NCBI GenBank assembly: GCA_017504485.1
Contig: JAFVRC010000005.1
Coordinates: 1 to 64,000 of the forward strand
Direction of reading: 5' to 3'
Length of the DNA: 64,000 bases
DNA from: Alistipes sp.
GTDB lineage: Bacteria > Bacteroidota > Bacteroidia > Bacteroidales > Rikenellaceae
In this document: in pieces, positions 1 to 64,000 of the stretch
Layout: each line of letters opens with the position of its first letter
How positions within the stretch are numbered: the stretch's first letter is position 1
Notes under the pieces: generated by a model
Told to the model about the DNA's origin: nothing
What the model saw: only the letters and a program-made list of their open reading frames with translations
The model's database searches: none
Program-made: the position numbers and the translations under genes

Positions 1-330
1 CCATAGTAAAAAAGAAATTATTAAATCTTAGCTCTTATCTCAAAGGTATTGTTTTGAAATATCTCTCTTGCGAGAGAAGAAAAACTTTTTAGCTGCTCAA
101 GTACCTCAAAGAACGAATTCGTATATTCAGACCGTAGTCGTGAATCTCTTTTTTGTCTTTCCGATTTTTGGAAGCGGAAAGTGGTGCAAAGGTAAGCACT
201 TTTTTTCGAACCTCCAAATTTTTTTCGTAAAAAAATCAAAAATATTTTTTTTAGAACCTAACCGGACTGCCTTCGTTTTTCCTCGAAAGCGGTTGCAAAG
301 TAACGGCATTTATTTGATATATCCAAATCT
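1..330 (-). promoter_or_regulatory. rRNA operon promoters and leader (16S gene lies off the left edge)
   Basis: No protein-coding gene is supported here. On the minus strand there is a promoter with TTTG (215-218), a 20-nt spacer and TACCTTTG (187-194). A second, weaker copy (TTTG at 324-327, 20-nt spacer, TTACTTTG at 296-303) lies about 109 nt upstream of it. Downstream is a boxA-like TTCTTTGA near 110-118 and a CTCTC-TTGC-GAGAG hairpin near 63-77. The strand ends in TTTTTTACTATGG at position 1, which resembles the sequence just before 16S AGAGTTTGATCC in Bacteroidales. Tandem promoters plus an antitermination-type leader are expected for rRNA operons. The identification is inferred because the 16S gene itself is outside the window. 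Positions 331-516 show nothing else recognisable. Confidence 0.72.
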
Positions 331-516
331 TTTTTCGATTTTTTTTATGTTTTTTTGAACCATATTTTGCACCGCTCTTTGTATCAAGCGTTTACACCTA
401 AAAATATTTTTGCGGTCACAGCTCGCTTTTTCTCACGCGCGCGTAATATATATAGGTATAGTAAAAATCGGCCATCGAGAGAGGTTTTACGGCCGGATAA
501 AGAAGTCAATATTCGG

Positions 517-548
517 CTTGCATAGTTAGTATAAAAAAGCTATATTTG
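517..548 (+). promoter_or_regulatory. Bacteroidota-type promoter for the secreted endonuclease-like gene
   Basis: CTTG (517-520), a 20-nt spacer and TATATTTG (541-548) match the primary sigma factor consensus TTTG/TAnnTTTG of Bacteroidota. The predicted transcript start is about 553, leaving roughly 30 nt of leader before the ATG at 583. Confidence 0.6.
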
Positions 549-582
549 CAACATTGACTATTAACAATATCAAAAGTACGGT

Positions 583-1515
583 ATGAAAAGAGTTATTCTT
601 ATAGCCTTGGCATTTATGCTCGCCATGGGAGCAGATGCAAAACCGAAGCAGCATAAGGAAATCGATCTCCGCATTGGCACCTACAACGTCTGGGCGCACT
701 ACGCTAGACGAGGCCTCATCAAAAAAGGCAAAGCGGTAGCCGCACGCAGCTGGGATAACTCCAAGGAGGCGGTTGCACGGTTAATCGTGGACTTGGATTG
801 TGACCTTATGGGATTGCAAGAGGTTTCGAATGTGTGTTACGAGGACTTGGCTACGCTCTTAAAGAAGGTCGGTGGCAAGAAGTACGGAGTTTGGTGGTTG
901 AACACCTACCCTGAGGGGCATAGACGTAATGTGGGCAATGCCATAGTCTATAATAAGAAAATGATTGAGTTGGCGAAGAAGAACATCTACTATTTTTCGC
1001 CTACACCCGAGGTACGTTCAAGTGGTTGGGATGAGATGAGGTACATTCGCGCAGCCTTGGTTACCGAGGTCACTCATAAGAAGAGTGGCAGAAAGCTCTA
1101 CTTCATGGCTACTCACGGACCACTGGGCGATGTTGCTTGCGGTCATGCAGGACGACTCCTTACGGAGTTCGACCAGAAGTACAACACCGAGGGGCTGCCA
1201 ACCATCGTTGTCGGCGATATGAATGCGCGCCCGGGCGATATGTTCTATAACAATATGACCAAATATTTCGAGGATTCATACCTCGTGGCGGAGAAGAAAT
1301 GCTCGACAATAGGAACATTCAACAGTTCAAGGGAGAGTGAAAAGAATTTCAAAAATTCTCATTTCCGCATCGACCATATCTATGTGCACTCGACCGATAA
1401 GGGCAAAATTGCAGTTAAGGAGTATAATGTAAGTCGCGACAAACTCAATTGCGGCGGGGAGATGCACTACCCTTCGGACCACAATCCAGTATATGTTGAT
1501 ATAAAAATCAAATAA
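583..1515 (+). CDS. secreted endonuclease/exonuclease/phosphatase family protein
   Basis: A 310-residue protein with a signal peptide (about residues 1-19, cleavage after ADA). The body has the family's spaced motifs: GTYN (32-35), LQE with the metal-binding Glu (78-80), GDMN (211-214) and a C-terminal SDHNP (298-302). These make up the catalytic centre of Mg2+-dependent phosphodiesterases and phosphatases of this fold (DNase I, sphingomyelinase and inositol phosphatase relatives). The substrate cannot be read from sequence. Secretion and the lack of DNA-repair partners argue for an extracytoplasmic substrate such as a phospholipid or phosphorylated sugar rather than DNA repair. It has its own promoter and is followed directly by a decayed gene. 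Confidence 0.85.
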   Translation: MKRVILIALAFMLAMGADAKPKQHKEIDLRIGTYNVWAHYARRGLIKKGKAVAARSWDNSKEAVARLIVDLDCDLMGLQEVSNVCYEDLATLLKKVGGKKYGVWWLNTYPEGHRRNVGNAIVYNKKMIELAKKNIYYFSPTPEVRSSGWDEMRYIRAALVTEVTHKKSGRKLYFMATHGPLGDVACGHAGRLLTEFDQKYNTEGLPTIVVGDMNARPGDMFYNNMTKYFEDSYLVAEKKCSTIGTFNSSRESEKNFKNSHFRIDHIYVHSTDKGKIAVKEYNVSRDKLNCGGEMHYPSDHNPVYVDIKIK

Positions 1516-2033
1516 TACATCCACCCTCTATGACACTCAAGGCGACGAGGGTTGGTGGATGAACTGCCGTGGTGTATATGGTCACTTCGACAGGGATAAT
1601 GGTAGCTACCGCAAAAGCAAGAACATCCTGCCAATCTACGCCTTGAAGCGCGGCTCAACGCTATGGTGGGGTCACGTCAAGCAGTGGCGACCCACGCTGG
1701 ATGGAGGGTGACGGCATAGTCGATCCGAAGATATCACTCAAGATTGTCGAGTTCGGTGGTCGCCCGATTTTCTACACCTACAAGTTCGCCGACGTGCCAC
1801 GCATCAAACGTGCGTGGGATGAGTTTGTGCCGGTGCGCCACCTGCAACGCGAGTTGATGACCGACCACCGCTGCGTGGGCGAGAATCTCTTCCTCACGGC
1901 CTATGCCGACGGCAGCCATACCATCTGTAACTACAACGAGAAGGCGGTCGTGTGGGAGGGCAAGAGTATAGCTCCGGTGAGCTACATACTCATCAACCCC
2001 GACGGCTCGATATTTACCCCGAAACCATTCTAA
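1514..2033 (+). pseudogene. C-terminal remnant of a glycoside-hydrolase-like protein, frameshifted
   Basis: Two reading frames continue each other. The first (from about 1514 to a TGA at 1709-1711) encodes a tryptophan-rich stretch including GDEGWWMNCRG and TLWWGHV. Shifting frame near 1680 restores SGDPRWMEGDG and then an open frame to the TAA at 2033 containing KIVEFGGRP, HLQREL and a final segment with NYNEKAVVWEG and SYILINPDG. That final pattern resembles the small beta-sandwich that closes many Bacteroidota glycosidase-like proteins (DUF5696-type). No start codon or catalytic domain precedes it, because the intact endonuclease-like gene ends immediately upstream. The call as a 5'-truncated, frameshifted relic is firm; the family assignment is tentative. 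Confidence 0.6.
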
Positions 2034-2035
2034 CA

Positions 2036-2076
2036 AAACGATTAGCGCAGACCTTTCGAGTCTGCGCTAATCGTTT
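2036..2076. terminator. strong bidirectional hairpin terminator
   Basis: A perfect 17-bp inverted repeat (2036-2052 and 2060-2076) with a 7-nt loop lies between the remnant on the plus strand and the metallo-hydrolase ending at 2094 on the minus strand. Its outer pairs are A/T, giving short U runs in both directions, so it can serve both converging units. Confidence 0.8.
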
Positions 2077-2093
2077 ATAGGGCAATCGGTCTG

Positions 2094-2810
2094 CTACTCC
2101 ATCGGGCGGACTCGCACCTCACACACCCCATCAAGAGCAGCAACAAGCGCTTCGACATCGGTCTTTTCATCGACCTGACCGTAGTGGTACGGGTAGAATA
2201 CTTGTGGGCGGATAGCCTTGACAGCACGCACGGCCTGCTCGACTGTCATCGTATATGGCTGATTGACCGGCAAGAAGGCAATATCTACACCACGCTGCAT
2301 CACGACATCGGCATTATCCTCCGTATCACCTGCAAAGTAGATGGTCGTACCTCCAATCGTAAGGCGATAACCGCAATCCTCGCGCTCCTGCGGATGGAAC
2401 TGCGTATGGCCCTCCGTGGTATTATAGGCCGCTGTAGCCTCAATACGCACATCCTCGAATGGCTGCGCCACCGCCCCCGGTGTCATCGTCGTACAGTCGT
2501 GTTCGAAGGCTTCGGCCACCTCCTTCGTGCAGATGATGTGGCACTGCTCGCCACGCAGTTGCTCGACCGTAGCCATATCGAAGTGGTCGTAATGGCCGTG
2601 CGAGATAAGTATAACATCGGCCTTGGGTAGTTTCGACCACTCGACGCCCTCGCCCACAGGGTCAAGGTATATGTGGTGGCCCTGCCATTCGACCATAAGC
2701 GAGGCGTGGGCAAAAAATGTAAGCGTAGCCGACGAGCCATCGCGTAGCGTTATGATATCTTGCGGATAATCAACGGACTTATTGCGTCCAAAAAGGTTAA
2801 ATAGTGACAT
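2094..2810 (-). CDS. metallo-beta-lactamase fold hydrolase (UlaG-like/UPF0173)
   Basis: A 238-residue cytosolic protein with the metal-binding HGHYDH motif at 71-76, a preceding AHASLMV strand, the GDT segment (near 159) that carries the bridging Asp, and a late PYHYGQ supplying the last histidine. Length and motif order fit the UlaG-like, metal-dependent hydrolase group annotated as UPF0173, whose substrates are mostly unknown. It lies 27 nt downstream of the polysaccharide-locus nucleotidyltransferase on the same strand, so it may be read through from that operon. Nothing else ties it to polysaccharide synthesis. It ends at a shared terminator. Confidence 0.85.
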   Translation of the reverse strand: MSLFNLFGRNKSVDYPQDIITLRDGSSATLTFFAHASLMVEWQGHHIYLDPVGEGVEWSKLPKADVILISHGHYDHFDMATVEQLRGEQCHIICTKEVAEAFEHDCTTMTPGAVAQPFEDVRIEATAAYNTTEGHTQFHPQEREDCGYRLTIGGTTIYFAGDTEDNADVVMQRGVDIAFLPVNQPYTMTVEQAVRAVKAIRPQVFYPYHYGQVDEKTDVEALVAALDGVCEVRVRPME

Positions 2811-2837
2811 AATATTATCGTTTTAAGGTTTTCGACT

Positions 2838-3908
2838 CTACAATCGCGGCTTACGCTCGGTGACAAGGGCCCACACAAGGCGCGTAACATCCCACAACAT
2901 CGAGCGGCGATATATCTTGTGATACTTCCAAAGCGAAGCCACACGGTTCCACACTATCAACATACGCGAGTACATCGGCGACACCTTACGGTTGAATACG
3001 CCCTCCGAGGCGAAGGCATCACGCAACACTCGCTCGGCATATCGCTCATCGCGCTGTATGTCCGGATGCGACAGCACAACACCGAGGTAGCGTTCGACAA
3101 GGCTATTCATCGTATTGGCAAAAATTGTAAGGCCGCGCAGCTCACACTGCTCATAGAAGCTCTTCCAATCGATATTTGCCTGCTCATGATGCAGAAGCAG
3201 TGCCCAATCGACCAAGTGGCGCAAGCGAATACCCTCGGCCAAGAAATGCTCGAAGGCGTGTACCGTTAAGAAAAGGGCGTTGAAATCAGCCGATGGCAAT
3301 AGCAATTTCGTGCCATCAAGATAGTCGTGCGGTGCCTCGGCAAGCAGATGTTGCAGATGACGCTCGAAGGTCTTGCGGCGTTGCTCGCCACGGATAGCCG
3401 TGCAAAACTGATGATTCTCGACCATCAAGCCACGATAATGAATGTGCGAGTGCTTATAGTGGTCACGCCGCACCGTGGCACCCGTCTGCTCGGCTACCAC
3501 ATTGCCGCGCTCATAGTCATCACCCAAGAAACAGTCGAGGTCCCCACTCTCGCGCAGCGACGGCTCGGGATAGTAGCGGCTGATAGCGAAGCCTTTGAGC
3601 ACAAAAGTCTCAATACCATTCTCGGCAAAGCGAGTCGCCAGCTCCTTAGCCATAGCCTCCTGATGGCGATAACGCCCCTCAATACGCTCAGCACTTATGG
3701 CCCACTGCAACTTAATGTTGCGCGGCATATCCGTAATCACGCCCTCGGACATCAGTCTCTCAACACCACGCCACGTCACAGCCAAAACACCTTGCGCCGC
3801 CGCCTCGTGATACAAAGTCTGCCAATCGACACCATCCTCAATGGATGTTACTTCCGAGAAGCCTACACCGACGCGCAGTATGCTTAGAAGCCTATCCTGT
3901 GTTGTCAT
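2838..3908 (-). CDS. nucleotidyltransferase family protein (NTP_transf_5 type)
   Basis: A 356-residue protein. The segment from about residue 100 to 128 (TFVLKGFAIS, then SGDLDCF) is the minimal nucleotidyltransferase signature of the NTP_transf_5 family, with a metal-binding D-x-D at 123-125. A long helical C-terminal half follows, also typical. Members of this family recur in polysaccharide and lasso-peptide loci, but their acceptors are not well established. Here it is the last clear gene of the polysaccharide operon, starting 4 nt after the WbuC-like cupin. It may modify a sugar or lipid intermediate by nucleotidyl transfer, but that role is inferred from position only. Confidence 0.75.
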   Translation of the reverse strand: MTTQDRLLSILRVGVGFSEVTSIEDGVDWQTLYHEAAAQGVLAVTWRGVERLMSEGVITDMPRNIKLQWAISAERIEGRYRHQEAMAKELATRFAENGIETFVLKGFAISRYYPEPSLRESGDLDCFLGDDYERGNVVAEQTGATVRRDHYKHSHIHYRGLMVENHQFCTAIRGEQRRKTFERHLQHLLAEAPHDYLDGTKLLLPSADFNALFLTVHAFEHFLAEGIRLRHLVDWALLLHHEQANIDWKSFYEQCELRGLTIFANTMNSLVERYLGVVLSHPDIQRDERYAERVLRDAFASEGVFNRKVSPMYSRMLIVWNRVASLWKYHKIYRRSMLWDVTRLVWALVTERKPRL

Positions 3909-3912
3909 ACCT

Positions 3913-4317
3913 CTATTTTATCTCGGTTATATTAAGCATATCCTCGGCCGTGATAGGGGCATAAGGGCCCTCCTTAACCTCCATGATTACAGCCGACTCC
4001 AACACCTCGAGCGTATGCCACTGCCCATGCGGAATATGCACGCCATAGGCCCCTTGCATAGGGTCGAGCTCAAAACGGCGCACCTCAGCACCGCTATCAT
4101 CATAGAACATTACATCAATACGGCCGCGCAATAGTACATAAGTCTCGGCCGTATGGCGATGGCGATGTATCGGCAACACCGTACCCGGCTCCAAAGCATT
4201 AAGCATTCGCTGCACGCTCTCATCGAGCGACTCGTGCAGATTATAATTCATACGCAGCCGCTCCGACTCCCGCGCCTTGGCCGTCACCTCGTCAAGCAAC
4301 TCTTTGTTGATAAACAT
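3913..4317 (-). CDS. wbuC: WbuC-family cupin metalloprotein
   Basis: A 134-residue single-domain cupin. The first half carries the N-terminal helix and the conserved RMNYNLH segment of WbuC. The metal site follows as PIHRHRHTAETYVLLRG (about 49-65), with a later HIPHGQWHTL strand. In enterobacterial O-antigen clusters wbuC accompanies the fnlABC-wbuB L-FucNAc genes, and all of those partners are present upstream on this strand. The biochemical function of WbuC is unproven; a role in modifying the L-FucNAc-containing glycan is a guess. It sits 1 nt after the WecA-like gene and 4 nt before the nucleotidyltransferase, so it is certainly in the operon. Confidence 0.82.
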   Translation of the reverse strand: MFINKELLDEVTAKARESERLRMNYNLHESLDESVQRMLNALEPGTVLPIHRHRHTAETYVLLRGRIDVMFYDDSGAEVRRFELDPMQGAYGVHIPHGQWHTLEVLESAVIMEVKEGPYAPITAEDMLNITEIK

Positions 4318-4318
4318 A

Positions 4319-5305
4319 TTAGTTACAGTGTTTTAGATACTCCTCGTGAAGATGATAGTAGCGAATCTTAAGGACTACATACACCAGACATAGGAACATA
4401 GTTACAACAATAAAGTACAAATCGTGGCTAACAGGCAGCCATATCATACCCAACGATATGAGTAGCTGCAACAGAGCATAGATAGCCGACACGGCGACAT
4501 GAGGTATGTGCAACTCGTTGGCCAATAGTTGATAGAGGTGCTTGCGGTGCGCCTTGAATATATTCTCACGCAAGATAAGGCGATGTATAATCGTAAGGAT
4601 ACTATCGACGCCATATACCACCAAAAAGAGCAGATACCACACCTCGCCACTACGAACAATAAGACGGCCAAGTACGAAAAGTACGATAAATGCGATGGTT
4701 ACCGCTCCCACATCGCCGGCGAAACACTTGGCACGCGTACGGAAGTTGAAGAAGCAGAAGACCAAGAGCGAGATAATTGACACCGCAATAAGTCGCTCGT
4801 CCACAAAGCCCATAGAACTGTTAAGTAGTGCCAGAGGAGTCAATACGGCAAGCGAGTAGGCACCCGTAATGCCATTTATGCCATCCATAAAGTTGTAGGC
4901 ATTGATAATTCCCGTGCAGACCACCCACGCCGGCACCACCCACACCCACATTGTCGAGTTGAGAATGCCCCACTCATAGAACATAAGCAGTATCGACACA
5001 AAATGTACTACTATGCGGTAGCGATTGGGCACCGAGCGCACATCGTCGGCAAAGCTTATAGCCGCAATCATCGTCAGGCCCAACAAGAACCATACATACT
5101 CTATGCCAAAGCAAACGGCATACAACCACGCGCCAAAGAGGCAGACAATGCCGCCTCCACGAATTGTCACTCGCTTGTGCGAGCTACGCTCGTTAGGCTT
5201 ATCCACGATATTGAACCTATCGGCTATGCGGAAATAAATCTGCTCGAGCACAACCAACACCACAGCGATAACGACGTATCGCCACACATTACCATCTATC
5301 ATCAT
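4319..5305 (-). CDS. WecA/WbpL-like undecaprenyl-phosphate sugar-1-phosphate transferase
   Basis: A 328-residue integral membrane protein with about ten hydrophobic segments. It has the MraY/WecA family landmarks: KPNERSSHK (36-44), the Mg2+-binding FADD (85-88), NAYNFMDGING (135-145) and the cytoplasmic AHRKHLYQ loop near residue 255. The enzyme should move an N-acetylhexosamine 1-phosphate from a UDP-sugar onto undecaprenyl phosphate, the first membrane step of glycan assembly. In Pseudomonas O11-type clusters a homologue (WbpL) sits with the L-FucNAc genes, as here. The starting sugar could therefore be L-FucNAc or GlcNAc; sequence alone does not decide. It lies 3 nt after the DUF3473 deacetylase. 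Confidence 0.88.
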   Translation of the reverse strand: MMIDGNVWRYVVIAVVLVVLEQIYFRIADRFNIVDKPNERSSHKRVTIRGGGIVCLFGAWLYAVCFGIEYVWFLLGLTMIAAISFADDVRSVPNRYRIVVHFVSILLMFYEWGILNSTMWVWVVPAWVVCTGIINAYNFMDGINGITGAYSLAVLTPLALLNSSMGFVDERLIAVSIISLLVFCFFNFRTRAKCFAGDVGAVTIAFIVLFVLGRLIVRSGEVWYLLFLVVYGVDSILTIIHRLILRENIFKAHRKHLYQLLANELHIPHVAVSAIYALLQLLISLGMIWLPVSHDLYFIVVTMFLCLVYVVLKIRYYHLHEEYLKHCN

Positions 5306-5308
5306 ACT

Positions 5309-6154
5309 CTATCTATTGAGGTCTATACGCTTGGCTGCACTCCAGTCGATTCGGCTATCCGCCTCGGCCACATTCACAAACTCGAAATCGTCTAAATAGT
5401 GACGGAACTTGCCGAACGCACTCTTGAGTCCCACCCTGTTCTTCCAGCGACGCAGGAGCGGCAAGTGCTTCATATCGGGCTGTCCCGGATCGAAGTCGCT
5501 CGGGTGGAAATAGGTCATCACATACTCCGACTGCGCCGTCAGGTGCCGAATCAGAGGATATGGCAGCAGACGGAAGTAGCCACCACCCGAATATACTATC
5601 GTACGGCCCGCCACCCGTCCCGGCGAAATCGGGAACTCCTTAATCGTGGCGCCACCGCAGGATATAATTGCAGGGCGGTCGTAGCCATACTCGGGCATAC
5701 CGCCATACTCGCGCTCGGCAGGGAATATCGAGCAGTCGGTCGTGAAGCCCAGCTCGCAGAGCATCTCCAGAGCATAGGTGTTCTGCTGTGTTATCGAGAA
5801 GGCGGGAGCACGGAAGAGCTCGACCTTCGCACCAATGGCATCCTCAATCGCAAGCTTCGCACGCTCGATATCGCCGCGAAAGCCCGCTCTGTCGAAGCGC
5901 GTAGCCAGCTCGTGCTGATAGGAGTGGCAGCCTATCTGGTGCCCCTCGTCATAAATCTTGCGGATGACCGACGGATGGTGCTCGGCAAGCCATCCCAGGC
6001 AGAAGAAGGTCGCCTTCTGCTTGCGCTGCGCCAGCTCGTCGAGGATACGGTCCACGCCCTCGTAGATGCGCACCTCGTGCTTACCCCAATCCATATCACC
6101 CGACTCATTGTCGTGGCAATACCAATCTTCAATATCAAAGGTTAATATGTTCAT
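5309..6154 (-). CDS. polysaccharide deacetylase with DUF3473 C-terminus
   Basis: A 281-residue protein counted from the ATG at 6154; the reading frame stays open upstream but that extension would overlap the ATP-grasp gene. The NodB fold is clear: TFDIEDW (4-10) with the catalytic Asp, HSYQH (77-81) with the two metal-binding histidines, and RAPAFS (115-120). The end contains the YFHPSDFDPGQP segment characteristic of the DUF3473 deacetylases first noticed in exosortase/PEP-CTERM polysaccharide loci. There is no signal peptide, so it probably removes N-acetyl groups from a lipid-linked or nucleotide-linked sugar on the cytoplasmic side. It is tightly coupled to the ATP-grasp gene (5-nt gap) and the WecA-like gene. 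Confidence 0.87.
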   Translation of the reverse strand: MNILTFDIEDWYCHDNESGDMDWGKHEVRIYEGVDRILDELAQRKQKATFFCLGWLAEHHPSVIRKIYDEGHQIGCHSYQHELATRFDRAGFRGDIERAKLAIEDAIGAKVELFRAPAFSITQQNTYALEMLCELGFTTDCSIFPAEREYGGMPEYGYDRPAIISCGGATIKEFPISPGRVAGRTIVYSGGGYFRLLPYPLIRHLTAQSEYVMTYFHPSDFDPGQPDMKHLPLLRRWKNRVGLKSAFGKFRHYLDDFEFVNVAEADSRIDWSAAKRIDLNR

Positions 6155-6159
6155 ACTGC

Positions 6160-7323
6160 TTATCTTAGGCCGGCCTTCGACTTGCGAAACTCCGGCGAGA
6201 GTTGTTTTCTGATGTTTCCTATCGTGCCCACGATAAACGGCAGAGGGTCGCCCCAGCTGAAGTCCTGAAACGAGAGTCGTCGGCCAAAGAAGCGAAACCA
6301 CGACGGACGGCTCGTGAAGCGATTCTTGCTATACAAAAACCACAGCACCTCGAAACCGATGTGGCGTAGGCTGTGGCCGGGGTGATACTCATACTTGGGT
6401 AGCGGCTCGCCAAGCGAGGCATTGACAATCATATTCGCATAATCGACACCCGACTCGACCACCGACTTCAAGCAGGCCGGCACACGCGGATTTATCTCCA
6501 TTATCTTCACCACGCCGTCGCGCACATCCTCGACAAGGTCAAAGTCGGCAAAGCCCTCCCAGCCGAGCCTGCCGAGCACCTGCCCGCACAGTTCAACCAG
6601 CGCCGCATCCTCAATCGAGATATTACAGCAGCTACTCCCGCCATTCTCGGGATAGAAGCGCTGCTTGTGGATGACCGACGAGGCATAGACTGCTCCGTCG
6701 TGCATGAATATCTGCACCTTCAGCTGACGGCCACCAAGCGGGATAAACTCCTGCAGATGACACGCCCCATACTCGGCACGAATCGCTGCATAGCGCGCGC
6801 AAAACTCCTCGTACGAGCCCACAAGCGTCATTCCGCGACCACCCGTCATGTGATTCGGCTTGATGAGTGCCGGATAGACAAATCCCTCGGCCTCGGCACT
6901 TGCCACCTCGAGGTCGAGGCTGCGCGGATGCGGGAAGCCGCACTCGCGGCATAGCTGCATAAGCTGTAGCTTATTGTAGCCCGCCTCGAAGACCTCAAAA
7001 TCGGGCATTATAAACGCAACACAGGCCGACAGCTCCGCCTTACGATGCGCGAGCAGCTGCGCCGTGGCATCATTCATCGGCACAACGACATCTATCGCGT
7101 ATTGCGCAACATACTCCTTCAGGAAGCGGCAGTAGTCCTCCTCGTCGGCAGGCGATGGCGCGATAACCTTCCGCTCGGCATAGCGTGTATGGTAGCTGTA
7201 CGACCACCTGTCGTCGTCGAAGATGTGCACACGACGGCCGTTGCGGCGCAGCGCACGGGCGATGACAAGCGCCTGCGTACCACCTCCGAGCAGGAGGGCT
7301 CGTTTTATTGAATCTTTTGCCAT
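6160..7323 (-). CDS. ATP-grasp domain enzyme, carbamoyl-phosphate synthase-like
   Basis: A 387-residue protein. The pre-ATP-grasp Rossmann-like part (1-120) begins RALLLGGGTQALVIARAL. The ATP-grasp core contains PALIKPNHMTGGRGM (about 150-164) and ends with the Mg-ATP ligand motif KIMEINPRVP (near residue 285). About 85 further residues form an aromatic-rich tail. ATP-grasp enzymes join a carboxylate to an amine or thiol through an acyl phosphate. In a polysaccharide locus next to a deacetylase, a plausible job is to attach an amino or carboxylic acid to a sugar freed of its acetyl group; that is inference. Its gap to the deacetylase is 5 nt. Confidence 0.85.
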   Translation of the reverse strand: MAKDSIKRALLLGGGTQALVIARALRRNGRRVHIFDDDRWSYSYHTRYAERKVIAPSPADEEDYCRFLKEYVAQYAIDVVVPMNDATAQLLAHRKAELSACVAFIMPDFEVFEAGYNKLQLMQLCRECGFPHPRSLDLEVASAEAEGFVYPALIKPNHMTGGRGMTLVGSYEEFCARYAAIRAEYGACHLQEFIPLGGRQLKVQIFMHDGAVYASSVIHKQRFYPENGGSSCCNISIEDAALVELCGQVLGRLGWEGFADFDLVEDVRDGVVKIMEINPRVPACLKSVVESGVDYANMIVNASLGEPLPKYEYHPGHSLRHIGFEVLWFLYSKNRFTSRPSWFRFFGRRLSFQDFSWGDPLPFIVGTIGNIRKQLSPEFRKSKAGLR

Positions 7324-7326
7324 ATT

Positions 7327-8364
7327 CTACTTGCGTTCGCGCAGCACCACCTCGCCACCACGCTTCAAGCCCATAGCCGTGAAGCAGACCTTATCGCACG
7401 CATCCGTGCCCAACGGGAAGCGCATAACTCCATATTGCACAATCAGAGGCCAGAAATCCTTCTCGGCATTATATATCTCGTTCAGGCGCTCTCCCTCGAG
7501 CTCCTTAAGTCGCGCAAGGTTATCCTTCTCATTCTCGCCACCCTCAACGCCCGTCGAGTAGAACGAGCGGCCATCCTTGTACGAAGCACAGCCGTGACAA
7601 GGGCCCTCGAGGTCGCAGACAACCTCTATCTGTCGTGTTTCGCGCGACATGCGCACCAGATGATTCTGGTCGGGCGTACTACCTGCGTCGGTACCCCACA
7701 CCAGATAGTCCTTCGTGAAGCAGAGGCCGATGGCGCGCCAATCCTGACTACCCTGCCCGATGAGTTCCCACGTATCGCCATTGTCGCCACTGCGGTAGAG
7801 GCGGCATTCGCGATTATTCTCGCCATAGTCACCCGTGCCGAGCCACAAGCACTGCTCGTACTCGTCCCACTTAACAAAGTGCAGATGGCGAATATCTCCT
7901 GCAGGGAAGCTCTTGACCACTTGAAATGTATGGCCGTTGTCGGTACTGCGGTACAGATCGACATGCTTGTCGCGCTGCGGATTCAGCATATACTCGGCAA
8001 AGAATATCGTGCCGTCGGGCGTCACGCAGACACCCTGATGACCAGGCTTATTGCCCTGATAGCCACGAAAAACATTAACCACACGCCCCTCCGAATCGAG
8101 AATATACGACTTACGCTTCGAGGTGACGAACAGATGTCCGTTGCCGAGCGGCACAAGGTGGTGCAGCCCGACGCGCAGCGCCTGTCGCGACAAGCGAAAG
8201 AGGCCTATGCAGTACTCCAGCCACGACCCCACACGGAAGGTGCGGCTCACCTTACGGCCGTTGTAGTCCATCGCGCAAAAGGTCATACCTCGTGCAACCC
8301 ATATCTTATCGGGCTCGGCATAGAGCGCACGACCCGAGGCTATTTTTTCAAAGGAATAGGCCAT
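7327..8364 (-). CDS. cytosolic Asp-box (BNR) beta-propeller protein in polysaccharide locus
   Basis: A 345-residue protein from the ATG at 8364; the open frame upstream would overlap the WbuB-like gene. There is no signal peptide. Two clear Asp-box motifs, STDNGHTF and SGDNGDTW, lie about 60 residues apart, and further blade-like repeats (GTDAGSTP, STGVEGGEN) follow, consistent with a sialidase-type six-bladed propeller. Sialidase catalytic residues (the Arg triad and Tyr/Glu pair) cannot be confidently placed, so calling it a sialidase would be unsafe. Its place between the WbuB-like transferase and the ATP-grasp gene (gaps of 2-3 nt) suggests a structural or enzymatic role in building this glycan inside the cell. 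Confidence 0.65.
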   Translation of the reverse strand: MAYSFEKIASGRALYAEPDKIWVARGMTFCAMDYNGRKVSRTFRVGSWLEYCIGLFRLSRQALRVGLHHLVPLGNGHLFVTSKRKSYILDSEGRVVNVFRGYQGNKPGHQGVCVTPDGTIFFAEYMLNPQRDKHVDLYRSTDNGHTFQVVKSFPAGDIRHLHFVKWDEYEQCLWLGTGDYGENNRECRLYRSGDNGDTWELIGQGSQDWRAIGLCFTKDYLVWGTDAGSTPDQNHLVRMSRETRQIEVVCDLEGPCHGCASYKDGRSFYSTGVEGGENEKDNLARLKELEGERLNEIYNAEKDFWPLIVQYGVMRFPLGTDACDKVCFTAMGLKRGGEVVLRERK

Positions 8365-8366
8365 AT

Positions 8367-9578
8367 TTATAACAATTTTTTCAAATCCTTCTCGAGGCCA
8401 TCGACATAGTGCTGAAGCGTGAAATGGCTCAAGAAATATCGCTTTGCCCGCTCGCCACACGCCTCATAGTCGCGTGGAGCAGATATATATTTTTCCATTA
8501 TCGAGGCCAAACCACAGCTGTCGCCCGCCGCAACACACTCGCCGCACCGTGCCTCGGCAATCACCTCGTTTGCCGCACCATTGATAGCTCCGAAGATAGG
8601 CTTACCCGTCGTCATATACATCTGCAGCTTGCCTGGCATGGTATTGCCCACGGCATTGTTGCCGCGCAGCGTGATGAGCAGCGCATCAGCCATACGGTAG
8701 TAGCGCGGCATATCCTCGCGACGTTGCGAGCCGTGGAAGATGATATTATCCTGCAGCCCCAACTCCTCGGCCATACGCTCAAGCTCGGCGCGCTGCGAGC
8801 CGTCACCCACAAAGTGTATCTTGTAGTCCGCGCGAGCACCAAGCACGGCCGCCGCCTCGATGATGGTCTTCAGGTTCTGCCCTGCGCCGAGGTTGCCCGC
8901 AAACATAAAGTCGGCAACGCCATTATCCTCGGCCTTCAAATCCATATCTATCATGGTGGTGTCGGCATGCTGCGGCAGATAGTCCATCCTATCGAGTGGC
9001 ACACCATTCTTCTCGTGCAGATAGTCGATAAACGGGCGCGAGGTGACGAGTATCCTATCGGCCTTCGCATATATGGCGCGCGAGAGCCAGGCGATCGCCT
9101 TGTATATCGGCTGCCACGACTTCTTGATGTGTGCCAATGCGCTCTCGGGCCACAAGTCGAGACAATAGAGCAGCAGCGGCTTATGGTGACGCCTTTTGTA
9201 GGCAATGGCGGGGAGCACCATCGTTATGGGGCTGAGCTGATAGGAGAGCACCACATCGAAATCGTCATCGAGCGTAGGCACCATGCGCGTAGCCTGATAG
9301 GCAAACGAGAGGTAGTTGAGCATCAGATTCTTCTTGCCCCGCTTGCGCGGCCGCAGCTTGCAGCGCACAATACGCACACCATCCTTCGCCTCGCGCTCAA
9401 TATCCTTTGCGCGGCACTCCTCGAGCGTTTTGTAACCCTCGAATAGCTCGCCCTTCGGATAGTTAGGCAGGCCCGTCAACACCGTGACATTGTGGCCGCG
9501 ACGGTGCAGCTCGGGGGCTATGTCGTTTATCTGAAACTGCTCGGGATAGTAGAGCTGACTAACGATAAGTATCTTCAT
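8367..9578 (-). CDS. wbuB: GT4 glycosyltransferase, WbuB-like (probable L-FucNAc transferase)
   Basis: A 403-residue GT-B glycosyltransferase. The N-terminal domain opens KILIVSQLYYPEQFQINDIA with LTGLPNYPKGELF, which strongly resembles WbuB/WcaI-type enzymes. The donor-binding domain has FMFAGNLGAGQN (about 230), GSQRREDMPRYYRMADALL and the late GAANEVIAEARCGECV segment of the GT4 E-x7-E region. WbuB in enterobacteria accompanies fnlABC and is assigned to L-FucNAc transfer. The same gene order is seen here, so this enzyme likely adds L-FucNAc to the lipid-linked acceptor at the inner membrane. It starts 20 nt after fnlC. Acceptor and linkage are unknown. Confidence 0.82.
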   Translation of the reverse strand: MKILIVSQLYYPEQFQINDIAPELHRRGHNVTVLTGLPNYPKGELFEGYKTLEECRAKDIEREAKDGVRIVRCKLRPRKRGKKNLMLNYLSFAYQATRMVPTLDDDFDVVLSYQLSPITMVLPAIAYKRRHHKPLLLYCLDLWPESALAHIKKSWQPIYKAIAWLSRAIYAKADRILVTSRPFIDYLHEKNGVPLDRMDYLPQHADTTMIDMDLKAEDNGVADFMFAGNLGAGQNLKTIIEAAAVLGARADYKIHFVGDGSQRAELERMAEELGLQDNIIFHGSQRREDMPRYYRMADALLITLRGNNAVGNTMPGKLQMYMTTGKPIFGAINGAANEVIAEARCGECVAAGDSCGLASIMEKYISAPRDYEACGERAKRYFLSHFTLQHYVDGLEKDLKKLL

Positions 9579-9598
9579 CCGACGCCTCGTTTTATTGA

Positions 9599-10768
9599 CT
9601 ACTTGCGCCAGACCATCTTATTGACAACACCCGTGTAGGACTGGATGAGCTTCACTACTTTTGTCGAGACATTCTCGTCGGTGTAGGTAGGTACAGGGAG
9701 CCCATTATCGCCATTAGCAACCATCTCTACCGCCGTATCGACAGCCTGCAACAGCGACCGCTCGTCGATGCCCGCCAAGATGAAGCAACCCTTATCCAAC
9801 GCCTCGGGACGCTCGGTAGAGGTACGGATGCAGACCGCCGGGAACGAGTGACCAACGCTTGTGAAGAAAGAGCTCTCCTCGGGCAGCGTGCCACTATCCG
9901 ACACCACGGCAAAAGCGTTCATCTGCAAGCAGTTGTAGTCGTGAAAGCCGAGCGGCTCATGCTGAATAACGCGTCTGTCAAGCTCGAAGCCGCTTGCAGC
10001 CAAGCGGTTACGGCTACGCGGGTGGCACGAGTAGAGAATCGGCATATCGTACTTCTCGGCCATCTTATTGATAGCCGTAAAGAGCGACGTAAAGTTCTTT
10101 TCGGTATCGATATTCTCCTCGCGGTGCGCCGACAAGAGTATATATCTACCCTTCTCGAGGCCCAAGCGTGCGTGGATATCACTCGCCTCGATGTCGGCAA
10201 GGTTCTCGTGCAGTACCTCGGCCATCGGCGAGCCGCTGACATAGGTGCGCTCCTTGGCCACACCACTTGCATTGAGGTAGCGGCGCGCATGCTCCGAGTA
10301 GCAGATATTCACATCCGAAATAATATCCACGATACGGCGATTAGTCTCCTCGGGCAGACACTCGTCGAAGCAGCGGTTACCTGCCTCCATGTGGAAAATC
10401 GGGATATGCAGACGCTTGGCACCGATAACCGAGAGGCACGAGTTGGTATCGCCCAGCACCAACACTGCATCAGGCTTAATCTGCACCATCAGCTTATACG
10501 ACGAGTTGATGATATTGCCCATCGTAGCACCCAAATCATCGCCCACGGCATCGAGATAGACCTCCGGCTCGGCGAGCTTCAGGTCACGGAAGAAGATACC
10601 GTTAAGGTTGTAATCGTAGTTCTGGCCCGTATGCGCGAGGATAGTGTCGAAGTACTTACGGCACTTGTTTATCACCGCCGCCAGACGGATAATCTCGGGG
10701 CGTGTGCCCACGATAATCAAGAGTTTGAGTTTGCCATTGTCAGCAAATTTCACATTCGAAAAGTCCAT
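9599..10768 (-). CDS. fnlC: UDP-N-acetylhexosamine 2-epimerase, FnlC/CapG/WbjD type
   Basis: A 389-residue non-hydrolysing UDP-GlcNAc 2-epimerase-fold enzyme: KLLIIVGTRPEIIRLA at the start, LGDTNSCLSVIGAKR, then HMEAGNRCFDECLPEETNRR, the family's active-site segment, and SDSGTLPEES near residue 310. As the gene directly after the CapF/FnlB reductase, it is predicted to perform the last step of UDP-L-FucNAc synthesis, inverting C2 of UDP-L-PneNAc, rather than making UDP-ManNAc like WecB. The context (FnlA, FnlB and a WbuB-like transferase) is what separates the two options. Confidence 0.88.
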   Translation of the reverse strand: MDFSNVKFADNGKLKLLIIVGTRPEIIRLAAVINKCRKYFDTILAHTGQNYDYNLNGIFFRDLKLAEPEVYLDAVGDDLGATMGNIINSSYKLMVQIKPDAVLVLGDTNSCLSVIGAKRLHIPIFHMEAGNRCFDECLPEETNRRIVDIISDVNICYSEHARRYLNASGVAKERTYVSGSPMAEVLHENLADIEASDIHARLGLEKGRYILLSAHREENIDTEKNFTSLFTAINKMAEKYDMPILYSCHPRSRNRLAASGFELDRRVIQHEPLGFHDYNCLQMNAFAVVSDSGTLPEESSFFTSVGHSFPAVCIRTSTERPEALDKGCFILAGIDERSLLQAVDTAVEMVANGDNGLPVPTYTDENVSTKVVKLIQSYTGVVNKMVWRK

Positions 10769-10771
10769 ATC

Positions 10772-11986
10772 TTATTTATTTATTCGTTCTACAGGGTCAA
10801 AATATGTATCAGGCCTATTCGCATCGAATGCCTCGTTGGCCCACATAACCGTCACCAAGTCTTCACTGTCGGAGAGGTTTATGATATTGTGCGTATAGCC
10901 CGGCAACATATGCACCGCCTCGATTTTATCGCCGCTAACCTCGAAATTCAGCACCTCGTCCGAGCCTACTCTACGCTGCTGGATGAGTCCGTGGCCCGAC
11001 ACCACGATAAAGAACTCCCACTTGGTGTTATGCCAATGTTCACCCTTCGTGATGCCCGGCTTCGAGATATTGACGCTCACCTGCCCACATCGCTCGCTAC
11101 GCAGCAACTCGGTAAAAGAGCCTCGTGCATCGCAATTCATCTTCAGTTCGAAGGCCACCTTCTCCTTGGGCAGATAGCTCAAATATGTAGAGTAGAGCTT
11201 CTTGGCAAAGGAGCCGCACGGAATTTCCGGCACAACGAGCGTTTGCGGCTGCGCCTTGAACTCCTCCAACAGATCGACAATCTCACCCAGCGTAACCTTG
11301 TGCGTCGTAGGCACAGCGCAGTAGCGGCCCTCGGCACACAAAACCGTATCGACACCCTCAAACTCACAGTGATGCTCCCTGCCCTGCAACGCAGCAATCA
11401 TCTCATCGACCAAATCGTCAATATATAGGAGTTCGAGCTCCGTCGAGCGATCATTCACCGTAATAGGCAGGTCATGGGCAATGTTGTTGCAGAATGTTGC
11501 CACGGCCGAGTTGTAGTTCGGGCGGCACCACTTGCCGAACAAGTTCGGGAAGCGATATACCAACACGCGTGCACCCGTGCGCGTACCATATTCAAAGAAT
11601 AGCTCCTCGCCAGCACGTTTGCTACGGCCGTACTCGCTATCACCAAAGCGGCCCGCCAGCGTTGCCTGAATAGACGACGAGAGCATAACGGGGCAGCGGT
11701 TGCCGTGCCGCTCAAGCGTGTCGAGCAGCGTCGAGGCAAAGCCGTAGTTGCCCTGCATAAACTCAGCCGTATTCTGCGGACGGTTCACACCTGCGAGGTT
11801 AAATACGAAGTCCGCCACACGGCAATACTCGTCAAGTTGTTCGGCCGTCGAGTCTATATCATACTCGAAGAGCTCCTCAACGGTGACATCGCCATAGCAA
11901 CGAGCCTTACCGTCGCGTATATTCTTGAGTTGCGCACAAAGGTTTTGCCCCACAAAACCTTTGGCACCCGTAACCAATATTTTCAT
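10772..11986 (-). CDS. fnlB: bifunctional SDR reductase with cupin domain, FnlB/CapF/WbjC type
   Basis: A 404-residue two-domain enzyme. Residues 1-270 form a short-chain dehydrogenase domain starting KILVTGAKGFVGQNLCAQL, with FNLAGVNRP and a YGRSKRAGE active-site Tyr-x3-Lys. From about 285 a cupin follows with KGEHWHNTKWEFFIV and its metal-binding histidines. This arrangement is diagnostic of CapF: the cupin epimerises C3 of the 4-keto intermediate made by FnlA/CapE, and the SDR domain reduces the ketone with NADPH, giving UDP-L-PneNAc. It is followed after 3 nt by fnlC. Unlike the usual fnlA-fnlB adjacency, a phosphoethanolamine-transferase-like gene separates it from fnlA. Confidence 0.92.
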   Translation of the reverse strand: MKILVTGAKGFVGQNLCAQLKNIRDGKARCYGDVTVEELFEYDIDSTAEQLDEYCRVADFVFNLAGVNRPQNTAEFMQGNYGFASTLLDTLERHGNRCPVMLSSSIQATLAGRFGDSEYGRSKRAGEELFFEYGTRTGARVLVYRFPNLFGKWCRPNYNSAVATFCNNIAHDLPITVNDRSTELELLYIDDLVDEMIAALQGREHHCEFEGVDTVLCAEGRYCAVPTTHKVTLGEIVDLLEEFKAQPQTLVVPEIPCGSFAKKLYSTYLSYLPKEKVAFELKMNCDARGSFTELLRSERCGQVSVNISKPGITKGEHWHNTKWEFFIVVSGHGLIQQRRVGSDEVLNFEVSGDKIEAVHMLPGYTHNIINLSDSEDLVTVMWANEAFDANRPDTYFDPVERINK

Positions 11987-11990
11987 CTGT

Positions 11991-13748
11991 CTAATCTATC
12001 TTTGTGTAAATCTGTCCCGTGTTGATGCGGCGCGGCCGCTGTGTATCGTACTCGTCGTGCAGCAGGTCGCGTGTCTTGTCGTACCACTTGGTTTTGACAC
12101 CGCTCAAACCAATAATCATATGGCCTATGTTGTCCGACGAGAAGGGCCTATTGACAGCCCCCTCGATACGCTTCACGACATCGGGATATGCAGCCTTATA
12201 CTTATCCGACACATAGACCACAAACGGAATCTGGTATTGATGATGTAATACATTGTCATCCTGCAAAGCGGCTCCCGAACGCCCAAGATAATCTCTGTAA
12301 TCATAGACCTCTTCGCCATGATCCGACAAATAGATGACAACAGCCTCTCGGTCGGAATATTTATTACATATCTCGCCAAATACCCAATCGTTGTAGTGGG
12401 TTGCATTATCGTAAGTAGCCACATAATGCACATGCTTATCGCTCTGATGTGGCTTGCGGGTGTAGTCGGAGGGTGTAAATACAATGTAATTTCCCGGGAC
12501 ATACTTCGCCACATGGTTGTGCTGCCCCTTCATTTGCAATATCGTAAACTCACGTTCGATAGGCTCTTTATTGCATATCAAGTCAAGCTCGGCAAGTAGC
12601 CCATCATCATAGGTATATAGATGTTTATTACGATAATCGAACGAGCGATTCGAGATGGTCGGGATATTAAAGAAATAGATACCTGTTTTATCGGCAGCCC
12701 AACCATCCTGGCCACAAATAGAGACCTGATTTGAGATAAACGATACATAGTATCCACCATCACGCATAATATGTGGCACGAGCGGATAGTCATACCACGA
12801 CTCCTCACCCATATCAAAACTATGCATCGAGAACGCCTCTCTGACAATAAGGTTTGTAAAGTTATAAGGCGTTATCACATCCGTAAAGACATAAAGATTG
12901 CCCGAGTCGCGCATAGTCTCTTGTCGTGGTGTAGTCGGCTTGTCGTAGCCATAGATTGACGCGTGGTGCTTATTGTACGACTCGCCGACAATCATCACAA
13001 TAGTCGGGGCATTCTCACTCTTGGATGTAATACCGCTATCGTCATTGACATCGCGCAAATTATTACGCAGACACACTGCGTAGCAGTTTGCAAAACGAGC
13101 CGCAGATGTATAAGGCGGCTTATCACGTCGCCACTCTCCACGAAACAGGCTCTTGGCACATTCCACTGTCACATATATGGCACTTACCACAAATATAAAT
13201 TGCACAAAAACGGCCAAATAGCGGTGCATATATCGCTTTGCCAAGCAATACAGCGTCACCACAACTGCTGAGCCGGCCAAAACACATATTGCAAAACCAA
13301 AGAACCGCGAAGTAAGAATGTACGAATTGAAGAAGCTCTCGACCTCATCCGGCGTGGTCTGCAATAGCAGCATAATGCTGGTGGTATTAAAATTCGAGGT
13401 AAAGAAGTTCATCACGCCGACCTCGACAAACGTCATCATCAATTGTGCAACCAGAATAATCGCACCCACGACATTGTGCAACCATCGTTGCCACAAACCG
13501 GCCCAATATATCACAAGCACATACATATAACTAACCAGCACATGTATAGGCAACAGTTTCAGCACCCTATGCATCTCTCGAGACAGATCCATAGATGCAG
13601 AGCAATTAGCGTAATATGAGCAAGAGTAGAGTGTAAATATGGCCAATAGCAGCAAAAAGATTCCCATATCTGCCACAATAGGTCTCGTTACGATATTAAT
13701 ACCGCGAGTAAGGCCGAGTCTAATATCTCCAATATTACATTTCCTCAT
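11991..13748 (-). CDS. phosphoethanolamine transferase-like membrane sulfatase-fold protein
   Basis: A 585-residue protein. About five transmembrane helices occupy residues 20-205, then a periplasmic alkaline-phosphatase-superfamily domain. It contains VMIVGESYNKHHASIYGYD (about 250-268), with Ser in place of the usual nucleophilic Thr after GE, and LSDHGEEVYDY with metal-binding Asp-His. The architecture matches EptA/CptA-type phosphoethanolamine transferases and, more distantly, LTA synthases. It would transfer a phosphoalkanol from a phospholipid onto a glycan in the periplasm. It lies between fnlA and fnlB, 4 nt from fnlB, so it is co-transcribed and may decorate this polysaccharide; a lipid A target cannot be excluded. 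Confidence 0.83.
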   Translation of the reverse strand: MRKCNIGDIRLGLTRGINIVTRPIVADMGIFLLLLAIFTLYSCSYYANCSASMDLSREMHRVLKLLPIHVLVSYMYVLVIYWAGLWQRWLHNVVGAIILVAQLMMTFVEVGVMNFFTSNFNTTSIMLLLQTTPDEVESFFNSYILTSRFFGFAICVLAGSAVVVTLYCLAKRYMHRYLAVFVQFIFVVSAIYVTVECAKSLFRGEWRRDKPPYTSAARFANCYAVCLRNNLRDVNDDSGITSKSENAPTIVMIVGESYNKHHASIYGYDKPTTPRQETMRDSGNLYVFTDVITPYNFTNLIVREAFSMHSFDMGEESWYDYPLVPHIMRDGGYYVSFISNQVSICGQDGWAADKTGIYFFNIPTISNRSFDYRNKHLYTYDDGLLAELDLICNKEPIEREFTILQMKGQHNHVAKYVPGNYIVFTPSDYTRKPHQSDKHVHYVATYDNATHYNDWVFGEICNKYSDREAVVIYLSDHGEEVYDYRDYLGRSGAALQDDNVLHHQYQIPFVVYVSDKYKAAYPDVVKRIEGAVNRPFSSDNIGHMIIGLSGVKTKWYDKTRDLLHDEYDTQRPRRINTGQIYTKID

Positions 13749-13779
13749 CTTCCAATATTAAGTCTGGGATATATAATTG

Positions 13780-14853
13780 CTACTCGCTACGGATATCGCG
13801 GGCCTTGGCGCGAGGTTGAAGGCCCAAGTCCTCGCGGATAAAACGCAGCTTCAACAGCAATTCTTTCATACCCTCGACATCGAGGCGGCGCGTGTTGTGC
13901 GAGTGGTAATCCTCGATGCGCGACACCTCCTCGTTGCCATCCGTAAAGTACTTGTCGTAGTTCAAATCACGCGTATCGCACGGGATACGGTAGTAGTCGC
14001 CCATATCTATCGCCTTGGCCATCTCCTCGCGTGTAACGAGCGTCTCATAGAGTTTCTCGCCATGACGCGTGCCGATAATCCTAATCTCCGTATCGCCATA
14101 CTTCGGGTTAATGCGTGCATAGGTCTGCTTCAACGCTTCGGCCAAGGTCGAGAGCGTAGCGGCAGGAGCCTTCTGCACAAACAAATCGCCATTCTCGCCA
14201 TGCGTGAAGGCATAGATAACCAAATCGACAGCGTCATCCAAGGTCATCATAAAGCGCGTCATATTAGGGTCGGTGATGGTGATGGGCCTACCCTGCTCCA
14301 TCTGCTCAACCCACAACGGGATTACCGAGCCACGCGAGGCCATCACATTGCCATAGCGCGTACAGCAGATGGTCGTCGCGGCATTTTGCCCCAGCTCACG
14401 GCCTTTGGCAATGGCCACCTTCTCCATCAGGGCCTTCGAGATGCCCATGGCATTTATCGGATATGCCGCCTTATCGGTCGAGAGCACTACGACATTCTTC
14501 ACGCCGTGCTCAATGGCCGAGAGTAGCACGTTGTTCGTGCCCACGACATTTGTCATCGTCGCCTCCATCGGGAAGAACTCGCACGAAGGCACCTGCTTGA
14601 GAGCTGCCGCCGCGAAGACATAATCGACCCCGCGCATAGCGATATCCACCGACTGTTTGTCGCGTACATTACCAATGTAGAACTTCACCTTTGGATTTTG
14701 CAGGGCATGACGCATATCATCCTGCTTCTTCTCGTCGCGCGAGAAGATACGTATCTCCCGAATATCCGAATCAAGAAATCTACGAAGCACGGCGTTTCCG
14801 AAACTGCCCGTACCGCCTGTAATCAACAGGACTTTATCTTTGAAGATTGACAT
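13780..14853 (-). CDS. fnlA: UDP-GlcNAc 4,6-dehydratase/5-epimerase, FnlA/CapE/WbjB type
   Basis: A 357-residue SDR enzyme: LLITGGTGSFGNAVLRRF with the nucleotide-binding glycine loop (12-19), AAALKQVPSCEFFPMEA, and STDKAAYPINAMGISKAL with the Met-x3-Lys variant of the active site seen in this dehydratase group. It is a soluble protein, unlike the membrane dehydratase at 26508-28451. CapE/FnlA converts UDP-GlcNAc to the 4-keto-6-deoxy L-arabino sugar, the first committed step to UDP-L-FucNAc. With FnlB and FnlC encoded downstream the pathway is complete. It starts 18 nt after the acetyltransferase gene. Confidence 0.92.
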   Translation of the reverse strand: MSIFKDKVLLITGGTGSFGNAVLRRFLDSDIREIRIFSRDEKKQDDMRHALQNPKVKFYIGNVRDKQSVDIAMRGVDYVFAAAALKQVPSCEFFPMEATMTNVVGTNNVLLSAIEHGVKNVVVLSTDKAAYPINAMGISKALMEKVAIAKGRELGQNAATTICCTRYGNVMASRGSVIPLWVEQMEQGRPITITDPNMTRFMMTLDDAVDLVIYAFTHGENGDLFVQKAPAATLSTLAEALKQTYARINPKYGDTEIRIIGTRHGEKLYETLVTREEMAKAIDMGDYYRIPCDTRDLNYDKYFTDGNEEVSRIEDYHSHNTRRLDVEGMKELLLKLRFIREDLGLQPRAKARDIRSE

Positions 14854-14871
14854 TTGTGTATATGGTTTATT

Positions 14872-15486
14872 TTATCTCTTTTGATATTGTGCGAATATTG
14901 CCTCTAACTCTTCACGCGAAAACCGTTCGTCCTGCGGATAGAGCGCGGCTTCGTGTTGCATAATCTCATCGATAGTCCACTTGAACTTTATAAATTTTGC
15001 CGGCACACCACCTATCACCGCATAAGGCGGCGTACTCTTTGTGACAACCGCACCGGCAGCAATCGTACATCCGCGGTCAATGGTAATACCTGCAAGCAAC
15101 GTAACATTACAACCGATCCACACATCCTTTTCGATAACAACATCTGCATCGTACCCCTGCGGTTTGTTTGCTTCGGTTATGTCAGAAATAAACTTTCCCT
15201 TAATATGAGCGTGATTGCCCGTATGTACTGTAAAACACTCTGCTATTGCTGCGTCGCCTTTGATTATACACTTGGCATTCAGGCACGATATATGAGCGTT
15301 ATTGCCAATACCGACACTGTCGCCAATATACAGATTCCGTGGATTAACAATAGTATAAGGCGGGGTAATTATCACATTCTTGCCCACACTGCCAAACGAG
15401 CGATTGCTATAACCGAAGTAATTCCGATAGAAGAAATACAAACCACGAACAAATCTATTACTCTTTATTCGACGTATCACGCCCAT
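14872..15486 (-). CDS. hexapeptide-repeat O-acetyltransferase
   Basis: A 204-residue protein from the ATG at 15486; upstream in-frame codons overlap the neighbouring GT4 gene and are not needed. It has a left-handed beta-helix: GVGNNAHISCLNAKCIIKG, WIGCNVTLLAGITIDRGCTI and AAGAVVTKSTPPYAVIGGVP, the last being the standard signature of the CatB/LpxA-like acyltransferase group. The HTGNHAHIKG segment probably supplies the catalytic His. It likely O-acetylates a sugar of the repeat unit using acetyl-CoA in the cytoplasm. The acceptor is unknown. The gap to the GT4 gene is 16 nt. Confidence 0.85.
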   Translation of the reverse strand: MGVIRRIKSNRFVRGLYFFYRNYFGYSNRSFGSVGKNVIITPPYTIVNPRNLYIGDSVGIGNNAHISCLNAKCIIKGDAAIAECFTVHTGNHAHIKGKFISDITEANKPQGYDADVVIEKDVWIGCNVTLLAGITIDRGCTIAAGAVVTKSTPPYAVIGGVPAKFIKFKWTIDEIMQHEAALYPQDERFSREELEAIFAQYQKR

Positions 15487-15502
15487 AGCCACACATTTTT
15501 TT

Positions 15503-16594
15503 TTAACATTTACCCCATATATCGACCATCTGTTGCCAGACAGAGCCGATATTGTATCTTTCATTTACGCGCTGTTGAACATTTGCACGACACTCGGCCT
15601 TCAACGCCTCGTCCGACAACATCTTTTCGATTGCCTCCTTCAATAGCTCCGCGTTTTGCGGCTCTACCATCAAGCCATATCGCCGACCGTCCGTCTCCTC
15701 GAGCATTTCGGGTATCGCGCCAACCGGTGTCGTGACGATAGCACAGCCACACGCCATACTCTCTAAAATCACATTCGGGAAGCCCTCGGTATAGGTCGGC
15801 AGGATGAATACGTCGCACGCAAGCATCTCTCGAATAACCTCCTCGTATGGTCGCTCGCCGCAGAGTGTCAGCCACGCGACACCCTTATATATCGCATCAA
15901 TCTGCTCGCGCATGTCAGGCGTTATATAGCCGACAAGTCGCAGATGAATATCCGACAACGCAGAACACGCCTCCAACAGCTCGAAGACGCCTTTGCTCTT
16001 AACCACATGACCGGCAAAGAGAAGCGTGCGCGGCTGTCGCGGCACAGTGGCATTAGCCGTTACGATATCCGTCACAGCCGGCGCAACAGGATTGGGCAGC
16101 AACTCTATATTCGTAAAGCCCTGCGCGAGGAGTGTGTCGTAAGACTTTTTATCAATAACGATAGCCTTATCGACCGCTTTTACCACCTTGACAAGCAGTT
16201 GCCACTCCCAATTACGCTGTTGTGCCAACTCGGGAATACGACCAAAACGGAAGTGCACAATTGTCTTTGCGCCGCGACGCTTTGCCTTATGAATGATGTA
16301 TAGGTCCTTGATAAGGCTCAACGACGCGCTCGACGTGAGGTGCATAACGTCGTATGGTTTACTGCGCAACTTCGTGCGGTAGTCTTGCAATATTGCACGA
16401 TAGTCCTTGAAGGCGGTCCATAGGCGATAGGCAATCGACGAACCCGCATTGACAAACATAGTGCGCCCCATAGGCACAAGGTCGAGTTCGCAATCCTGCC
16501 GACCATGCTCCTTGTAATACTCAATGACATGTCCCGTCCACCGCGATATCCCCCCCGGCACACCGCCATACGGCGCAACTAATAGTATATTCAT
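15503..16594 (-). CDS. GT4 family glycosyltransferase
   Basis: A 363-residue GT-B enzyme. The N-terminal half has NILLVAPYGGVPGGISRWT, a glycine-rich acceptor-side loop. The C-terminal half has TLLFAGHVVKSKGVFELLEA (near 180-199) and the GT4 donor motif FILPTYTEGFPNVILESMACG (about 265-285), where the two Glu residues belong to the E-x7-E motif. It should transfer a sugar from an activated donor to the growing lipid-linked repeat. Specificity cannot be read. Its start overlaps the stop of the preceding transferase gene by one base (TAATG), implying translational coupling. Confidence 0.88.
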   Translation of the reverse strand: MNILLVAPYGGVPGGISRWTGHVIEYYKEHGRQDCELDLVPMGRTMFVNAGSSIAYRLWTAFKDYRAILQDYRTKLRSKPYDVMHLTSSASLSLIKDLYIIHKAKRRGAKTIVHFRFGRIPELAQQRNWEWQLLVKVVKAVDKAIVIDKKSYDTLLAQGFTNIELLPNPVAPAVTDIVTANATVPRQPRTLLFAGHVVKSKGVFELLEACSALSDIHLRLVGYITPDMREQIDAIYKGVAWLTLCGERPYEEVIREMLACDVFILPTYTEGFPNVILESMACGCAIVTTPVGAIPEMLEETDGRRYGLMVEPQNAELLKEAIEKMLSDEALKAECRANVQQRVNERYNIGSVWQQMVDIWGKC

Positions 16595-17724
16595 TACGAT
16601 ATAATATATTTTAATTCATCAACAAACTGCCGATACGTCAATCGTGTGGCAATGGTCTCGGCGGCATTCATGCGCAAATTTATACGCTCCTGTTTAGATA
16701 GATTTATCGCACAACGGAATACCTCACAAAGCTTTTGTGCATTCAGTTCCTCGATAATTATACTATTCTCGGCATGACGAAGGTATAGATCCAAATCCGA
16801 GCTATAATTACACATTACGGGAACACCCATGCGCATACTCTCAACAACCTTGGAAGGGAAACCCGCCCTATTCACGCGCAATGACGGGTCACGCAACATA
16901 ATGGTAAAGTCGGAATCGGCATACGCAGCAACGACCTCGCTATTTGGTCTGCGGCCCATAATGCGCAACATGGATTTTGCCGACTCATACACTACCTCCG
17001 GCACACTCCGCCGCAACGACTCGGCAGCAATTCCAAAGATTGTAAATTGCACCTTCGACTTCTCATCATCTGCCAACAGCGACAAAGCCTCCAATATCAG
17101 CGATATATTATCCATTCGCAGGTGCGACCCTGCATATATAAGACGTAATCTCTCCTCGCGAACACCACTTACGTCAATCTTCTGCTCCGTTGCCGATGGA
17201 TTATATATGATAGGTATCTGCACTACACGGCAACCCTTCGACACAAAATAATCACGCAGATATGAGGATATGGCAATAACACGCGACCGCTTATCTACGA
17301 CAACCCTATAAAGCAATTCTTTATCCCAATAAGGCATAGCTACCCTCCAATTTGCGAACTGCTCCTTGGAGTACCACTCAACAGCATCAAAGACGACCCT
17401 TATATTATGACATCGCGCCCACCACTGTATATATGCAGCATGAATAGATAAAATACCCGAACCTATGATAATGCCCTCTAACATATATAGTCTATCCAAT
17501 TCTCCCAATACTCGGCAGGCATCATAACCAAAACCAAGGAATCTCGCATAGCGATTGGAGCGATACAGCGAGTAGAGTTGTACGTCGCCAGTATCTACGC
17601 TCTCGCCCACATGCAACACCGCCACCTTGTGGCCCATTGCCATATATGATTGAGCAAACGTCGCATAGCGAATAGCTCCAGGAGAGCCATCCGGATATTT
17701 GGAATATGTTACAATAGCTATCAT
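16594..17724 (-). CDS. GT4-like glycosyltransferase
   Basis: A 376-residue protein with GT-B organisation. The N-terminus reads IAIVTYSKYPDGSPGAIR. The donor domain includes LRLIYAGSHLRMDNISLILEAL (about 195-215), and the final region has NRAGFPSKVVESMRMGVPVM, a recognisable GT4 E-x7-E region with some divergence. Sequence is visibly AT-richer than the rml and fnl genes. It lies between the polymerase gene (1-nt gap) and another GT4 gene (1-base overlap), so it belongs to the repeat-unit assembly set. Donor and acceptor are unknown. Confidence 0.82.
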   Translation of the reverse strand: MIAIVTYSKYPDGSPGAIRYATFAQSYMAMGHKVAVLHVGESVDTGDVQLYSLYRSNRYARFLGFGYDACRVLGELDRLYMLEGIIIGSGILSIHAAYIQWWARCHNIRVVFDAVEWYSKEQFANWRVAMPYWDKELLYRVVVDKRSRVIAISSYLRDYFVSKGCRVVQIPIIYNPSATEQKIDVSGVREERLRLIYAGSHLRMDNISLILEALSLLADDEKSKVQFTIFGIAAESLRRSVPEVVYESAKSMLRIMGRRPNSEVVAAYADSDFTIMLRDPSLRVNRAGFPSKVVESMRMGVPVMCNYSSDLDLYLRHAENSIIIEELNAQKLCEVFRCAINLSKQERINLRMNAAETIATRLTYRQFVDELKYIIS

Positions 17725-17725
17725 T

Positions 17726-18889
17726 TTACTCTTCGCAACTACAATCTATAACCTTATTATGCTCTCGCGTCATTCCCATAAATAGGCAGAACAAACCGAA
17801 CAAAATAGGACAACCCTCAAGCACCGGCTCGGTATTCATGTATATTATAAAGGCTAACGCAAATACCGTCATCATAAACCTATAATTAAAGCTATGTCTT
17901 CGGTTGGTATATATGTTAATAAGTGTCGGTATAAACATCAATGTTATTACCACCAATATCACGAATGGTACGATTCCTGCGACACGAGCAGTATCTAACC
18001 ACAGATTATGTGCGTATGGCATATGCTCCAAACCTCCGAAGGGGTGAGTTTGAAGCGCATTGACAACATTGGCAGAGAGCACGGTTCTATCACCGGCCGT
18101 TTTAGTATCATCTTCCTGAAAACGCTCGATAATCATCAACTCCTCCTCGTATGTATTGAGCACATAAAAGGTAATACCGGATATCAATACTATCGATGTA
18201 ATGGTCACCCACAAGTTGCGCAGCACAACCGTCTTTAGGTTGAGAACAAGTATCACAATACCAATCGCAAGAAGCAACATTATGGATGTTCGGCTCTGGA
18301 TTCGCACAGAGCTATATATAGCAAGAGCCGCGCCGATAACATATATCAACTTCTTCTTGTATGGCAATTTTATGAACAAAGACAACAAGAACATCGATAG
18401 TATCATCAAATTTGAGTATATACCGGTTGCCGAGCGCTCAATATTCGAGCCCGAGCCTTGAATCTCCATACTTCTATCATCTACTGCAAATCCCTCCTCG
18501 GCAACGCTCTCGGATATTGAGAACAGATACATTGCAGCCATGGCAAAAGCCAATATATACATTACATTCACAACCCCGTTATCCGATTCGGTTCTACCAA
18601 TATACCGACCCATCACATATAACATTGGGAATATTAAAACAAGCGTCATCTTGACCGACATCGGGACTTCTGACTCTGCGGCAAATGCCATATACATCAA
18701 TCCGAATAGGAAAAGAAGGACAAGCGTGGTATCGCACGACACATATCTAAACCTAAACATTAGCAGATATCCGATCGGCAAAATTGCCAATACATACCAA
18801 TAATTGCTGATATTCAGAAACATCAACGACAACAATAGCACTATAATGACATTATTCACGCCCAATATGCGCGACAGCATATTCTTCAT
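17726..18889 (-). CDS. wzy: O-antigen polymerase/ligase-like membrane protein (Wzy candidate)
   Basis: A 387-residue polytopic membrane protein with about ten to twelve hydrophobic helices and a large periplasmic loop near residues 255-300 that contains HPFGGLEHMPYAHNLWLDTARVAG. The PFG..H..H pattern in that loop is shared by O-antigen polymerases and ligases. Being in the same operon as Wzx, with an ATGA overlap to it, makes polymerase the better choice. It would join lipid-linked repeat units at the periplasmic face. Base composition is AT-rich like the neighbouring Wzx and transferases, consistent with exchange of this core as a block. Confidence 0.78.
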   Translation of the reverse strand: MKNMLSRILGVNNVIIVLLLSLMFLNISNYWYVLAILPIGYLLMFRFRYVSCDTTLVLLFLFGLMYMAFAAESEVPMSVKMTLVLIFPMLYVMGRYIGRTESDNGVVNVMYILAFAMAAMYLFSISESVAEEGFAVDDRSMEIQGSGSNIERSATGIYSNLMILSMFLLSLFIKLPYKKKLIYVIGAALAIYSSVRIQSRTSIMLLLAIGIVILVLNLKTVVLRNLWVTITSIVLISGITFYVLNTYEEELMIIERFQEDDTKTAGDRTVLSANVVNALQTHPFGGLEHMPYAHNLWLDTARVAGIVPFVILVVITLMFIPTLINIYTNRRHSFNYRFMMTVFALAFIIYMNTEPVLEGCPILFGLFCLFMGMTREHNKVIDCSCEE

Positions 18890-20112
18890 CTTCTCTTAAT
18901 TGTAAAATATAGTAACCCTATAACACTCAATAGTGCAAATGATAGTACTTGTCCCCAAGCAGCTCCGTAGAATCCGCAATGCTTGATTAGCAGGTAGAAG
19001 CACAATACCGACAACACAGATCCGACAATGCGCACCACCAGCTCTCCCTTCACATATCCATAACCCACCAATAGGCGAACGACCATATAATAGCACGCCA
19101 TCGTTATATTATGTAGCGCAAAAATTTTGGCATACGGTGCAGATTCTACATATCTACCGGCCGTAAGAATGTCTATAACATAAGGAGCTACGGCTATAAA
19201 TAGTACATTCACCACCGTTACAATACCTATAATCGAGCCGATAATCGCAACTAATTTACGTCTGTTATTTTGGGCTATTGTTTGATAAATATCCGGTTCA
19301 AAAGTATTTGACAATGTTGTGTAGAAGATCTGCATATATCCGGCAATGGTAAAGCCGACGTTATATATACCAAGTTCCGCGGTCTGCCCCAAGCGCTCCA
19401 ACATCAACCTATCAACGCCTGTAAGACAATACCAAAATAGGGCAGAAAGAGTCAATGGCGCACCAAACTTTAATGCATTCCGCAATATCGCCTTATCAAT
19501 CTTAAAACGTACAATCGACTTCGAGAAGCTATAGATGGAGAAGAACAACGTTCCAACAGCTGCAGCGTAGAGTTTACCAGAAGCACCCTCTTTGTAATAG
19601 ACAACCAAAAGTAATATCAGCGCATTTGTTATCAGGCATTGTACAATAGAGAATCCCGCATAACTCTTTGCCTGACGTGTGACACGCAACTTCGTTAGAT
19701 AGAACGAAACATTATTGGATAGATATAGTTGCAAGAATGTCAAGACTGCATACGGAAAAAATGGAAAACTATTATTTGAGGCCCTATGAAACAGATAGAA
19801 TATCAGCGAAAAGAATATGAACGACAATAGGCCTATCACATTCATCGACAACAGCACAGTATCGCCCAGCGTATCGCGTCTATCTTCGGGCTCAAAATAG
19901 TACTGACGAGCATAGTATGTCAATGTACAGAAGTGCAACAGTGGCACAAGCAATAAATTGAACGACGAATAGTACCCCAATACCGCATAATCCTCCGGCG
20001 ATAGATTCATCGCCATAATAGGATTCAGCAGTAAGCCGACAAGCGACACGAATAGGGACGATGCGAAGTATAGTCCCGCATTCTTAATATATGTGTGTAG
20101 TCGGGTTGTCAT
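18886..20112 (-). CDS. wzx: Wzx-type oligosaccharide flippase
   Basis: A 408-residue protein with about twelve transmembrane helices and the MATE/MOP-fold polysaccharide transporter look: LYFASSLFVSLVGLLLNPIM in helix 1, then NLSPEDYAVLGYYSS, which corresponds to the conserved L-x-P-x-(D/E)-Y-G-like turn. It should flip undecaprenyl-diphosphate-linked repeat units across the inner membrane. The start of the Wzy gene overlaps its stop by 4 nt. With the WecA-like initiator and Wzy it defines a Wzx/Wzy-dependent assembly route. Confidence 0.88.
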   Translation of the reverse strand: MTTRLHTYIKNAGLYFASSLFVSLVGLLLNPIMAMNLSPEDYAVLGYYSSFNLLLVPLLHFCTLTYYARQYYFEPEDRRDTLGDTVLLSMNVIGLLSFIFFSLIFYLFHRASNNSFPFFPYAVLTFLQLYLSNNVSFYLTKLRVTRQAKSYAGFSIVQCLITNALILLLVVYYKEGASGKLYAAAVGTLFFSIYSFSKSIVRFKIDKAILRNALKFGAPLTLSALFWYCLTGVDRLMLERLGQTAELGIYNVGFTIAGYMQIFYTTLSNTFEPDIYQTIAQNNRRKLVAIIGSIIGIVTVVNVLFIAVAPYVIDILTAGRYVESAPYAKIFALHNITMACYYMVVRLLVGYGYVKGELVVRIVGSVLSVLCFYLLIKHCGFYGAAWGQVLSFALLSVIGLLYFTIKRR

Positions 20113-20115
20113 AAG

Positions 20116-20868
20116 TTACCTTTTTCCCTCTGTCATATATTTAGACACAAAAAGTCTATTGTGCACCCGAGGTAAGCGATGTACATTTCGTGCAGTATAT
20201 GGGTTGATATACCCCTCCATGGTGGTTGTTGCCGAGTCAAAACCCGCCTTACTCGTAAAGTTCACAACCCGGCTATTTATGGCATGAATCGTTCCATACG
20301 GATAGGCAAAATGTCGAACTTGACTGCGTATAAGGGAGGAAAGTTTATCGCGCGACCGAATAACTTCCTCATACAGATCCACTCCCTTATCGCGCAATTT
20401 AGGATGCGTCATCGTATGTACGCCAATAGTGGCAAGTGGAGATTTTGCAATCTCAAGTAGCTGTGACAGCGTAAGATACCCCTCCTTGTCTATATAGTTA
20501 AAGGTTACATATATTGTAAATGGGATATTTGCAGCGGAAAGGCGAGGAAAGGCGTTATGATAAAAATCTTCCGCCACATCGTCAAATGTGACAACATAAT
20601 ACCGCCCATTATAGTCATTTGCACGTACACTCAAGAGCATATCATCAAGTGACACCACGTCGTCCTTTATAAAAGCAAGGATGTCAGAGAACTCTTCAAT
20701 CGTACATTTACACGATGGCGAGATATCATGTAACGGTTCATTGCTCACATGATGGAACATCACGACAACACCTCGACATCGAGGATACAAAGCACCCGTA
20801 ACCCTATTGATTAGGCTCGTAGCTATCTCGGCCACTCTAAATATACGACGTCTTACACATTGGAGCAT
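20116..20868 (-). CDS. NodB-type polysaccharide deacetylase family protein
   Basis: A 250-residue protein. It has VVMFHHVS (35-42), TFDDVAEDFY with the catalytic/metal Asp pair (about 97-106), GVHTMTHP with the two zinc histidines (about 150-157), and FAYPYG near 194. The fold is that of xylanase/chitin deacetylases (CE4). It has no obvious signal peptide, so it may act on a cytoplasmic intermediate. It differs from the DUF3473 enzyme elsewhere in the locus, giving the locus two deacetylases. Gaps of 2-3 nt link it to the flanking Wzx and transferase genes. Confidence 0.82.
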   Translation of the reverse strand: MLQCVRRRIFRVAEIATSLINRVTGALYPRCRGVVVMFHHVSNEPLHDISPSCKCTIEEFSDILAFIKDDVVSLDDMLLSVRANDYNGRYYVVTFDDVAEDFYHNAFPRLSAANIPFTIYVTFNYIDKEGYLTLSQLLEIAKSPLATIGVHTMTHPKLRDKGVDLYEEVIRSRDKLSSLIRSQVRHFAYPYGTIHAINSRVVNFTSKAGFDSATTTMEGYINPYTARNVHRLPRVHNRLFVSKYMTEGKR

Positions 20869-20870
20869 AA

Positions 20871-22061
20871 CTAAAACCTAATCTTAAGTTTGCGACACAA
20901 TGACTTCCAGCAATATATCGAAATATATTTAAGCACTGCATAAGGATTAGTAGCTCCAAGATAGTAGCTCAAATATGCAAATATACTGTTTATCGACGGG
21001 TCTTTTGAGGCTTTGATTGTGGTATCGTACAGCTTTATTCCGTTACCCTCAACACCCTGCAAAACATTCACCTCAATCGGATAAAAAGATAAATCGTACT
21101 CTTTCACCACTTTGCATGGAATATTTCGAACAGTTAGCAGATAACGTCTCGAAAGATACATGTCATTAATACCATATAAATCGAGCGTTACCTCCTCCGG
21201 ATTTAAGCCAAGAGCCGCATAAAGAGCCACGTTATTTGAATATGCGTCATACGAAGTCAGTTCTGAGGATGGAGGCATCACAAAATGCTCCCGAACACCC
21301 CATTGCAGCGGTACTTGTGCAACATTTGTTTTTCCGCCATGTTCACCGGCTTCGCCACAATTCGTAGTGTAAGATATATATGGCGTTATAAAGCTTTTGT
21401 GAGTCTCTATCATATAGGCGTAGTAGTATTTCGACCAAGCACGCATCCAACGTTTAATGTTTGCCGGCATCTCTATCTCCTCATAGGAACGATTCTCATT
21501 ATCAACAAGCCATGCACGAAAGCCGCTCCACATCGAATAAGTCAAACACTCGCCCGAAGTACACACATCCTGATGAAGATACACGTCGCTACCACTCTGC
21601 ATAGGTGTAAATGGCAGCCCGACATATCCGTTACGAGGCATACTATATAAGGCAATACCGCACACGCAATCATCGTGTTCGTAAGCACTTAATGCAGCCT
21701 CTGTATAGTTGTAAAAATCAGGGGCTACAAATAGGTCATCCTCAAAGACTATCACAGCCCTAAAGTATTGGCTCATTTCAAAACATGAAAAGATATGTCG
21801 TTTTAACCCAAGCCTCTCTTTCTGAATATTCACATACAAATCACCATAAGGCCACTGAAAACTATTTACTGCATCATACAGTTCTTGATTTCCACTAGCG
21901 TCAATGCTTATTATTAAAGGAACATTATCAAACTTATATGTTGCAGACAACAATGAGTTTAATAATCGCTTCAGAGGGCCCAATCTATTGTATCCAACAA
22001 CTATAATTGCCGTTCTTTCTCTATTTTCTACTCTATTTATTGCAGCAATATCCATAAACAA
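20871..22061 (-). CDS. GT-A fold glycosyltransferase, GT2/GT13-like
   Basis: A 396-residue protein. The first 130 residues form a GT-A nucleotide-binding domain: TAIIVVGYNRLGPLKRLLNS, then VIVFEDDLFVAPDF, where EDD is the metal-binding acidic motif. This EDDL-type motif resembles eukaryotic GnT-I (GT13) and related bacterial enzymes more than standard GT2 DXD sites. The later SMWSGFRAWLVD and YTTNCGEAGEHGG segments are conserved in such capsule-locus proteins. The final 150 residues are unrecognised. A second Met two codons in (22055) is an equally good start. It is clearly AT-rich and part of the repeat-assembly set. Confidence 0.78.
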   Translation of the reverse strand: MFMDIAAINRVENRERTAIIVVGYNRLGPLKRLLNSLLSATYKFDNVPLIISIDASGNQELYDAVNSFQWPYGDLYVNIQKERLGLKRHIFSCFEMSQYFRAVIVFEDDLFVAPDFYNYTEAALSAYEHDDCVCGIALYSMPRNGYVGLPFTPMQSGSDVYLHQDVCTSGECLTYSMWSGFRAWLVDNENRSYEEIEMPANIKRWMRAWSKYYYAYMIETHKSFITPYISYTTNCGEAGEHGGKTNVAQVPLQWGVREHFVMPPSSELTSYDAYSNNVALYAALGLNPEEVTLDLYGINDMYLSRRYLLTVRNIPCKVVKEYDLSFYPIEVNVLQGVEGNGIKLYDTTIKASKDPSINSIFAYLSYYLGATNPYAVLKYISIYCWKSLCRKLKIRF

Positions 22062-22062
22062 G

Positions 22063-22968
22063 TTACTTTATGACTCTTTTATATAGATAATATGGCAACA
22101 TTGCCAGACTTCTAATATTAGGTCTTACTTTTATCAATTTCAAATAATACGGCCAAGCCTTCGAGGATTGACGACTCATCACATAGTGAAATATCAATCC
22201 TTCGTAGTGCTTAATAGCCGCTTGCGGATGAGCCTTGATAATATCAGCATACTCGGTTAGGAAGTGACCGTAAAATTTTATACATCGTTCATGCCTATCA
22301 TCATAAAATGAAGCCTCGCTCATTCGCACAGAAGAGTGATTTACATAGACGCGAACAAGTGATTCTTGCAGAGCGGCAACCTTCCATCCTTGGTTGATAG
22401 TTCGCGCAACCAACGCCCAATCGGACATATCATTACCAATACCAGACAACCAGGTTCCTCCAACGGACTCGAAAGTTTCGCGACGAAACATCAATGTTGG
22501 AGTTCCGCATATCACAGAAGAAGCCACAGCTATTGGCAGCAATTCACGGCCTCCGTTATATTGAGCAATATGATCATATAGGAACTTTCCACTATTGCTA
22601 TCATAATACGACATCGAACCATAAATAAAACCATAGTCCGAAGGTAGTGATAAAATCAGTGTAAGTTGCTTCTCTATCTTCTCGGGGAGATACTCATCGT
22701 CATCATCCAAAAAAGTAATATAACTACCCTTGGACAGAGAAAAGGCCGCTCTTGTTTGTTCTATCGGCCCACCCTCAATCTTAATATATTTGATATGCGG
22801 GTCATTGTACGATAAGACCACTGCTTCAGTATCATCCGTCGAACAGCCATCCGCTATAATATGTTCATAGTTTTGATAGCTCTGTCGTTGAATACTCTCA
22901 ATACACCTCGGTATTAAGTGCGCCCGATTCTTGGTATTTGTAATAATTGTTACTAAAGGCTGTGCCAT
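22063..22968 (-). CDS. GT2 family glycosyltransferase
   Basis: A 301-residue enzyme with a standard GT2 domain: PLVTIITNTKNRAHLIPRCI at the N-terminus, HIIADGCSTDDTEAV (about 36-50), YITFLDDDDEYLPEKI with the DXD motif (about 88-103) and a later GGTWLSGIGNDMSDWALVA acceptor-side region. No transmembrane helix. It should add one sugar of the repeat unit at the cytoplasmic membrane face. It follows the TviB-type dehydrogenase gene by 6 nt. The first gene of the AT-rich block in transcription order appears to be this one. Confidence 0.9.
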   Translation of the reverse strand: MAQPLVTIITNTKNRAHLIPRCIESIQRQSYQNYEHIIADGCSTDDTEAVVLSYNDPHIKYIKIEGGPIEQTRAAFSLSKGSYITFLDDDDEYLPEKIEKQLTLILSLPSDYGFIYGSMSYYDSNSGKFLYDHIAQYNGGRELLPIAVASSVICGTPTLMFRRETFESVGGTWLSGIGNDMSDWALVARTINQGWKVAALQESLVRVYVNHSSVRMSEASFYDDRHERCIKFYGHFLTEYADIIKAHPQAAIKHYEGLIFHYVMSRQSSKAWPYYLKLIKVRPNIRSLAMLPYYLYKRVIK

Positions 22969-22974
22969 AACACC

Positions 22975-24237
22975 TTATAATCTTCCATCAATAATCTCTT
23001 TTGGACAGATGCCTTTCACGTCGTAGAGGACATGGTTGTCGGCCAAAAGAGAGGATATGTCTAACTCAAGAAACTCATTGTGTGCAACAGCCACGATAAC
23101 CGCATCGAAGCGAGATGCAGGGATATCGTTCACAAGGTCAATACCGTACTCTCGCTTGGCTATCTCGGCCTTGGCCCACGGGTCGCATACCGTGATATTG
23201 AGATTATACTCGGCGAGTGCGCGGTAGATATCCACCACCTTGGTATTGCGCACATCGGGGCAGTTCTCCTTAAAAGTAAAGCCCAACAACAAAACATTGG
23301 CCCCGAGCACCTGCACTCCCTTCTTTAGCATCAGTTTAATGACCTGATTGGCTACATATTCGCCCATGCCGTCATTCATACGGCGGCCCGCCAATATAAT
23401 CTCCGGATTATAGCCATAGCGTTGAGCACATTGGGCTAGATAGTAAGGATCGACACCTATGCAGTGACCACCCACCAAGCCCGGGCGGAATGGCAGGAAG
23501 TTCCACTTGGTACCGGCCGCCTCCAACACATCCTGCGTATCGATACCCATACGATTGAATATCTTCGAGAGTTCGTTCACAAAGGCGATATTTATATCAC
23601 GCTGCGAGTTTTCGATAACCTTCGCCGCCTCGGCAACCTTAATAGTCGGCGCAAGGTGCGTACCGGCAGTGATTACCGACGAGTATATCTCATCGACATA
23701 TCGACCCACCTCGGGAGTAGAGCCGGAGGTGACCTTCTTTATCTTATCGACCGTATGTAGTTTATCGCCCGGATTGATGCGCTCGGGCGAGTAACCTGCG
23801 AAGAAATCGACATTCAGTTTCAGTCCGCTGACACGCTCGACAACGGGGATACACTCATCCTCGGTAACACCCGGATATACAGTCGATTCATAGACCACCA
23901 CATCGCCTTTCGAGATTACCTTACCTACGGTCTCACTCGCAGCATATAGCGGTGTAAGGTCGGGATTATTATCGGCATCGACAGGGGTAGGCACAGCCAC
24001 AACGTAGAAATTGCAGTCGCGAATAGCCTCAATATCATTCGTGCAGACGAAACCGTCATCGATGGCCGACTGCAACAAGTCGTCTGCCACTTCCAACGTG
24101 GCATCGTGGCCTGCCATAAGCGCATCAACTCGCACCTTGTTCATATCAAATCCTACGGTCTGATACTTCGTAGAGAATAGTCGGGCAAGTGGCAAACCCA
24201 CGTAGCCCAGACCTATTACACAAATCTTTGTTGTCAT
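22975..24237 (-). CDS. tviB: UDP-N-acetylhexosamine 6-dehydrogenase, TviB/WbpO/WbpA type
   Basis: A 420-residue nucleotide-sugar dehydrogenase. It begins KICVIGLGYVGLPLARLFS (Rossmann loop), has the VYESTVYPGVTEDECIP segment (about 113-130), GYSPERINPGD, and the catalytic cysteine in PGLVGGHCIGVDPYYLA (about 252-268). The C-terminal domain holds LGFTFKENCPDVRNTKV. These features match the group that oxidises UDP-GlcNAc or UDP-GalNAc to the uronic acid. With the adjacent TviC-like 4-epimerase the likely product is UDP-GalNAcA. A 14-nt pyrimidine-rich motif immediately precedes the start. Confidence 0.88.
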   Translation of the reverse strand: MTTKICVIGLGYVGLPLARLFSTKYQTVGFDMNKVRVDALMAGHDATLEVADDLLQSAIDDGFVCTNDIEAIRDCNFYVVAVPTPVDADNNPDLTPLYAASETVGKVISKGDVVVYESTVYPGVTEDECIPVVERVSGLKLNVDFFAGYSPERINPGDKLHTVDKIKKVTSGSTPEVGRYVDEIYSSVITAGTHLAPTIKVAEAAKVIENSQRDINIAFVNELSKIFNRMGIDTQDVLEAAGTKWNFLPFRPGLVGGHCIGVDPYYLAQCAQRYGYNPEIILAGRRMNDGMGEYVANQVIKLMLKKGVQVLGANVLLLGFTFKENCPDVRNTKVVDIYRALAEYNLNITVCDPWAKAEIAKREYGIDLVNDIPASRFDAVIVAVAHNEFLELDISSLLADNHVLYDVKGICPKEIIDGRL

Positions 24238-24238
24238 T

Positions 24239-24252
24239 TTGGGGAGGGTAAT
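24239..24252 (-). promoter_or_regulatory. ATTACCCTCCCCAA element just upstream of the tviB-like start
   Basis: On the minus strand the motif lies 1 to 14 nt before the ATG at 24237. A near-identical copy, differing at one base, precedes the membrane dehydratase gene at 28457-28470. It is not a Shine-Dalgarno sequence, being C-rich instead of purine-rich. Function unknown. Confidence 0.35.
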
Positions 24253-24267
24253 TTATATTTACTATTA

Positions 24268-25242
24268 CTAAAGATTCTTCTTATACCACTCGATGGCCTC
24301 GTTTAGGCCTCGTGCAAAGTCGTACTCCGGCGCATAGCCCAGCAAACGCCTTGCCTTCGATATATCGGCATTGGAATGTTTGATATCGCCGGCACGCTCC
24401 GGGCCAAAGATAGGTTCTATATCCTTGCTCAACGCTTCGGTAAGGCTATGGTATATATCTATGAGGTACTCACGACCTCCGTATGCCACATTAAACGCCT
24501 CGCCGGCCACCTCACTCGGTGCAGCACAGGCCTTCAAGTTCGCCTCGATAACATTCTCAATGTATGTAAAGTCGCGACTCTGTCGGCCATCGCCATTTAT
24601 TGTCGGTCGTTCATCATTTAGCAGTTGTTTGATAAACCTCGGTATAACGGCTGCATAGGCTCCATGTGGATCTTGGCGACGACCAAAGACATTGAAGTAG
24701 CGCAAGCCGTACGTATCTAAACCATAGTGCTTGGTGTATTGCTTGGCCCACTCCTCGTCGCACCGCTTGGTCAAGGCGTAAGGCGAGAGTAGATTGCCCT
24801 CCACGCCCTCCTGCTTCGGCAAATGCTCCTCATCGCCATAGACCGAAGAACTCGATGCATAGACAAACTTTTTAACGCCGCACTGTCGGGCTGCCTCCAA
24901 CATATTCAACGTACCCTGAATATTATTGGCACAATAGAATAGCGGCATCTCTATCGAGCGTGGTACGCTACCCCATGCAGCCTGATTCAGCACATAATCC
25001 ACGCCACGGCAAGCATTCATACAGGTATCAAGGTCTTTAATATCGCCTTTGATAAATTCGTATCGCGGATTATCCTTGAACAGATCGACATTAGCCTGCT
25101 TGCCGGTACTCAAATCATCCAAGCAGCGAACCCTATATCCGAGGTTCAGTATCGCTTCACATAAATTCGAGCCGATAAATCCCGCACCTCCCGTAACAAG
25201 GAAGAGCGAATCGCCCGGAAATTTCAAATCTTTGTAAGACAT
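24268..25242 (-). CDS. tviC: UDP-N-acetylglucosamine 4-epimerase, TviC/WbpP type
   Basis: A 324-residue extended SDR enzyme: FLVTGGAGFIGSNLCEAIL (about 14-32), DYVLNQAAWGSVPRSIEMP, the catalytic Ser/Tyr region VYASSSSVYGDEEHLPKQE with YALTKR (Tyr-x3-Lys), and GDGRQSRDFTYIENVIEA. The N-terminal extension before the Rossmann loop and the AWGSVPRS-type segment are those of the WbpP/TviC epimerases, which prefer N-acetylated UDP-hexoses. It is 30 nt upstream of the TviB-type dehydrogenase, the same functional pair as in Vi antigen and Pseudomonas O6 pathways. Confidence 0.87.
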   Translation of the reverse strand: MSYKDLKFPGDSLFLVTGGAGFIGSNLCEAILNLGYRVRCLDDLSTGKQANVDLFKDNPRYEFIKGDIKDLDTCMNACRGVDYVLNQAAWGSVPRSIEMPLFYCANNIQGTLNMLEAARQCGVKKFVYASSSSVYGDEEHLPKQEGVEGNLLSPYALTKRCDEEWAKQYTKHYGLDTYGLRYFNVFGRRQDPHGAYAAVIPRFIKQLLNDERPTINGDGRQSRDFTYIENVIEANLKACAAPSEVAGEAFNVAYGGREYLIDIYHSLTEALSKDIEPIFGPERAGDIKHSNADISKARRLLGYAPEYDFARGLNEAIEWYKKNL

Positions 25243-25260
25243 ATATCTTTTTGCTTCTTT

Positions 25261-26493
25261 TTAATCCTTACTCAACAAGTCGCGGGTATAGACCTTCTCG
25301 CGGACGTCCGACAGCGACTCGTCGTTGCGGTTGGCGAGGATGACGCGAGAGAGCGACTTGAACTTCGCCAAATCATTGACCACCTCCGAGCCAAAGAAGG
25401 TCATGCCATCCTCGAGCGTCGGCTCGTAGATAATCACCTTCGCGCCCTTGGCCTTGATGCGCTTCATAACGCCCTGTATAGCACTATGGCGGAAGTTATC
25501 CGAGTTGGTCTTCATAGTCAGGCGATAGACGCCAATCGTGACATCTCGCTCCGCCGATGCATCCCACGCACTCGAGCCCACATAGTAGCCCGCCTTGGCG
25601 AGCACCTGATCGGCGATAAAGTCCTTGCGGGTACGGTTGCTCTCGACGATGGCCGACATCATATTCTGCGGCACGGCATCATAGTTCGCCAGCAGTTGTT
25701 TGGTGTCCTTCGGCAGGCAGTAGCCGCCGTAACCGAATGAAGGGTTGTTATAGTGCGAGCCGATACGCGGGTCGAGCCCCACACCCTCGATGATAGCGCG
25801 GCTATCGAGCCCCTTAACCTCGGCATAGGTATCGAGTTCGTTGAAGTAGCTCACGCGCAACGCGAGGTATGTGTTGGCAAAGAGCTTGACGGCCTCGGCC
25901 TCGGTGAGGCCCATAAAGAGAGTGTCGATATCGGGCTTCAGTGCCCCCTGCTGCAACAGTGCAGCAAACTCACGCGCCGCCTTATCGAGTCGCTCATCGC
26001 CCTCGGGGCGGCCAACGATAATGCGGCTCGGGTAGAGGTTGTCGTAGAGAGCCTTGCTCTCGCGCAAGAATTCCGGCGAGAAGAGGATGTTCTCGCTACC
26101 CATCTTGCGGCGTATCTGCTCCGTATAACCCACGGGCACAGTGCTCTTGATAACCATTATAGCCTGCGGATTGTGCTCCATAACCAATCGCACGACTGCC
26201 TCAACGGCCGACGTGTCGAAGAAGTTACGCTGACTATCGTAGTTCGTCGGGGCGGCGATAATCACATAGTCAGCCTCGGTGTATGCCTCCGCAGCATTGA
26301 GCGTGGCTCGGAGGTTGAGTTGACGCTCGGCGAGGTACTGCTCGATATATTCATCGCGTATAGGGCTTTGGCGGCGATTTATCAGATCGACCTTCTCGGG
26401 CACTATGTCCACGGCTACTACCTCATTATGCTGCGCAAGCAGCGTAGCCATCGACATTCCCACATATCCTGTTCCTGCAACTGCAATTTTCAT
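25261..26493 (-). CDS. ugd: UDP-glucose 6-dehydrogenase
   Basis: A 410-residue protein from the ATG at 26493, where [18 protein letters not shown] begins as usual for Ugd; two additional Met codons lie within 9 nt upstream. It carries [17 protein letters not shown] (about 125-141), SPEFLRES, and the catalytic Cys in [19 protein letters not shown] (about 253-271), the GYCLPKD form typical of UDP-glucose dehydrogenases. It makes UDP-glucuronate. Compared with the TviB-like paralogue nearby, the active-site loop and C-terminal region differ clearly. It follows the membrane dehydratase by 14 nt. Confidence 0.92.
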
Positions 26494-26507
26494 AGACATC
26501 ACAACGT

Positions 26508-28451
26508 TTACGCTTTTATCTCTGCATCAAACTTCGAGAACTCGGAGTTCTGAGACACGAACTCTGGCACAATACGCTTCATCAAGCGTACCATATCGGA
26601 GATATCGACCTTGCCGGCCAGGCTCTCCAAATCTCCAATCGGCCCAACCACCTTATCGTAGTCGTAGTCGCGCACCTTGGCGATGCGGATACGCTCGTGA
26701 TTGGTAACGAATGTATTTTCGCCATTCGACAGCACCTCCTCATAGAGTTTCTCACCCGGGCGCAGACCCGTATATTCAATCTGTATGTCCTCGCCCAGCG
26801 TGAGGCCTGCCAAGTCAATCATACGCTCGGCCAAGTATGCGATACGCACAGGTTCGCCCATATCGAAGACAAATATCTCGCTGCCATTCGACATTATGGC
26901 GGCCTCCATAACAAGGCGGCAAGCCTCCGGAATAGTCATAAAGAAGCGTGTGATGTCGGGGTGCGTAACCGTCACAGGACCGCCCTTGGCAATCTGCTCT
27001 TTGAAGCGCGGTATCACCGAGCCATTTGAGCCAAGTACATTACCGAAGCGCGTGGTCACGAATTTCGTATTACCCTCTTTGCCGCCGCGCTCGATGGCGA
27101 GGCCTAACGATTGGACATATATCTCGGCTAAACGTTTCGTACAGCCCATGATATTGGTTGGATTTACAGCCTTGTCGGTCGATATCATTATCATCTTCTC
27201 GACATCGTACTCGATGCACTTGTCGGCAACATTCTTCGAGCCGATTACATTTACCAACACCGCCTCACACGGATTCTCCTCCATAAGTGGAACGTGCTTA
27301 TAGGCAGCTGCATGAAATACTATCTGCGGGCAATACTTGCGAAACACAAAGTCCAAGCGCTGCAAGCTGCGCACATCGCCAATAATCGGCGTAAAGATTA
27401 AATTCGGGTATTTCTCTTCGAGTTCCAACCGAACATTGTGCACCGGCGTTTCGGCGTTGTCAAAGAGTACCAAATGCTTGATATCCAGAGTTGCCAATAA
27501 TCTGCACAACTCCGAGCCTATCGAGCCTGCAGCGCCCGTCACAAGCACCGTCTTACCGCGAAAATATGCGACAATATCGTCCATCGACACCTCAATCTCC
27601 TCTCGGCCGAGCAAATCCTCAATGTTTATCTCGCGCACGGCATTGTTGTGTATCTTGCCATCCGGCAACTCGTCGATTTGCGAGGATATCAAAATCTTGA
27701 CACCTTGGTGAACAGCGCAACGCACCAGATTATCCTGCTCGTTGCGAGCATCCTCGGCTGCAGCAAAGAGTATAGCCTCGATATTAAATCTATTCTGCAG
27801 TTCGACGAGCGACTCCTCATCCGTAAAGTGATAAATCGGATGCTCGGCGAGTGTATGGTTCTTCATCGACTTGCCACTCGTCAGAAATCCCACAACATTG
27901 TAGTGCGACGAGCCCTGCAAACGTGTAACCATAGCTGCCGACTTGGCATCGGTGCCATATATCAGCAGATTCACACGGTACTGATGTCGCATGTTTCTCT
28001 TCAACCTGTCGTAAACGGCAATCATCAGCAGTCGTGCGGCAATCAACAACGAAATGGAGAGTGTGACATCGAGCACCGTGGCCACCATCAGGCGGTTGCT
28101 TATGTACGGGCTGTCAAGTATCTCCTTGTGGAAGAGGATAAAGTTGCAGAATGCACTCAACATAAGGCTCTTGCTCAACACCGCAACAACCAGGCGCCAC
28201 AGAATACGCAACGAAGCGAAGCGAATAACGCCTCTATACGACCTGAAAAGCCAAAACGCGATAATACTGAACAACACGGAGGCGAATATCAATGCCACCA
28301 TATTGTTGAATGTAAAGAGGCTCTCGCCTATGAACGACCGCAGCGCAACAATAACGACGCCCGTCGAGAAGACCGATATCAGCGTGTCTATTATCAAGAC
28401 AATCCAAGCCGACAGATAGCGGTCGAGAAATTTTTGTATGAAACGATGCAT
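26508..28451 (-). CDS. membrane UDP-GlcNAc 4,6-dehydratase, WbpM/PglF/CapD type
   Basis: A 647-residue protein. Four transmembrane helices fill residues 15-130, a CoA-binding-like Rossmann domain follows ([14 protein letters not shown] near 165), then the SDR catalytic domain with [19 protein letters not shown] (about 303-321), [20 protein letters not shown] with Met-x3-Lys replacing Tyr-x3-Lys, and [17 protein letters not shown]. This is the full-length membrane dehydratase family that forms UDP-4-keto-6-deoxy-GlcNAc for QuiNAc, FucNAc or bacillosamine. No PglE/PglD-type partners are present, so the product's fate is unclear. An eight-C tract lies just before the start. Confidence 0.9.
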
Positions 28452-28456
28452 GTTTG

Positions 28457-28470
28457 TTGGGGGGGGTAAT
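28457..28470 (-). promoter_or_regulatory. ATTACCCCCCCCAA element with an eight-base homopolymer before the dehydratase start
   Basis: The minus strand carries eight consecutive C residues (28459-28466), about 7-15 nt upstream of the ATG at 28451. It matches the element before the tviB-like gene at 13 of 14 positions. Such a run is prone to slipped-strand length change. An effect on translation is speculation. Confidence 0.35.
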
Positions 28471-28508
28471 GTGAGGTATAATATTGTGGTTTTGTCGAAT
28501 TGACAGGT

Positions 28509-29615
28509 TTATCGCTGCTTATACATCTCGTCGTAGTACTTCTCGTAGTCGCCTGACGTGATGTTGTCGAGCCACGATTGGTTATCGAGGTACCAGCGCA
28601 CCGTGCGCTCGATACCCTCCTCGAACTGCAAGGATGGTTCCCAGCCGAGCTCCGTCTTGAGCTTCGTCGAGTCGATAGCGTAGCGCAGGTCGTGGCCGGC
28701 ACGGTCCGTCACATAGGTTATCAAGTCGAGCGATGCGCCCTCCTCGTTGCCGAGCAGACGGTCCACCGTTTTGATAATGACCTTTATAAGGTCGATATTC
28801 TTCCACTCGTTGAAGCCGCCGATATTGTACGTCTCGGCAACGCCGCCACGATGGAAGATGATGTCTATGGCACGAGCATGGTCCTCAACATAGAGCCAAT
28901 CGCGTACATTCTCGCCCTTGCCATATACGGGCAGTGGCTTGCGGTGACGTATATTGTTGATGAAGAGCGGTATCAGCTTCTCGGGGAACTGATACGGGCC
29001 ATAGTTATTCGAGCAGTTCGTCACGATGGTAGGCATACCGTACGTATCGTGGAAGGCACGCACGAAGTGGTCTGACGAGGCCTTCGAGGCCGAATATGGC
29101 GAGTGTGGATTATACTTCGTGGTCTCGACGAAGAAGTCGTCACCAAAAGGTCCACCACCCGGCTCATCACCGCCCTCAAGGCGCGTAAGTTCCAGCGCAC
29201 CATAGACCTCATCGGTCGAGATATGATAGAATCGCTTGCCCTCATAACGCTCGGGCAGCGATTCCCAATAGAGGCGTGCCGCCTGCAAGAGCGAGAGCGT
29301 ACCCATCACATTGGTTCGTGCGAAGGTAAACGGGTCCTTAATGCTTCTATCGACATGGCTCTCGGCCGCAAGGTGGATAATGCCATCTATCTCGTAGCGG
29401 CGCAACAAGTCGAGGATGGTGTCGAAGTCGCAGATGTCGGCCTTGACGAATGTGTAGTTCTCGGCACGCTCGATATCGGCGAGGTTAGCGAGGTTGCCGG
29501 CATAGGTGAGTTTGTCGAGGTTTACGATGTGGTAGTCGGGATACTTCGTGACAAAGAGGCGCACGACGTGCGAGCCGATAAATCCGGCACCACCGGTAAT
29601 CAAGATATTTTTCAT
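28509..29615 (-). CDS. rfbB: dTDP-glucose 4,6-dehydratase
   Basis: A 368-residue SDR enzyme: ILITGGAGFIGSHVVRLFV (3-21), HLAAESHVDRSIKDP (about 80-95), HISTDEVYGAL with the active-site Thr-Asp-Glu triplet, YSASKASSDHFVRA (Tyr-x3-Lys), and NNYGPYQFPEKLIP. These are the hallmarks of RmlB. It converts dTDP-glucose to dTDP-4-keto-6-deoxyglucose, the second step to dTDP-L-rhamnose. It lies 21 nt after rfbD and 57 nt before the membrane dehydratase gene. Confidence 0.96.
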   Translation of the reverse strand: MKNILITGGAGFIGSHVVRLFVTKYPDYHIVNLDKLTYAGNLANLADIERAENYTFVKADICDFDTILDLLRRYEIDGIIHLAAESHVDRSIKDPFTFARTNVMGTLSLLQAARLYWESLPERYEGKRFYHISTDEVYGALELTRLEGGDEPGGGPFGDDFFVETTKYNPHSPYSASKASSDHFVRAFHDTYGMPTIVTNCSNNYGPYQFPEKLIPLFINNIRHRKPLPVYGKGENVRDWLYVEDHARAIDIIFHRGGVAETYNIGGFNEWKNIDLIKVIIKTVDRLLGNEEGASLDLITYVTDRAGHDLRYAIDSTKLKTELGWEPSLQFEEGIERTVRWYLDNQSWLDNITSGDYEKYYDEMYKQR

Positions 29616-29636
29616 ATAGTCGTAGTTTCAGTTTCG

Positions 29637-30500
29637 TTATTTGTTCAACACAGCAATGCAGCGACGCAGCGACTCCTTCCAATGCGGCACCTCAACACCA
29701 AACGTGGCCTTGACCTTCGTTTTGTCGAGCACCGAGAAGTGCGGACGTCGCACCTTCGACGGGAATTCGTCGCTGTGACATGGGCGGATGTGACACACAT
29801 TACCGCTCTGCTCGCAAATCTCCTTCGCGAAGTCATACCACGAGCACACGCCCTCATTCGAGTAGTGATATATGCCCTCTCGGTCCAGCATATCATCCTC
29901 GACAATGCGGCATATAAGCCCTGCGAGGTCGGCAGCATAGGTCGGCGTACCCACCTGATCGAATACCACCTGCAACATATCGCGCTCGGCAGTCAGTTGC
30001 TGCATCGTCTTCACGAAGTTGCGGCCGAACTCCGAGTAGAGCCATGCCGTGCGGAATATCATATATCGGCAGCCCGACGTGCGCACAGCCTCCTCGCCCG
30101 CGAGTTTCGTGCGGCCATAGACGCCAAGCGGCTCGGTTGGCTGCTCCTCGACACACGGCACACAGCCCGTGCCCTGAAAGACGTAGTCGGTCGAGATGTG
30201 TATCAATACCGCACCCACCTCGGCCGCAGCACGCGCCAAATTGGCCACGGCGCGGTGGTTGAGCAGGTCGGCCGTAGCCTCGTCATCCTCGGCCTTATCG
30301 ACATTCGTATAGGCGGCACAATTGACGATTACATCGACCTTCTCGTCGCGCACTGCGCGGAGCACAGCCTCGGCGTCCGTAATATCGAGTTCGGCAACAT
30401 CCGTGAAGATGTAATGATGTGTGCTCGAGGCGGCAGCAAGGCGCATCTCGTTGCCCAGCTGACCGTTAGCACCCGTCACAAGTATTGTTTTACTCTGCAT
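29637..30500 (-). CDS. rfbD: dTDP-4-dehydrorhamnose reductase
   Basis: A 287-residue protein counted from the ATG at 30500. The frame is open much further upstream but only as an antiphase reading of rfbC. It starts KTILVTGANGQLGNEMRLAA, has NCAAYTNVDKAEDDEA (about 69-84), ISTDYVFQGTG, YGRTKLAGEEAVR with Tyr-x3-Lys, and YHYSNEGVCSWYDFA, all RmlD landmarks. It reduces dTDP-4-keto-L-rhamnose to dTDP-L-rhamnose. The start overlaps the end of rfbC by 11 nt, indicating coupled translation. Confidence 0.95.
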   Translation of the reverse strand: MQSKTILVTGANGQLGNEMRLAAASSTHHYIFTDVAELDITDAEAVLRAVRDEKVDVIVNCAAYTNVDKAEDDEATADLLNHRAVANLARAAAEVGAVLIHISTDYVFQGTGCVPCVEEQPTEPLGVYGRTKLAGEEAVRTSGCRYMIFRTAWLYSEFGRNFVKTMQQLTAERDMLQVVFDQVGTPTYAADLAGLICRIVEDDMLDREGIYHYSNEGVCSWYDFAKEICEQSGNVCHIRPCHSDEFPSKVRRPHFSVLDKTKVKATFGVEVPHWKESLRRCIAVLNK

Positions 30501-31065
30501 AATAATCCGTATTGTAGTCAAAAAGCCACTCTGCATCCTTGAGCTTGCCGTGGCAGCAATCTTTTGCCGAAAGCTGCACCTTGTCGGTCGGCACGCGCCA
30601 ATCGATGGCCAAAGCCTCATCATCCCAAGCAATAGCCCCCTCACTCTGCGGAGCATAGAAGTTATCGCACTTGTATTGGAAGACAACCTCCTCCGACAGC
30701 ACCACAAAACCGTGAGCAAAGCCGCGCGGGATGAATAGCTGACGATGGTTCTCGGCCGTAAGCTCCACGGCGACATACTCGCCAAATGTCGGACTGCCCT
30801 TACGGATATCCACCGCCACGTCGAGTACCGCCCCCTTTACCACACGCACCAACTTGCTTTGGGCATGTGGCGGCTTCTGAAAGTGCAGACCGCGCAGAAC
30901 GCCATACGACGACTTGCTCTCGTTGTCCTGCACAAAATGCACCTTGCGCACCTTCTCGTCGAACTCACGCTGCGAGAAAGACTCGAAGAAGTAGCCGCGT
31001 GCATCCTCAAAAATGCGCGGCTCGATGATGACCACCCCTTCGATAGCTGTTTTGATGACCTCCAT
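30490..31065 (-). CDS. rfbC: dTDP-4-dehydrorhamnose 3,5-epimerase
   Basis: A 191-residue cupin-fold epimerase of normal length. It shows VVIIEPRIFEDARGYFFESF (about 11-30), VQDNESKSSYGVLRGLHFQKP with the catalytic His, VDIRKGSPTFGEYVAVEL, and FIPRGFAHGFVVLSEEVVFQYKC with the second active-site region. It epimerises C3 and C5 of dTDP-4-keto-6-deoxyglucose. It follows rfbA by 1 nt. The rfbA-C-D-B gene order is common in Bacteroidales. Confidence 0.96.
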   Translation of the reverse strand: MEVIKTAIEGVVIIEPRIFEDARGYFFESFSQREFDEKVRKVHFVQDNESKSSYGVLRGLHFQKPPHAQSKLVRVVKGAVLDVAVDIRKGSPTFGEYVAVELTAENHRQLFIPRGFAHGFVVLSEEVVFQYKCDNFYAPQSEGAIAWDDEALAIDWRVPTDKVQLSAKDCCHGKLKDAEWLFDYNTDYYAE

Positions 31066-31066
31066 T

Positions 31067-31945
31067 CTACTTGCGCTTTACGAGGTTTATCATATACTGC
31101 CCATAGGCATTCTTCTTCATCGGCTCGGCCAAACGCAGCAACTCCTCGTCACCTATCCAACCTTTGCGACAAGCAATCTCCTCGAGACAGGCTATCTGCA
31201 CGCCCTGCCGTGTCTCGATAACCTCAACAAAGCGCGAAGCGTCGAAGAGCGACTCCTGCGTACCCGTATCGAGCCAGGCAAAGCCTCGGCCCAACACCTG
31301 CAACTTCAGCTCGCCATCGCGGCGAAACCAATCATTGACTGTCGTAATCTCGAGCTCGCCACGCGCCGACGGTTTGATGTTTTTGGCCACCTCGACCACC
31401 TTATTCGGGTAGAAGTAGAGGCCCACAACCGCATAGTTGCTCTTCGGCTGTTGCGGCTTCTCCTCAATTGATAACACATTACCCTCGGCGTCAATCTCGG
31501 CCACACCAAAACGTTCCGGGTCAGGCACAGCATAGCCAAAGACCGTAGCTTTGTGCTCCAACTCGGCCGTCTCGACAGCCTTCTTCAACATACCCGAAAA
31601 GCCTTGACCATAGAAGATATTATCGCCCAAGACCAAACACGCACTATCATCGCCAATAAACTCCTCGCCGATAAGAAAGGCCTGCGCCAAGCCATCGGGC
31701 GACGGTTGCTCGGCATACTCAAAATGCACGCCATAGTCACTTCCATCGCCCAGCAGACGACGGAAACCCGGCAGGTCATGAGGTGTCGAGATAATCAAAA
31801 TATCACGAATACCGGCCAACATCAGCGTCGATATAGGATAATATACCATCGGCTTGTCATAGATGGGCAGCAATTGCTTGCTCACACCCTTCGTAATCGG
31901 ATAGAGACGCGTTCCGCTGCCTCCCGCCAAGACTATTCCTTTCAT
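31067..31945 (-). CDS. rfbA: glucose-1-phosphate thymidylyltransferase
   Basis: A 292-residue nucleotidyltransferase. It opens [19 protein letters not shown], the NTP-binding loop (2-20), with [20 protein letters not shown], the metal-binding [10 protein letters not shown] (about 109-118), and [21 protein letters not shown]. These identify RmlA, which makes dTDP-glucose from dTTP and glucose 1-phosphate, with feedback by dTDP-rhamnose known for the family. It is the first gene of the polysaccharide operon; a predicted promoter and a roughly 230-nt structured leader lie upstream. Confidence 0.96.
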
Positions 31946-32178
31946 ATCTTCGATTGTTTTATATTTTTCATTTTTGGGTTTGCCACCTCGTCTTTTTGTT
32001 CTCTCACCAACCAGCCCCTACCAAAGGTAGCTTTCAAAGTCGCGTTCGCCACAGGGCATACCCTCGGGGCTTTGAGATACAATAAACGCACTGTACCTCA
32101 ATTACTTACGGCGGCCTGCTCGATTTCTTGCCGCCATCCTCATTCGGCGTTGCCGCAAAGAGGCTCGTATAAACTATA
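31946..32178 (-). promoter_or_regulatory. long hairpin-rich 5' leader of the polysaccharide operon
   Basis: Read on the minus strand from about 32174 to rfbA, the leader can form several consecutive stems. These are CCTC/GAGG enclosing CGGC/GCCG (32138-32163), GGCGGC/GCCGCC (32110-32135), a 9-bp stem with one G-U pair (32072-32080 with 32093-32101), AGGG/CCCT (32053-32064) and CTACC/GGTAG (32018-32030). The last two lie inside an outer AGCCC/GGGCT pairing (32013-32017 with 32067-32071). No ORF or known riboswitch was recognised. The stems are seen directly; a regulatory role such as antitermination or attenuation is inferred. Confidence 0.5.
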
Positions 32179-32210
32179 CAAAGATAGTTGATTTTATCGA
32201 AACTACCTAA
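32179..32210 (-). promoter_or_regulatory. predicted promoter of the polysaccharide operon
   Basis: Minus-strand TTAG (32207-32210), a 20-nt spacer and a perfect TATCTTTG (32179-32186) fit the Bacteroidota primary promoter. Transcription would begin near 32173. A second TACCTTTG at 32022-32029 lacks a -33 partner. From 32211 to 32600 the sequence is AT-rich with no gene or repeat that can be supported. Confidence 0.55.
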
Positions 32211-32604
32211 TCTTTTGCCGTTTTTTTTATCTTTTTTCGAGATTTTCATCTTCATCTGTCGCAACAATCTGACAACAACCCCATGTTTATCGAAAAACAA
32301 CAAAACATATTCATCGACAAAACGCCTGCAGCAAATAAAATTTCACATCTCACTATTAAGACATTTAGAACACTACCCCAAAACTCATCTGCTGTCTATA
32401 CACACTACACCCGGTCCTCAAGAAAAAGAGCAACCCGCATCCGTATAAGCTGCGTTATAGTCAATTACACAAAGATTTCAACGCTTCAGACAACATATAT
32501 AACGCAGCAAAATCGACAATCCCAAAACCGAACAACGTACATCACACAAGCGCAATTTGCGACATCCGACACCGCAACTCTTCACCACTGTCCGGATACC
32601 ACAT

Positions 32605-32635
32605 TTTGCAAATCATCAAAAATTTTATATTTTTG
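32605..32635 (+). promoter_or_regulatory. consensus promoter of the secreted metallophosphoesterase gene
   Basis: TTTG (32605-32608), a 19-nt spacer and TATTTTTG (32628-32635) match the Bacteroidota consensus exactly. The expected start is about 32640, 30 nt before the ATG at 32670. Confidence 0.72.
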
Positions 32636-32669
32636 TCTGCGATAATGAAATTACTTTAACCTATCAGCT

Positions 32670-35525
32670 ATGAAAAAACTATTTTTATCACTGCTCCTTT
32701 CGTTGTTTGTCTTTGCCGTGCAGGCCGAGGCCATATCGAACTACAAGGAGCTCGTTGCCTTCGCAAAGGCCGCAAACAAGGGCGAGAGTATCGCCGCTTG
32801 GCAGAACGAGAAGGGCATTGTCTGTCTTGATGCCGATATCGACATGAAGAAGGGCAAGAAGTTCCCTACGATTAAAAAGTTTACGGGCCGCTTCGACGGC
32901 TGCGGACACAAACTCTACAATTGGCAGGCTCGAGGCGCTCTCTTCCACGAGATTACTCCGGGTTCCTACATCCGCAACCTCACCATCGACGAGAGCTGCT
33001 CGCTGACTATCAGCACAAAGGCAAACGAGGAGGTGGTTCACATCGGCTTCTTCGTAAATATCAATCGCGGTCGCATCTACAACTGCCACAACAAGGCCAA
33101 TATCGATATCACCACGGTAGGAGCCATCAAGAACTTCTTCATCGGTGGTGTGGCTGGCAACAACCACTTCATCATCTACCGCTCGACCAACTCGGGTAAT
33201 ATCACCATGCGCACGAGTGCCACGACACATGGCAAAAAGGCTATATACGCGCGCATTGGCGGTATCGCTGGCGCCAATATGGGCAAGCTCAGCACGGGTG
33301 CAACCATCGCTCGATGTGTGAACATGGGTGGTGTAACCTACCTCGGCGAGTTCGCAGCAATCAATATCGCCGGTATCGTCGGCGAGTCGTCGAAGGCCAC
33401 AACCAAGTATTGTGTCAACAAAGGCAACGTAGTGGCCGTAACACAGCCTCTGCCTGCCAACATCAAGCGAAGCAAGACCGTATATGCCGGCGGTATCACG
33501 GCGTGGGCCAACAACGACATCATCTGCTGCGACAACTTCGGTCAGATTCTCGTATCGGGCACCCACACCCCTAACGTTGCCGGCATCTGCGCCAATGCAA
33601 ACGCAGGTATGAACATCAATGACTGTACGAACTACGGTCTTGTGAAGGTAAACGAGGATTCCGCAGCTTGGGTAGGCGGCATCGTTGCCGGTGTCAGAAA
33701 GAATGTGCACATTGCCGGCTGTATCAATCATGGCGACATCGTCTACGAATATAAGAGCACGCGCCCGGCACGCATAGGCGGTATCGCTGCCAACATCGTC
33801 ACCGCCAAGACTGCCAAGTTCGGAGCTTTCGTCCGCAACTGCGCCAACTACGGCAAGATTATCAACAACTCGTCGTGGAAGAACTCCTGCACGGGAGGAG
33901 TCGTAGGCTGTTCGAGCGGATACTACAACAAGAAGACGGGCAAGACTGTCAAGCCGGCCGTCGTTTCGTGCGCCAACTTTGGCGAAGTGCAGAGCGCAGG
34001 CGGCTACAAGAAGAGTGTCGTAGCGTACAGCAAGCACTCCGACGAGCGCGGTGAGTACTTCAACGATTGGGCCGAGAAGGCCGAACCTCGCGCCGACGGC
34101 AAGAATCTCTATGGCCGCATCACCGACACCAACGGTAACCCTGTCGCAGGTGTAGTAGTGAGCGACGGCACGCAGAGTGTCAAGAGCGATCCTAACGGCT
34201 ACTACGCCATGAAGAGCAACCTCAACAACGCTCGCTTCGTTCAGATATCTATCCCATCAGGGTACGAGATTCCGACGGTTGGCAATCGTCCGCAGTTCTT
34301 CCGCCGCATACCACGTTTCTCGACGGGCGCAAAGGCTAACTTCGTGCTCACGAAGCGTGCAAATCCTACCGATGAGTTTGTCCTCGCAATGATTGGCGAC
34401 CCTCAGACTCGCGGTCTGGGCTACGACAACTCGACAGAACGTTTCCGCGACGTCCTGCTGCCGGATATCGCCACATACAAGAGCAGCACCGACAAGGAGG
34501 TATATGCCATCAACCTCGGCGACCTCGTCTATAACTGGATGACGGGCTATGATGACTACGTAGATGCGTTGGCTACGGCCGCAACGCCTATGTTCAGCGT
34601 CATCGGCAACCACGACCAGGATCAGCACAACCTCATGGAATCGCACCTCGCAACTCCTTATTTCGAGACCTACCTTGCCCCTGTGAACTACTCGTTCAAC
34701 ATTGGCAAGATGCACTTCATTGCCGTGAACAACATCCATTACGGTCGTGCCACGAGCAAGAATCATTACAAGACCGGTCTCGAGAACTACACCTACAAGT
34801 GGTTGGAGAACGACTTGAAGCACGTTTCGCCGGAGACGACCATCGTATTCTGCGGTCACGACCAGATATTCAGCGGTCGCTCCAACAATTTCAGCACCAA
34901 GAAGGTAAACTACAAGAAATACAGCAAGTTGCTCTCGAAGTACAACAAAGTGTATGCTTGGGCAGGCCACTTGCACCAGAACCACAGCTACGACTACGCT
35001 ACGGCTTCGGAGAAGTATAAGCATTTGAAGAATATCGAGACCATCACCGTAGCTCGTTGCATCGGCCAGCTACGCCTCAACCACGAGCTCAATGTCGATG
35101 GTACGCCTAACGGCTACATGGTTGCCGAGGTTAAGGGCGACACGATGGAGTGGTACTACAAGACCGTAGGTCGCGATCGCTCGTATCAAATGCGCACCTA
35201 CTCGCCGGCTCGCACGGGCGACGGCTATGTGAAGGCCAACATCTGGAACCACTCGTCATCCACTTGGTCGAATCCTGAGTGGTGGGAGAATGGCGTCAAG
35301 GTTGCCGATATGGAGGTAGCCAAGGGAGAGGCAGACCCTGACTATATGAAGATCTACGAGAGCCTTGCTGACGTGAAACTCAGTGCTACAGCTCGTAAGT
35401 ACTCCAGACCATCCAAGAAGATTCCGTTCCTCTTCCGCGTGAAGCCGAGCGAGGGTGCTCGCTCGGGTGAGATTCGCGTTACCGACCAATTCGGCGTCAC
35501 TTACTCCGAGAAGGTTGAGTGGTAA
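32670..35525 (+). CDS. large secreted calcineurin-like phosphoesterase with repeat-rich N-terminus
   Basis: A 951-residue protein with a signal peptide (about 1-20). Residues 25-460 consist of degenerate units of roughly 40-60 residues around GGI(A/V)G and C.N.G.I, as in VGGIVAGVRKN and CINHGDIVY, resembling GLUG-like beta-helical repeats of surface proteins. Residues 485-520 (YGRITDTNGNPVAGVVVSD) form a carboxypeptidase-regulatory-like sandwich. The metallophosphoesterase core follows: GDPQTR (about 575), GDLVYNW, GNHDQD (about 646), GHDQIF (about 729) and GHLHQNH (about 766). A C-terminal MetallophosC-type domain closes it. It is likely surface or periplasmic; the repeats may bind its substrate. 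Substrate unknown, with glycerophosphate polymers possible given the neighbours. Confidence 0.86.
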   Translation: MKKLFLSLLLSLFVFAVQAEAISNYKELVAFAKAANKGESIAAWQNEKGIVCLDADIDMKKGKKFPTIKKFTGRFDGCGHKLYNWQARGALFHEITPGSYIRNLTIDESCSLTISTKANEEVVHIGFFVNINRGRIYNCHNKANIDITTVGAIKNFFIGGVAGNNHFIIYRSTNSGNITMRTSATTHGKKAIYARIGGIAGANMGKLSTGATIARCVNMGGVTYLGEFAAINIAGIVGESSKATTKYCVNKGNVVAVTQPLPANIKRSKTVYAGGITAWANNDIICCDNFGQILVSGTHTPNVAGICANANAGMNINDCTNYGLVKVNEDSAAWVGGIVAGVRKNVHIAGCINHGDIVYEYKSTRPARIGGIAANIVTAKTAKFGAFVRNCANYGKIINNSSWKNSCTGGVVGCSSGYYNKKTGKTVKPAVVSCANFGEVQSAGGYKKSVVAYSKHSDERGEYFNDWAEKAEPRADGKNLYGRITDTNGNPVAGVVVSDGTQSVKSDPNGYYAMKSNLNNARFVQISIPSGYEIPTVGNRPQFFRRIPRFSTGAKANFVLTKRANPTDEFVLAMIGDPQTRGLGYDNSTERFRDVLLPDIATYKSSTDKEVYAINLGDLVYNWMTGYDDYVDALATAATPMFSVIGNHDQDQHNLMESHLATPYFETYLAPVNYSFNIGKMHFIAVNNIHYGRATSKNHYKTGLENYTYKWLENDLKHVSPETTIVFCGHDQIFSGRSNNFSTKKVNYKKYSKLLSKYNKVYAWAGHLHQNHSYDYATASEKYKHLKNIETITVARCIGQLRLNHELNVDGTPNGYMVAEVKGDTMEWYYKTVGRDRSYQMRTYSPARTGDGYVKANIWNHSSSTWSNPEWWENGVKVADMEVAKGEADPDYMKIYESLADVKLSATARKYSRPSKKIPFLFRVKPSEGARSGEIRVTDQFGVTYSEKVEW

Positions 35526-35545
35526 TCTTCACTGTCACGCTACAA

Positions 35546-35583
35546 GGGGTTGCCTAACGTAATCGGTTGGCAACCCCATTTTT
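35546..35583 (+). terminator. intrinsic terminator between phosphoesterase and GH3 genes
   Basis: A perfect 9-bp stem GGGGTTGCC/GGCAACCCC (35546-35554 and 35569-35577) is followed by ATTTTT. No clear promoter lies between it and the GH3 start at 35609, so it may attenuate rather than fully stop read-through. Confidence 0.7.
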
Positions 35584-35608
35584 AGAATACCAACACAAGA
35601 CCACAACT

Positions 35609-37858
35609 ATGAAGAGACTTTTTACTCCTATAATTACGGCTCTGCTCCTTCTCGCCACAGGATGCAGCAATGCTCCTACCATGTCACAGGAGGAGGCCGA
35701 TGCCTATCGTCGCGCCGACAAACTTATGAAGAAGATGACTCTTCGCGAAAAACTCGGACAGCTCGAGCAGTTCATCACCCGCAAGGGTGTTGTGACGGGC
35801 CCCGAGGGCGTGAAGCGCGACATCGAGAGTGCCATACGCAACGGCGAGGTGGGCTCCTTCCTCTCGGTATTCAACCGCGAGGATAGCCATCGCCTGCAGA
35901 AGATTGCCATCGAGGAGTCGCGCCTCGGTATTCCGCTTATCATCGGCTGCGACATCATTCACGGTTGCCGCATCATCTTCCCCGAGAATCTCGCTATGTC
36001 TTGCTCATGGAACATCGAGGCTATAGAGCACTCGGCACGCATTGCTGCCGAGGAGAGTGCCGCTTCGGGCATCCATTGGACTTTCTCGCCCATGTGCGAC
36101 ATCTCGACAGACCCACGTTGGAGCCGTGTTTCGGAGGGTGCTGGCGAAGATCCGTACCTCGGCGCAAAGATTGCCGCCGCTATGGTGCGTGGCTATCAGG
36201 GCGACGATCTATCGGCTCCTAACACCATCGCTGCGTGCGTAAAGCACTTTGCCGCCTATGGCGCAGCACAGGCAGGCCGCGACTACCACACGGTCGATAT
36301 GTCGGAGCTTATGTTCCGCGATCGCTACCTCCCGCCTTACATTGCGGCATTGGAGGCCGGTGCCGTAACGGTTATGTCGTCGTTCAACGACTTTATGGGC
36401 GTTCCAGCATCGGGCAACCGCTGGTTGTTGCACACTCTTCTGCGCGAGGAGTTGGGATTCACGGGTTTTGTTGTATCGGACTGGAATGCCGTACACGAGA
36501 TGATTATCCACGGCGTGGCGGCCGACGGCAAGGATGCCGCAGAGCTCGCGATGAAGGCGCACCTCAATATGGATATGGTCGGTGGCGACTATATCGCCTA
36601 TGGCGAGGAACTCGTCAAGGAGGGCCGCATATCGGAGAAGCTTATTGACAACTTATGCCGCGAGGTTTTGGCCGTGAAATACCGCCTTGGTCTATTTGAG
36701 GATCCGTACAGATACGGCTCGCAGAATCAGAACGAGGCCTACTATCGCCCCGAGAATATGGAATTTGCCCGCAAGGTGGCCGGCGAATCGATGGTGCTGT
36801 TGAAGAACGACGGCGTGCTACCACTCGCCAAGGATACGAAGATTGCTCTTATCGGCCCATTTGCCGATGCACCGAAGGATCAACTTGGTGCGTGGCGCGG
36901 CAAGGGCGAGCCCGAGCGCTCCATCACTTTCCGTCAGGCTCTCGAGGAGCGTTTCGGCAAACAGAACGTGCTCTACACGAAGGCTTGCGAGTGCGGCAAA
37001 GGCGTCGATAGAGTCGTGGAGGGCGGTATCCGTGAGGCCGTGAAGCTCGCAAAGCAGGCCGACGTTGTGCTCCTCTCGATTGGACTTTCGGGGTGGCATA
37101 GCGGCGAGTCGCGCTCGCGTGCCGAACTTACTGTCCCTGCGCCACAGCAGGAGCTGCTCGATGCACTGAAAAAGACAGGGAAGAAGATTGTCGTACTCCT
37201 CTCGACAGGCCGTGCGATGGATATCCGCAACGAGGTCGAGAAGGCCGATGCGGTGCTCCTCACATGGCACGCCGGCACGATGGCCGGCCCTGCCGTTGCC
37301 GACATCGTTTCGGGCGACACGAACCCTTCGGGCCACCTCACCATCTCGTTCCCTTACAGCGTAGGTCAGGTGCCCGTACACTACAACGCCAAGACCACGG
37401 GCCGCCCGGCCAAGGACCAGTATAAGGCAAGTGGCTACAGCTCGAGCTATGTCGATATCCAGAACGCACCTCTCTTCCCATTCGGCTATGGTTTGAGCTA
37501 TACGGAGTTCGAGTATTCGGACTTGCAGGTACTTACACCGGAGGTTAAGCTCGGTGGCACAGTGAAGGTCAGCGTCAAGGTCAAGAACGTAGGCAAGCGT
37601 GCCGGCGACGATGTAGCGCAGCTCTACATCCGCGATGTTGTGGCCGAGACCACACGCCCTGTCCGCGAGTTGAAGAGCTTCGAGCGCCTCACTCTCGCTG
37701 CCGGCGAAGAGCGAGTTGTCGAGTTCGAGGTTCCAACTTCGGATTTGGCATATTGCCACAGCGACATGAGTTTCAAGGCCGATGCCGGCGACTTTATCGT
37801 ATGGGCAGGTGCCGACTCAAACGCTACGCTCCAGGGCGAGTTCAAGATTGTAGAATAA
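35609..37858 (+). CDS. GH3 family beta-glycosidase lipoprotein
   Basis: A 749-residue protein from the ATG at 35609; an earlier alternative start lies within the terminator. A lipobox LATGC places the acylated Cys at residue 19. The GH3 barrel shows LGIPLIIGCDIIHG, ACVKHFAAYGAAQAGRDYH and the nucleophile region GFVVSDWNAVHEM, with Asp near residue 291. The alpha/beta sandwich domain (SMVLLKNDGVLPL onward) and the C-terminal fibronectin-III-like domain (from about 650) complete the usual BglX layout. It should act on short beta-glycosides in the periplasm. It is the first of three closely spaced genes with GDPD and GlpT, which is unusual company for a glucosidase. Confidence 0.92.
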   Translation: MKRLFTPIITALLLLATGCSNAPTMSQEEADAYRRADKLMKKMTLREKLGQLEQFITRKGVVTGPEGVKRDIESAIRNGEVGSFLSVFNREDSHRLQKIAIEESRLGIPLIIGCDIIHGCRIIFPENLAMSCSWNIEAIEHSARIAAEESAASGIHWTFSPMCDISTDPRWSRVSEGAGEDPYLGAKIAAAMVRGYQGDDLSAPNTIAACVKHFAAYGAAQAGRDYHTVDMSELMFRDRYLPPYIAALEAGAVTVMSSFNDFMGVPASGNRWLLHTLLREELGFTGFVVSDWNAVHEMIIHGVAADGKDAAELAMKAHLNMDMVGGDYIAYGEELVKEGRISEKLIDNLCREVLAVKYRLGLFEDPYRYGSQNQNEAYYRPENMEFARKVAGESMVLLKNDGVLPLAKDTKIALIGPFADAPKDQLGAWRGKGEPERSITFRQALEERFGKQNVLYTKACECGKGVDRVVEGGIREAVKLAKQADVVLLSIGLSGWHSGESRSRAELTVPAPQQELLDALKKTGKKIVVLLSTGRAMDIRNEVEKADAVLLTWHAGTMAGPAVADIVSGDTNPSGHLTISFPYSVGQVPVHYNAKTTGRPAKDQYKASGYSSSYVDIQNAPLFPFGYGLSYTEFEYSDLQVLTPEVKLGGTVKVSVKVKNVGKRAGDDVAQLYIRDVVAETTRPVRELKSFERLTLAAGEERVVEFEVPTSDLAYCHSDMSFKADAGDFIVWAGADSNATLQGEFKIVE

Positions 37859-37879
37859 CAACACACTAAAAAAAGCACT

Positions 37880-38818
37880 ATGAAGAGATACATCATCACA
37901 CTTATGGCCTTGGTCGGCGCTATCGCCTTTGCCTCGGCCGAGAGCCGCGCCGACCGCCTTATTCGCGAACTCAACAACCCGAAGTCGGAGTATGTATTCG
38001 TGGCAGCACACCGCGGCGACTGGCGCAACTTCCCCGAGAATACGCTGGAGGCCGTCGAATCGGCTATCCGCATGGGATGCGACATCGTCGAAGTTGACGT
38101 ACATCGCACAGCCGACGGCCACCTTGTATGTATGCACGACCGTACCATCAACCGCACGACAAACGGCAAGGGCCGCATCAAGGAGCTGACGCTCGACTCT
38201 ATCCGCAACTGCAAGATTCGCACGGGCCACAACCGCCGCACGAGTCGCTATAAGGTGCCTACACTCGAAGAGATGCTCGACGTATGCCGCGGCCGTGTGC
38301 TTATCAATATCGACAAAGGCTGGGACTACTACGACCAGATTCTCGCTATGTTGAAGGAGCGCGGGATGACCAACCACGTCATCATCAAGAGCAGCAAGTC
38401 GCCCGAGCTTGTCAAGGCGCACCTCGCAGCTCACAGCGAGAACATGCTCTATATGCCTGTCATCAACTACACCTACAATGGTTGGATAGAGAAGAGGCAT
38501 CGTCAGCTCTTCAAAGACTACCTCAACAGTTCACTCCCGATGATTGCCTACGAAATTTGCTGGGATGGCACGATGAAGGACGAGCACAAGATCTTCGAGC
38601 AGGTGGCCGCCAATGGCAAACGCATCTGGGTTAATACCTTGTGGGATTCGATTTGCGGAGGCACGGAGAAAGGCTTGGAGGATGACCGCGCCGTATGGGG
38701 AAACGAAGAGGCCATCTACGGTAAGGTGCTCGCCACAGGAGCTTCGATGATTCAGAGCGACCGCCCGGAACTTCTGATTAAGTATCTCGAATCGAAGGGC
38801 CGCAGAACACTCAAATAG
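37880..38818 (+). CDS. exported glycerophosphodiester phosphodiesterase family protein
   Basis: A 312-residue protein with a signal peptide ending near residue 20. The TIM-barrel GDPD signature is complete: AAHRGDWRNFPENTLEA with catalytic His44, CDIVEVDVHRTADGHLVCMHD with the metal-binding Glu and Asp and the second His, and VLINIDKGWDYY. It hydrolyses glycerophosphodiesters to sn-glycerol 3-phosphate and an alcohol, here probably in the periplasm. The next gene (30 nt on) is a GlpT-like importer, so product and transporter are matched. It begins 21 nt after the GH3 gene. Confidence 0.9.
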   Translation: MKRYIITLMALVGAIAFASAESRADRLIRELNNPKSEYVFVAAHRGDWRNFPENTLEAVESAIRMGCDIVEVDVHRTADGHLVCMHDRTINRTTNGKGRIKELTLDSIRNCKIRTGHNRRTSRYKVPTLEEMLDVCRGRVLINIDKGWDYYDQILAMLKERGMTNHVIIKSSKSPELVKAHLAAHSENMLYMPVINYTYNGWIEKRHRQLFKDYLNSSLPMIAYEICWDGTMKDEHKIFEQVAANGKRIWVNTLWDSICGGTEKGLEDDRAVWGNEEAIYGKVLATGASMIQSDRPELLIKYLESKGRRTLK

Positions 38819-38848
38819 GCATACGCAACTCAAAAACAACAGTTGGAC

Positions 38849-40264
38849 ATGATAAAGCGTTTCAAGCAATTTTACAGCATCAGCAAGGCAAAGCCTCTGC
38901 GCACAGACCTCGACAAACAGGGGCAGCACAAGTACCACCGCTCGTTGGCGCTTCAATCATTCGTGGCAGGTACGCTCGGTTATAGTCTCTATTATGTATG
39001 TCGTACGTCGCTCAACGTGATGAAGAAGCCGATCCTCGACAGCGGAATGCTCGATGCTACGCAGTTGGGTATCATCGGTTCGGCACTCCTCTTCGCCTAC
39101 GCAATAGGCAAGCTCGTCAATGGTTTTATCGCCGACCACTGCAACATCAAGCGGTTTATGGCTACGGGACTGCTCGTCTCGACATTGGCCAACCTTACGA
39201 TGGGTATAGTCGGCATCTTCGGCTCGAACAACGAGTTTGTCGGCGAGGCGATGATTCCTTCGGCCGTCACATTCATTATCTTTGCGGTGATGTGGGGCAT
39301 CAACGGCTGGTCGCAGTCGATGGGTGCTGCGCCTGCAATTATCGCCCTCTCACGTTGGTTTCCACTCTCGCGCCGCGGCACCTTCTACGGTTTCTTCTCG
39401 GCCAGCCATAACATTGGCGAGTGGCTCTCCTTCATCTTCGTAGGAGCTATCGTTGCCGCCTCGGGCTGGCAGTGGGGCTTCTTCGGAGCGGCCATCGCCG
39501 GAACTATCGGCATCGTCATCATCCTCTTTATGATGCACGACACGCCGGAGAGCAAGGGACTGCCATCAATCGAGGAGCTCTCAAACGAGAAGCCGAGCGA
39601 GCATGCCGCTGCCTCGGCCAAGGAGGCACAGCGACTTGCATTGCGCACCCCTGCCGTATGGATTTTGGCCCTTGCCTCGGCATTTATGTATATATCGCGC
39701 TACTCGCTCAACTCGTGGGGCATCCTCTTCCTTCAGGAGGAGAAGGGCTTCCCACTCGAGAGTGCCACCTTCATCATCTCGATTAATGCCTTGTTGGGTA
39801 TCGTCGGTACGGTGCTGGCAGGCTGGATGTCCGACGTGCTCTTCAAGGGCGACCGCAAGGGTCCTGCTCTCGTATCGGGCATTATGCTTTCGGCGTCGTA
39901 CATCCTATTTATCTATGGAGGCAACGCCTATTGGATAAATATCGCCTCGATGGTGCTCTTCGGCATCGCTATCGGCGTGCTAATTGCCTTCCTCGGGGGC
40001 CTTATGGCCGTAGATATCGTTCCGCGCAAGGCTACGGGTGCCGCCCTCGGCATTGTGGGCTGCGCAAGCTATATCGCTGCAGGCATTCAGGATGTAGTGA
40101 GCGGATGGCTTATCGACAACAACATCACCGAGACCATCAATGAGCTCGGCGAGACGGTCAAGCACTACGACTTCTCGCAGGCGGCCATCTTTTGGATTGG
40201 CGCCTCGGTAGTATCATTCCTGCTACCGCTTCTCAACTGGCGACACAAGGTGCAGGAGGAGTAA
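38849..40264 (+). CDS. glpT: GlpT/UhpT-family organophosphate:phosphate antiporter
   Basis: A 471-residue, roughly 12-helix MFS protein from the ATG at 38849. The N-terminus has a long amphipathic cytoplasmic stretch, then LGYSLYYVCRTSLNVMKKPIL, with the conserved Arg used for phosphate binding in helix 1. The loop KLVNGFIADHCNIKRFMATG is the MFS signature between helices 2 and 3. The second half contains YISRYSLNSWGILFLQEEKG with the matching Arg of helix 7. The family exchanges inorganic phosphate for glycerol 3-phosphate or hexose phosphates. Following the GDPD gene, glycerol 3-phosphate is the favoured substrate. Confidence 0.88.
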   Translation: MIKRFKQFYSISKAKPLRTDLDKQGQHKYHRSLALQSFVAGTLGYSLYYVCRTSLNVMKKPILDSGMLDATQLGIIGSALLFAYAIGKLVNGFIADHCNIKRFMATGLLVSTLANLTMGIVGIFGSNNEFVGEAMIPSAVTFIIFAVMWGINGWSQSMGAAPAIIALSRWFPLSRRGTFYGFFSASHNIGEWLSFIFVGAIVAASGWQWGFFGAAIAGTIGIVIILFMMHDTPESKGLPSIEELSNEKPSEHAAASAKEAQRLALRTPAVWILALASAFMYISRYSLNSWGILFLQEEKGFPLESATFIISINALLGIVGTVLAGWMSDVLFKGDRKGPALVSGIMLSASYILFIYGGNAYWINIASMVLFGIAIGVLIAFLGGLMAVDIVPRKATGAALGIVGCASYIAAGIQDVVSGWLIDNNITETINELGETVKHYDFSQAAIFWIGASVVSFLLPLLNWRHKVQEE

Positions 40265-40285
40265 TCCGCACCGCGTTCCACAAGC

Positions 40286-40330
40286 AGAGGGGCTGTCGCA
40301 ACCGTTTGGTTGGACAGCCCCTCTTTTTTT
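40286..40330 (+). terminator. intrinsic terminator after the GH3-GDPD-GlpT operon
   Basis: A 12-bp perfect stem (40286-40297 and 40313-40324) followed by a T run to 40330. The next 180 bases up to the following promoter hold no recognisable feature. Confidence 0.85.
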
Positions 40331-40516
40331 CGACAGTAGTTGCATTTTTATCAGCTAAGTGGCATGCCACTATTCAACAGCGTTGCGTATATCCACCGAG
40401 ATATAGCACTCTTTTCTATTAAGAACCAATTTATAATCTTTGTTGATTATCAGGCCTGGTGCATCAGAGAAATTAACTTACCTATTTTTTTTATCGTCCA
40501 AGGTAGCGACTTGGCA

Positions 40517-40524
40517 TATTTTTG
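40517..40524 (+). promoter_or_regulatory. -7 promoter element before the receiver-like gene
   Basis: TATTTTTG matches TAnnTTTG. No good TTTG is found at the usual distance upstream. It suits a start near 40530, shortly before the ATG at 40557. Confidence 0.45.
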
Positions 40525-40556
40525 GCTTGGGGTGGATAGCTTTATCTATATTCGAA

Positions 40557-40910
40557 ATGAGAAGAGTTATTATCCACTCCGCCTCGGCCGAGTTTAGGAG
40601 GCTGCTGCGGGGATTGCTGGTTGATGCAGATTGCAACATCGAGCATATCGCCTCACGCGAGGCACTGCTCGATGCCTGTCGCGATATGCAGTGCGACCTT
40701 ATTATGACCGACGACGTGCGTATGTTTCAGTCGGGCGACGACGTGGCATGCGCCCTGCAAAGGGTACATCTGCCACGCATCGTATTGCTGTCGCACGATG
40801 CGAGTGAAGATACGGTACTCGCACTACTCGAGGGGTGTGTGAGTCGCTATGTTGTACTGCCCTGCGAGCCGTCACGCCTGCGACGTATGGCTATGCAGTG
40901 CATAGAGTAG
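40557..40910 (+). CDS. degenerate CheY-like receiver domain protein
   Basis: A 117-residue protein from the ATG at 40557. Its secondary-structure pattern follows a response-regulator receiver: RRVIIHSASAEFRRLL (beta1-alpha1), CDLIMTDDVRM (beta3 with a candidate phosphoacceptor Asp near 53-54), RIVLLSHDASED (beta4 with the Ser/Thr position) and SRYVVLPCEPSRLRRM (beta5). The acidic pair after beta1 is replaced by Ser-Ala and the invariant Lys of the KP motif is absent (LPCEP). Phosphorylation-dependent switching is therefore doubtful. No output domain or kinase is nearby. It starts a three-gene set with the HEAT-repeat and GT2-like genes (6-nt gap). Confidence 0.6.
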   Translation: MRRVIIHSASAEFRRLLRGLLVDADCNIEHIASREALLDACRDMQCDLIMTDDVRMFQSGDDVACALQRVHLPRIVLLSHDASEDTVLALLEGCVSRYVVLPCEPSRLRRMAMQCIE

Positions 40911-40916
40911 AGCACT

Positions 40917-41858
40917 ATGGAGAGGTTTGCCGACTTATCGCTCGATACGATGATGGCCGTAGTAGCCATATTGGGCGTATTGTGCCTTCTATTGAACGTA
41001 AAGCGTATGATGTGGCTTGCCGAGCGACGGTTACGCCTACAAGCTATCGGTGAGGTGGCCGAACTTGTCGGAGCTGCCGATGCTCCGTGCTACCGCACGA
41101 TTGATGCCTTGGTCGAGCGATATCCGTCATCAATTCTGTCCGAGGCACTATCCGAAGTTGCGGAGCATATATGCGGCATACGGCTCTACCGTGTGGCGAT
41201 GATTGCCGAGCGCAGCGGCATCTACGAATATCTGCAACGCAAGGCGGCGTGCAACACCTCGCTACAACGTGCACGTTATCTGGCTCTGCTCGCCAAGTTC
41301 CCACTCTCGCGCCGCTATGGCGACTATGTGGCTATGTACCTCGACGACAGCGACAGCCGTGTGCGCTTCTACGCCTTTGTCGTACAACTCGTTGCCGACT
41401 CCGAGGCTGCAGTACGGCGACTCGCAGCCTTCGACCGTATGCTCGCGCCCTTCGAACTTGCCACACTGCTCTACCTTCTACGCCGCGGCGACTCGCCGAT
41501 AGCCTACACGCCGCTGTTGTGCTCCGAGAGTTGCAATCTGCGAATGCTCGGTATGATGGTCGCAAGTCACTTTGGCGACACAGAGTGCGAGTCGCTGCTC
41601 CACAAGATTGTAGGGCGCGATGACGACACCTCGGTCGAGGCCCTCTATGCTCTCGCCTCAATACGTGGAAGCGTGGCACACGACGACGTGCGACACCTCG
41701 TAAACCGCTTATCGGCGCCACGACGGCGCTCGCTTTGTCGCCGCCTTGCTCACGAGGGGTACTCCTGCAAAGCCATCGAGTCGCTTCTCGACACGCACGA
41801 ACAGCAATACTTCGAAGAGTTATCCAACTCCTATAAACGACCTATATTATGCAGCTAA
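40917..41858 (+). CDS. membrane-anchored HEAT-repeat protein
   Basis: A 313-residue protein. One hydrophobic segment at about residues 11-28 (MMAVVAILGVLCLLLNV) is followed by a basic stretch. The remainder is all-helical and Leu/Ala/Arg-rich with HEAT-like pairs such as RARYLALLAKF, DSDSRVRFYAFVVQL, CNLRMLGMMVASHFGD and TSVEALYALASIRG. The repeats should form a cytoplasmic protein-binding scaffold. It has no enzymatic motif. It overlaps the following gene by 10 nt and follows the receiver-like gene by 6 nt, so the three proteins are probably made together and may form one complex. Confidence 0.7.
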   Translation: MERFADLSLDTMMAVVAILGVLCLLLNVKRMMWLAERRLRLQAIGEVAELVGAADAPCYRTIDALVERYPSSILSEALSEVAEHICGIRLYRVAMIAERSGIYEYLQRKAACNTSLQRARYLALLAKFPLSRRYGDYVAMYLDDSDSRVRFYAFVVQLVADSEAAVRRLAAFDRMLAPFELATLLYLLRRGDSPIAYTPLLCSESCNLRMLGMMVASHFGDTECESLLHKIVGRDDDTSVEALYALASIRGSVAHDDVRHLVNRLSAPRRRSLCRRLAHEGYSCKAIESLLDTHEQQYFEELSNSYKRPILCS

Positions 41859-42757
41859 TTGCCCTTCTACTCTTCATCGTCGCGCTACTACTGCTCGTCG
41901 GGGCTCTCGTCTCGGCATGGCGACGACGCGACATATCGGCCGACAAACTCTTCGACGTTGAGCATACGTTGCTACGCAATCGTGTGGCCAACATAGGGGT
42001 TTCGATGGTACTCCTCGCACCGCGCAGTATCGAAGCTATTACCAATCTGCTCAATACGCTCTACCCTGCAACTGAGCTTGTTGTGACAATCGACTCGCAT
42101 CGCCAAAATGCGCTGCTGCGCCGCCTCATCGAGCGTTATGCGATGATTGGTGTAGAACATCGCCACCTCATCGGCTGCAATAGTCATGTTACGGGGCTCT
42201 ACCGCTCACGTCGTCGCGCCTTTCGGCAGCTGGTGGTCATAGAGACGGAAGAGGCCGAAATGAGCTTCGAGGTTGCCGTTGCCGCAGCAACCTACGACCA
42301 TATACTCCGCGTGCCGCGCGGTGCCGTGCTCGAGGAGCACGCCGTAGGGCGTATGGTTGCCGAACTTGGGAGTGCCGAGAGTATAGCAACAACAGGAGTT
42401 GTGTCGCTGACGGGAGCTACATTGCAACTTATGCCTCGCACGGGCGATAATAACATAGGTATAAGATATGTGGTGCGCCCCTTGGCATGGTACGATACAC
42501 GGCCCGCCTACGCACTCTTCGCAGCCATTGGCATTACGCTCGGCACTGCCGCCTTGGCACTGCTCACGAAGGAGCCGCTGGCGAGCGCCGCGGCTATGTC
42601 GCTTTGTGGTGTGCTACTCTGTGCGATGTGCGTTGCTGCGCGTATGTTGTCGCAAAAGTCGCTTCTTCGAACATTCTCGGCTGTCGTTGAAAATTTTTAT
42701 GAGGATTTACTCGTTTATATGAAGAAAATATCGTACCTTTACTTACGCAAACTTTAA
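41849..42757 (+). CDS. membrane protein resembling a GT2 glycosyltransferase without a DXD motif
   Basis: A 302-residue protein. It has an N-terminal helix (about 3-24), a cytosolic domain (30-205) and two helices near 220-265. The cytosolic part follows a GT-A order: SMVLLAPRSIEAITNLLNTL and LVVTIDSH look like the donor-binding start. The segment YDHILRVPRGAVLEEHAVGRM aligns by eye with the place where GT2 enzymes have LD-x-D followed by L..DAL..M, but all acidic residues of that motif are missing. The QXXRW-type acceptor region of cellulose/PNAG synthases is not visible. It may be a non-catalytic partner of an unlinked synthase. Family assignment is my inference from pattern, not a match I could compute. 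Confidence 0.5.
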   Translation: MQLIALLLFIVALLLLVGALVSAWRRRDISADKLFDVEHTLLRNRVANIGVSMVLLAPRSIEAITNLLNTLYPATELVVTIDSHRQNALLRRLIERYAMIGVEHRHLIGCNSHVTGLYRSRRRAFRQLVVIETEEAEMSFEVAVAAATYDHILRVPRGAVLEEHAVGRMVAELGSAESIATTGVVSLTGATLQLMPRTGDNNIGIRYVVRPLAWYDTRPAYALFAAIGITLGTAALALLTKEPLASAAAMSLCGVLLCAMCVAARMLSQKSLLRTFSAVVENFYEDLLVYMKKISYLYLRKL

Positions 42758-42766
42758 AACGTAGTT

Positions 42767-43600
42767 ATGCTCACATCAGACATTTGCGCCTACCTTCTGC
42801 CGCGAGCCTTCAATGCCGCTGTGCGTGCCGGTGCCGAGATTATGAAGGTCTATAACAGCAGTGATGATTATGACATCACTGTCAAGGTAGATAATACCCC
42901 ACTGACGATTGCCGACCGCCTCGCGCACAACAAGATAAAGGAGGTCTTGGGCGACACGCGCATACCTATTCTCTCGGAGGAGGGGCGCGAGATGCTCTAC
43001 GACGAGCGTCGCAATTGGGAACTCTTTTGGTTGGTCGATCCCCTCGACGGCACTGTCGAGTTCATCAAGCGCAACAACGAATTCACCGTCAACATAGCCC
43101 TTATGGCCGACAATAGGGCACTCTGCTCGGTCATATATGTTCCATATCTGGCCAAGGCCTATATTGCCGAGCGTGGCTCCGGTGCCCACCTTTTGTGCTC
43201 TATCGAGCCGAGCAGCGACGCATCATACACCTACGAGCAGCTACACTCGGCAGCCACACTGCTGCCTCTCGCCGAGGCTGCACATACGCCATTCCGTGTC
43301 GCCGTGTCGCGCTCTCACCAGACGGCCGAGACCGAGCAGTGTGTGGCCAACATGCGTTCGCAGCACCCCGACCTCGAAGTTATCGAGCAGGGCAGCTCCT
43401 ACAAGTTCTGCCTTCTGGCCGAGGGGCGTATCGACTACTACCCTCGTACCACACACACCTACGAGTGGGACACTGCAGCTGCCGAACTTATACTCTCCGA
43501 AGCCGGGGGCCTCACGCGCACGCTGCCCGAGTACTCCGAGTTACACTACAACAAGGAGGATCTGCACAACCCGTGGTTCGAGTGCTTCGCCCGAAAATAG
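42767..43600 (+). CDS. cysQ: 3'(2'),5'-bisphosphate nucleotidase CysQ
   Basis: A 277-residue inositol-monophosphatase-fold enzyme. It has TVKVDNTPLTIADRLA near the N-terminus, LSEEGRE with metal-binding glutamates (71-72), WLVDPLDGTVEFIKRN (about 88-103), and the C-terminal HTYEWDTAAAELILSEAGG motif. The PLDGT-EFI form is typical of CysQ. It hydrolyses PAP/PAPS during sulfur metabolism. It starts 9 nt after the GT2-like gene, so it may share that promoter, though functional connection is not apparent. A terminator follows. Confidence 0.92.
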   Translation: MLTSDICAYLLPRAFNAAVRAGAEIMKVYNSSDDYDITVKVDNTPLTIADRLAHNKIKEVLGDTRIPILSEEGREMLYDERRNWELFWLVDPLDGTVEFIKRNNEFTVNIALMADNRALCSVIYVPYLAKAYIAERGSGAHLLCSIEPSSDASYTYEQLHSAATLLPLAEAAHTPFRVAVSRSHQTAETEQCVANMRSQHPDLEVIEQGSSYKFCLLAEGRIDYYPRTTHTYEWDTAAAELILSEAGGLTRTLPEYSELHYNKEDLHNPWFECFARK

Positions 43601-43618
43601 GGTTGCCATCAACATTTT

Positions 43619-43650
43619 GCGGTCTTTGCCTATGCAGAGGCCGCTTTTTT
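43619..43650 (+). terminator. intrinsic terminator after cysQ
   Basis: An 11-position stem between 43619-43629 and 43634-43644, with two non-Watson-Crick positions, followed by six T residues. Confidence 0.7.
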
Positions 43651-43715
43651 ATGCGGCAACAAGAACAAAAAGCAGAAAAATTTGGATTTTAGTTTTTTAT
43701 TACGATTTTTATTCG

Positions 43716-43723
43716 TATATTTG
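43716..43723 (+). promoter_or_regulatory. -7 promoter element of rplU-rpmA
   Basis: TATATTTG (43716-43723) fits TAnnTTTG; TTTT occupies the -33 position at a 19-nt spacing. The start would be near 43728, about 37 nt before rplU. Confidence 0.55.
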
Positions 43724-43764
43724 CGGGCTGAATTATTAGTTCAACACAAAACAATTTAAGTTAA

Positions 43765-44076
43765 ATGTTTGTAATAGTAGAGATTGCAGGTCAGCAGTTC
43801 AAGGCTGAGAAAGGTCGTAAGCTCTTTGTTCACCGTCTTGCGGGCGAGGTAGATTCGTCTGTGAGCTTCGACAAGGTCCTGCTCGTAGAGAACGGCGGTC
43901 AGGTTAAGGTTGGCGCACCTGTTGTAAAAGGCGCTAGCGTAAAGTGTAAGATTCTCAAGCACCTGAAGGACGACAAGGTCTTGGTGTTTAAGAAGAAGCG
44001 CAGAACTGGTTATCAGAAGTGCAACGGTCATCGCCAGTACCTGTCGCAGATTTTGATTGAGGACATTGTTGCATAA
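43765..44076 (+). CDS. rplU: 50S ribosomal protein L21
   Basis: A 103-residue protein with the standard L21 beginning [20 protein letters not shown], a central [19 protein letters not shown] and the basic [21 protein letters not shown] end that contacts 23S rRNA. Length is normal. It is followed by rpmA after 23 nt, the conserved pairing in most bacteria. Confidence 0.98.
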
Positions 44077-44099
44077 CCCTAAAAAACTGTTAGAGAAGT

Positions 44100-44357
44100 A
44101 TGGCACACAAAAAAGGTGTAGGTAGTTCGAAGAACGGCCGTGAGTCGGAGAGCAAACGACTCGGTTTGAAGCTTTTCGGTGGTCAGTTTGCTAAGGCAGG
44201 CAACATCATCGTTCGTCAGCGTGGTACTGTTCACAACGCAGGTGAGAACGTAGGTATGGGCAAGGATCATACCCTCTTCGCACTCGTTGATGGTACGGTA
44301 GTCTTCACCAAGAAGACTAACAACCGCTCGTATGTAAGCGTTAAGCCGCTCGCATAA
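44100..44357 (+). CDS. rpmA: 50S ribosomal protein L27
   Basis: An 85-residue protein with [23 protein letters not shown]-like [19 protein letters not shown] and [20 protein letters not shown]-type signature in slightly varied form. The N-terminus begins directly with the mature L27 sequence; there is no cleavable extension of the Firmicutes type. It functions near the peptidyl-transferase centre. It ends the rplU operon with a strong terminator behind it. Confidence 0.98.
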
Positions 44358-44380
44358 TCGGCGTAATAAACGCTTTGCAC

Positions 44381-44418
44381 ACAAGTGAGTGTCCTGCGGG
44401 ACGCTCACTTGTTTTTTT
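44381..44418 (+). terminator. intrinsic terminator after rpmA
   Basis: A 14-bp stem with one G-U pair (44381-44394 and 44399-44412) and a seven-base T run. Confidence 0.85.
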
Positions 44419-44471
44419 ATTACCTAACAATACTAAAATCCACCTCATCCTATCTTATTTTATCTATTTTT

Positions 44472-44502
44472 TTTGTTTTTATATGACTATTTCGTATTTT
44501 TG
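44472..44502 (+). promoter_or_regulatory. consensus promoter of the FAD oxidoreductase pair
   Basis: TTTG (44472-44475), a 19-nt spacer and TATTTTTG (44495-44502) match the consensus perfectly. Transcription from about 44508 excludes any start upstream of it and supports the ATG at 44542. Confidence 0.72.
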
Positions 44503-44541
44503 CGAAAACATATAATAGAAGACGTAGATTTTAAAAACAGA

Positions 44542-46482
44542 ATGAAGTATTTCTTTTTAACACTTATTGCAGCAGTAGTCGGGATGACAACTGCCGTAGG
44601 CCAGATTACCGGCGTTGAGTTGGCACGCAACAAGCAGGGCACAGCCTTCCAGACCAACGAGAACGATATGCTTGTTCGCCACGTCGAGATGGAGGCCCCG
44701 ATTGTTGTTTGCGGAGGAGGTCTTTCGGGTATATGCGCAGCTGTTTCGGCCGCGCGTCACGGCTCGAAGGTAATCTTAATTCAGGATCGCCCGATGCTCG
44801 GCGGCAACGCCTCGAGCGAGATGCGTATGGGCATCGTGGGTGTGCGCGAAAATCAATGTCAGGAGGCCGGTATTCTCGAAGAGATGCAGTGCCGCAACTT
44901 CTACTACAACCCATTGCAGCGCTACCCTCTCTGGGATGACATCTTCTACTCGACGGTTGTCGAGGAGCCTAACATCCGCCTACTGCTCAACACGTCGGTG
45001 CGCGACGTGGTGATGCGTGGCGAGGAGATTGCCGCCGTGAAGTGCTGGAACTCCAACAACTACACCGAATATACCATCTCGGGCAAGCTCTTCATCGATT
45101 GCACGGGCGACGGTATTCTCCGACTCTCGGGTGCGAAGTATCGCCGAGGCACCGAGGCCAAAAGCACATACAACGAAGAGCACCTATCCACTACCGTAGC
45201 CAATAATACGACTATGGGCAACTCCATCCTCTTGCAATTGCGCAAAACAACCGAGCATCGCCCATTCTATGCTCCTTCGTGGGCCTATCACTTCACGGAT
45301 GAGGATTTCAACTATGCGACTCCTAAATCAACCATTCCGGGTGTAAAGATTCACTACAAATATCTCAATCAGGTCTCCGACAATAACTTTTGGTGGATTG
45401 AGTGCTCGGGCAAGGCCTTTGACACCATCTTCGATGCCAACGAGATTCAGTACGAGCTGAAAAAAATTGCCTATGGCGTCTGGGAGTATATTAAGAATCA
45501 TCCTGACGGCCGCGCTCATGATTTCGAGTTGGTGTGGATAGGCTCGATTCCGGGCAAACGCGAGTCGGCACGCTACGTCGCCCCACACACCCTTACAGAG
45601 CAGGATGTAGTATCTGGCGGTCACTTCGAGGATGTTGTGGCCTATGGCGGCTGGGGACTCGACGACCACAATCCTAACGGCTTCCACAACAAAGGCCCTG
45701 CCGGCTACGACTACCCTATCAAGCAGGGCTACGGCATCCCTTACGACTGCCTCTACTCGGTGAATGTTCCGAACCTGATGTTCGCCGGTCGTGATATCTC
45801 GACCTCGCACATGGCCTTCTCGGCGACACGCGTAATGGCTACCTGCGCACTTATCGGTCAGGCTGTCGGCACGGCTGCCGATATGATTATCGACAAGGGT
45901 ACTACCCCTGCCGGCCTGCGCAAAGATTACATCAAGGAGCTTCAGGATGTGCTGGAGGATGACGACTGTATGCTGCCATATCGCTGGCGCAAGATATATC
46001 CGCTCACGGCAGCTGCCAAAACGACAGCCGAGAACGAGCCTATGCGTAACGGCATAGACCGCGAGTGGGATGGCCAGGACAATGGTGTCTATGCCGCCAC
46101 GGGCGAGAAGCACCTCGCCTACACCTGGGCAAAGCCTGTTTCGGCGTCGGGTGTGCGCTTCATCTTCGACTCGGACTTGAAGGTACGCGGCAAGCGCATG
46201 CGAAAGTTGGAGGAGACCTCCGAGCGTGCCAAGATGCCTGCGGAAATGGTGCGTGACTTCCGCGTTGAGGTGCGCATTCCGGCCACCGACAAGAAGAGCA
46301 GCAAGCTCCACGTTGCAGACCCTATGGCCGGCGAGTGGAAGACCGTAGCCACCGTGAAAGACAACTACCGTCGCCTCGTGAAGCTCGACTTCGATGCGGT
46401 CGAGACTGACGGTGTGCGTATCGTTGTCGATAAGACGTGGGGGGCCGACAAGGCTCATATCTTCGCCTTCGACGTGAAGTAA
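44542..46482 (+). CDS. secreted FAD-dependent oxidoreductase, copy 1
   Basis: A 646-residue protein from the ATG at 44542; a longer in-frame start would lie within the promoter. A signal peptide (about 1-20) ends before QITGVELAR. The FAD-binding region is APIVVCGGGLSGICAAVSA (about 52-70, GGGLSG loop) with GGNASSEMRMG and a late MFAGRDISTSHMAFSATRVM segment, as in the FAD_oxidored family found in Bacteroidota and Planctomycetota polysaccharide-use loci. Residues from about 500 form a discoidin-like beta-sandwich. The substrate is probably a sugar or glycoside oxidised in the periplasm; this is inferred. The second copy begins 28 nt downstream. Confidence 0.83.
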   Translation: MKYFFLTLIAAVVGMTTAVGQITGVELARNKQGTAFQTNENDMLVRHVEMEAPIVVCGGGLSGICAAVSAARHGSKVILIQDRPMLGGNASSEMRMGIVGVRENQCQEAGILEEMQCRNFYYNPLQRYPLWDDIFYSTVVEEPNIRLLLNTSVRDVVMRGEEIAAVKCWNSNNYTEYTISGKLFIDCTGDGILRLSGAKYRRGTEAKSTYNEEHLSTTVANNTTMGNSILLQLRKTTEHRPFYAPSWAYHFTDEDFNYATPKSTIPGVKIHYKYLNQVSDNNFWWIECSGKAFDTIFDANEIQYELKKIAYGVWEYIKNHPDGRAHDFELVWIGSIPGKRESARYVAPHTLTEQDVVSGGHFEDVVAYGGWGLDDHNPNGFHNKGPAGYDYPIKQGYGIPYDCLYSVNVPNLMFAGRDISTSHMAFSATRVMATCALIGQAVGTAADMIIDKGTTPAGLRKDYIKELQDVLEDDDCMLPYRWRKIYPLTAAAKTTAENEPMRNGIDREWDGQDNGVYAATGEKHLAYTWAKPVSASGVRFIFDSDLKVRGKRMRKLEETSERAKMPAEMVRDFRVEVRIPATDKKSSKLHVADPMAGEWKTVATVKDNYRRLVKLDFDAVETDGVRIVVDKTWGADKAHIFAFDVK

Positions 46483-46510
46483 TACTAGCTAAAATCATAC
46501 ATACAACTAT

Positions 46511-48457
46511 ATGAAAAACAGAATTTTACTACTAATGACAGTGGCCGCTATCCTCTTCTCGGCAACTGCCGTAGGCCAGATTACCGGCGTTGAGTTGGCA
46601 CGCAAAAAGCAGGGCACAGCCTTCCAGACCAACGAGAACGATATGGTTGTTCGCCACGTCGAGATGGAGGCCCCGATTATTGTTTGCGGAGGAGGACTTG
46701 CCGGCGTCTGCACAGCTGTTTCAGCAGCGCGTCACGGCTCGAAGGTAATCCTAATCCAGGATCGCCCGATGCTCGGCGGCAACACCTCGAGCGAGATGCG
46801 TATGGGCATCGTGGGTGTGCGCGAGGATCAATGCCAGGAGGCAGGTCTTATCGAGGAGATGCAGTGCCGCAACTTCTTCTACAACCCATTGCAGCGTTAC
46901 CCGTTGTGGGATGATGTCATCTACTCGACAGTTGTTGAGGAGCCTAACATCCGCCTACTGCTCAACACGTCGGTGCGCGACGTGGTGATGCGTGGTGAGG
47001 AGATTGCCGCCGTGAAGTGCTGGAACTCGAACAACTACACCGAATACACCATCTCGGGTAAACTCTTTGTCGATTGCACGGGTGATGGTATTCTCCGCCT
47101 ATCGGGCGCGAAGTATCGTCGTGGTATGGAGGCCAAGAGCACATACAACGAGTCGTATGTCACCAACGAGCAGTCAACGAACTACACGATGGGCAACTCC
47201 ATCCTCTTGCAGTTGCGCCTTGCCGAGAAGCACCACCCTTTCAAGGCTCCCGATTGGGCCTACCACTTCACGGATGAGGACTTCGACTATGCGACACCAA
47301 AATCGACCGACCCGAAACAGAAACTCAACTACAAGATTATTTGGCGTGCCCACGACAACAACTTCTGGTGGGTTGAGTGCTCGGGCATAAAGTTCGACAC
47401 TATCTTCGATGCCAACGAGATTCAGTACGAGCTGAAGAAGATTGGTTACGGTATCTGGGAGTATATGAAGAACCATCCTGACGGCCGCTGCTACCACTAC
47501 GAGCTCGTGTGGATGGGCTCTATCCCGGGCAAGCGCGAATCTACGCGCTATGTCGCCCCACACACCCTCACGCAGCAGGATATCCTTTCGGGCGGCCACT
47601 TCGAGGATGTTGTGGCCTATGGCGGCTGGACGCTCGACAACCACGACCCTAACGGCTTCCACAACAAGGGCCTCGCCTCGGTTGAGTACTTTATTCCACA
47701 AGGCTACGGCATCCCTTACGACTGCCTCTACTCGGTGAATGTTCCGAACCTGATGTTCGCCGGTCGTGATATCTCGACCTCGCACATGGCCTTCTCGGCG
47801 ACACGCGTGATGGCTACCTGCGCACTTATCGGTCAGGCTGTCGGCACGGCTGCCGATATGATTATCGACAAGGGCACTACCCCTGCCGGCCTGCGCAAGG
47901 ATTACATCAAGGAGCTTCAGGATGTGTTGGAGGATGACGACTGCATGCTGCCATATCGCTGGCGCAAGATATATCCGCTCACGGCAGCTGCCAAGACGGC
48001 CTCCGAGAACGAGCCTATGCGTAACGGTATCGACCGCGAGTGGGATGGTAAGGATAATGGTGTCTATGCCGCCGTTGGAGATAAGCACCTCGCCTACACA
48101 TGGGCAAAGCCTGTCTCGGCCTCGGGTGTGCGCTTTATCTTCGACTCGGACCTGAAGGTGCGCGGTAAGCGTATGCGTAAGCTTGAGGAGACCTCCGAGC
48201 ATATTCCTATGCCATCGGAGATGGTGCGTGACTTCCGCGTTGAGGTGCGCGTTCCTGCCGCCGACAAGAAGGGCCGCAAGCATCAGGCTGCCGACCCTAT
48301 AGCCGGCGAGTGGAAGACCGTAGCCACCGTGAAAGATAACTACCGTCGCCTCGTGAAGCTCGACTTCGATGCGGTCGAGACTGACGGTGTACGTATCGTT
48401 GTCGATAAGACGTGGGGGGCCGACAAGGCTCATATCTTCGCCTTCGACGTGAAGTAA
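46511..48457 (+). CDS. secreted FAD-dependent oxidoreductase, copy 2
   Basis: A 648-residue tandem paralogue of the preceding gene. The N-terminal FAD region and residues 400-500 are nearly identical, including long runs of unchanged DNA. The main divergence lies around residues 205-295 and in the signal peptide. It has a signal peptide ending at about residue 22 (before QITGVELARKK), GGGLAGVCTAVSAARHG, GGNTSSEMRMG and the same C-terminal sandwich. The uneven identity suggests duplication with later gene conversion and a substrate-facing region free to diverge. Same operon as copy 1, ending at a strong terminator. Confidence 0.83.
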   Translation: MKNRILLLMTVAAILFSATAVGQITGVELARKKQGTAFQTNENDMVVRHVEMEAPIIVCGGGLAGVCTAVSAARHGSKVILIQDRPMLGGNTSSEMRMGIVGVREDQCQEAGLIEEMQCRNFFYNPLQRYPLWDDVIYSTVVEEPNIRLLLNTSVRDVVMRGEEIAAVKCWNSNNYTEYTISGKLFVDCTGDGILRLSGAKYRRGMEAKSTYNESYVTNEQSTNYTMGNSILLQLRLAEKHHPFKAPDWAYHFTDEDFDYATPKSTDPKQKLNYKIIWRAHDNNFWWVECSGIKFDTIFDANEIQYELKKIGYGIWEYMKNHPDGRCYHYELVWMGSIPGKRESTRYVAPHTLTQQDILSGGHFEDVVAYGGWTLDNHDPNGFHNKGLASVEYFIPQGYGIPYDCLYSVNVPNLMFAGRDISTSHMAFSATRVMATCALIGQAVGTAADMIIDKGTTPAGLRKDYIKELQDVLEDDDCMLPYRWRKIYPLTAAAKTASENEPMRNGIDREWDGKDNGVYAAVGDKHLAYTWAKPVSASGVRFIFDSDLKVRGKRMRKLEETSEHIPMPSEMVRDFRVEVRVPAADKKGRKHQAADPIAGEWKTVATVKDNYRRLVKLDFDAVETDGVRIVVDKTWGADKAHIFAFDVK

Positions 48458-48476
48458 CACACCTTTATCGACCAAC

Positions 48477-48516
48477 AATAATGGCTGACCAACTACAATG
48501 CTGGTCAGCCATTATT
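48477..48516. terminator. bidirectional terminator between converging units
   Basis: A perfect 15-bp stem (48477-48491 and 48502-48516) with A/T-rich ends on both sides. It serves the FAD pair on the plus strand and cysS on the minus strand. Confidence 0.8.
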
Positions 48517-48554
48517 CTATTTGGAGCGACTCAAAAGAGCCAATCAAACGATTT

Positions 48555-50030
48555 TTACTCTATTTCCCAATCATAACCATCCTTCCTATCCTTAACCCTG
48601 ATACCGATAGAGGTCAGGCGGTCGCGAATCTCGTCGGAGAGTGCCCAATTCTTTTCGGATTTGGCTTTAAGGCGCATATCGAGGAGGGTGGTAACGAGAG
48701 GTGTTACCATATCCTTGCCGGCAGAGGTAGTGGCCTTCTCGTCGCACAGGCCAAGGATATCGAACACCCATCGGCGCACAACAGAGAGAAGTGACTCCTT
48801 CTCCTCGACAGTGAGGCTCTGCTGTCCGTCGGAGAGCTGATTGAAGAGGCGCACATAGTCGAAAAGTATGGAGATGACGATAGGCGAATTAAGGTCATCG
48901 GCCATAGCCTCGGCAAGGCGTGCATCGAGCTCGGCGGCACTGATTGTCGAGTTAACAGAGACGGGGGCCTTCTGGAGTGCATCGATACCCTTCATCAGAC
49001 GATCGAGTCCCTTCTCGGCAGCCTGCAACGCATCGTTCGAGAAGTCGAGCGTCGAGCGGTAATGCGCCTGCAAGATAAAGAAGCGCACGGTCATTGGCGA
49101 GTAGGCCTGCTCGAGTGCAGGGTGGTCGCCGGAGAACATCTGCTCGAGTGTGATGAAGTTGTTGTAGGACTTACCCATCTTCTTGCCGTTGATGGTAATC
49201 ATATTGTTATGCACCCAGTAGCGTGCCGAGTCGTGACCAAGAGCAGCCGTCGATTGTGCAATCTCGCACTCATGGTGAGGGAACATAAGGTCCATACCAC
49301 CTCCGTGGATGTCGAACTGCTCGCCGAGGTACTTGGTGCTCATCGCCGAGCACTCCATGTGCCAACCCGGAAATCCATCGCTCCACGGCGACGGCCAGCG
49401 CATAATATGCTCCGGCGAAGCCTTCTTCCAGAGGGCGAAGTCGTAGGAGTGGTGCTTATCTTGTTGACCATCGAGCTGACGGGTGTCAGTCACTATATCG
49501 TCGAGGTTGCGTCCCGAGAGCACTCCGTAGCGGTGGTCGTGGTTATACTTCTCGACATCGAAGTATATCGAGCCATTCGACTCGTAGGCATAGCCCGCAT
49601 CAAGGATACGCTTCACAAAATCTATCTGCTCGATGATATGCCCCGAGGCGTGAGGCTCAATCGACGGCGTAAGCACGCCGAGCTTGGTCATATAGTGCTT
49701 ATATCGCTCGGTGTAGTAGTGTGCCACCTCCATGGGCTCCAACTGCTCCAAGCGTGCCTTCTTTGCAATCTTATCCTCGCCCTCGTCGGCATCGTGCTCG
49801 AGGTGACCTACATCGGTGATATTGCGCACATAGCGCACCTTGTAGCCCTCGGCCTTCAAATAACGGAACAGCAGGTCAAAAGTGATGGCCGGACGTGTAT
49901 GTCCGAGGTGTGGGTCGCCATAGACCGTCGGACCGCAGACATACATTCCCACACGGTCGGGCACCAACGACTTGAACTCCTCCTTCTTTCGTGTAAGCGT
50001 GTTGTACAACACAAGTTTACTCTTCTCCAT
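48555..50030 (-). CDS. cysS: cysteinyl-tRNA synthetase
   Basis: A 491-residue class I synthetase of normal size. The zinc/active-site start [21 protein letters not shown] holds the HIGH-equivalent HLGH (41-44). [23 protein letters not shown] and [11 protein letters not shown] provide further zinc ligands, and [10 protein letters not shown] is the KMSKS motif. The C-terminal anticodon-binding region (from about 340) is complete. It charges tRNA-Cys. It lies 5 nt after the large DUF2723 gene and shares its transcript. Confidence 0.98.
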
Positions 50031-50035
50031 ATCCT

Positions 50036-53000
50036 CTATTTTTGTTTGTTACTCATAGTTTTTGCACCCGGCAGGGCCGCAGGCGTCGAACCTCCGACAT
50101 GCCCCTCCTCCTTGTCGCGCTCCGTGAGTATCAGGTCGCTATCATTTGCCCCAAGGGTGCGGTAGTACTGATTGATGCTATACACCACATCTTCGCGGTC
50201 GTAGTAGGCCGCCAGATAGTAGATGCGCGACAGCTCGTCGAGCTTGTCGTACATCGCCGAGGCCACCATATCGCCCTGCACGCCCTCGAAGCGAATGTAG
50301 TACTCGATATAGTCAATCAGCGTGTCCCCATAAGCGAGAAGCAGGTGGTCACCCTTGTCCATCTCGCCCAACTCGTAGTAGCACTCGATAAACGGATAGG
50401 TATTGGCCTCCGTGAAGCGAATCTTCTCGATAGGCAGCACCTGCAATCCGCGGTCGAGCAGCTCCATAGCACGCTGCTTATTTCCCTCCTTTATATACTC
50501 GCGTGCCACACGCGCAAAGGCCTCACGCGCACGTGACACCATAAGGTTGTACTGCGTAAAGTAATCAACATATACATCCTTGCGGTGGAGATTGCCGTAG
50601 CGCATGACATTCATCAGCTTGTCGTATGCGTAGTCGGCATCTATGCGGCCGATGCTCCAAGTATCCTTGTATGGTGTGAGTATCGGCACAAAGCGGTAGG
50701 CATAGCCGTCGAACTGCAAGTAGTCGAGCAAGCCGAACTTCTGCAACACATATACCTGCGTGAAGTATATAGGTCGCTTCCAGTCGAAGTGGGCCAACAT
50801 ATCGAGCAACATAAGTTCCGAGCGCGAGAGCGACGTTGCCGAGATGTTGATATATACGGTATCGACCATCAGGTGGCGATCCTTCTCGGCCACAATACCC
50901 GAGGCTACGGCTGCATCCTTATCGACCGGCAGAGCGATGCGCTTCGTCGGTATATAGTCACATGGCTCACCGATACCCACATCGGTCTTTGTGCGGCGGT
51001 CGTCGCTACGCACAAACTCCATCACCTGCTTGGCATCGACCACGCGGTCAATCTTCGAATTGACAGGCACCCAGTCGTTCACGAATGTATATTTGTGGCT
51101 TGGCAGCGAGAACGGTATGCCCTCGGCATCGTTTGCCTTGCACTTCATCTCATCAACATACCACTCGCCATCGAGGTAGCTCGAGTTCATTATGCGCACA
51201 TCGGTACGCACACCATCGACCTCCTGATTGAACCATAGAGGGAAAGTGTCGTTGTCGCCATAATTGACGATTATAGGGCTTACACCCTCGCGCTCGACTA
51301 TCGAGGCAAGGTAGTTATAACCGATATCGCGGGCCATCGTGCGGTGCGAGCGGTCGTGGTCGTCCCAATTCTCAGCACATAGTATCCCCGGCACCACCAT
51401 TGCCACAGCCGTTGCCGCCACAGCTGCAATGCGCTGATTGCGCTTGAGCAACTTCGAGAGCAAATCGTAGAGAGCCAACACTCCAAGGCCTATCCACATC
51501 GAGAAAGCGTAGAACGAGCCGGCATATACATAGTCGCGCTCACGCACCTCACCCGGCGAGGAGTTAAAATAGACAACCAGCGCAAGGCCCATCATCACGA
51601 AGAGCCACATCACTATCGAGAAGTTGCGAGGATCGCGGTTGAGCTGATAGACCAATCCGAGCAATCCGAGCAGGAATGGCAGGAAGTAGTAGCGATTGCG
51701 TGCCGGATTCTCCTCGACCTCGCGCGGCAGGTTATCCTGCGGCCCAAGGTAGAGTCGGTCGATAGGTTTCACACCCGAGAGCCAATTGCCATTCGTAATG
51801 GTCGAGTCGGTAGCCTGTATATCATCCTGTCGGCCTACGAAATTCCAAAGGAAATATCGCCAATACATGTAGTTGAGCTGATAGGAGAAGAAGAAATGCA
51901 GGTTCTCCATAAACGTAGGCTCAACGACCGTGCGCGTATATTCGCCATCGTTGTACGTCACACGGCGGCCGAAGTCCAGCACCTCCTCGCGCACCGGACG
52001 ACCGCTGTTGTCGCGTACAATCTCGCCCTTTTCGTCGCGGGCGAAGTCCATTTTTGTGCGATATGCAGCCCACGGCTTGTAGTCCTCCTCGCTCTTCATA
52101 TAGTTCCACATACGAGGGAAGAGGTGCATAAACTTATCGGCATAGACGTAGTCATCGACCGTCGTGCGACGCTCGTAGGCCCCCTTCTCGGAGTTATAGT
52201 GGTAGAACGACCGCTCCGTATAGTCCTCGATAGGCGAGGCATACGATGGACCATAGATAAGCGGACGGTTTCCATATTGGTCGCGGTTGAGCACCGAGAG
52301 CAGCGCAGCAGGGTTATCCGGATTATTGGAGTTCATCGGCGGATTTACAGCTGCACGAATAGTCACGGCCGCATACGACGAGAAGCCGAGCATAATCATC
52401 GTCACGCACACACACACAAGGTTTGCCAAACGCCAACCGCGACGATGTGTCATATAGATAGCCGTGCCGAGCGCACCAAAGAGGGCTGCTACAAAGAGCA
52501 CGATGCCCATATTGACGGGCAGACCGAGAGTATTGACACAAAAGACATCGATCAACGAGCCGAACCACACCGTATATGGTATAATCACACCATTGAGCAC
52601 CAAGAGAATAGCACAGGCAAGCAAGGTCACCAACACCACGCCTTTGAACGTCACGCGCTCGTAGCGACGGAAGTAGTAGATGAACACCAAGGCCGGAATG
52701 GTGAGCAGGTTAAGAATATGCACACCTATCGAGAGGCCCATCAGGTAGCTAATAAGCACAATCCAACGCGTCGAGTGAGGCTCGTCGGCCTCCTCCTCCC
52801 AACGGAGCATAAGCCACACCACCAGGGCGGTAAACATCGACGAGAGGGCATAGACCTCACCCTCAACGGCCGAGAACCAGAAGGTGTCGGTGAAGGTATA
52901 GGCCAAGGCACCCACAGCACCTGCGCCCAACACGGCCACGGCATTTGCTACGGAGAGCTGCCGCCCCACGCGGACAAGCATACGGCGTGCAATATGCGTA

Positions 53001-53296
53001 ATAGTCCAGAAGAGGAAGAGTATGCAGAAGGCACTCGCCAACGCATTCATCGCATTCACAGCGTGCGGCACATAGTAGGTCGATGGGGCGAAGAGCGTAG
53101 CTATACGCGCCACGAGCATAAAGAGAGGTGCTCCCGGCGGGTGTCCCACCTCTAACTTATACGATGTTGCCACAAACTCGCCGCAGTCCCAGAGCGACGA
53201 TGAGGGCTCAATCGTGAGCAGATAGACCAACGCGGCGATGGCAAAGACACACCACCCCACACGACGGTTCCAGCGTTCAAATATCTTTTGTTCCAT
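50036..53296 (-). CDS. DUF2723 polytopic membrane glycosyltransferase-like protein
   Basis: A 1086-residue protein from the ATG at 53296; a longer start lies in the -7 promoter element. The first 600 residues contain about a dozen transmembrane helices. The DUF2723 signature is near the N-terminus: [19 protein letters not shown]-like sequence with DCGEF, then [15 protein letters not shown]. The C-terminal 450 residues form a periplasmic region with [12 protein letters not shown] and helical TPR-like repeats. DUF2723 proteins belong to the GT-C lineage that includes O-mannosyltransferases (TMEM260 in animals). A role in periplasmic protein O-glycosylation is therefore plausible in Bacteroidota, but unproven here. 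Confidence 0.85.
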
Positions 53297-53328
53297 AACT
53301 TTTTCGCTTGCGTTTATACATAAACGCA

Positions 53329-53336
53329 CAAAGTTA
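53329..53336 (-). promoter_or_regulatory. -7 promoter element of the DUF2723-cysS operon
   Basis: TAACTTTG on the minus strand matches TAnnTTTG. The transcript would begin near 53323, which fixes the DUF2723 start at 53296. No clear -33 element is visible. Confidence 0.5.
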
Positions 53337-53459
53337 CGAAAAGTTATTCGAATCGCCGTATAATTTTCGGTTTAATTCGTGATAAGAGTCGTTTTTTGGC
53401 TTTGCCGTGCAACAAAAACTATTCGAGGCAGTTAGCACCTGCGCGCCCGATATACGCAA

Positions 53460-53495
53460 AGAGAGTGCCCGACGAGCATTCTCGGGGCACTCTCT
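53460..53495 (-). terminator. terminator after the acyl-CoA synthetase gene
   Basis: A perfect 11-bp stem AGAGAGTGCCC/GGGCACTCTCT (53460-53470 and 53485-53495) followed on the minus strand by a short T stretch. It separates the synthetase gene from the DUF2723 unit. Confidence 0.7.
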
Positions 53496-53535
53496 ACGGC
53501 TTAGGCCGACGGCTTATCACTCGCGGTAGCAAGCA

Positions 53536-55173
53536 CTACTTATTGTCGCTCTTCTTCTCATAGAGGAATCGGCGAATCTTCTTGGTCGGAGTCTTTATGA
53601 ACTCCTCCTTATTTTCGGTTACGGTCTCGATTTTGGAGTAGCGATTGACGCGGCTATTGACAAACTCCTTAATCTCCTTCATCGTGTCCTCCTTGAACTT
53701 CTCCCACTCGAGTTTCTTCTGATTGTAGGTATCGCGCAACTCCTCGTACTTGGCTTCGAGGGCCTCCTTGTCGAAATAGACGAGTGCCACGAGGTGGCCC
53801 TCCTCCTCAACGACGAGCGACTCGGAGATATAGACATGCTGATTGAGCACATTCTCAATATCCTCCGGATATATATTCTCACCACTCGGGCCGAGAATCA
53901 TATTCTTGAGGCGACCCTTGATGTAGAGCCATCCATCATCGTCGAAGCAGGCGAGGTCACCCGTGCGGAACCAACCATCATCCGTAAATGCGGCAGCCGT
54001 AGCCTCCGGATTCTTGTAGTATCCCTGCATCTGGCTTGGGCTCTTCACAACGAGTTCACCGAGGCCTGTCTCTTTATTGACGTTCTCGAGGCGAGCCTCT
54101 ACGCCCTTCAAAATTGGGCCTGTCGAGCCAAGGCGAAGCATACCATCCACAGCACCGGCAAGCAGCGGCGCAGTCTCGGTAAGGCCATAGCCGATATCGT
54201 AGATAAACTTGGAATCGAGCAGGAACTGCTCCACCGTCGCATCGAGTTTTGCGCCTCCGATACCGAAGAAGCGAAGACGACCACCAAATGTCTTGGTGAG
54301 TTTCTTGCCGGCGATGCGGTGCAGATAGCGGCGCACGAAGCCTATGCCATAGAGCGTGCGCATAAAGGCCGTCGAGGTAAACTTCTTGAGCACCGTGCCG
54401 CGGAAAATCTTCTCGATAATGAGCGGCACCGTGAGCATAACCGTCGGACGCACCTCGCGCAGAGCAGGCAGCAGCACCGACACGGTAGGAGCCTTATCAA
54501 GATATACCACGCTTGCACCCGAATATACCGGCAAAATAAGGCCTAGTGTACACTCGTAGGTGTGCGGCAGAGGGAGCACCGAGAGGAATATATCATCCTT
54601 ATGCACCTTGAACAGTTCATCAATCATCCACATCTGCGAGGCAAGATTGTAATGTGTGAGCATCACACCCTTTGGATTCGACGTTGTGCCCGACGTATAG
54701 ATGATGGCAGCCAAATCCTCTGGCTTCGGCACACATGTCGAGCCTTGTTCGTTGACCGTCTGTGCCAGCACCGAGAGGTTCTTCGTGCGGATTGTTATGT
54801 TCAGATTCGACAAAGCCGACTTCGACACCTTGGTATATAGGCGGTCGGAGACGCAGAGTGCTTTGGCCTCCGAGTGCTCGATGATACGGTCGAGGTCCTC
54901 GGTCGTAAAGTCCGGCATTATAGGAACTACCACATATCCGGCCGTGGTAATGGCGAAGTAGCACACGCCCCAATTAGGCATGTTGCTACTCAAAAGGGCA
55001 ACCTTATCGCCCGGCTTCAAGCCTGCCGACACGAGCGTCTCCTTCACCTGCTCGACGCGCTCGGCAACCTGCTTGTAGTTCAAACTCTCACCTCTCCACT
55101 GCGAAAAGGCTATTCGATCTGAGAATTTCTTCACACTTTCGTGAAAAATCTCATACAAAGATTCCAATCTCAT
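53536..55173 (-). CDS. long-chain fatty-acid-CoA ligase, AMP-forming
   Basis: A 545-residue ANL-superfamily enzyme; the ATG at 55173 gives the usual MRLESLYEIFHESVKKF beginning, though a start at 55209 is possible. Key motifs are AAIIYTSGTTSNPKGVMLTH (P-loop, about residues 160-180), YGLTETAPLLAG, the WFRTGDLACFDDDGWLYIKG hinge region and NRYSKIETV near the end. It activates fatty acids with ATP and CoA, most likely for phospholipid recycling. It carries no membrane anchor. It has its own promoter and terminator. The catalytic Lys near the extreme C-terminus seems to be in TPTKKIRR. Confidence 0.93.
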   Translation of the reverse strand: MRLESLYEIFHESVKKFSDRIAFSQWRGESLNYKQVAERVEQVKETLVSAGLKPGDKVALLSSNMPNWGVCYFAITTAGYVVVPIMPDFTTEDLDRIIEHSEAKALCVSDRLYTKVSKSALSNLNITIRTKNLSVLAQTVNEQGSTCVPKPEDLAAIIYTSGTTSNPKGVMLTHYNLASQMWMIDELFKVHKDDIFLSVLPLPHTYECTLGLILPVYSGASVVYLDKAPTVSVLLPALREVRPTVMLTVPLIIEKIFRGTVLKKFTSTAFMRTLYGIGFVRRYLHRIAGKKLTKTFGGRLRFFGIGGAKLDATVEQFLLDSKFIYDIGYGLTETAPLLAGAVDGMLRLGSTGPILKGVEARLENVNKETGLGELVVKSPSQMQGYYKNPEATAAAFTDDGWFRTGDLACFDDDGWLYIKGRLKNMILGPSGENIYPEDIENVLNQHVYISESLVVEEEGHLVALVYFDKEALEAKYEELRDTYNQKKLEWEKFKEDTMKEIKEFVNSRVNRYSKIETVTENKEEFIKTPTKKIRRFLYEKKSDNK

Positions 55174-55234
55174 TTGAAATAATTTTAGTTTAAGTGAGTT
55201 AAAAAACATTACGCATCATAAGCGCAATTCGCTA

Positions 55235-55271
55235 CAAATGTAGTAATAATTCCCTAAAAAATGTATCTTTG
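55235..55271. promoter_or_regulatory. divergent -7 elements for the ligase (minus) and queG (plus)
   Basis: TACATTTG on the minus strand (55235-55242) faces the acyl-CoA ligase gene and TATCTTTG on the plus strand (55264-55271) faces queG. The latter excludes a TTG start at 55269 for queG. -33 elements are weak for both. Confidence 0.5.
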
Positions 55272-55289
55272 TCACAAATTTCTTACAGG

Positions 55290-56198
55290 ATGTTCTATTT
55301 GGAGCACATAAAAGATGTCGCCCGCAAAGTGGGTTTCGACCTCTGCGGAGTGACCGAATGTCGCCGATTGGAGGATGATGCGCATTTCTTGCGACAGTGG
55401 ATTGCGGAGGGCAACGCCACGTCGCTCGCCTATTTGGCACGCAACGAGGAGGTGCGGGCCGATGCCTCACGGCTGGTCGAGGGGGCACGCAGCGTAATTG
55501 TTTGTGCCGCAGCCTACCGCCGACAAAGATATGCCGACGACTGCTGCACGAAGATTGCCTCGTATGCCTGCGCTGCTGACTACCACAGCGTTATGCGCGA
55601 TATGCTTCACGCGCTGTGCCGTGCCGCAGGCCTTGCCGACGGCCAAGTTCGCTACCGTGTATTTACCGACTCGGCCCCCATCTTTGAGAAGCGTTATGCC
55701 GTCGAGGCAGGACTCGGATGGATAGGGCGTCACTCACTGCTCATAACACCCGACTATGGCAGCTACGTCGTGCTCGGGGAGATAGTTACCGATGCTGTTT
55801 TCGACCGCTACGACACTCCTCTTACAGCGGGCACCTGCGGAGTATGCCGACGTTGCGTAGAGGCATGTCCAAACCAGGCCATAGCCGAGCGACATATCGA
55901 CACTCGTCGCTGCATATCGTGCGCCACCATAGAGCACAAGAGCGAGCTTCGCACACCGCTCCACGGCTGGATATTCGGCTGCGATGAGTGCCAAAATGCC
56001 TGCCCTTACAACCATTCGTGCGGAGAGTACGCCAACTCACGACTCTCGCCCCTCTTCTCGCCCCACGCGCTCGACACTGCATCGTGGCTTGCGATGAGCA
56101 AAGCAGACTTCGATGCACAACTACGCACAACGCCCCTTTTACGCAGTGGACTCGAGCGCATCAAGGAGAATATAGTACTTTCTGAATTAGATGATTAG
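55290..56198 (+). CDS. queG: epoxyqueuosine reductase
   Basis: A 302-residue cobalamin- and Fe-S-dependent enzyme from the ATG at 55290. The N-terminal domain has GFDLCGVTEC and ARSVIVCAAAYRR. The two [4Fe-4S] clusters use CGVCRRCVEACPNQAI (about 193-208) and CISC plus GCDECQNACPYN (about 220-250). It reduces epoxyqueuosine to queuosine in tRNA. It is somewhat shorter than the long form with a HEAT-like C-terminal extension. The stop overlaps the stop of the converging transglycosylase gene by 4 nt. Confidence 0.95.
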   Translation: MFYLEHIKDVARKVGFDLCGVTECRRLEDDAHFLRQWIAEGNATSLAYLARNEEVRADASRLVEGARSVIVCAAAYRRQRYADDCCTKIASYACAADYHSVMRDMLHALCRAAGLADGQVRYRVFTDSAPIFEKRYAVEAGLGWIGRHSLLITPDYGSYVVLGEIVTDAVFDRYDTPLTAGTCGVCRRCVEACPNQAIAERHIDTRRCISCATIEHKSELRTPLHGWIFGCDECQNACPYNHSCGEYANSRLSPLFSPHALDTASWLAMSKADFDAQLRTTPLLRSGLERIKENIVLSELDD

Positions 56199-56914
56199 AT
56201 TGCTACGCGGCGGCAATACTGCTCGTAGCGGCGCATCACCTTGCGCACATAGCCTATCGTCTCGCGGCTACCCGTGAAGCAGCCACTCTCGACCACCTCA
56301 TTTTCGTAAAATTCGGGATCGGCCAGCAGCGGCAGATAATCCTTGACAACCTCCCAACGATCGGCATCATCGCCGTAGTATTCGGCCAAGTCGCGAGCAT
56401 CGGCCACGCGCGAATATCCGGCATTATAGCAGGCAAGCATAAAGGCGAGGCGGTCGTCGTGCTCCATATCGCGCGGCAAGCGCAACATACTATAGACCGA
56501 GCGGACAAGCTCGGCCGCCACACGCACATTAATCTCCGGATTGAAGAGCTCCTCACGCTCATACCCGTATGCCGAGGCAACAAAGGGCATAATCTGCATC
56601 AACCCCACGGCTCCCGAGCGCGACACCACATCGCGCTCGAAGCGCGACTCGGCATTGGCCATTGCCGACATCAATCGCCAATCGAGCTTATATTCGGCTG
56701 CAATCGTGCGAAAGAGGTTGTCGTATGGCGATATTTCATACTCCTCCTGCTCGTAGCGAGCATAGGGATCGACGACAGGCTCCTCAACAAGCATATAGCT
56801 ATTGCACACCTCCTCCACGCCGACAAGCGATACAGCGGTTGCGACAATCACAAAGAGCGACGGCACACACCATTTAGCAAAAATCCGTTTCACACCTCTC
56901 GCCATACCTCTCAT
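56195..56914 (-). CDS. lytic transglycosylase (SLT/MltF-like domain)
   Basis: A 239-residue protein with an N-terminal hydrophobic signal or anchor (about 17-32). The goose-lysozyme-like domain shows LDWRLMSAMANAESRF, with the catalytic Glu (about 88), SGAVGLMQIMPFVASAYG (about 99-116), NPEINVRVAAELV and FMLACYNAGYSRVADA. It cleaves peptidoglycan glycan strands in the periplasm to 1,6-anhydroMurNAc ends. It lacks the N-terminal solute-binding domain of true MltF. It is the last gene of the pssA-porin operon (13-nt gap). Confidence 0.92.
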   Translation of the reverse strand: MRGMARGVKRIFAKWCVPSLFVIVATAVSLVGVEEVCNSYMLVEEPVVDPYARYEQEEYEISPYDNLFRTIAAEYKLDWRLMSAMANAESRFERDVVSRSGAVGLMQIMPFVASAYGYEREELFNPEINVRVAAELVRSVYSMLRLPRDMEHDDRLAFMLACYNAGYSRVADARDLAEYYGDDADRWEVVKDYLPLLADPEFYENEVVESGCFTGSRETIGYVRKVMRRYEQYCRRVAI

Positions 56915-56927
56915 TAAAGTCTATGAA

Positions 56928-59114
56928 TTAGTCGTAGAAGGCCCACGAGATACCGATTTTGAACATTCCCGGGTTAAGCGGATAGCCTGCGACATCGAAG
57001 TACTCGTTGTTGCCAAAGAGGCCCTTGTTCCAGTGCTGATACTTGAGCAGAATACGCATACGCTTCCACTTTGCCGAGATGAAGGCATCAAAATATGGGT
57101 AGTTGCCCACCTGCACCTCATTCTGATTGTAGAAGGCCGAGAGTGCCGGATTGTAGCCCTGTGCATAGTAGCTCGTATGGTAGCGGCCATCAATACCCAC
57201 CTGCATACGTAGCACGTCGCGCTTAATCCAAAATTCGTAGTAGTACGAAAGGAATGTCGAGACAAGCGGCACGGGAGCCACATATCTATCGGTCGTAAGC
57301 TGAACAAGCACCCTGTGGTCGAGATGCAATCCCTTGATTACAAAGTTCTTTTGCGCATAGATGCTCGTCAGGCTGACGGTGCCGTCGTGCTGCACGGGCA
57401 TCGAATCGGGGCCATAGTATATCTTGTTGCGGAGGATGCTCTGCCAGAAGCCCACCTCTATTCCGTGGTCGGGAACGAGGAACGACACCTCGAAGCGCGT
57501 CTCGCCCTCCTTGCCGAAGTTGTTGTTCCAACGATAGTGGTTCGACGACCAATGCTCGAACCAATAGCCTGCCGTAGTGCTCGACTCGTTGAACTTACCC
57601 ATGAGGATCAACGGTTTGCGCTTGATATACGCTTTGAACGCCACATGTGCACCTATATCGTAGTCGCCTCCGCGATAGCCCGACGGATAGATTTTGAAGT
57701 TACCACCCCAGTCCACATAGCGGCTAATCTTGCCCGACACTCCGGCATAGGCGAACCACGAAGTACGCTTCTGACGGTCGTCGCCGCCCGACAGATAGTC
57801 GCCGAGCGAGAACTGCGAGTAGGTGTGCAAGTCAAGCCCCACACCTCCGTCGATTGTTCCCACCACACCGTTGCGATTCCACGGCTGTGCCTGCACGAAA
57901 ATGCGGTTTGTGATTATGCGCTCATAGGTCGAGTCGCGCGTGGAGAGCGGATTGTAGTACCAATTCTTATAGTATGTATCGGTCTCGGAGTTGAACGTGC
58001 CATCCGGATTGCGCGACACACGCTCGTTGGTGTAGGTCGAATACTTATCGGTATAGACCTTGCTCCACTCGTTATACTCGAATGTGTGGCCCACATAAAC
58101 AGCCGGCAGGTCGGCCATCGAGAAGTCGCGCTCGGTCATCCTCACGAGCGGAATACCAATCGACTGCTTGATGAAGAAGGCGTTGTTGCGATACTTATTC
58201 TGCGCCATCGACGAGGCGAGCTTCATCGGCACACCCGACGGCATCTCGAAGGCCGTATCGGTGATGGCCCACTTGCCCACTACACCACCATTCTCCTGCT
58301 GCTCAATCATATTGTTGATATAGCCGGCATGCACCGAGTAGCGGCGGCCCGTATGCGCCACCGTACCCGCGAAGTTGTGGTTCTTGATGCGCGAGCGTTC
58401 ATACTTTCCGCGCGAGCCACGCGCGAGATAACTGAGGCCCACCGATGTCGAAGGGTTTATGTTCTGCGAGGCGAGAATCTCGAAGTGCTCCTCACGGTAA
58501 CGCTTCTGGCCCGACTCGAGATAGGTCATCCATATAAACGGATGCTTCATGTTGTAGAACAACACGTTGTCCATCGTGTAATTATAGGCCCCGTATGGTT
58601 TCGAGAAGGTGAATTCGCGCGAGCGGTCGCGCTCAAAGTAGTTGACCTCGGTAGAGGCCTGTCCCAAACCGCCGACCGAGTTGTTACCGAGTCGCTCGTG
58701 GTAGTGCGGATAGTCGAGTCGCCACTTGGTGAGCGTCGTGTCGAGCGGATGCACATCCACGGTATTGTGGTCGCGGTCTATCGTCCAAGTAAAGTTGCGC
58801 AGGGCGCGTATCGAATCGCTGAAGAAGTAGGACTCGAGCGGCTTGCGCGGACGTCTCTTCTTCTTTGTCGTATCGGCATTATTCTCCGCGAGTGTGCCGT
58901 CGGGGTTGAGCAGGTTGCCATCTTTATCGACCATGGGCTCGCCATTGTTGTTCTGCGTGGCATCGACAAGCTGGCCATTGATCATCTGCTGACCATTGCG
59001 TTGAGCACGCATCAGAGCGCTGGCATCTACCTGCGCACGCACCTCACCCAAGGCGAATGCCGTCATCACAGCCGCCAAGAGCAAAATCCGTATCGTGCCA
59101 AGCCCTATGTGCAT
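56928..59114 (-). CDS. putative outer-membrane porin (Porin_10 family)
   Basis: A 728-residue protein with a signal peptide ending at about residue 27 (VRAQVDA). A short linker rich in Asn/Asp and a KKKRRPRKP basic patch precede a long beta-strand-rich body with alternating aromatic residues, such as HPFIWMTYLESGQKRYREE and YFDAFISAKWKRM. It ends in an aromatic-containing strand (FKIGISWAFYD), as expected for outer-membrane barrels. The family is large and Bacteroidota-specific, without a defined solute. Position between pssA (5-nt gap) and a lytic transglycosylase indicates an envelope role. Confidence 0.85.
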   Translation of the reverse strand: MHIGLGTIRILLLAAVMTAFALGEVRAQVDASALMRAQRNGQQMINGQLVDATQNNNGEPMVDKDGNLLNPDGTLAENNADTTKKKRRPRKPLESYFFSDSIRALRNFTWTIDRDHNTVDVHPLDTTLTKWRLDYPHYHERLGNNSVGGLGQASTEVNYFERDRSREFTFSKPYGAYNYTMDNVLFYNMKHPFIWMTYLESGQKRYREEHFEILASQNINPSTSVGLSYLARGSRGKYERSRIKNHNFAGTVAHTGRRYSVHAGYINNMIEQQENGGVVGKWAITDTAFEMPSGVPMKLASSMAQNKYRNNAFFIKQSIGIPLVRMTERDFSMADLPAVYVGHTFEYNEWSKVYTDKYSTYTNERVSRNPDGTFNSETDTYYKNWYYNPLSTRDSTYERIITNRIFVQAQPWNRNGVVGTIDGGVGLDLHTYSQFSLGDYLSGGDDRQKRTSWFAYAGVSGKISRYVDWGGNFKIYPSGYRGGDYDIGAHVAFKAYIKRKPLILMGKFNESSTTAGYWFEHWSSNHYRWNNNFGKEGETRFEVSFLVPDHGIEVGFWQSILRNKIYYGPDSMPVQHDGTVSLTSIYAQKNFVIKGLHLDHRVLVQLTTDRYVAPVPLVSTFLSYYYEFWIKRDVLRMQVGIDGRYHTSYYAQGYNPALSAFYNQNEVQVGNYPYFDAFISAKWKRMRILLKYQHWNKGLFGNNEYFDVAGYPLNPGMFKIGISWAFYD

Positions 59115-59119
59115 CTACC

Positions 59120-59845
59120 CTACTCCTGAGTTTTCGAAGATTTGCAACCCCACGCCCATCGAATGGTCGAGGCTACAATATATACAACGATAATTATCGG
59201 CAGAGAGTATCTGCGCAACGCCAAAAGTGTCACAACTGCAAAGGCGAGGAACACAAATCGCAGTTCGTTGCCGCGCCACCCCTTGCTCTTCATCTTGAAC
59301 GAGAACATTCTCACGGGGCTAACCAACAGCACCGACATCACCAACGCCACCAACGCCATCCACTCACGCGCCATCGTAAAGTCGCCCGCCGCGCAGAGTG
59401 CCGCAAGCGAGAGGCAGAAGATGGCGTTTGCCGGAGTAGGCAAACCGCAGAACTCCTCATGCTGCGTGTCGTCGATATTGAACTTCGCGAGGCGCAAGGC
59501 CGAGAATGCCGGAATCAGGAGAGGCACATAGCACAACGCCTCGCCCCACAACGGCTGCTGCCACAGAAGCGGCATTGTATCGGCCGCCACATAGAGCGAC
59601 ATAGCCGGCGCCACGCCAAACGACACCATGTCGGCCAACGAGTCGAGCTCTACGCCGATAGCCGAGTATTGACCGAGCAGTCGGGCCGTCAATCCGTCCA
59701 TAAAATCAAAGATGGCCGAGGCCGCAACAAGGATGAATGCCAGCTGCAAATTGCCGTAGCCCACCGATGCGATAATCGAACCTACACCGCACAACAGATT
59801 GAGCAGTGTGATACAGTTCGGTATGGTAAATAATTTAATCTTCAT
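59120..59845 (-). CDS. pssA: CDP-diacylglycerol--serine O-phosphatidyltransferase
   Basis: A 241-residue membrane protein with about seven helices. The CDP-alcohol phosphatidyltransferase signature is complete: DFMDGLTARLLGQYSAIGVELDSLADMVSFG around residues 47-77 (D-x2-DG-x2-AR-x8-G-x3-D-x3-D pattern). It makes phosphatidylserine, the precursor of phosphatidylethanolamine. It is the type II, integral membrane form. First gene of the pssA-porin-transglycosylase operon, with a promoter interleaved with that of manC. Confidence 0.94.
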   Translation of the reverse strand: MKIKLFTIPNCITLLNLLCGVGSIIASVGYGNLQLAFILVAASAIFDFMDGLTARLLGQYSAIGVELDSLADMVSFGVAPAMSLYVAADTMPLLWQQPLWGEALCYVPLLIPAFSALRLAKFNIDDTQHEEFCGLPTPANAIFCLSLAALCAAGDFTMAREWMALVALVMSVLLVSPVRMFSFKMKSKGWRGNELRFVFLAFAVVTLLALRRYSLPIIIVVYIVASTIRWAWGCKSSKTQE

Positions 59846-59859
59846 TTTTTTGTGTCAAT

Positions 59860-59903
59860 TTTGCCCACAAAGTTATAAAATATTTTTATCTTTGTAATAC
59901 AAA
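59860..59903. promoter_or_regulatory. interleaved divergent promoters of pssA and manC
   Basis: Rightward: TTTG (59860-59863), 23-nt spacer, TATCTTTG (59887-59894). Leftward: TTTG (59900-59903), 24-nt spacer, TAACTTTG (59868-59875). Each promoter's -7 element lies within the spacer of the other. Spacings are a few bases above the common 19-21. Confidence 0.5.
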
Positions 59904-59921
59904 AGTGAAAATGTAGTAACT

Positions 59922-61001
59922 ATGAGAACAGAAAGAGAACTCTATTGCGTGATTATGGCGGGTGGAATAGGCACTCGTTTTTGGCCAAACAGCCGTCAGA
60001 GCCTTCCTAAACAATTCCTCGACATCTGCGGCACGGGCAAGTCGTTTCTGCGTATGACCTTCGAGCGTTTTGCGACGATGGTTCCCGCCGAGCGTTTCTT
60101 TGTGGTGACCAATGCGCGATACAAGTCGCTCGTCTTGGAGCACATACCCGAAATCGGTGAGCACCAAGTACTTTGTGAGCCGGTGGGCCGCAATACTGCT
60201 CCCTGCATCTGCTACGCAAGTTACTACCTACGTAAGCTCTCGCCCGAGGCGATGATGATTGTCACACCGGCCGACCACCTTGTGCTCAACGAGGCGGAGT
60301 TCCAGACTATCACGGGCGATGCCATAGAGTTTGCCGACCACAACAATGCACTGATGACCATCGGCATCACCCCTTCGCGCCCCGAGACCGGATATGGATA
60401 TATCCAAAAGAGCGACAATGCCACCATCTCGCGCGTGAAGTGCTTCACCGAGAAGCCTAACTTGGAGCTGGCACAGATATTCGTGCAGTCCGGTGAGTTT
60501 TTCTGGAACTCGGGAATCTTCATCTGGAAGGTCAAGGATATCATCAGCGCCATCGAGAAGCATCTGCCCGAGCACCACTCGCTCTTCGACGCCATTGCTG
60601 ACGACTACGCCACGGAGCGCGAAGCGGCCGCCATCGAGCGTGTATTCTCGGAGTGCCGCCCTATCTCGATTGACTACGGCGTTATGGAAGTTGCCGACAA
60701 CGTCTTTGTGCGCTGCGGCGATTTCGGATGGAGCGACGTGGGCACCTGGGGCTCGCTCTACCAGCTCTCGCGCAAGGATAAGTATGCCAACGTCAAGCCT
60801 AACGAGGGGTGCTATACCTACAACACACGCTCCTCGATTGTCTCGCTACCAAAGGGCAAGGTGGCCGTCATCAACGGCCTGCGCGACTATATTGTAGTCG
60901 ATACCGACGATGTGTTGCTCATCTGCCCGCGTGCCGAGGAGCAGAACATCAAAAAGTATATCGACGAAGTGAAGTTCAACACGGGCGATAAACACATCTA
61001 A
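59922..61001 (+). CDS. manC: mannose-1-phosphate guanylyltransferase
   Basis: A 359-residue nucleotidyltransferase. It begins YCVIMAGGIGTRFWPNSRQSLPKQFLDI with the GTP-binding loop and the FWP.SR....KQ signature of GMPs, has VTPADHLVLNEAEF (about 108), FTEKPNLELA and WNSGIFIWKVKDI, and GDFGWSDVGTWGSLY near 270. It lacks the C-terminal phosphomannose isomerase cupin of bifunctional ManC. It makes GDP-mannose. It stands outside the polysaccharide locus and overlaps the murF start by one base, so it likely serves general glycan or protein O-mannosylation needs. Confidence 0.95.
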   Translation: MRTERELYCVIMAGGIGTRFWPNSRQSLPKQFLDICGTGKSFLRMTFERFATMVPAERFFVVTNARYKSLVLEHIPEIGEHQVLCEPVGRNTAPCICYASYYLRKLSPEAMMIVTPADHLVLNEAEFQTITGDAIEFADHNNALMTIGITPSRPETGYGYIQKSDNATISRVKCFTEKPNLELAQIFVQSGEFFWNSGIFIWKVKDIISAIEKHLPEHHSLFDAIADDYATEREAAAIERVFSECRPISIDYGVMEVADNVFVRCGDFGWSDVGTWGSLYQLSRKDKYANVKPNEGCYTYNTRSSIVSLPKGKVAVINGLRDYIVVDTDDVLLICPRAEEQNIKKYIDEVKFNTGDKHI

Positions 61002-62251
61002 TGGAGGAGATACTGTATAACGCATTTACGAACTCTACGGGCGTGACAACCGACTCTCGAAAAATCGAGGTCGGTGCGCTCTTTTTTGCACTTCACGGCG
61101 CCTCATTCGACGGCAATAACTTTGCGGTAAAAGCCTTGGAGCAGGGGGCTGCGGTTGCGGTTATCGACCGCGAAGATATCGTGCGCAACAACCCTGACTA
61201 CGCCGAGCAACTCATACTTGTAGAGGATACACTCGAAGCTCTGCAATGCTTGGCACGAGAGCATCGTCGCCACCTCGCAATACCAATCATCGCCATCGCC
61301 GGCAGCAACGGCAAGACCACGACCAAGGAACTTGTGTCGCGCGTTCTGGCCGAGCGATTTGAGGTTACCACTACACGCGGAAACCTCAACAACCACATCG
61401 GTGTGCCGCTGACACTCCTCTCGATGAACGCTGAGACGGAGTTCGGTGTTGTCGAAATGGGGGCAAGTGCCTGCGGCGAGATTGCTCATCTCTGCTCCAT
61501 CGCAGAACCCAACTACGGCATTCTCACCAATATAGGCCTCTCGCACCTCGAAGGTTTCGGAGGCGTGGAGGGTATTCGTCGGGGCAAGGGCGAGCTCTTC
61601 GACCACCTCAACGAGAATGGCGGTCGCGCCTTCGTGCCCGAGGAGGACGAGGTACTCTGCGAGATGGCCCGCGCAAGGGAGGACTTGGCCGTCGAGTATT
61701 ACTCGCGCTCGATAGCCGAGGGTTTTGAGAGCCACCTCACGGGCAACTATAACCGCTATAACATCGCCGCCGCCGTAGAGGTAGGTCGCTACTTCGGCAT
61801 TGCCGACGAGCGTATTGCCGAAGCTATACTCTCATTCACACCCGACAACAACCGCTCGCAGGCGGTCAAGACCGAGCGCAACAGCCTCGTAGTCGATTGC
61901 TACAACGCCAACCCTTCGAGCATGGAGGCTGCACTGGACAATATCTCGGCCATGGAGGCCGAGCGCAAGGTGCTGATTTTGGGCGATATGTTGGAGCTTG
62001 GCAAGTGGAGCGCCGAGGCACACCGCACAATTCTTCGCAAGGCCGACAGCGTGGCCGAGCGTATTATCCTTGTCGGAAGCGAGTTTGCCGATGCGTATGG
62101 CGCAAGCGAGGATTTGGCAGCAGATTACTCGCTCTACCCGACGACCGCCGAGGCGGCCGAGGCCCTCACTCGCGAGCCTGTATGCGGCAGCCTTGTATTG
62201 CTGAAAGGTTCGCGCGGCATAGCACTCGAAAAGTTGCTTGACAAATTATAG
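61001..62251 (+). CDS. murF: UDP-N-acetylmuramoyl-tripeptide--D-alanyl-D-alanine ligase
   Basis: A 416-residue Mur ligase. The N-terminal domain has TGVTTDSRKIEVGALFFALHG, the typical MurF UDP-binding start. The ATP-binding loop is IAIAGSNGKTTTKELV (about 98-113), followed by FGVVEMGASACGEIAHLC and TNIGLSHLEGFGG, and DCYNANPSSMEAAL near 305. It adds D-Ala-D-Ala to the UDP-MurNAc tripeptide in the cytoplasm. It is coupled to manC by a one-base overlap rather than to other mur genes, an unusual place for it. Confidence 0.96.
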   Translation: MEEILYNAFTNSTGVTTDSRKIEVGALFFALHGASFDGNNFAVKALEQGAAVAVIDREDIVRNNPDYAEQLILVEDTLEALQCLAREHRRHLAIPIIAIAGSNGKTTTKELVSRVLAERFEVTTTRGNLNNHIGVPLTLLSMNAETEFGVVEMGASACGEIAHLCSIAEPNYGILTNIGLSHLEGFGGVEGIRRGKGELFDHLNENGGRAFVPEEDEVLCEMARAREDLAVEYYSRSIAEGFESHLTGNYNRYNIAAAVEVGRYFGIADERIAEAILSFTPDNNRSQAVKTERNSLVVDCYNANPSSMEAALDNISAMEAERKVLILGDMLELGKWSAEAHRTILRKADSVAERIILVGSEFADAYGASEDLAADYSLYPTTAEAAEALTREPVCGSLVLLKGSRGIALEKLLDKL

Positions 62252-62261
62252 CAAATTAAAT

Positions 62262-63944
62262 ATGAAGCGATTATTCACTGCCATATTGACACTATTCACA
62301 TTCGTCACACTCTCGGCCAAGGAGCAACCCGAGTGGCTCAAGAAGGCCGCCATATATCACATCTACCCACTCACCTACGCCGACTCGAATGGCGACGGCA
62401 TAGGCGACTTGGAGGGCATACGCTCGAAGTTGGACTATATAAAGAGTGTAGGCTTCGACTGCATTTGGCTCTCACCTTGCTTCGTCAGCGCGTGGGAGGA
62501 TGGTGGATACGATATTCTCGACTTCTACAACGTCGATCCGCGTTTCGGTACAAATGACGACCTAAAACGATTGCTCGACGATGCTCACGCAAAAGGTATC
62601 AAAGTGTTGCTCGACTTGGTAGCCGGCCACACATCCGACAAGCACCCATGGTTCAAGGAGTCACAGAAGGCCGAGCGCAACAAATACTCCGATTACTACA
62701 TCTGGACCGAGGGGCACAAGATGCCGCAGCCGAGCTACCGTTGGGTACCTAACAACTACCCTCGCAACGGCATCTACTTGAGTAACTTCTTCCCTATTCA
62801 GCCGGCGTTGAACTACGGCTATCACAATCCCAACCCCGCAAACAGCTGGGAGCAGGGGTATGATGCACCCGGGCCAAAGGCTGTGCGCGAGGAGTTGAAG
62901 AGAATTATTGCCCATTGGTGCGACATGGGAGCCGATGGCTTCCGTGTCGATATGGCTAAATCGCTTGTCAAGGGGGATAATAAGAAACAAGAGGGTGTGC
63001 GCCGCCTTTGGAGGGAGATTTTCGAGTGGTACAACGCCAAGTATCCCGAGAATATAATGATGTCGGAGTGGTCTTATCCGAAGCAATCCATCTCCGCAGG
63101 CTTCAACATTGACCTGCTCATTCACAACGGAATCGGTGGCAAGGTCTATCGCCCGCTCGTCTGCGAGACAACCGACTATATGGCCCCTACCGTATGCTAT
63201 TTCAACCGCGCCGGCAAGGGTGAGATTCGCAAGGCGATGGAGACGTACACGCAGATATACAACGACTATCGCGCGCTGGGTGGCTACGCCTCGATGCCAA
63301 CATGCAGCCACGACATTTGGCGTCTTACGCGCATGAATCGCTCGACACCCGAGGAGCAAAAGGTGTCCATTACCCTCTTCCTCACGCTACCAACTCCTCC
63401 TATCGTATATTATGGCGAGGAGATAGGTATGCGCAATCTCGAGTATGCTCCGGTAAAGGAGGGCAGTAAGTCGAGCCGCAACCGTGCAGTATGCCGTACC
63501 CCGATGCAATGGGACACCTCGCGCAATGCCGGCTTCTCGGATGTAAAGGATGCCTCAAAACTATACCTTCCGGTTGATAATGCTCCCACATTCCCGAATG
63601 TGGCCGAGCAAGAGGGTGACCCGAACTCGGTGCTGTCGTATGTGAAGGGGTTACTGAAACTACGCGCGGCAACACCTGCGCTCGGCGTGGAGGGCGAGTG
63701 GAAATATGTGGGCGACCTTGATAACCCCTACCCGATGATATACTCGCGCACGTTGGGCGACGAGAAGTATGTCGTGGTCTTCAACCCTGCCGACCGCGAG
63801 GTCGAAGGGTCGATTGCGCCGCTCGGCAAACGGGCCGAGTGGGTATATGGCAACAACCCGCACCTGACCAAGTGCAAGACAACAAAGGAGGGGCACACCT
63901 TCCGAATGAAGCCTATCAGTGTAGCGATTTTCAAAATTAATTAA
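62262..63944 (+). CDS. secreted GH13 alpha-amylase family enzyme
   Basis: A 560-residue protein from the ATG at 62262, which begins a signal peptide (cleavage near residue 18, LSA). The GH13 barrel is complete: AAIYHIYPLTYADSNGDGIG, LLDLVAGHTSDKHPW (region I), GADGFRVDMAKSL with the nucleophile Asp (region II), NIMMSEWSYP with the acid/base Glu (region III), and a region IV reading CSHDIWRLTR, where SHD replaces the usual NHD. The C-terminal beta-sandwich starts near 465. It resembles oligo-1,6-glucosidase/amylase types acting on alpha-glucans in the periplasm. It follows murF by 10 nt. Confidence 0.9.
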   Translation: MKRLFTAILTLFTFVTLSAKEQPEWLKKAAIYHIYPLTYADSNGDGIGDLEGIRSKLDYIKSVGFDCIWLSPCFVSAWEDGGYDILDFYNVDPRFGTNDDLKRLLDDAHAKGIKVLLDLVAGHTSDKHPWFKESQKAERNKYSDYYIWTEGHKMPQPSYRWVPNNYPRNGIYLSNFFPIQPALNYGYHNPNPANSWEQGYDAPGPKAVREELKRIIAHWCDMGADGFRVDMAKSLVKGDNKKQEGVRRLWREIFEWYNAKYPENIMMSEWSYPKQSISAGFNIDLLIHNGIGGKVYRPLVCETTDYMAPTVCYFNRAGKGEIRKAMETYTQIYNDYRALGGYASMPTCSHDIWRLTRMNRSTPEEQKVSITLFLTLPTPPIVYYGEEIGMRNLEYAPVKEGSKSSRNRAVCRTPMQWDTSRNAGFSDVKDASKLYLPVDNAPTFPNVAEQEGDPNSVLSYVKGLLKLRAATPALGVEGEWKYVGDLDNPYPMIYSRTLGDEKYVVVFNPADREVEGSIAPLGKRAEWVYGNNPHLTKCKTTKEGHTFRMKPISVAIFKIN

Positions 63945-63950
63945 CTAAAT

Positions 63951-64000
63951 ATGGAGAACAAAAAGAACATTTCACTCCCCGAAAATGCCTATCGTGAATT
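63951..64000 (+). CDS. start of an open reading frame cut by the window edge, possibly an OPT-family transporter
   Basis: An ATG at 63951, 6 nt after the GH13 stop, opens a frame reading MENKKNISLPENAYRE to the window end. From memory, the LPENAYREL beginning resembles Bacteroidota members of the OPT oligopeptide/metal transporter family. Only 16 full codons are visible, so this is a weak guess. Confidence 0.4.
   Translation, partial: MENKKNISLPENAYRE

Follow-up and report, generated by a model that had tools for sequence, protein, structure and literature searches.

Three genes lie head to tail on the forward strand of the window, the whole 64,000-nucleotide stretch of DNA analysed here, which comes from an Alistipes genome of 1.92 Mb rated 82% complete. 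The genes, the motifs of interest within them and the flanking elements are as follows.

40511..40525, forward strand: promoter-like element TTGGCATATTTTTGG, 45 nt 5' of the receiver gene, with the core TGGCAYnnTTTT usually followed by S-G
40557..40910, forward strand: P1, pseudo-receiver of 117 aa, with S and A in place of the acidic pocket, L at the Lys position and the acceptor-position Asp, D52, kept
40917..41858, forward strand: P2, 313 aa, with a single hydrophobic stretch near the N terminus, judged from the sequence, and a HEAT-like part predicted to be cytosolic
41849..42757, forward strand: P3, predicted membrane pseudo-GT2 of 302 aa, with a remnant of the N-terminal half of a GT-A domain flanked by hydrophobic stretches, one on its N-terminal and two on its C-terminal side, judged from the sequence
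42200..42229, forward strand: codons of the arginine motif YRSRRRAFRQ, P3 residues 118-127, inside the best conserved stretch of P3 (112-135)
42314..42325, forward strand: codons of P156-R157-G158-A159 of P3, at the position of the catalytic DADS in the alignment with intact GT2s
42767..43600, forward strand: flanking inositol-monophosphatase/CysQ-like gene (Pfam Inositol_P, 2e-39), which is context and lies outside the complex

The sequence-only reading of this DNA had described a tightly packed set of a broken receiver, a HEAT scaffold and a GT2-like protein lacking its catalytic motif, and the packing was confirmed throughout: P1 and P2 are separated by 6 nt, P2 and P3 overlap by 10 nt, and the coordinates stand. 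The cysQ-like gene is often found 3' of the operon, and both it and rplU-rpmA are recurrent neighbours across several genera, although the neighbourhood is partly rearranged. A GH31-like gene of ~500 aa separates P3 from the cysQ-like gene in two sister genera (L087, 4408-5907; L092, 8444-9988).

P1 matches the Pfam family Response_reg at 2e-6 and 28.4 bits, slightly below the cutoff of 30.2. It was said to lack both the acidic pocket and the conserved Lys, and this was borne out, as the pocket positions carry S and A and the Lys position carries L; the word "broken" is apt for these sites but not for the phospho-acceptor position, where the window copy still has an Asp (D52). The combination of acidic pocket, acceptor Asp and Lys that characterizes a phosphorylatable response regulator is thus absent from P1. 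The same is true of its relatives: the second acidic residue, the Asp and the Lys occur together in none of 95 receiver rows from degenerate operons (90 when compared by their last 60 residues, the other 5 being repeats with a different start), versus 16 of 18 from intact operons, a set that excludes L249, beyond the 4-kb limit, and L207, on the opposite strand. In the degenerate operons the Lys position is F in 54 rows and L in 37, and an Asp at the acceptor position is found in 16, the window copy among them. The best NCBIfam match of P1 is NblR, at 18.7 bits against a cutoff of 300. NblR is an atypical, phosphorylation-independent response regulator, and regulators of its type are, like P1, members of the receiver family without acidic pocket and Lys; unlike them, P1 has no output domain and is encoded in an operon of membrane proteins.

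Neither of the other two proteins has a convincing family match by its single sequence. A Pfam scan with the single P2 sequence gave no HEAT family match, and aligned relatives are only 14-32% identical to the window protein; its proposed HEAT-like part is nevertheless backed by a profile-profile match between the P2 family and the HEAT partners of intact synthases (98.7%, E 1.6e-16). Likewise, the single-sequence family scan of P3 found no GT2 match, but the P3 family profile aligned with intact HEAT-associated GT2s in hhalign (99.6%, E 1.6e-24) over 137 columns, all of them in the N-terminal half, which strongly supports GT-A domain homology for that half. When the P3 family profile was searched against the PDB, the sole plausible hit was ceramide glucosyltransferase, which at E 0.0012 was judged too weak and set aside.

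Because PRGA of P3 aligns with DADS of the intact enzymes, the earlier placement of RVPRG at the DXD position is correct. In the window P3, GED and QRxRW have no counterpart, both falling in gaps, and none of the K(A/G)D, DXD, ED base and QxxRW motifs of BcsA-like synthases is found in it. Among 88 degenerate GT2 rows, no catalytic position out of six is kept in 60, one in 23 and two in 5, while all six are kept in 36 of 36 intact-type rows, a comparison that is partly circular, since rows were assigned to the two classes by motif patterns (at least 3 of 4). The intact-type rows comprise 28 found by the order search and 8 Rikenellaceae copies of the second type; two L164 pieces (intact-type, with an in-frame stop), the variant L190, degenerate sequences below 230 aa and duplicates were left out. 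The D of GED falls in a gap in 67 of the 88 rows and is D in 4, the Q of QRxRW falls in a gap in 40 and is Q in 5, and its W falls in a gap in 66. Intermediate states of this degeneration are present in sister genera. The predicted loss of phosphorylation in P1 and of catalysis in P3 follows from these residues.

At the first Asp conserved in the GT-A half (D82), 74 of the 88 degenerate rows have D and 12 have N, and the best conserved stretch of the protein, residues 112-135, surrounds the motif YRSRxRx[F/Y]RRL, with R119, S120, R126 and column 127 as its constrained positions. Position 126 is R in 77 of 88 degenerate rows, whereas intact rows show K, S, A, H and other residues there, so that the arginine constraint here is stronger than in the intact relatives. 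Part of this preference is owed to an Arg-rich composition (R 10% and K 2% in the pseudo-GT2s; R 5% and K 6% in intact GT2s). Across the aligned relatives of P3, identity to the window protein is mostly 16-31%, and its C-terminal half is poorly conserved.

A likely origin of these genes becomes apparent outside the family. A Bacteroidales genome there carries an operon (L055) with the order receiver - YaiO - HEAT - GT2, in which Pfam recognizes a canonical receiver (8.7e-28), YaiO (2e-32), HEAT_2 (6.3e-11) and GT2 (1.3e-21). At E 1e-5, HEAT profile A4 has matches in 44 of the 393 genomes from the order, and a GT2 lies beside the HEAT gene in 29 of 30 order-search loci (once in two frames), the exception being L200, with no GT2 in the stretch examined. 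The ED and QRxRW patterns are present in 29 of these 29 GT2s and all four motif patterns in 23. In wider stretches (n = 20), a same-strand receiver precedes YaiO-HEAT-GT2 in 13, YaiO-HEAT-GT2 stands without a receiver within the stretch examined in 4, and 3 belong to a second type, HEAT-GT2-TPR/YaiO without a receiver. This second type also occurs in some Rikenellaceae, Alistipes included, where a few genomes have an intact-type HEAT-GT2-YaiO locus besides (L161, L163, L164). In one of these (G073, L164) the GT2 is broken by an in-frame stop. Four intact-type GT2s from different Rikenellaceae genera (L084, L086, L167, L169) are 84-90% identical, against the 16-31% identity that most degenerate copies within Alistipes show to the window P3, and lateral spread is a possible reason.

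The GT2 of L055 aligns with BcsA (4hg6, 5ej1) at E ~1e-6 through KA, DAD, ED and QRxRW, catalytic motifs that it shares with BcsA and related membrane GT2 synthases and none of which remains in the window P3; this homology suggests that catalysis was the ancestral state. A Pfam scan of the three window proteins showed no PilZ (c-di-GMP-binding) domain. The parent operons have the same gene families and packing as the Alistipes operon, with homologous HEAT and GT2 profiles, and keep receiver chemistry, catalytic motifs and the YaiO barrel, all three of which the Alistipes operon has lost. YaiO (Pfam PF19413; E. coli YaiO), an outer-membrane barrel encoded with the intact operons, has no matching frame in 188 degenerate-operon loci (43 of at least 8 kb; many short and overlapping) and no Pfam match in the 82% complete window genome. 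In a HEAT tree, which sorts by locus rather than by motif, the degenerate operons all fall on one side of one branch with support of 100/99; this careful version has 81 rows, with 43 of the 89 degenerate ones and without the window, and a fast tree of all 127 rows, the window included, again places the 89 degenerate rows on one side of one branch. The root is a midpoint root only. Derivation from an exopolysaccharide-synthase module, as first suggested from the window itself, is thus strongly supported by the profiles and the tree, with intact operons in other Bacteroidales and the Alistipes versions as their degenerate kin. The intact parent operon is brought to light here as well; for neither operon did we find a description or a name in a literature search from which subscription papers were largely outside scope.

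The set is not peculiar to one strain. Of 268 genomes of the family, 131 have a match to the HEAT profile, spread over 10 of 22 genera; within the genus, 108 of 180 genomes do, and 47 of 70 when only high-quality ones are counted. Most named records with this gene are from Alistipes, among them A. montrealensis kh20, A. muris and A. senegalensis. With the P3 profile, 149 of the 268 family genomes match, some of them through intact GT2s or weak matches to other GT2s. Conservation of gene order outside the strain, proposed earlier as a check, was found in several genera: of 67 distinct loci, all retrieved because of a match to these families, 64 have P1 next to P2 and 65 have P2 next to P3, at a spacing of -50 to +30 nt. 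One exception is the intact operon L055, with YaiO in between. The HEAT match is absent from 72 of the 180 genus genomes and from 23 of the 70 high-quality ones, so the operon is dispensable. Only P1 and a truncated HEAT gene are left in G070 and G071, only P1, directly before cysQ, in L260 and L262, and only the promoter element before cysQ in L265. Such partial remains show that the three proteins are not always required together, and in these few cases of partial loss P1 outlasts P2 and P3.

Of 90 regions upstream of P1, 72 are from Alistipes and 18 from other genera; the core TGGCAYnnTTTT occurs in 70 and 1 of these, respectively, and after shuffling in a mean of 0.08 of all 90. The pattern TTGGCAYRNTTTTNG has a single occurrence in the whole window genome (backward control, 0), as has YTGGCAYRNTTTTSG, which lies before P1 at 40511-40525. 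Across the 180 genus genomes YTGGCAYRNTTTTSG has 130 sites and its backward pattern 28 (hand-counted from a table). Of the 108 genomes with HEAT, 77 have a site at a distance of 364-485 bp on the 5' side of that gene, which accounts for 77 of the 130. The GG-10nt-G spacing is kept, and 66 of 71 have a G at -12, though the -12 C is not conserved; this spacing fits the -24/-12 promoter consensus as given in PMC12316311. An rpoN gene is present in the window genome, and a strict sigma54 consensus is found in 0 of 90 upstream regions, for which reason we would describe the element only as a putative -24/-12-like sigma54 promoter, a class typified by TGGCAC-N5-TTGC-like elements. The Bacteroidetes -7 box TAnnTTTG (21 of 68, shuffled 8.9; 29 of 90, shuffled 12.1) was dropped because the conserved core is TGGCAYnnTTTT. 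Twenty further sites were taken from the other 53, mainly recurrent ones, so that the share of catalase genes is biased: 10 precede an open frame with a catalase start sequence (3 confirmed by Pfam) and 2 precede P1 without P2 or P3. In these ten Alistipes genomes (L252-L259, L267, L268), the distance from the element to the catalase gene is roughly 50 nt. The same promoter type before catalase genes hints at a stress response; a literature search on RpoN and catalase in Bacteroides returned nothing beyond a Campylobacter review, judged by its title.

All three genes are under purifying selection and are not dead. Aggregated pN/pS is 0.177 for P1, the most constrained of the three, 0.312 for P2 and 0.317 for P3, with 0.108 for cysQ, while the means of the neutral simulations were 1.03-1.08 and their lowest values 0.765 (P1), 0.934 (P2), 0.872 (P3) and 0.844 (cysQ). 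The pairs, 12 from Alistipes and 1 from a sister genus, were 13 of 17, the other four sharing a locus with a used pair or, once, having just a 65-codon piece of P3 (dN/dS 0.55); every pair, 12 or 13 per gene, lies at 0.07-0.50. P3 evolves fast, its C-terminal half most (~0.378 versus ~0.259 for the N-terminal half). Some of the P2 and P3 frames used have starts placed too far upstream, an error that would push pN/pS up and makes this split of P3 less sharp.

The reading that we consider probable is that a membrane synthase complex was converted into a phosphorylation-independent, non-catalytic complex that is still under selection. The ancestor would have been a Bacteroidales membrane polysaccharide-synthase module of receiver, YaiO barrel, HEAT protein and GT2. 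In an ancestor within the Rikenellaceae, the barrel would have been lost and the phosphorylation chemistry of the receiver and the catalytic residues of the synthase would have decayed, but the receiver, the HEAT protein and what remained of the GT would have stayed together and acquired a new use; we infer both this direction of change and the new use. In the proposed arrangement, P2 would be anchored in the inner membrane, its HEAT solenoid holding P1 by the conserved alpha4-beta5-alpha5 face without phosphorylation, and P3 would sit next to P2, presenting the remnant nucleotide-binding half of the GT-A domain. The complex probably binds an anionic ligand: the arginine patch YRSRxRx[F/Y]RRL could accommodate a nucleotide, a nucleotide sugar, a lipid phosphate or an acidic protein. 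Expressed from the -24/-12-like promoter, such a complex could act as a ligand-controlled membrane scaffold or regulator. A more specific version, which we regard as conceivable but would not expect, makes it a metal-independent nucleotide or nucleotide-sugar sensor, in which the dead GT-A half binds through D82 and the arginine patch and signals through HEAT to the phosphorylation-free receiver.

It is unlikely, in our view, that the operon is instead a decaying relic, a synthase operon that ceased to function in a Rikenellaceae ancestor, serves no purpose now and is being lost. Its absence from 72 of 180 genus genomes, the partial remains in several others, the low identity of P2 and P3 to their relatives and pN/pS values of these two genes about threefold that of cysQ would all fit such decay. 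However, the values of all pairs are far under those of the neutral simulations, which put ~61 stop hits on P3, the gene order, overlaps and promoter element are all retained, and R126 of the arginine motif is more constrained than in intact relatives.

Rather doubtful is a role as regulatory partner, decoy or adaptor, of a separate polysaccharide synthase that is intact and present in the same cell. The second, intact-type locus in a few Alistipes genomes (L161, L163) could supply such a synthase, but among the matches listed an intact-type match was found in the genus only in G068, G073, G070 and G013, and in the 82% complete window genome a search with the single P3 sequence found just P3 itself and Pfam found no YaiO. 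Some GT-A enzymes are metal-independent, with basic residues in place of the metal, and despite this precedent, the retained D82 and the arginine patch near the nucleotide site, we think it very improbable that P3 retains enzymatic activity through an active site rebuilt to work without metal, given the gaps at GED and QRxRW in the window protein and in many of the 88 rows and the poorly conserved C-terminal half.

Single pseudoenzymes are known; here, chemistry was lost from both the receiver and the synthase of one operon within a single lineage, and by its HEAT match this operon persists, under purifying selection, in ~108 of the 180 species sampled from a genus common in the gut. If the conversion to a non-catalytic complex is correct, the operon is a natural experiment on which parts of a regulated polysaccharide synthase pay without catalysis, and would indicate that Alistipes has a signalling or scaffold complex not yet described; should the sensor version hold, enzyme, regulator and scaffold would have been turned jointly into a signalling complex.

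Elsewhere in the window, two closely similar proteins of 669 and 648 aa, FAD-dependent oxidoreductase-like by eye, are encoded in tandem at 44473-46482 and 46511-48457, probably as the result of a duplication.
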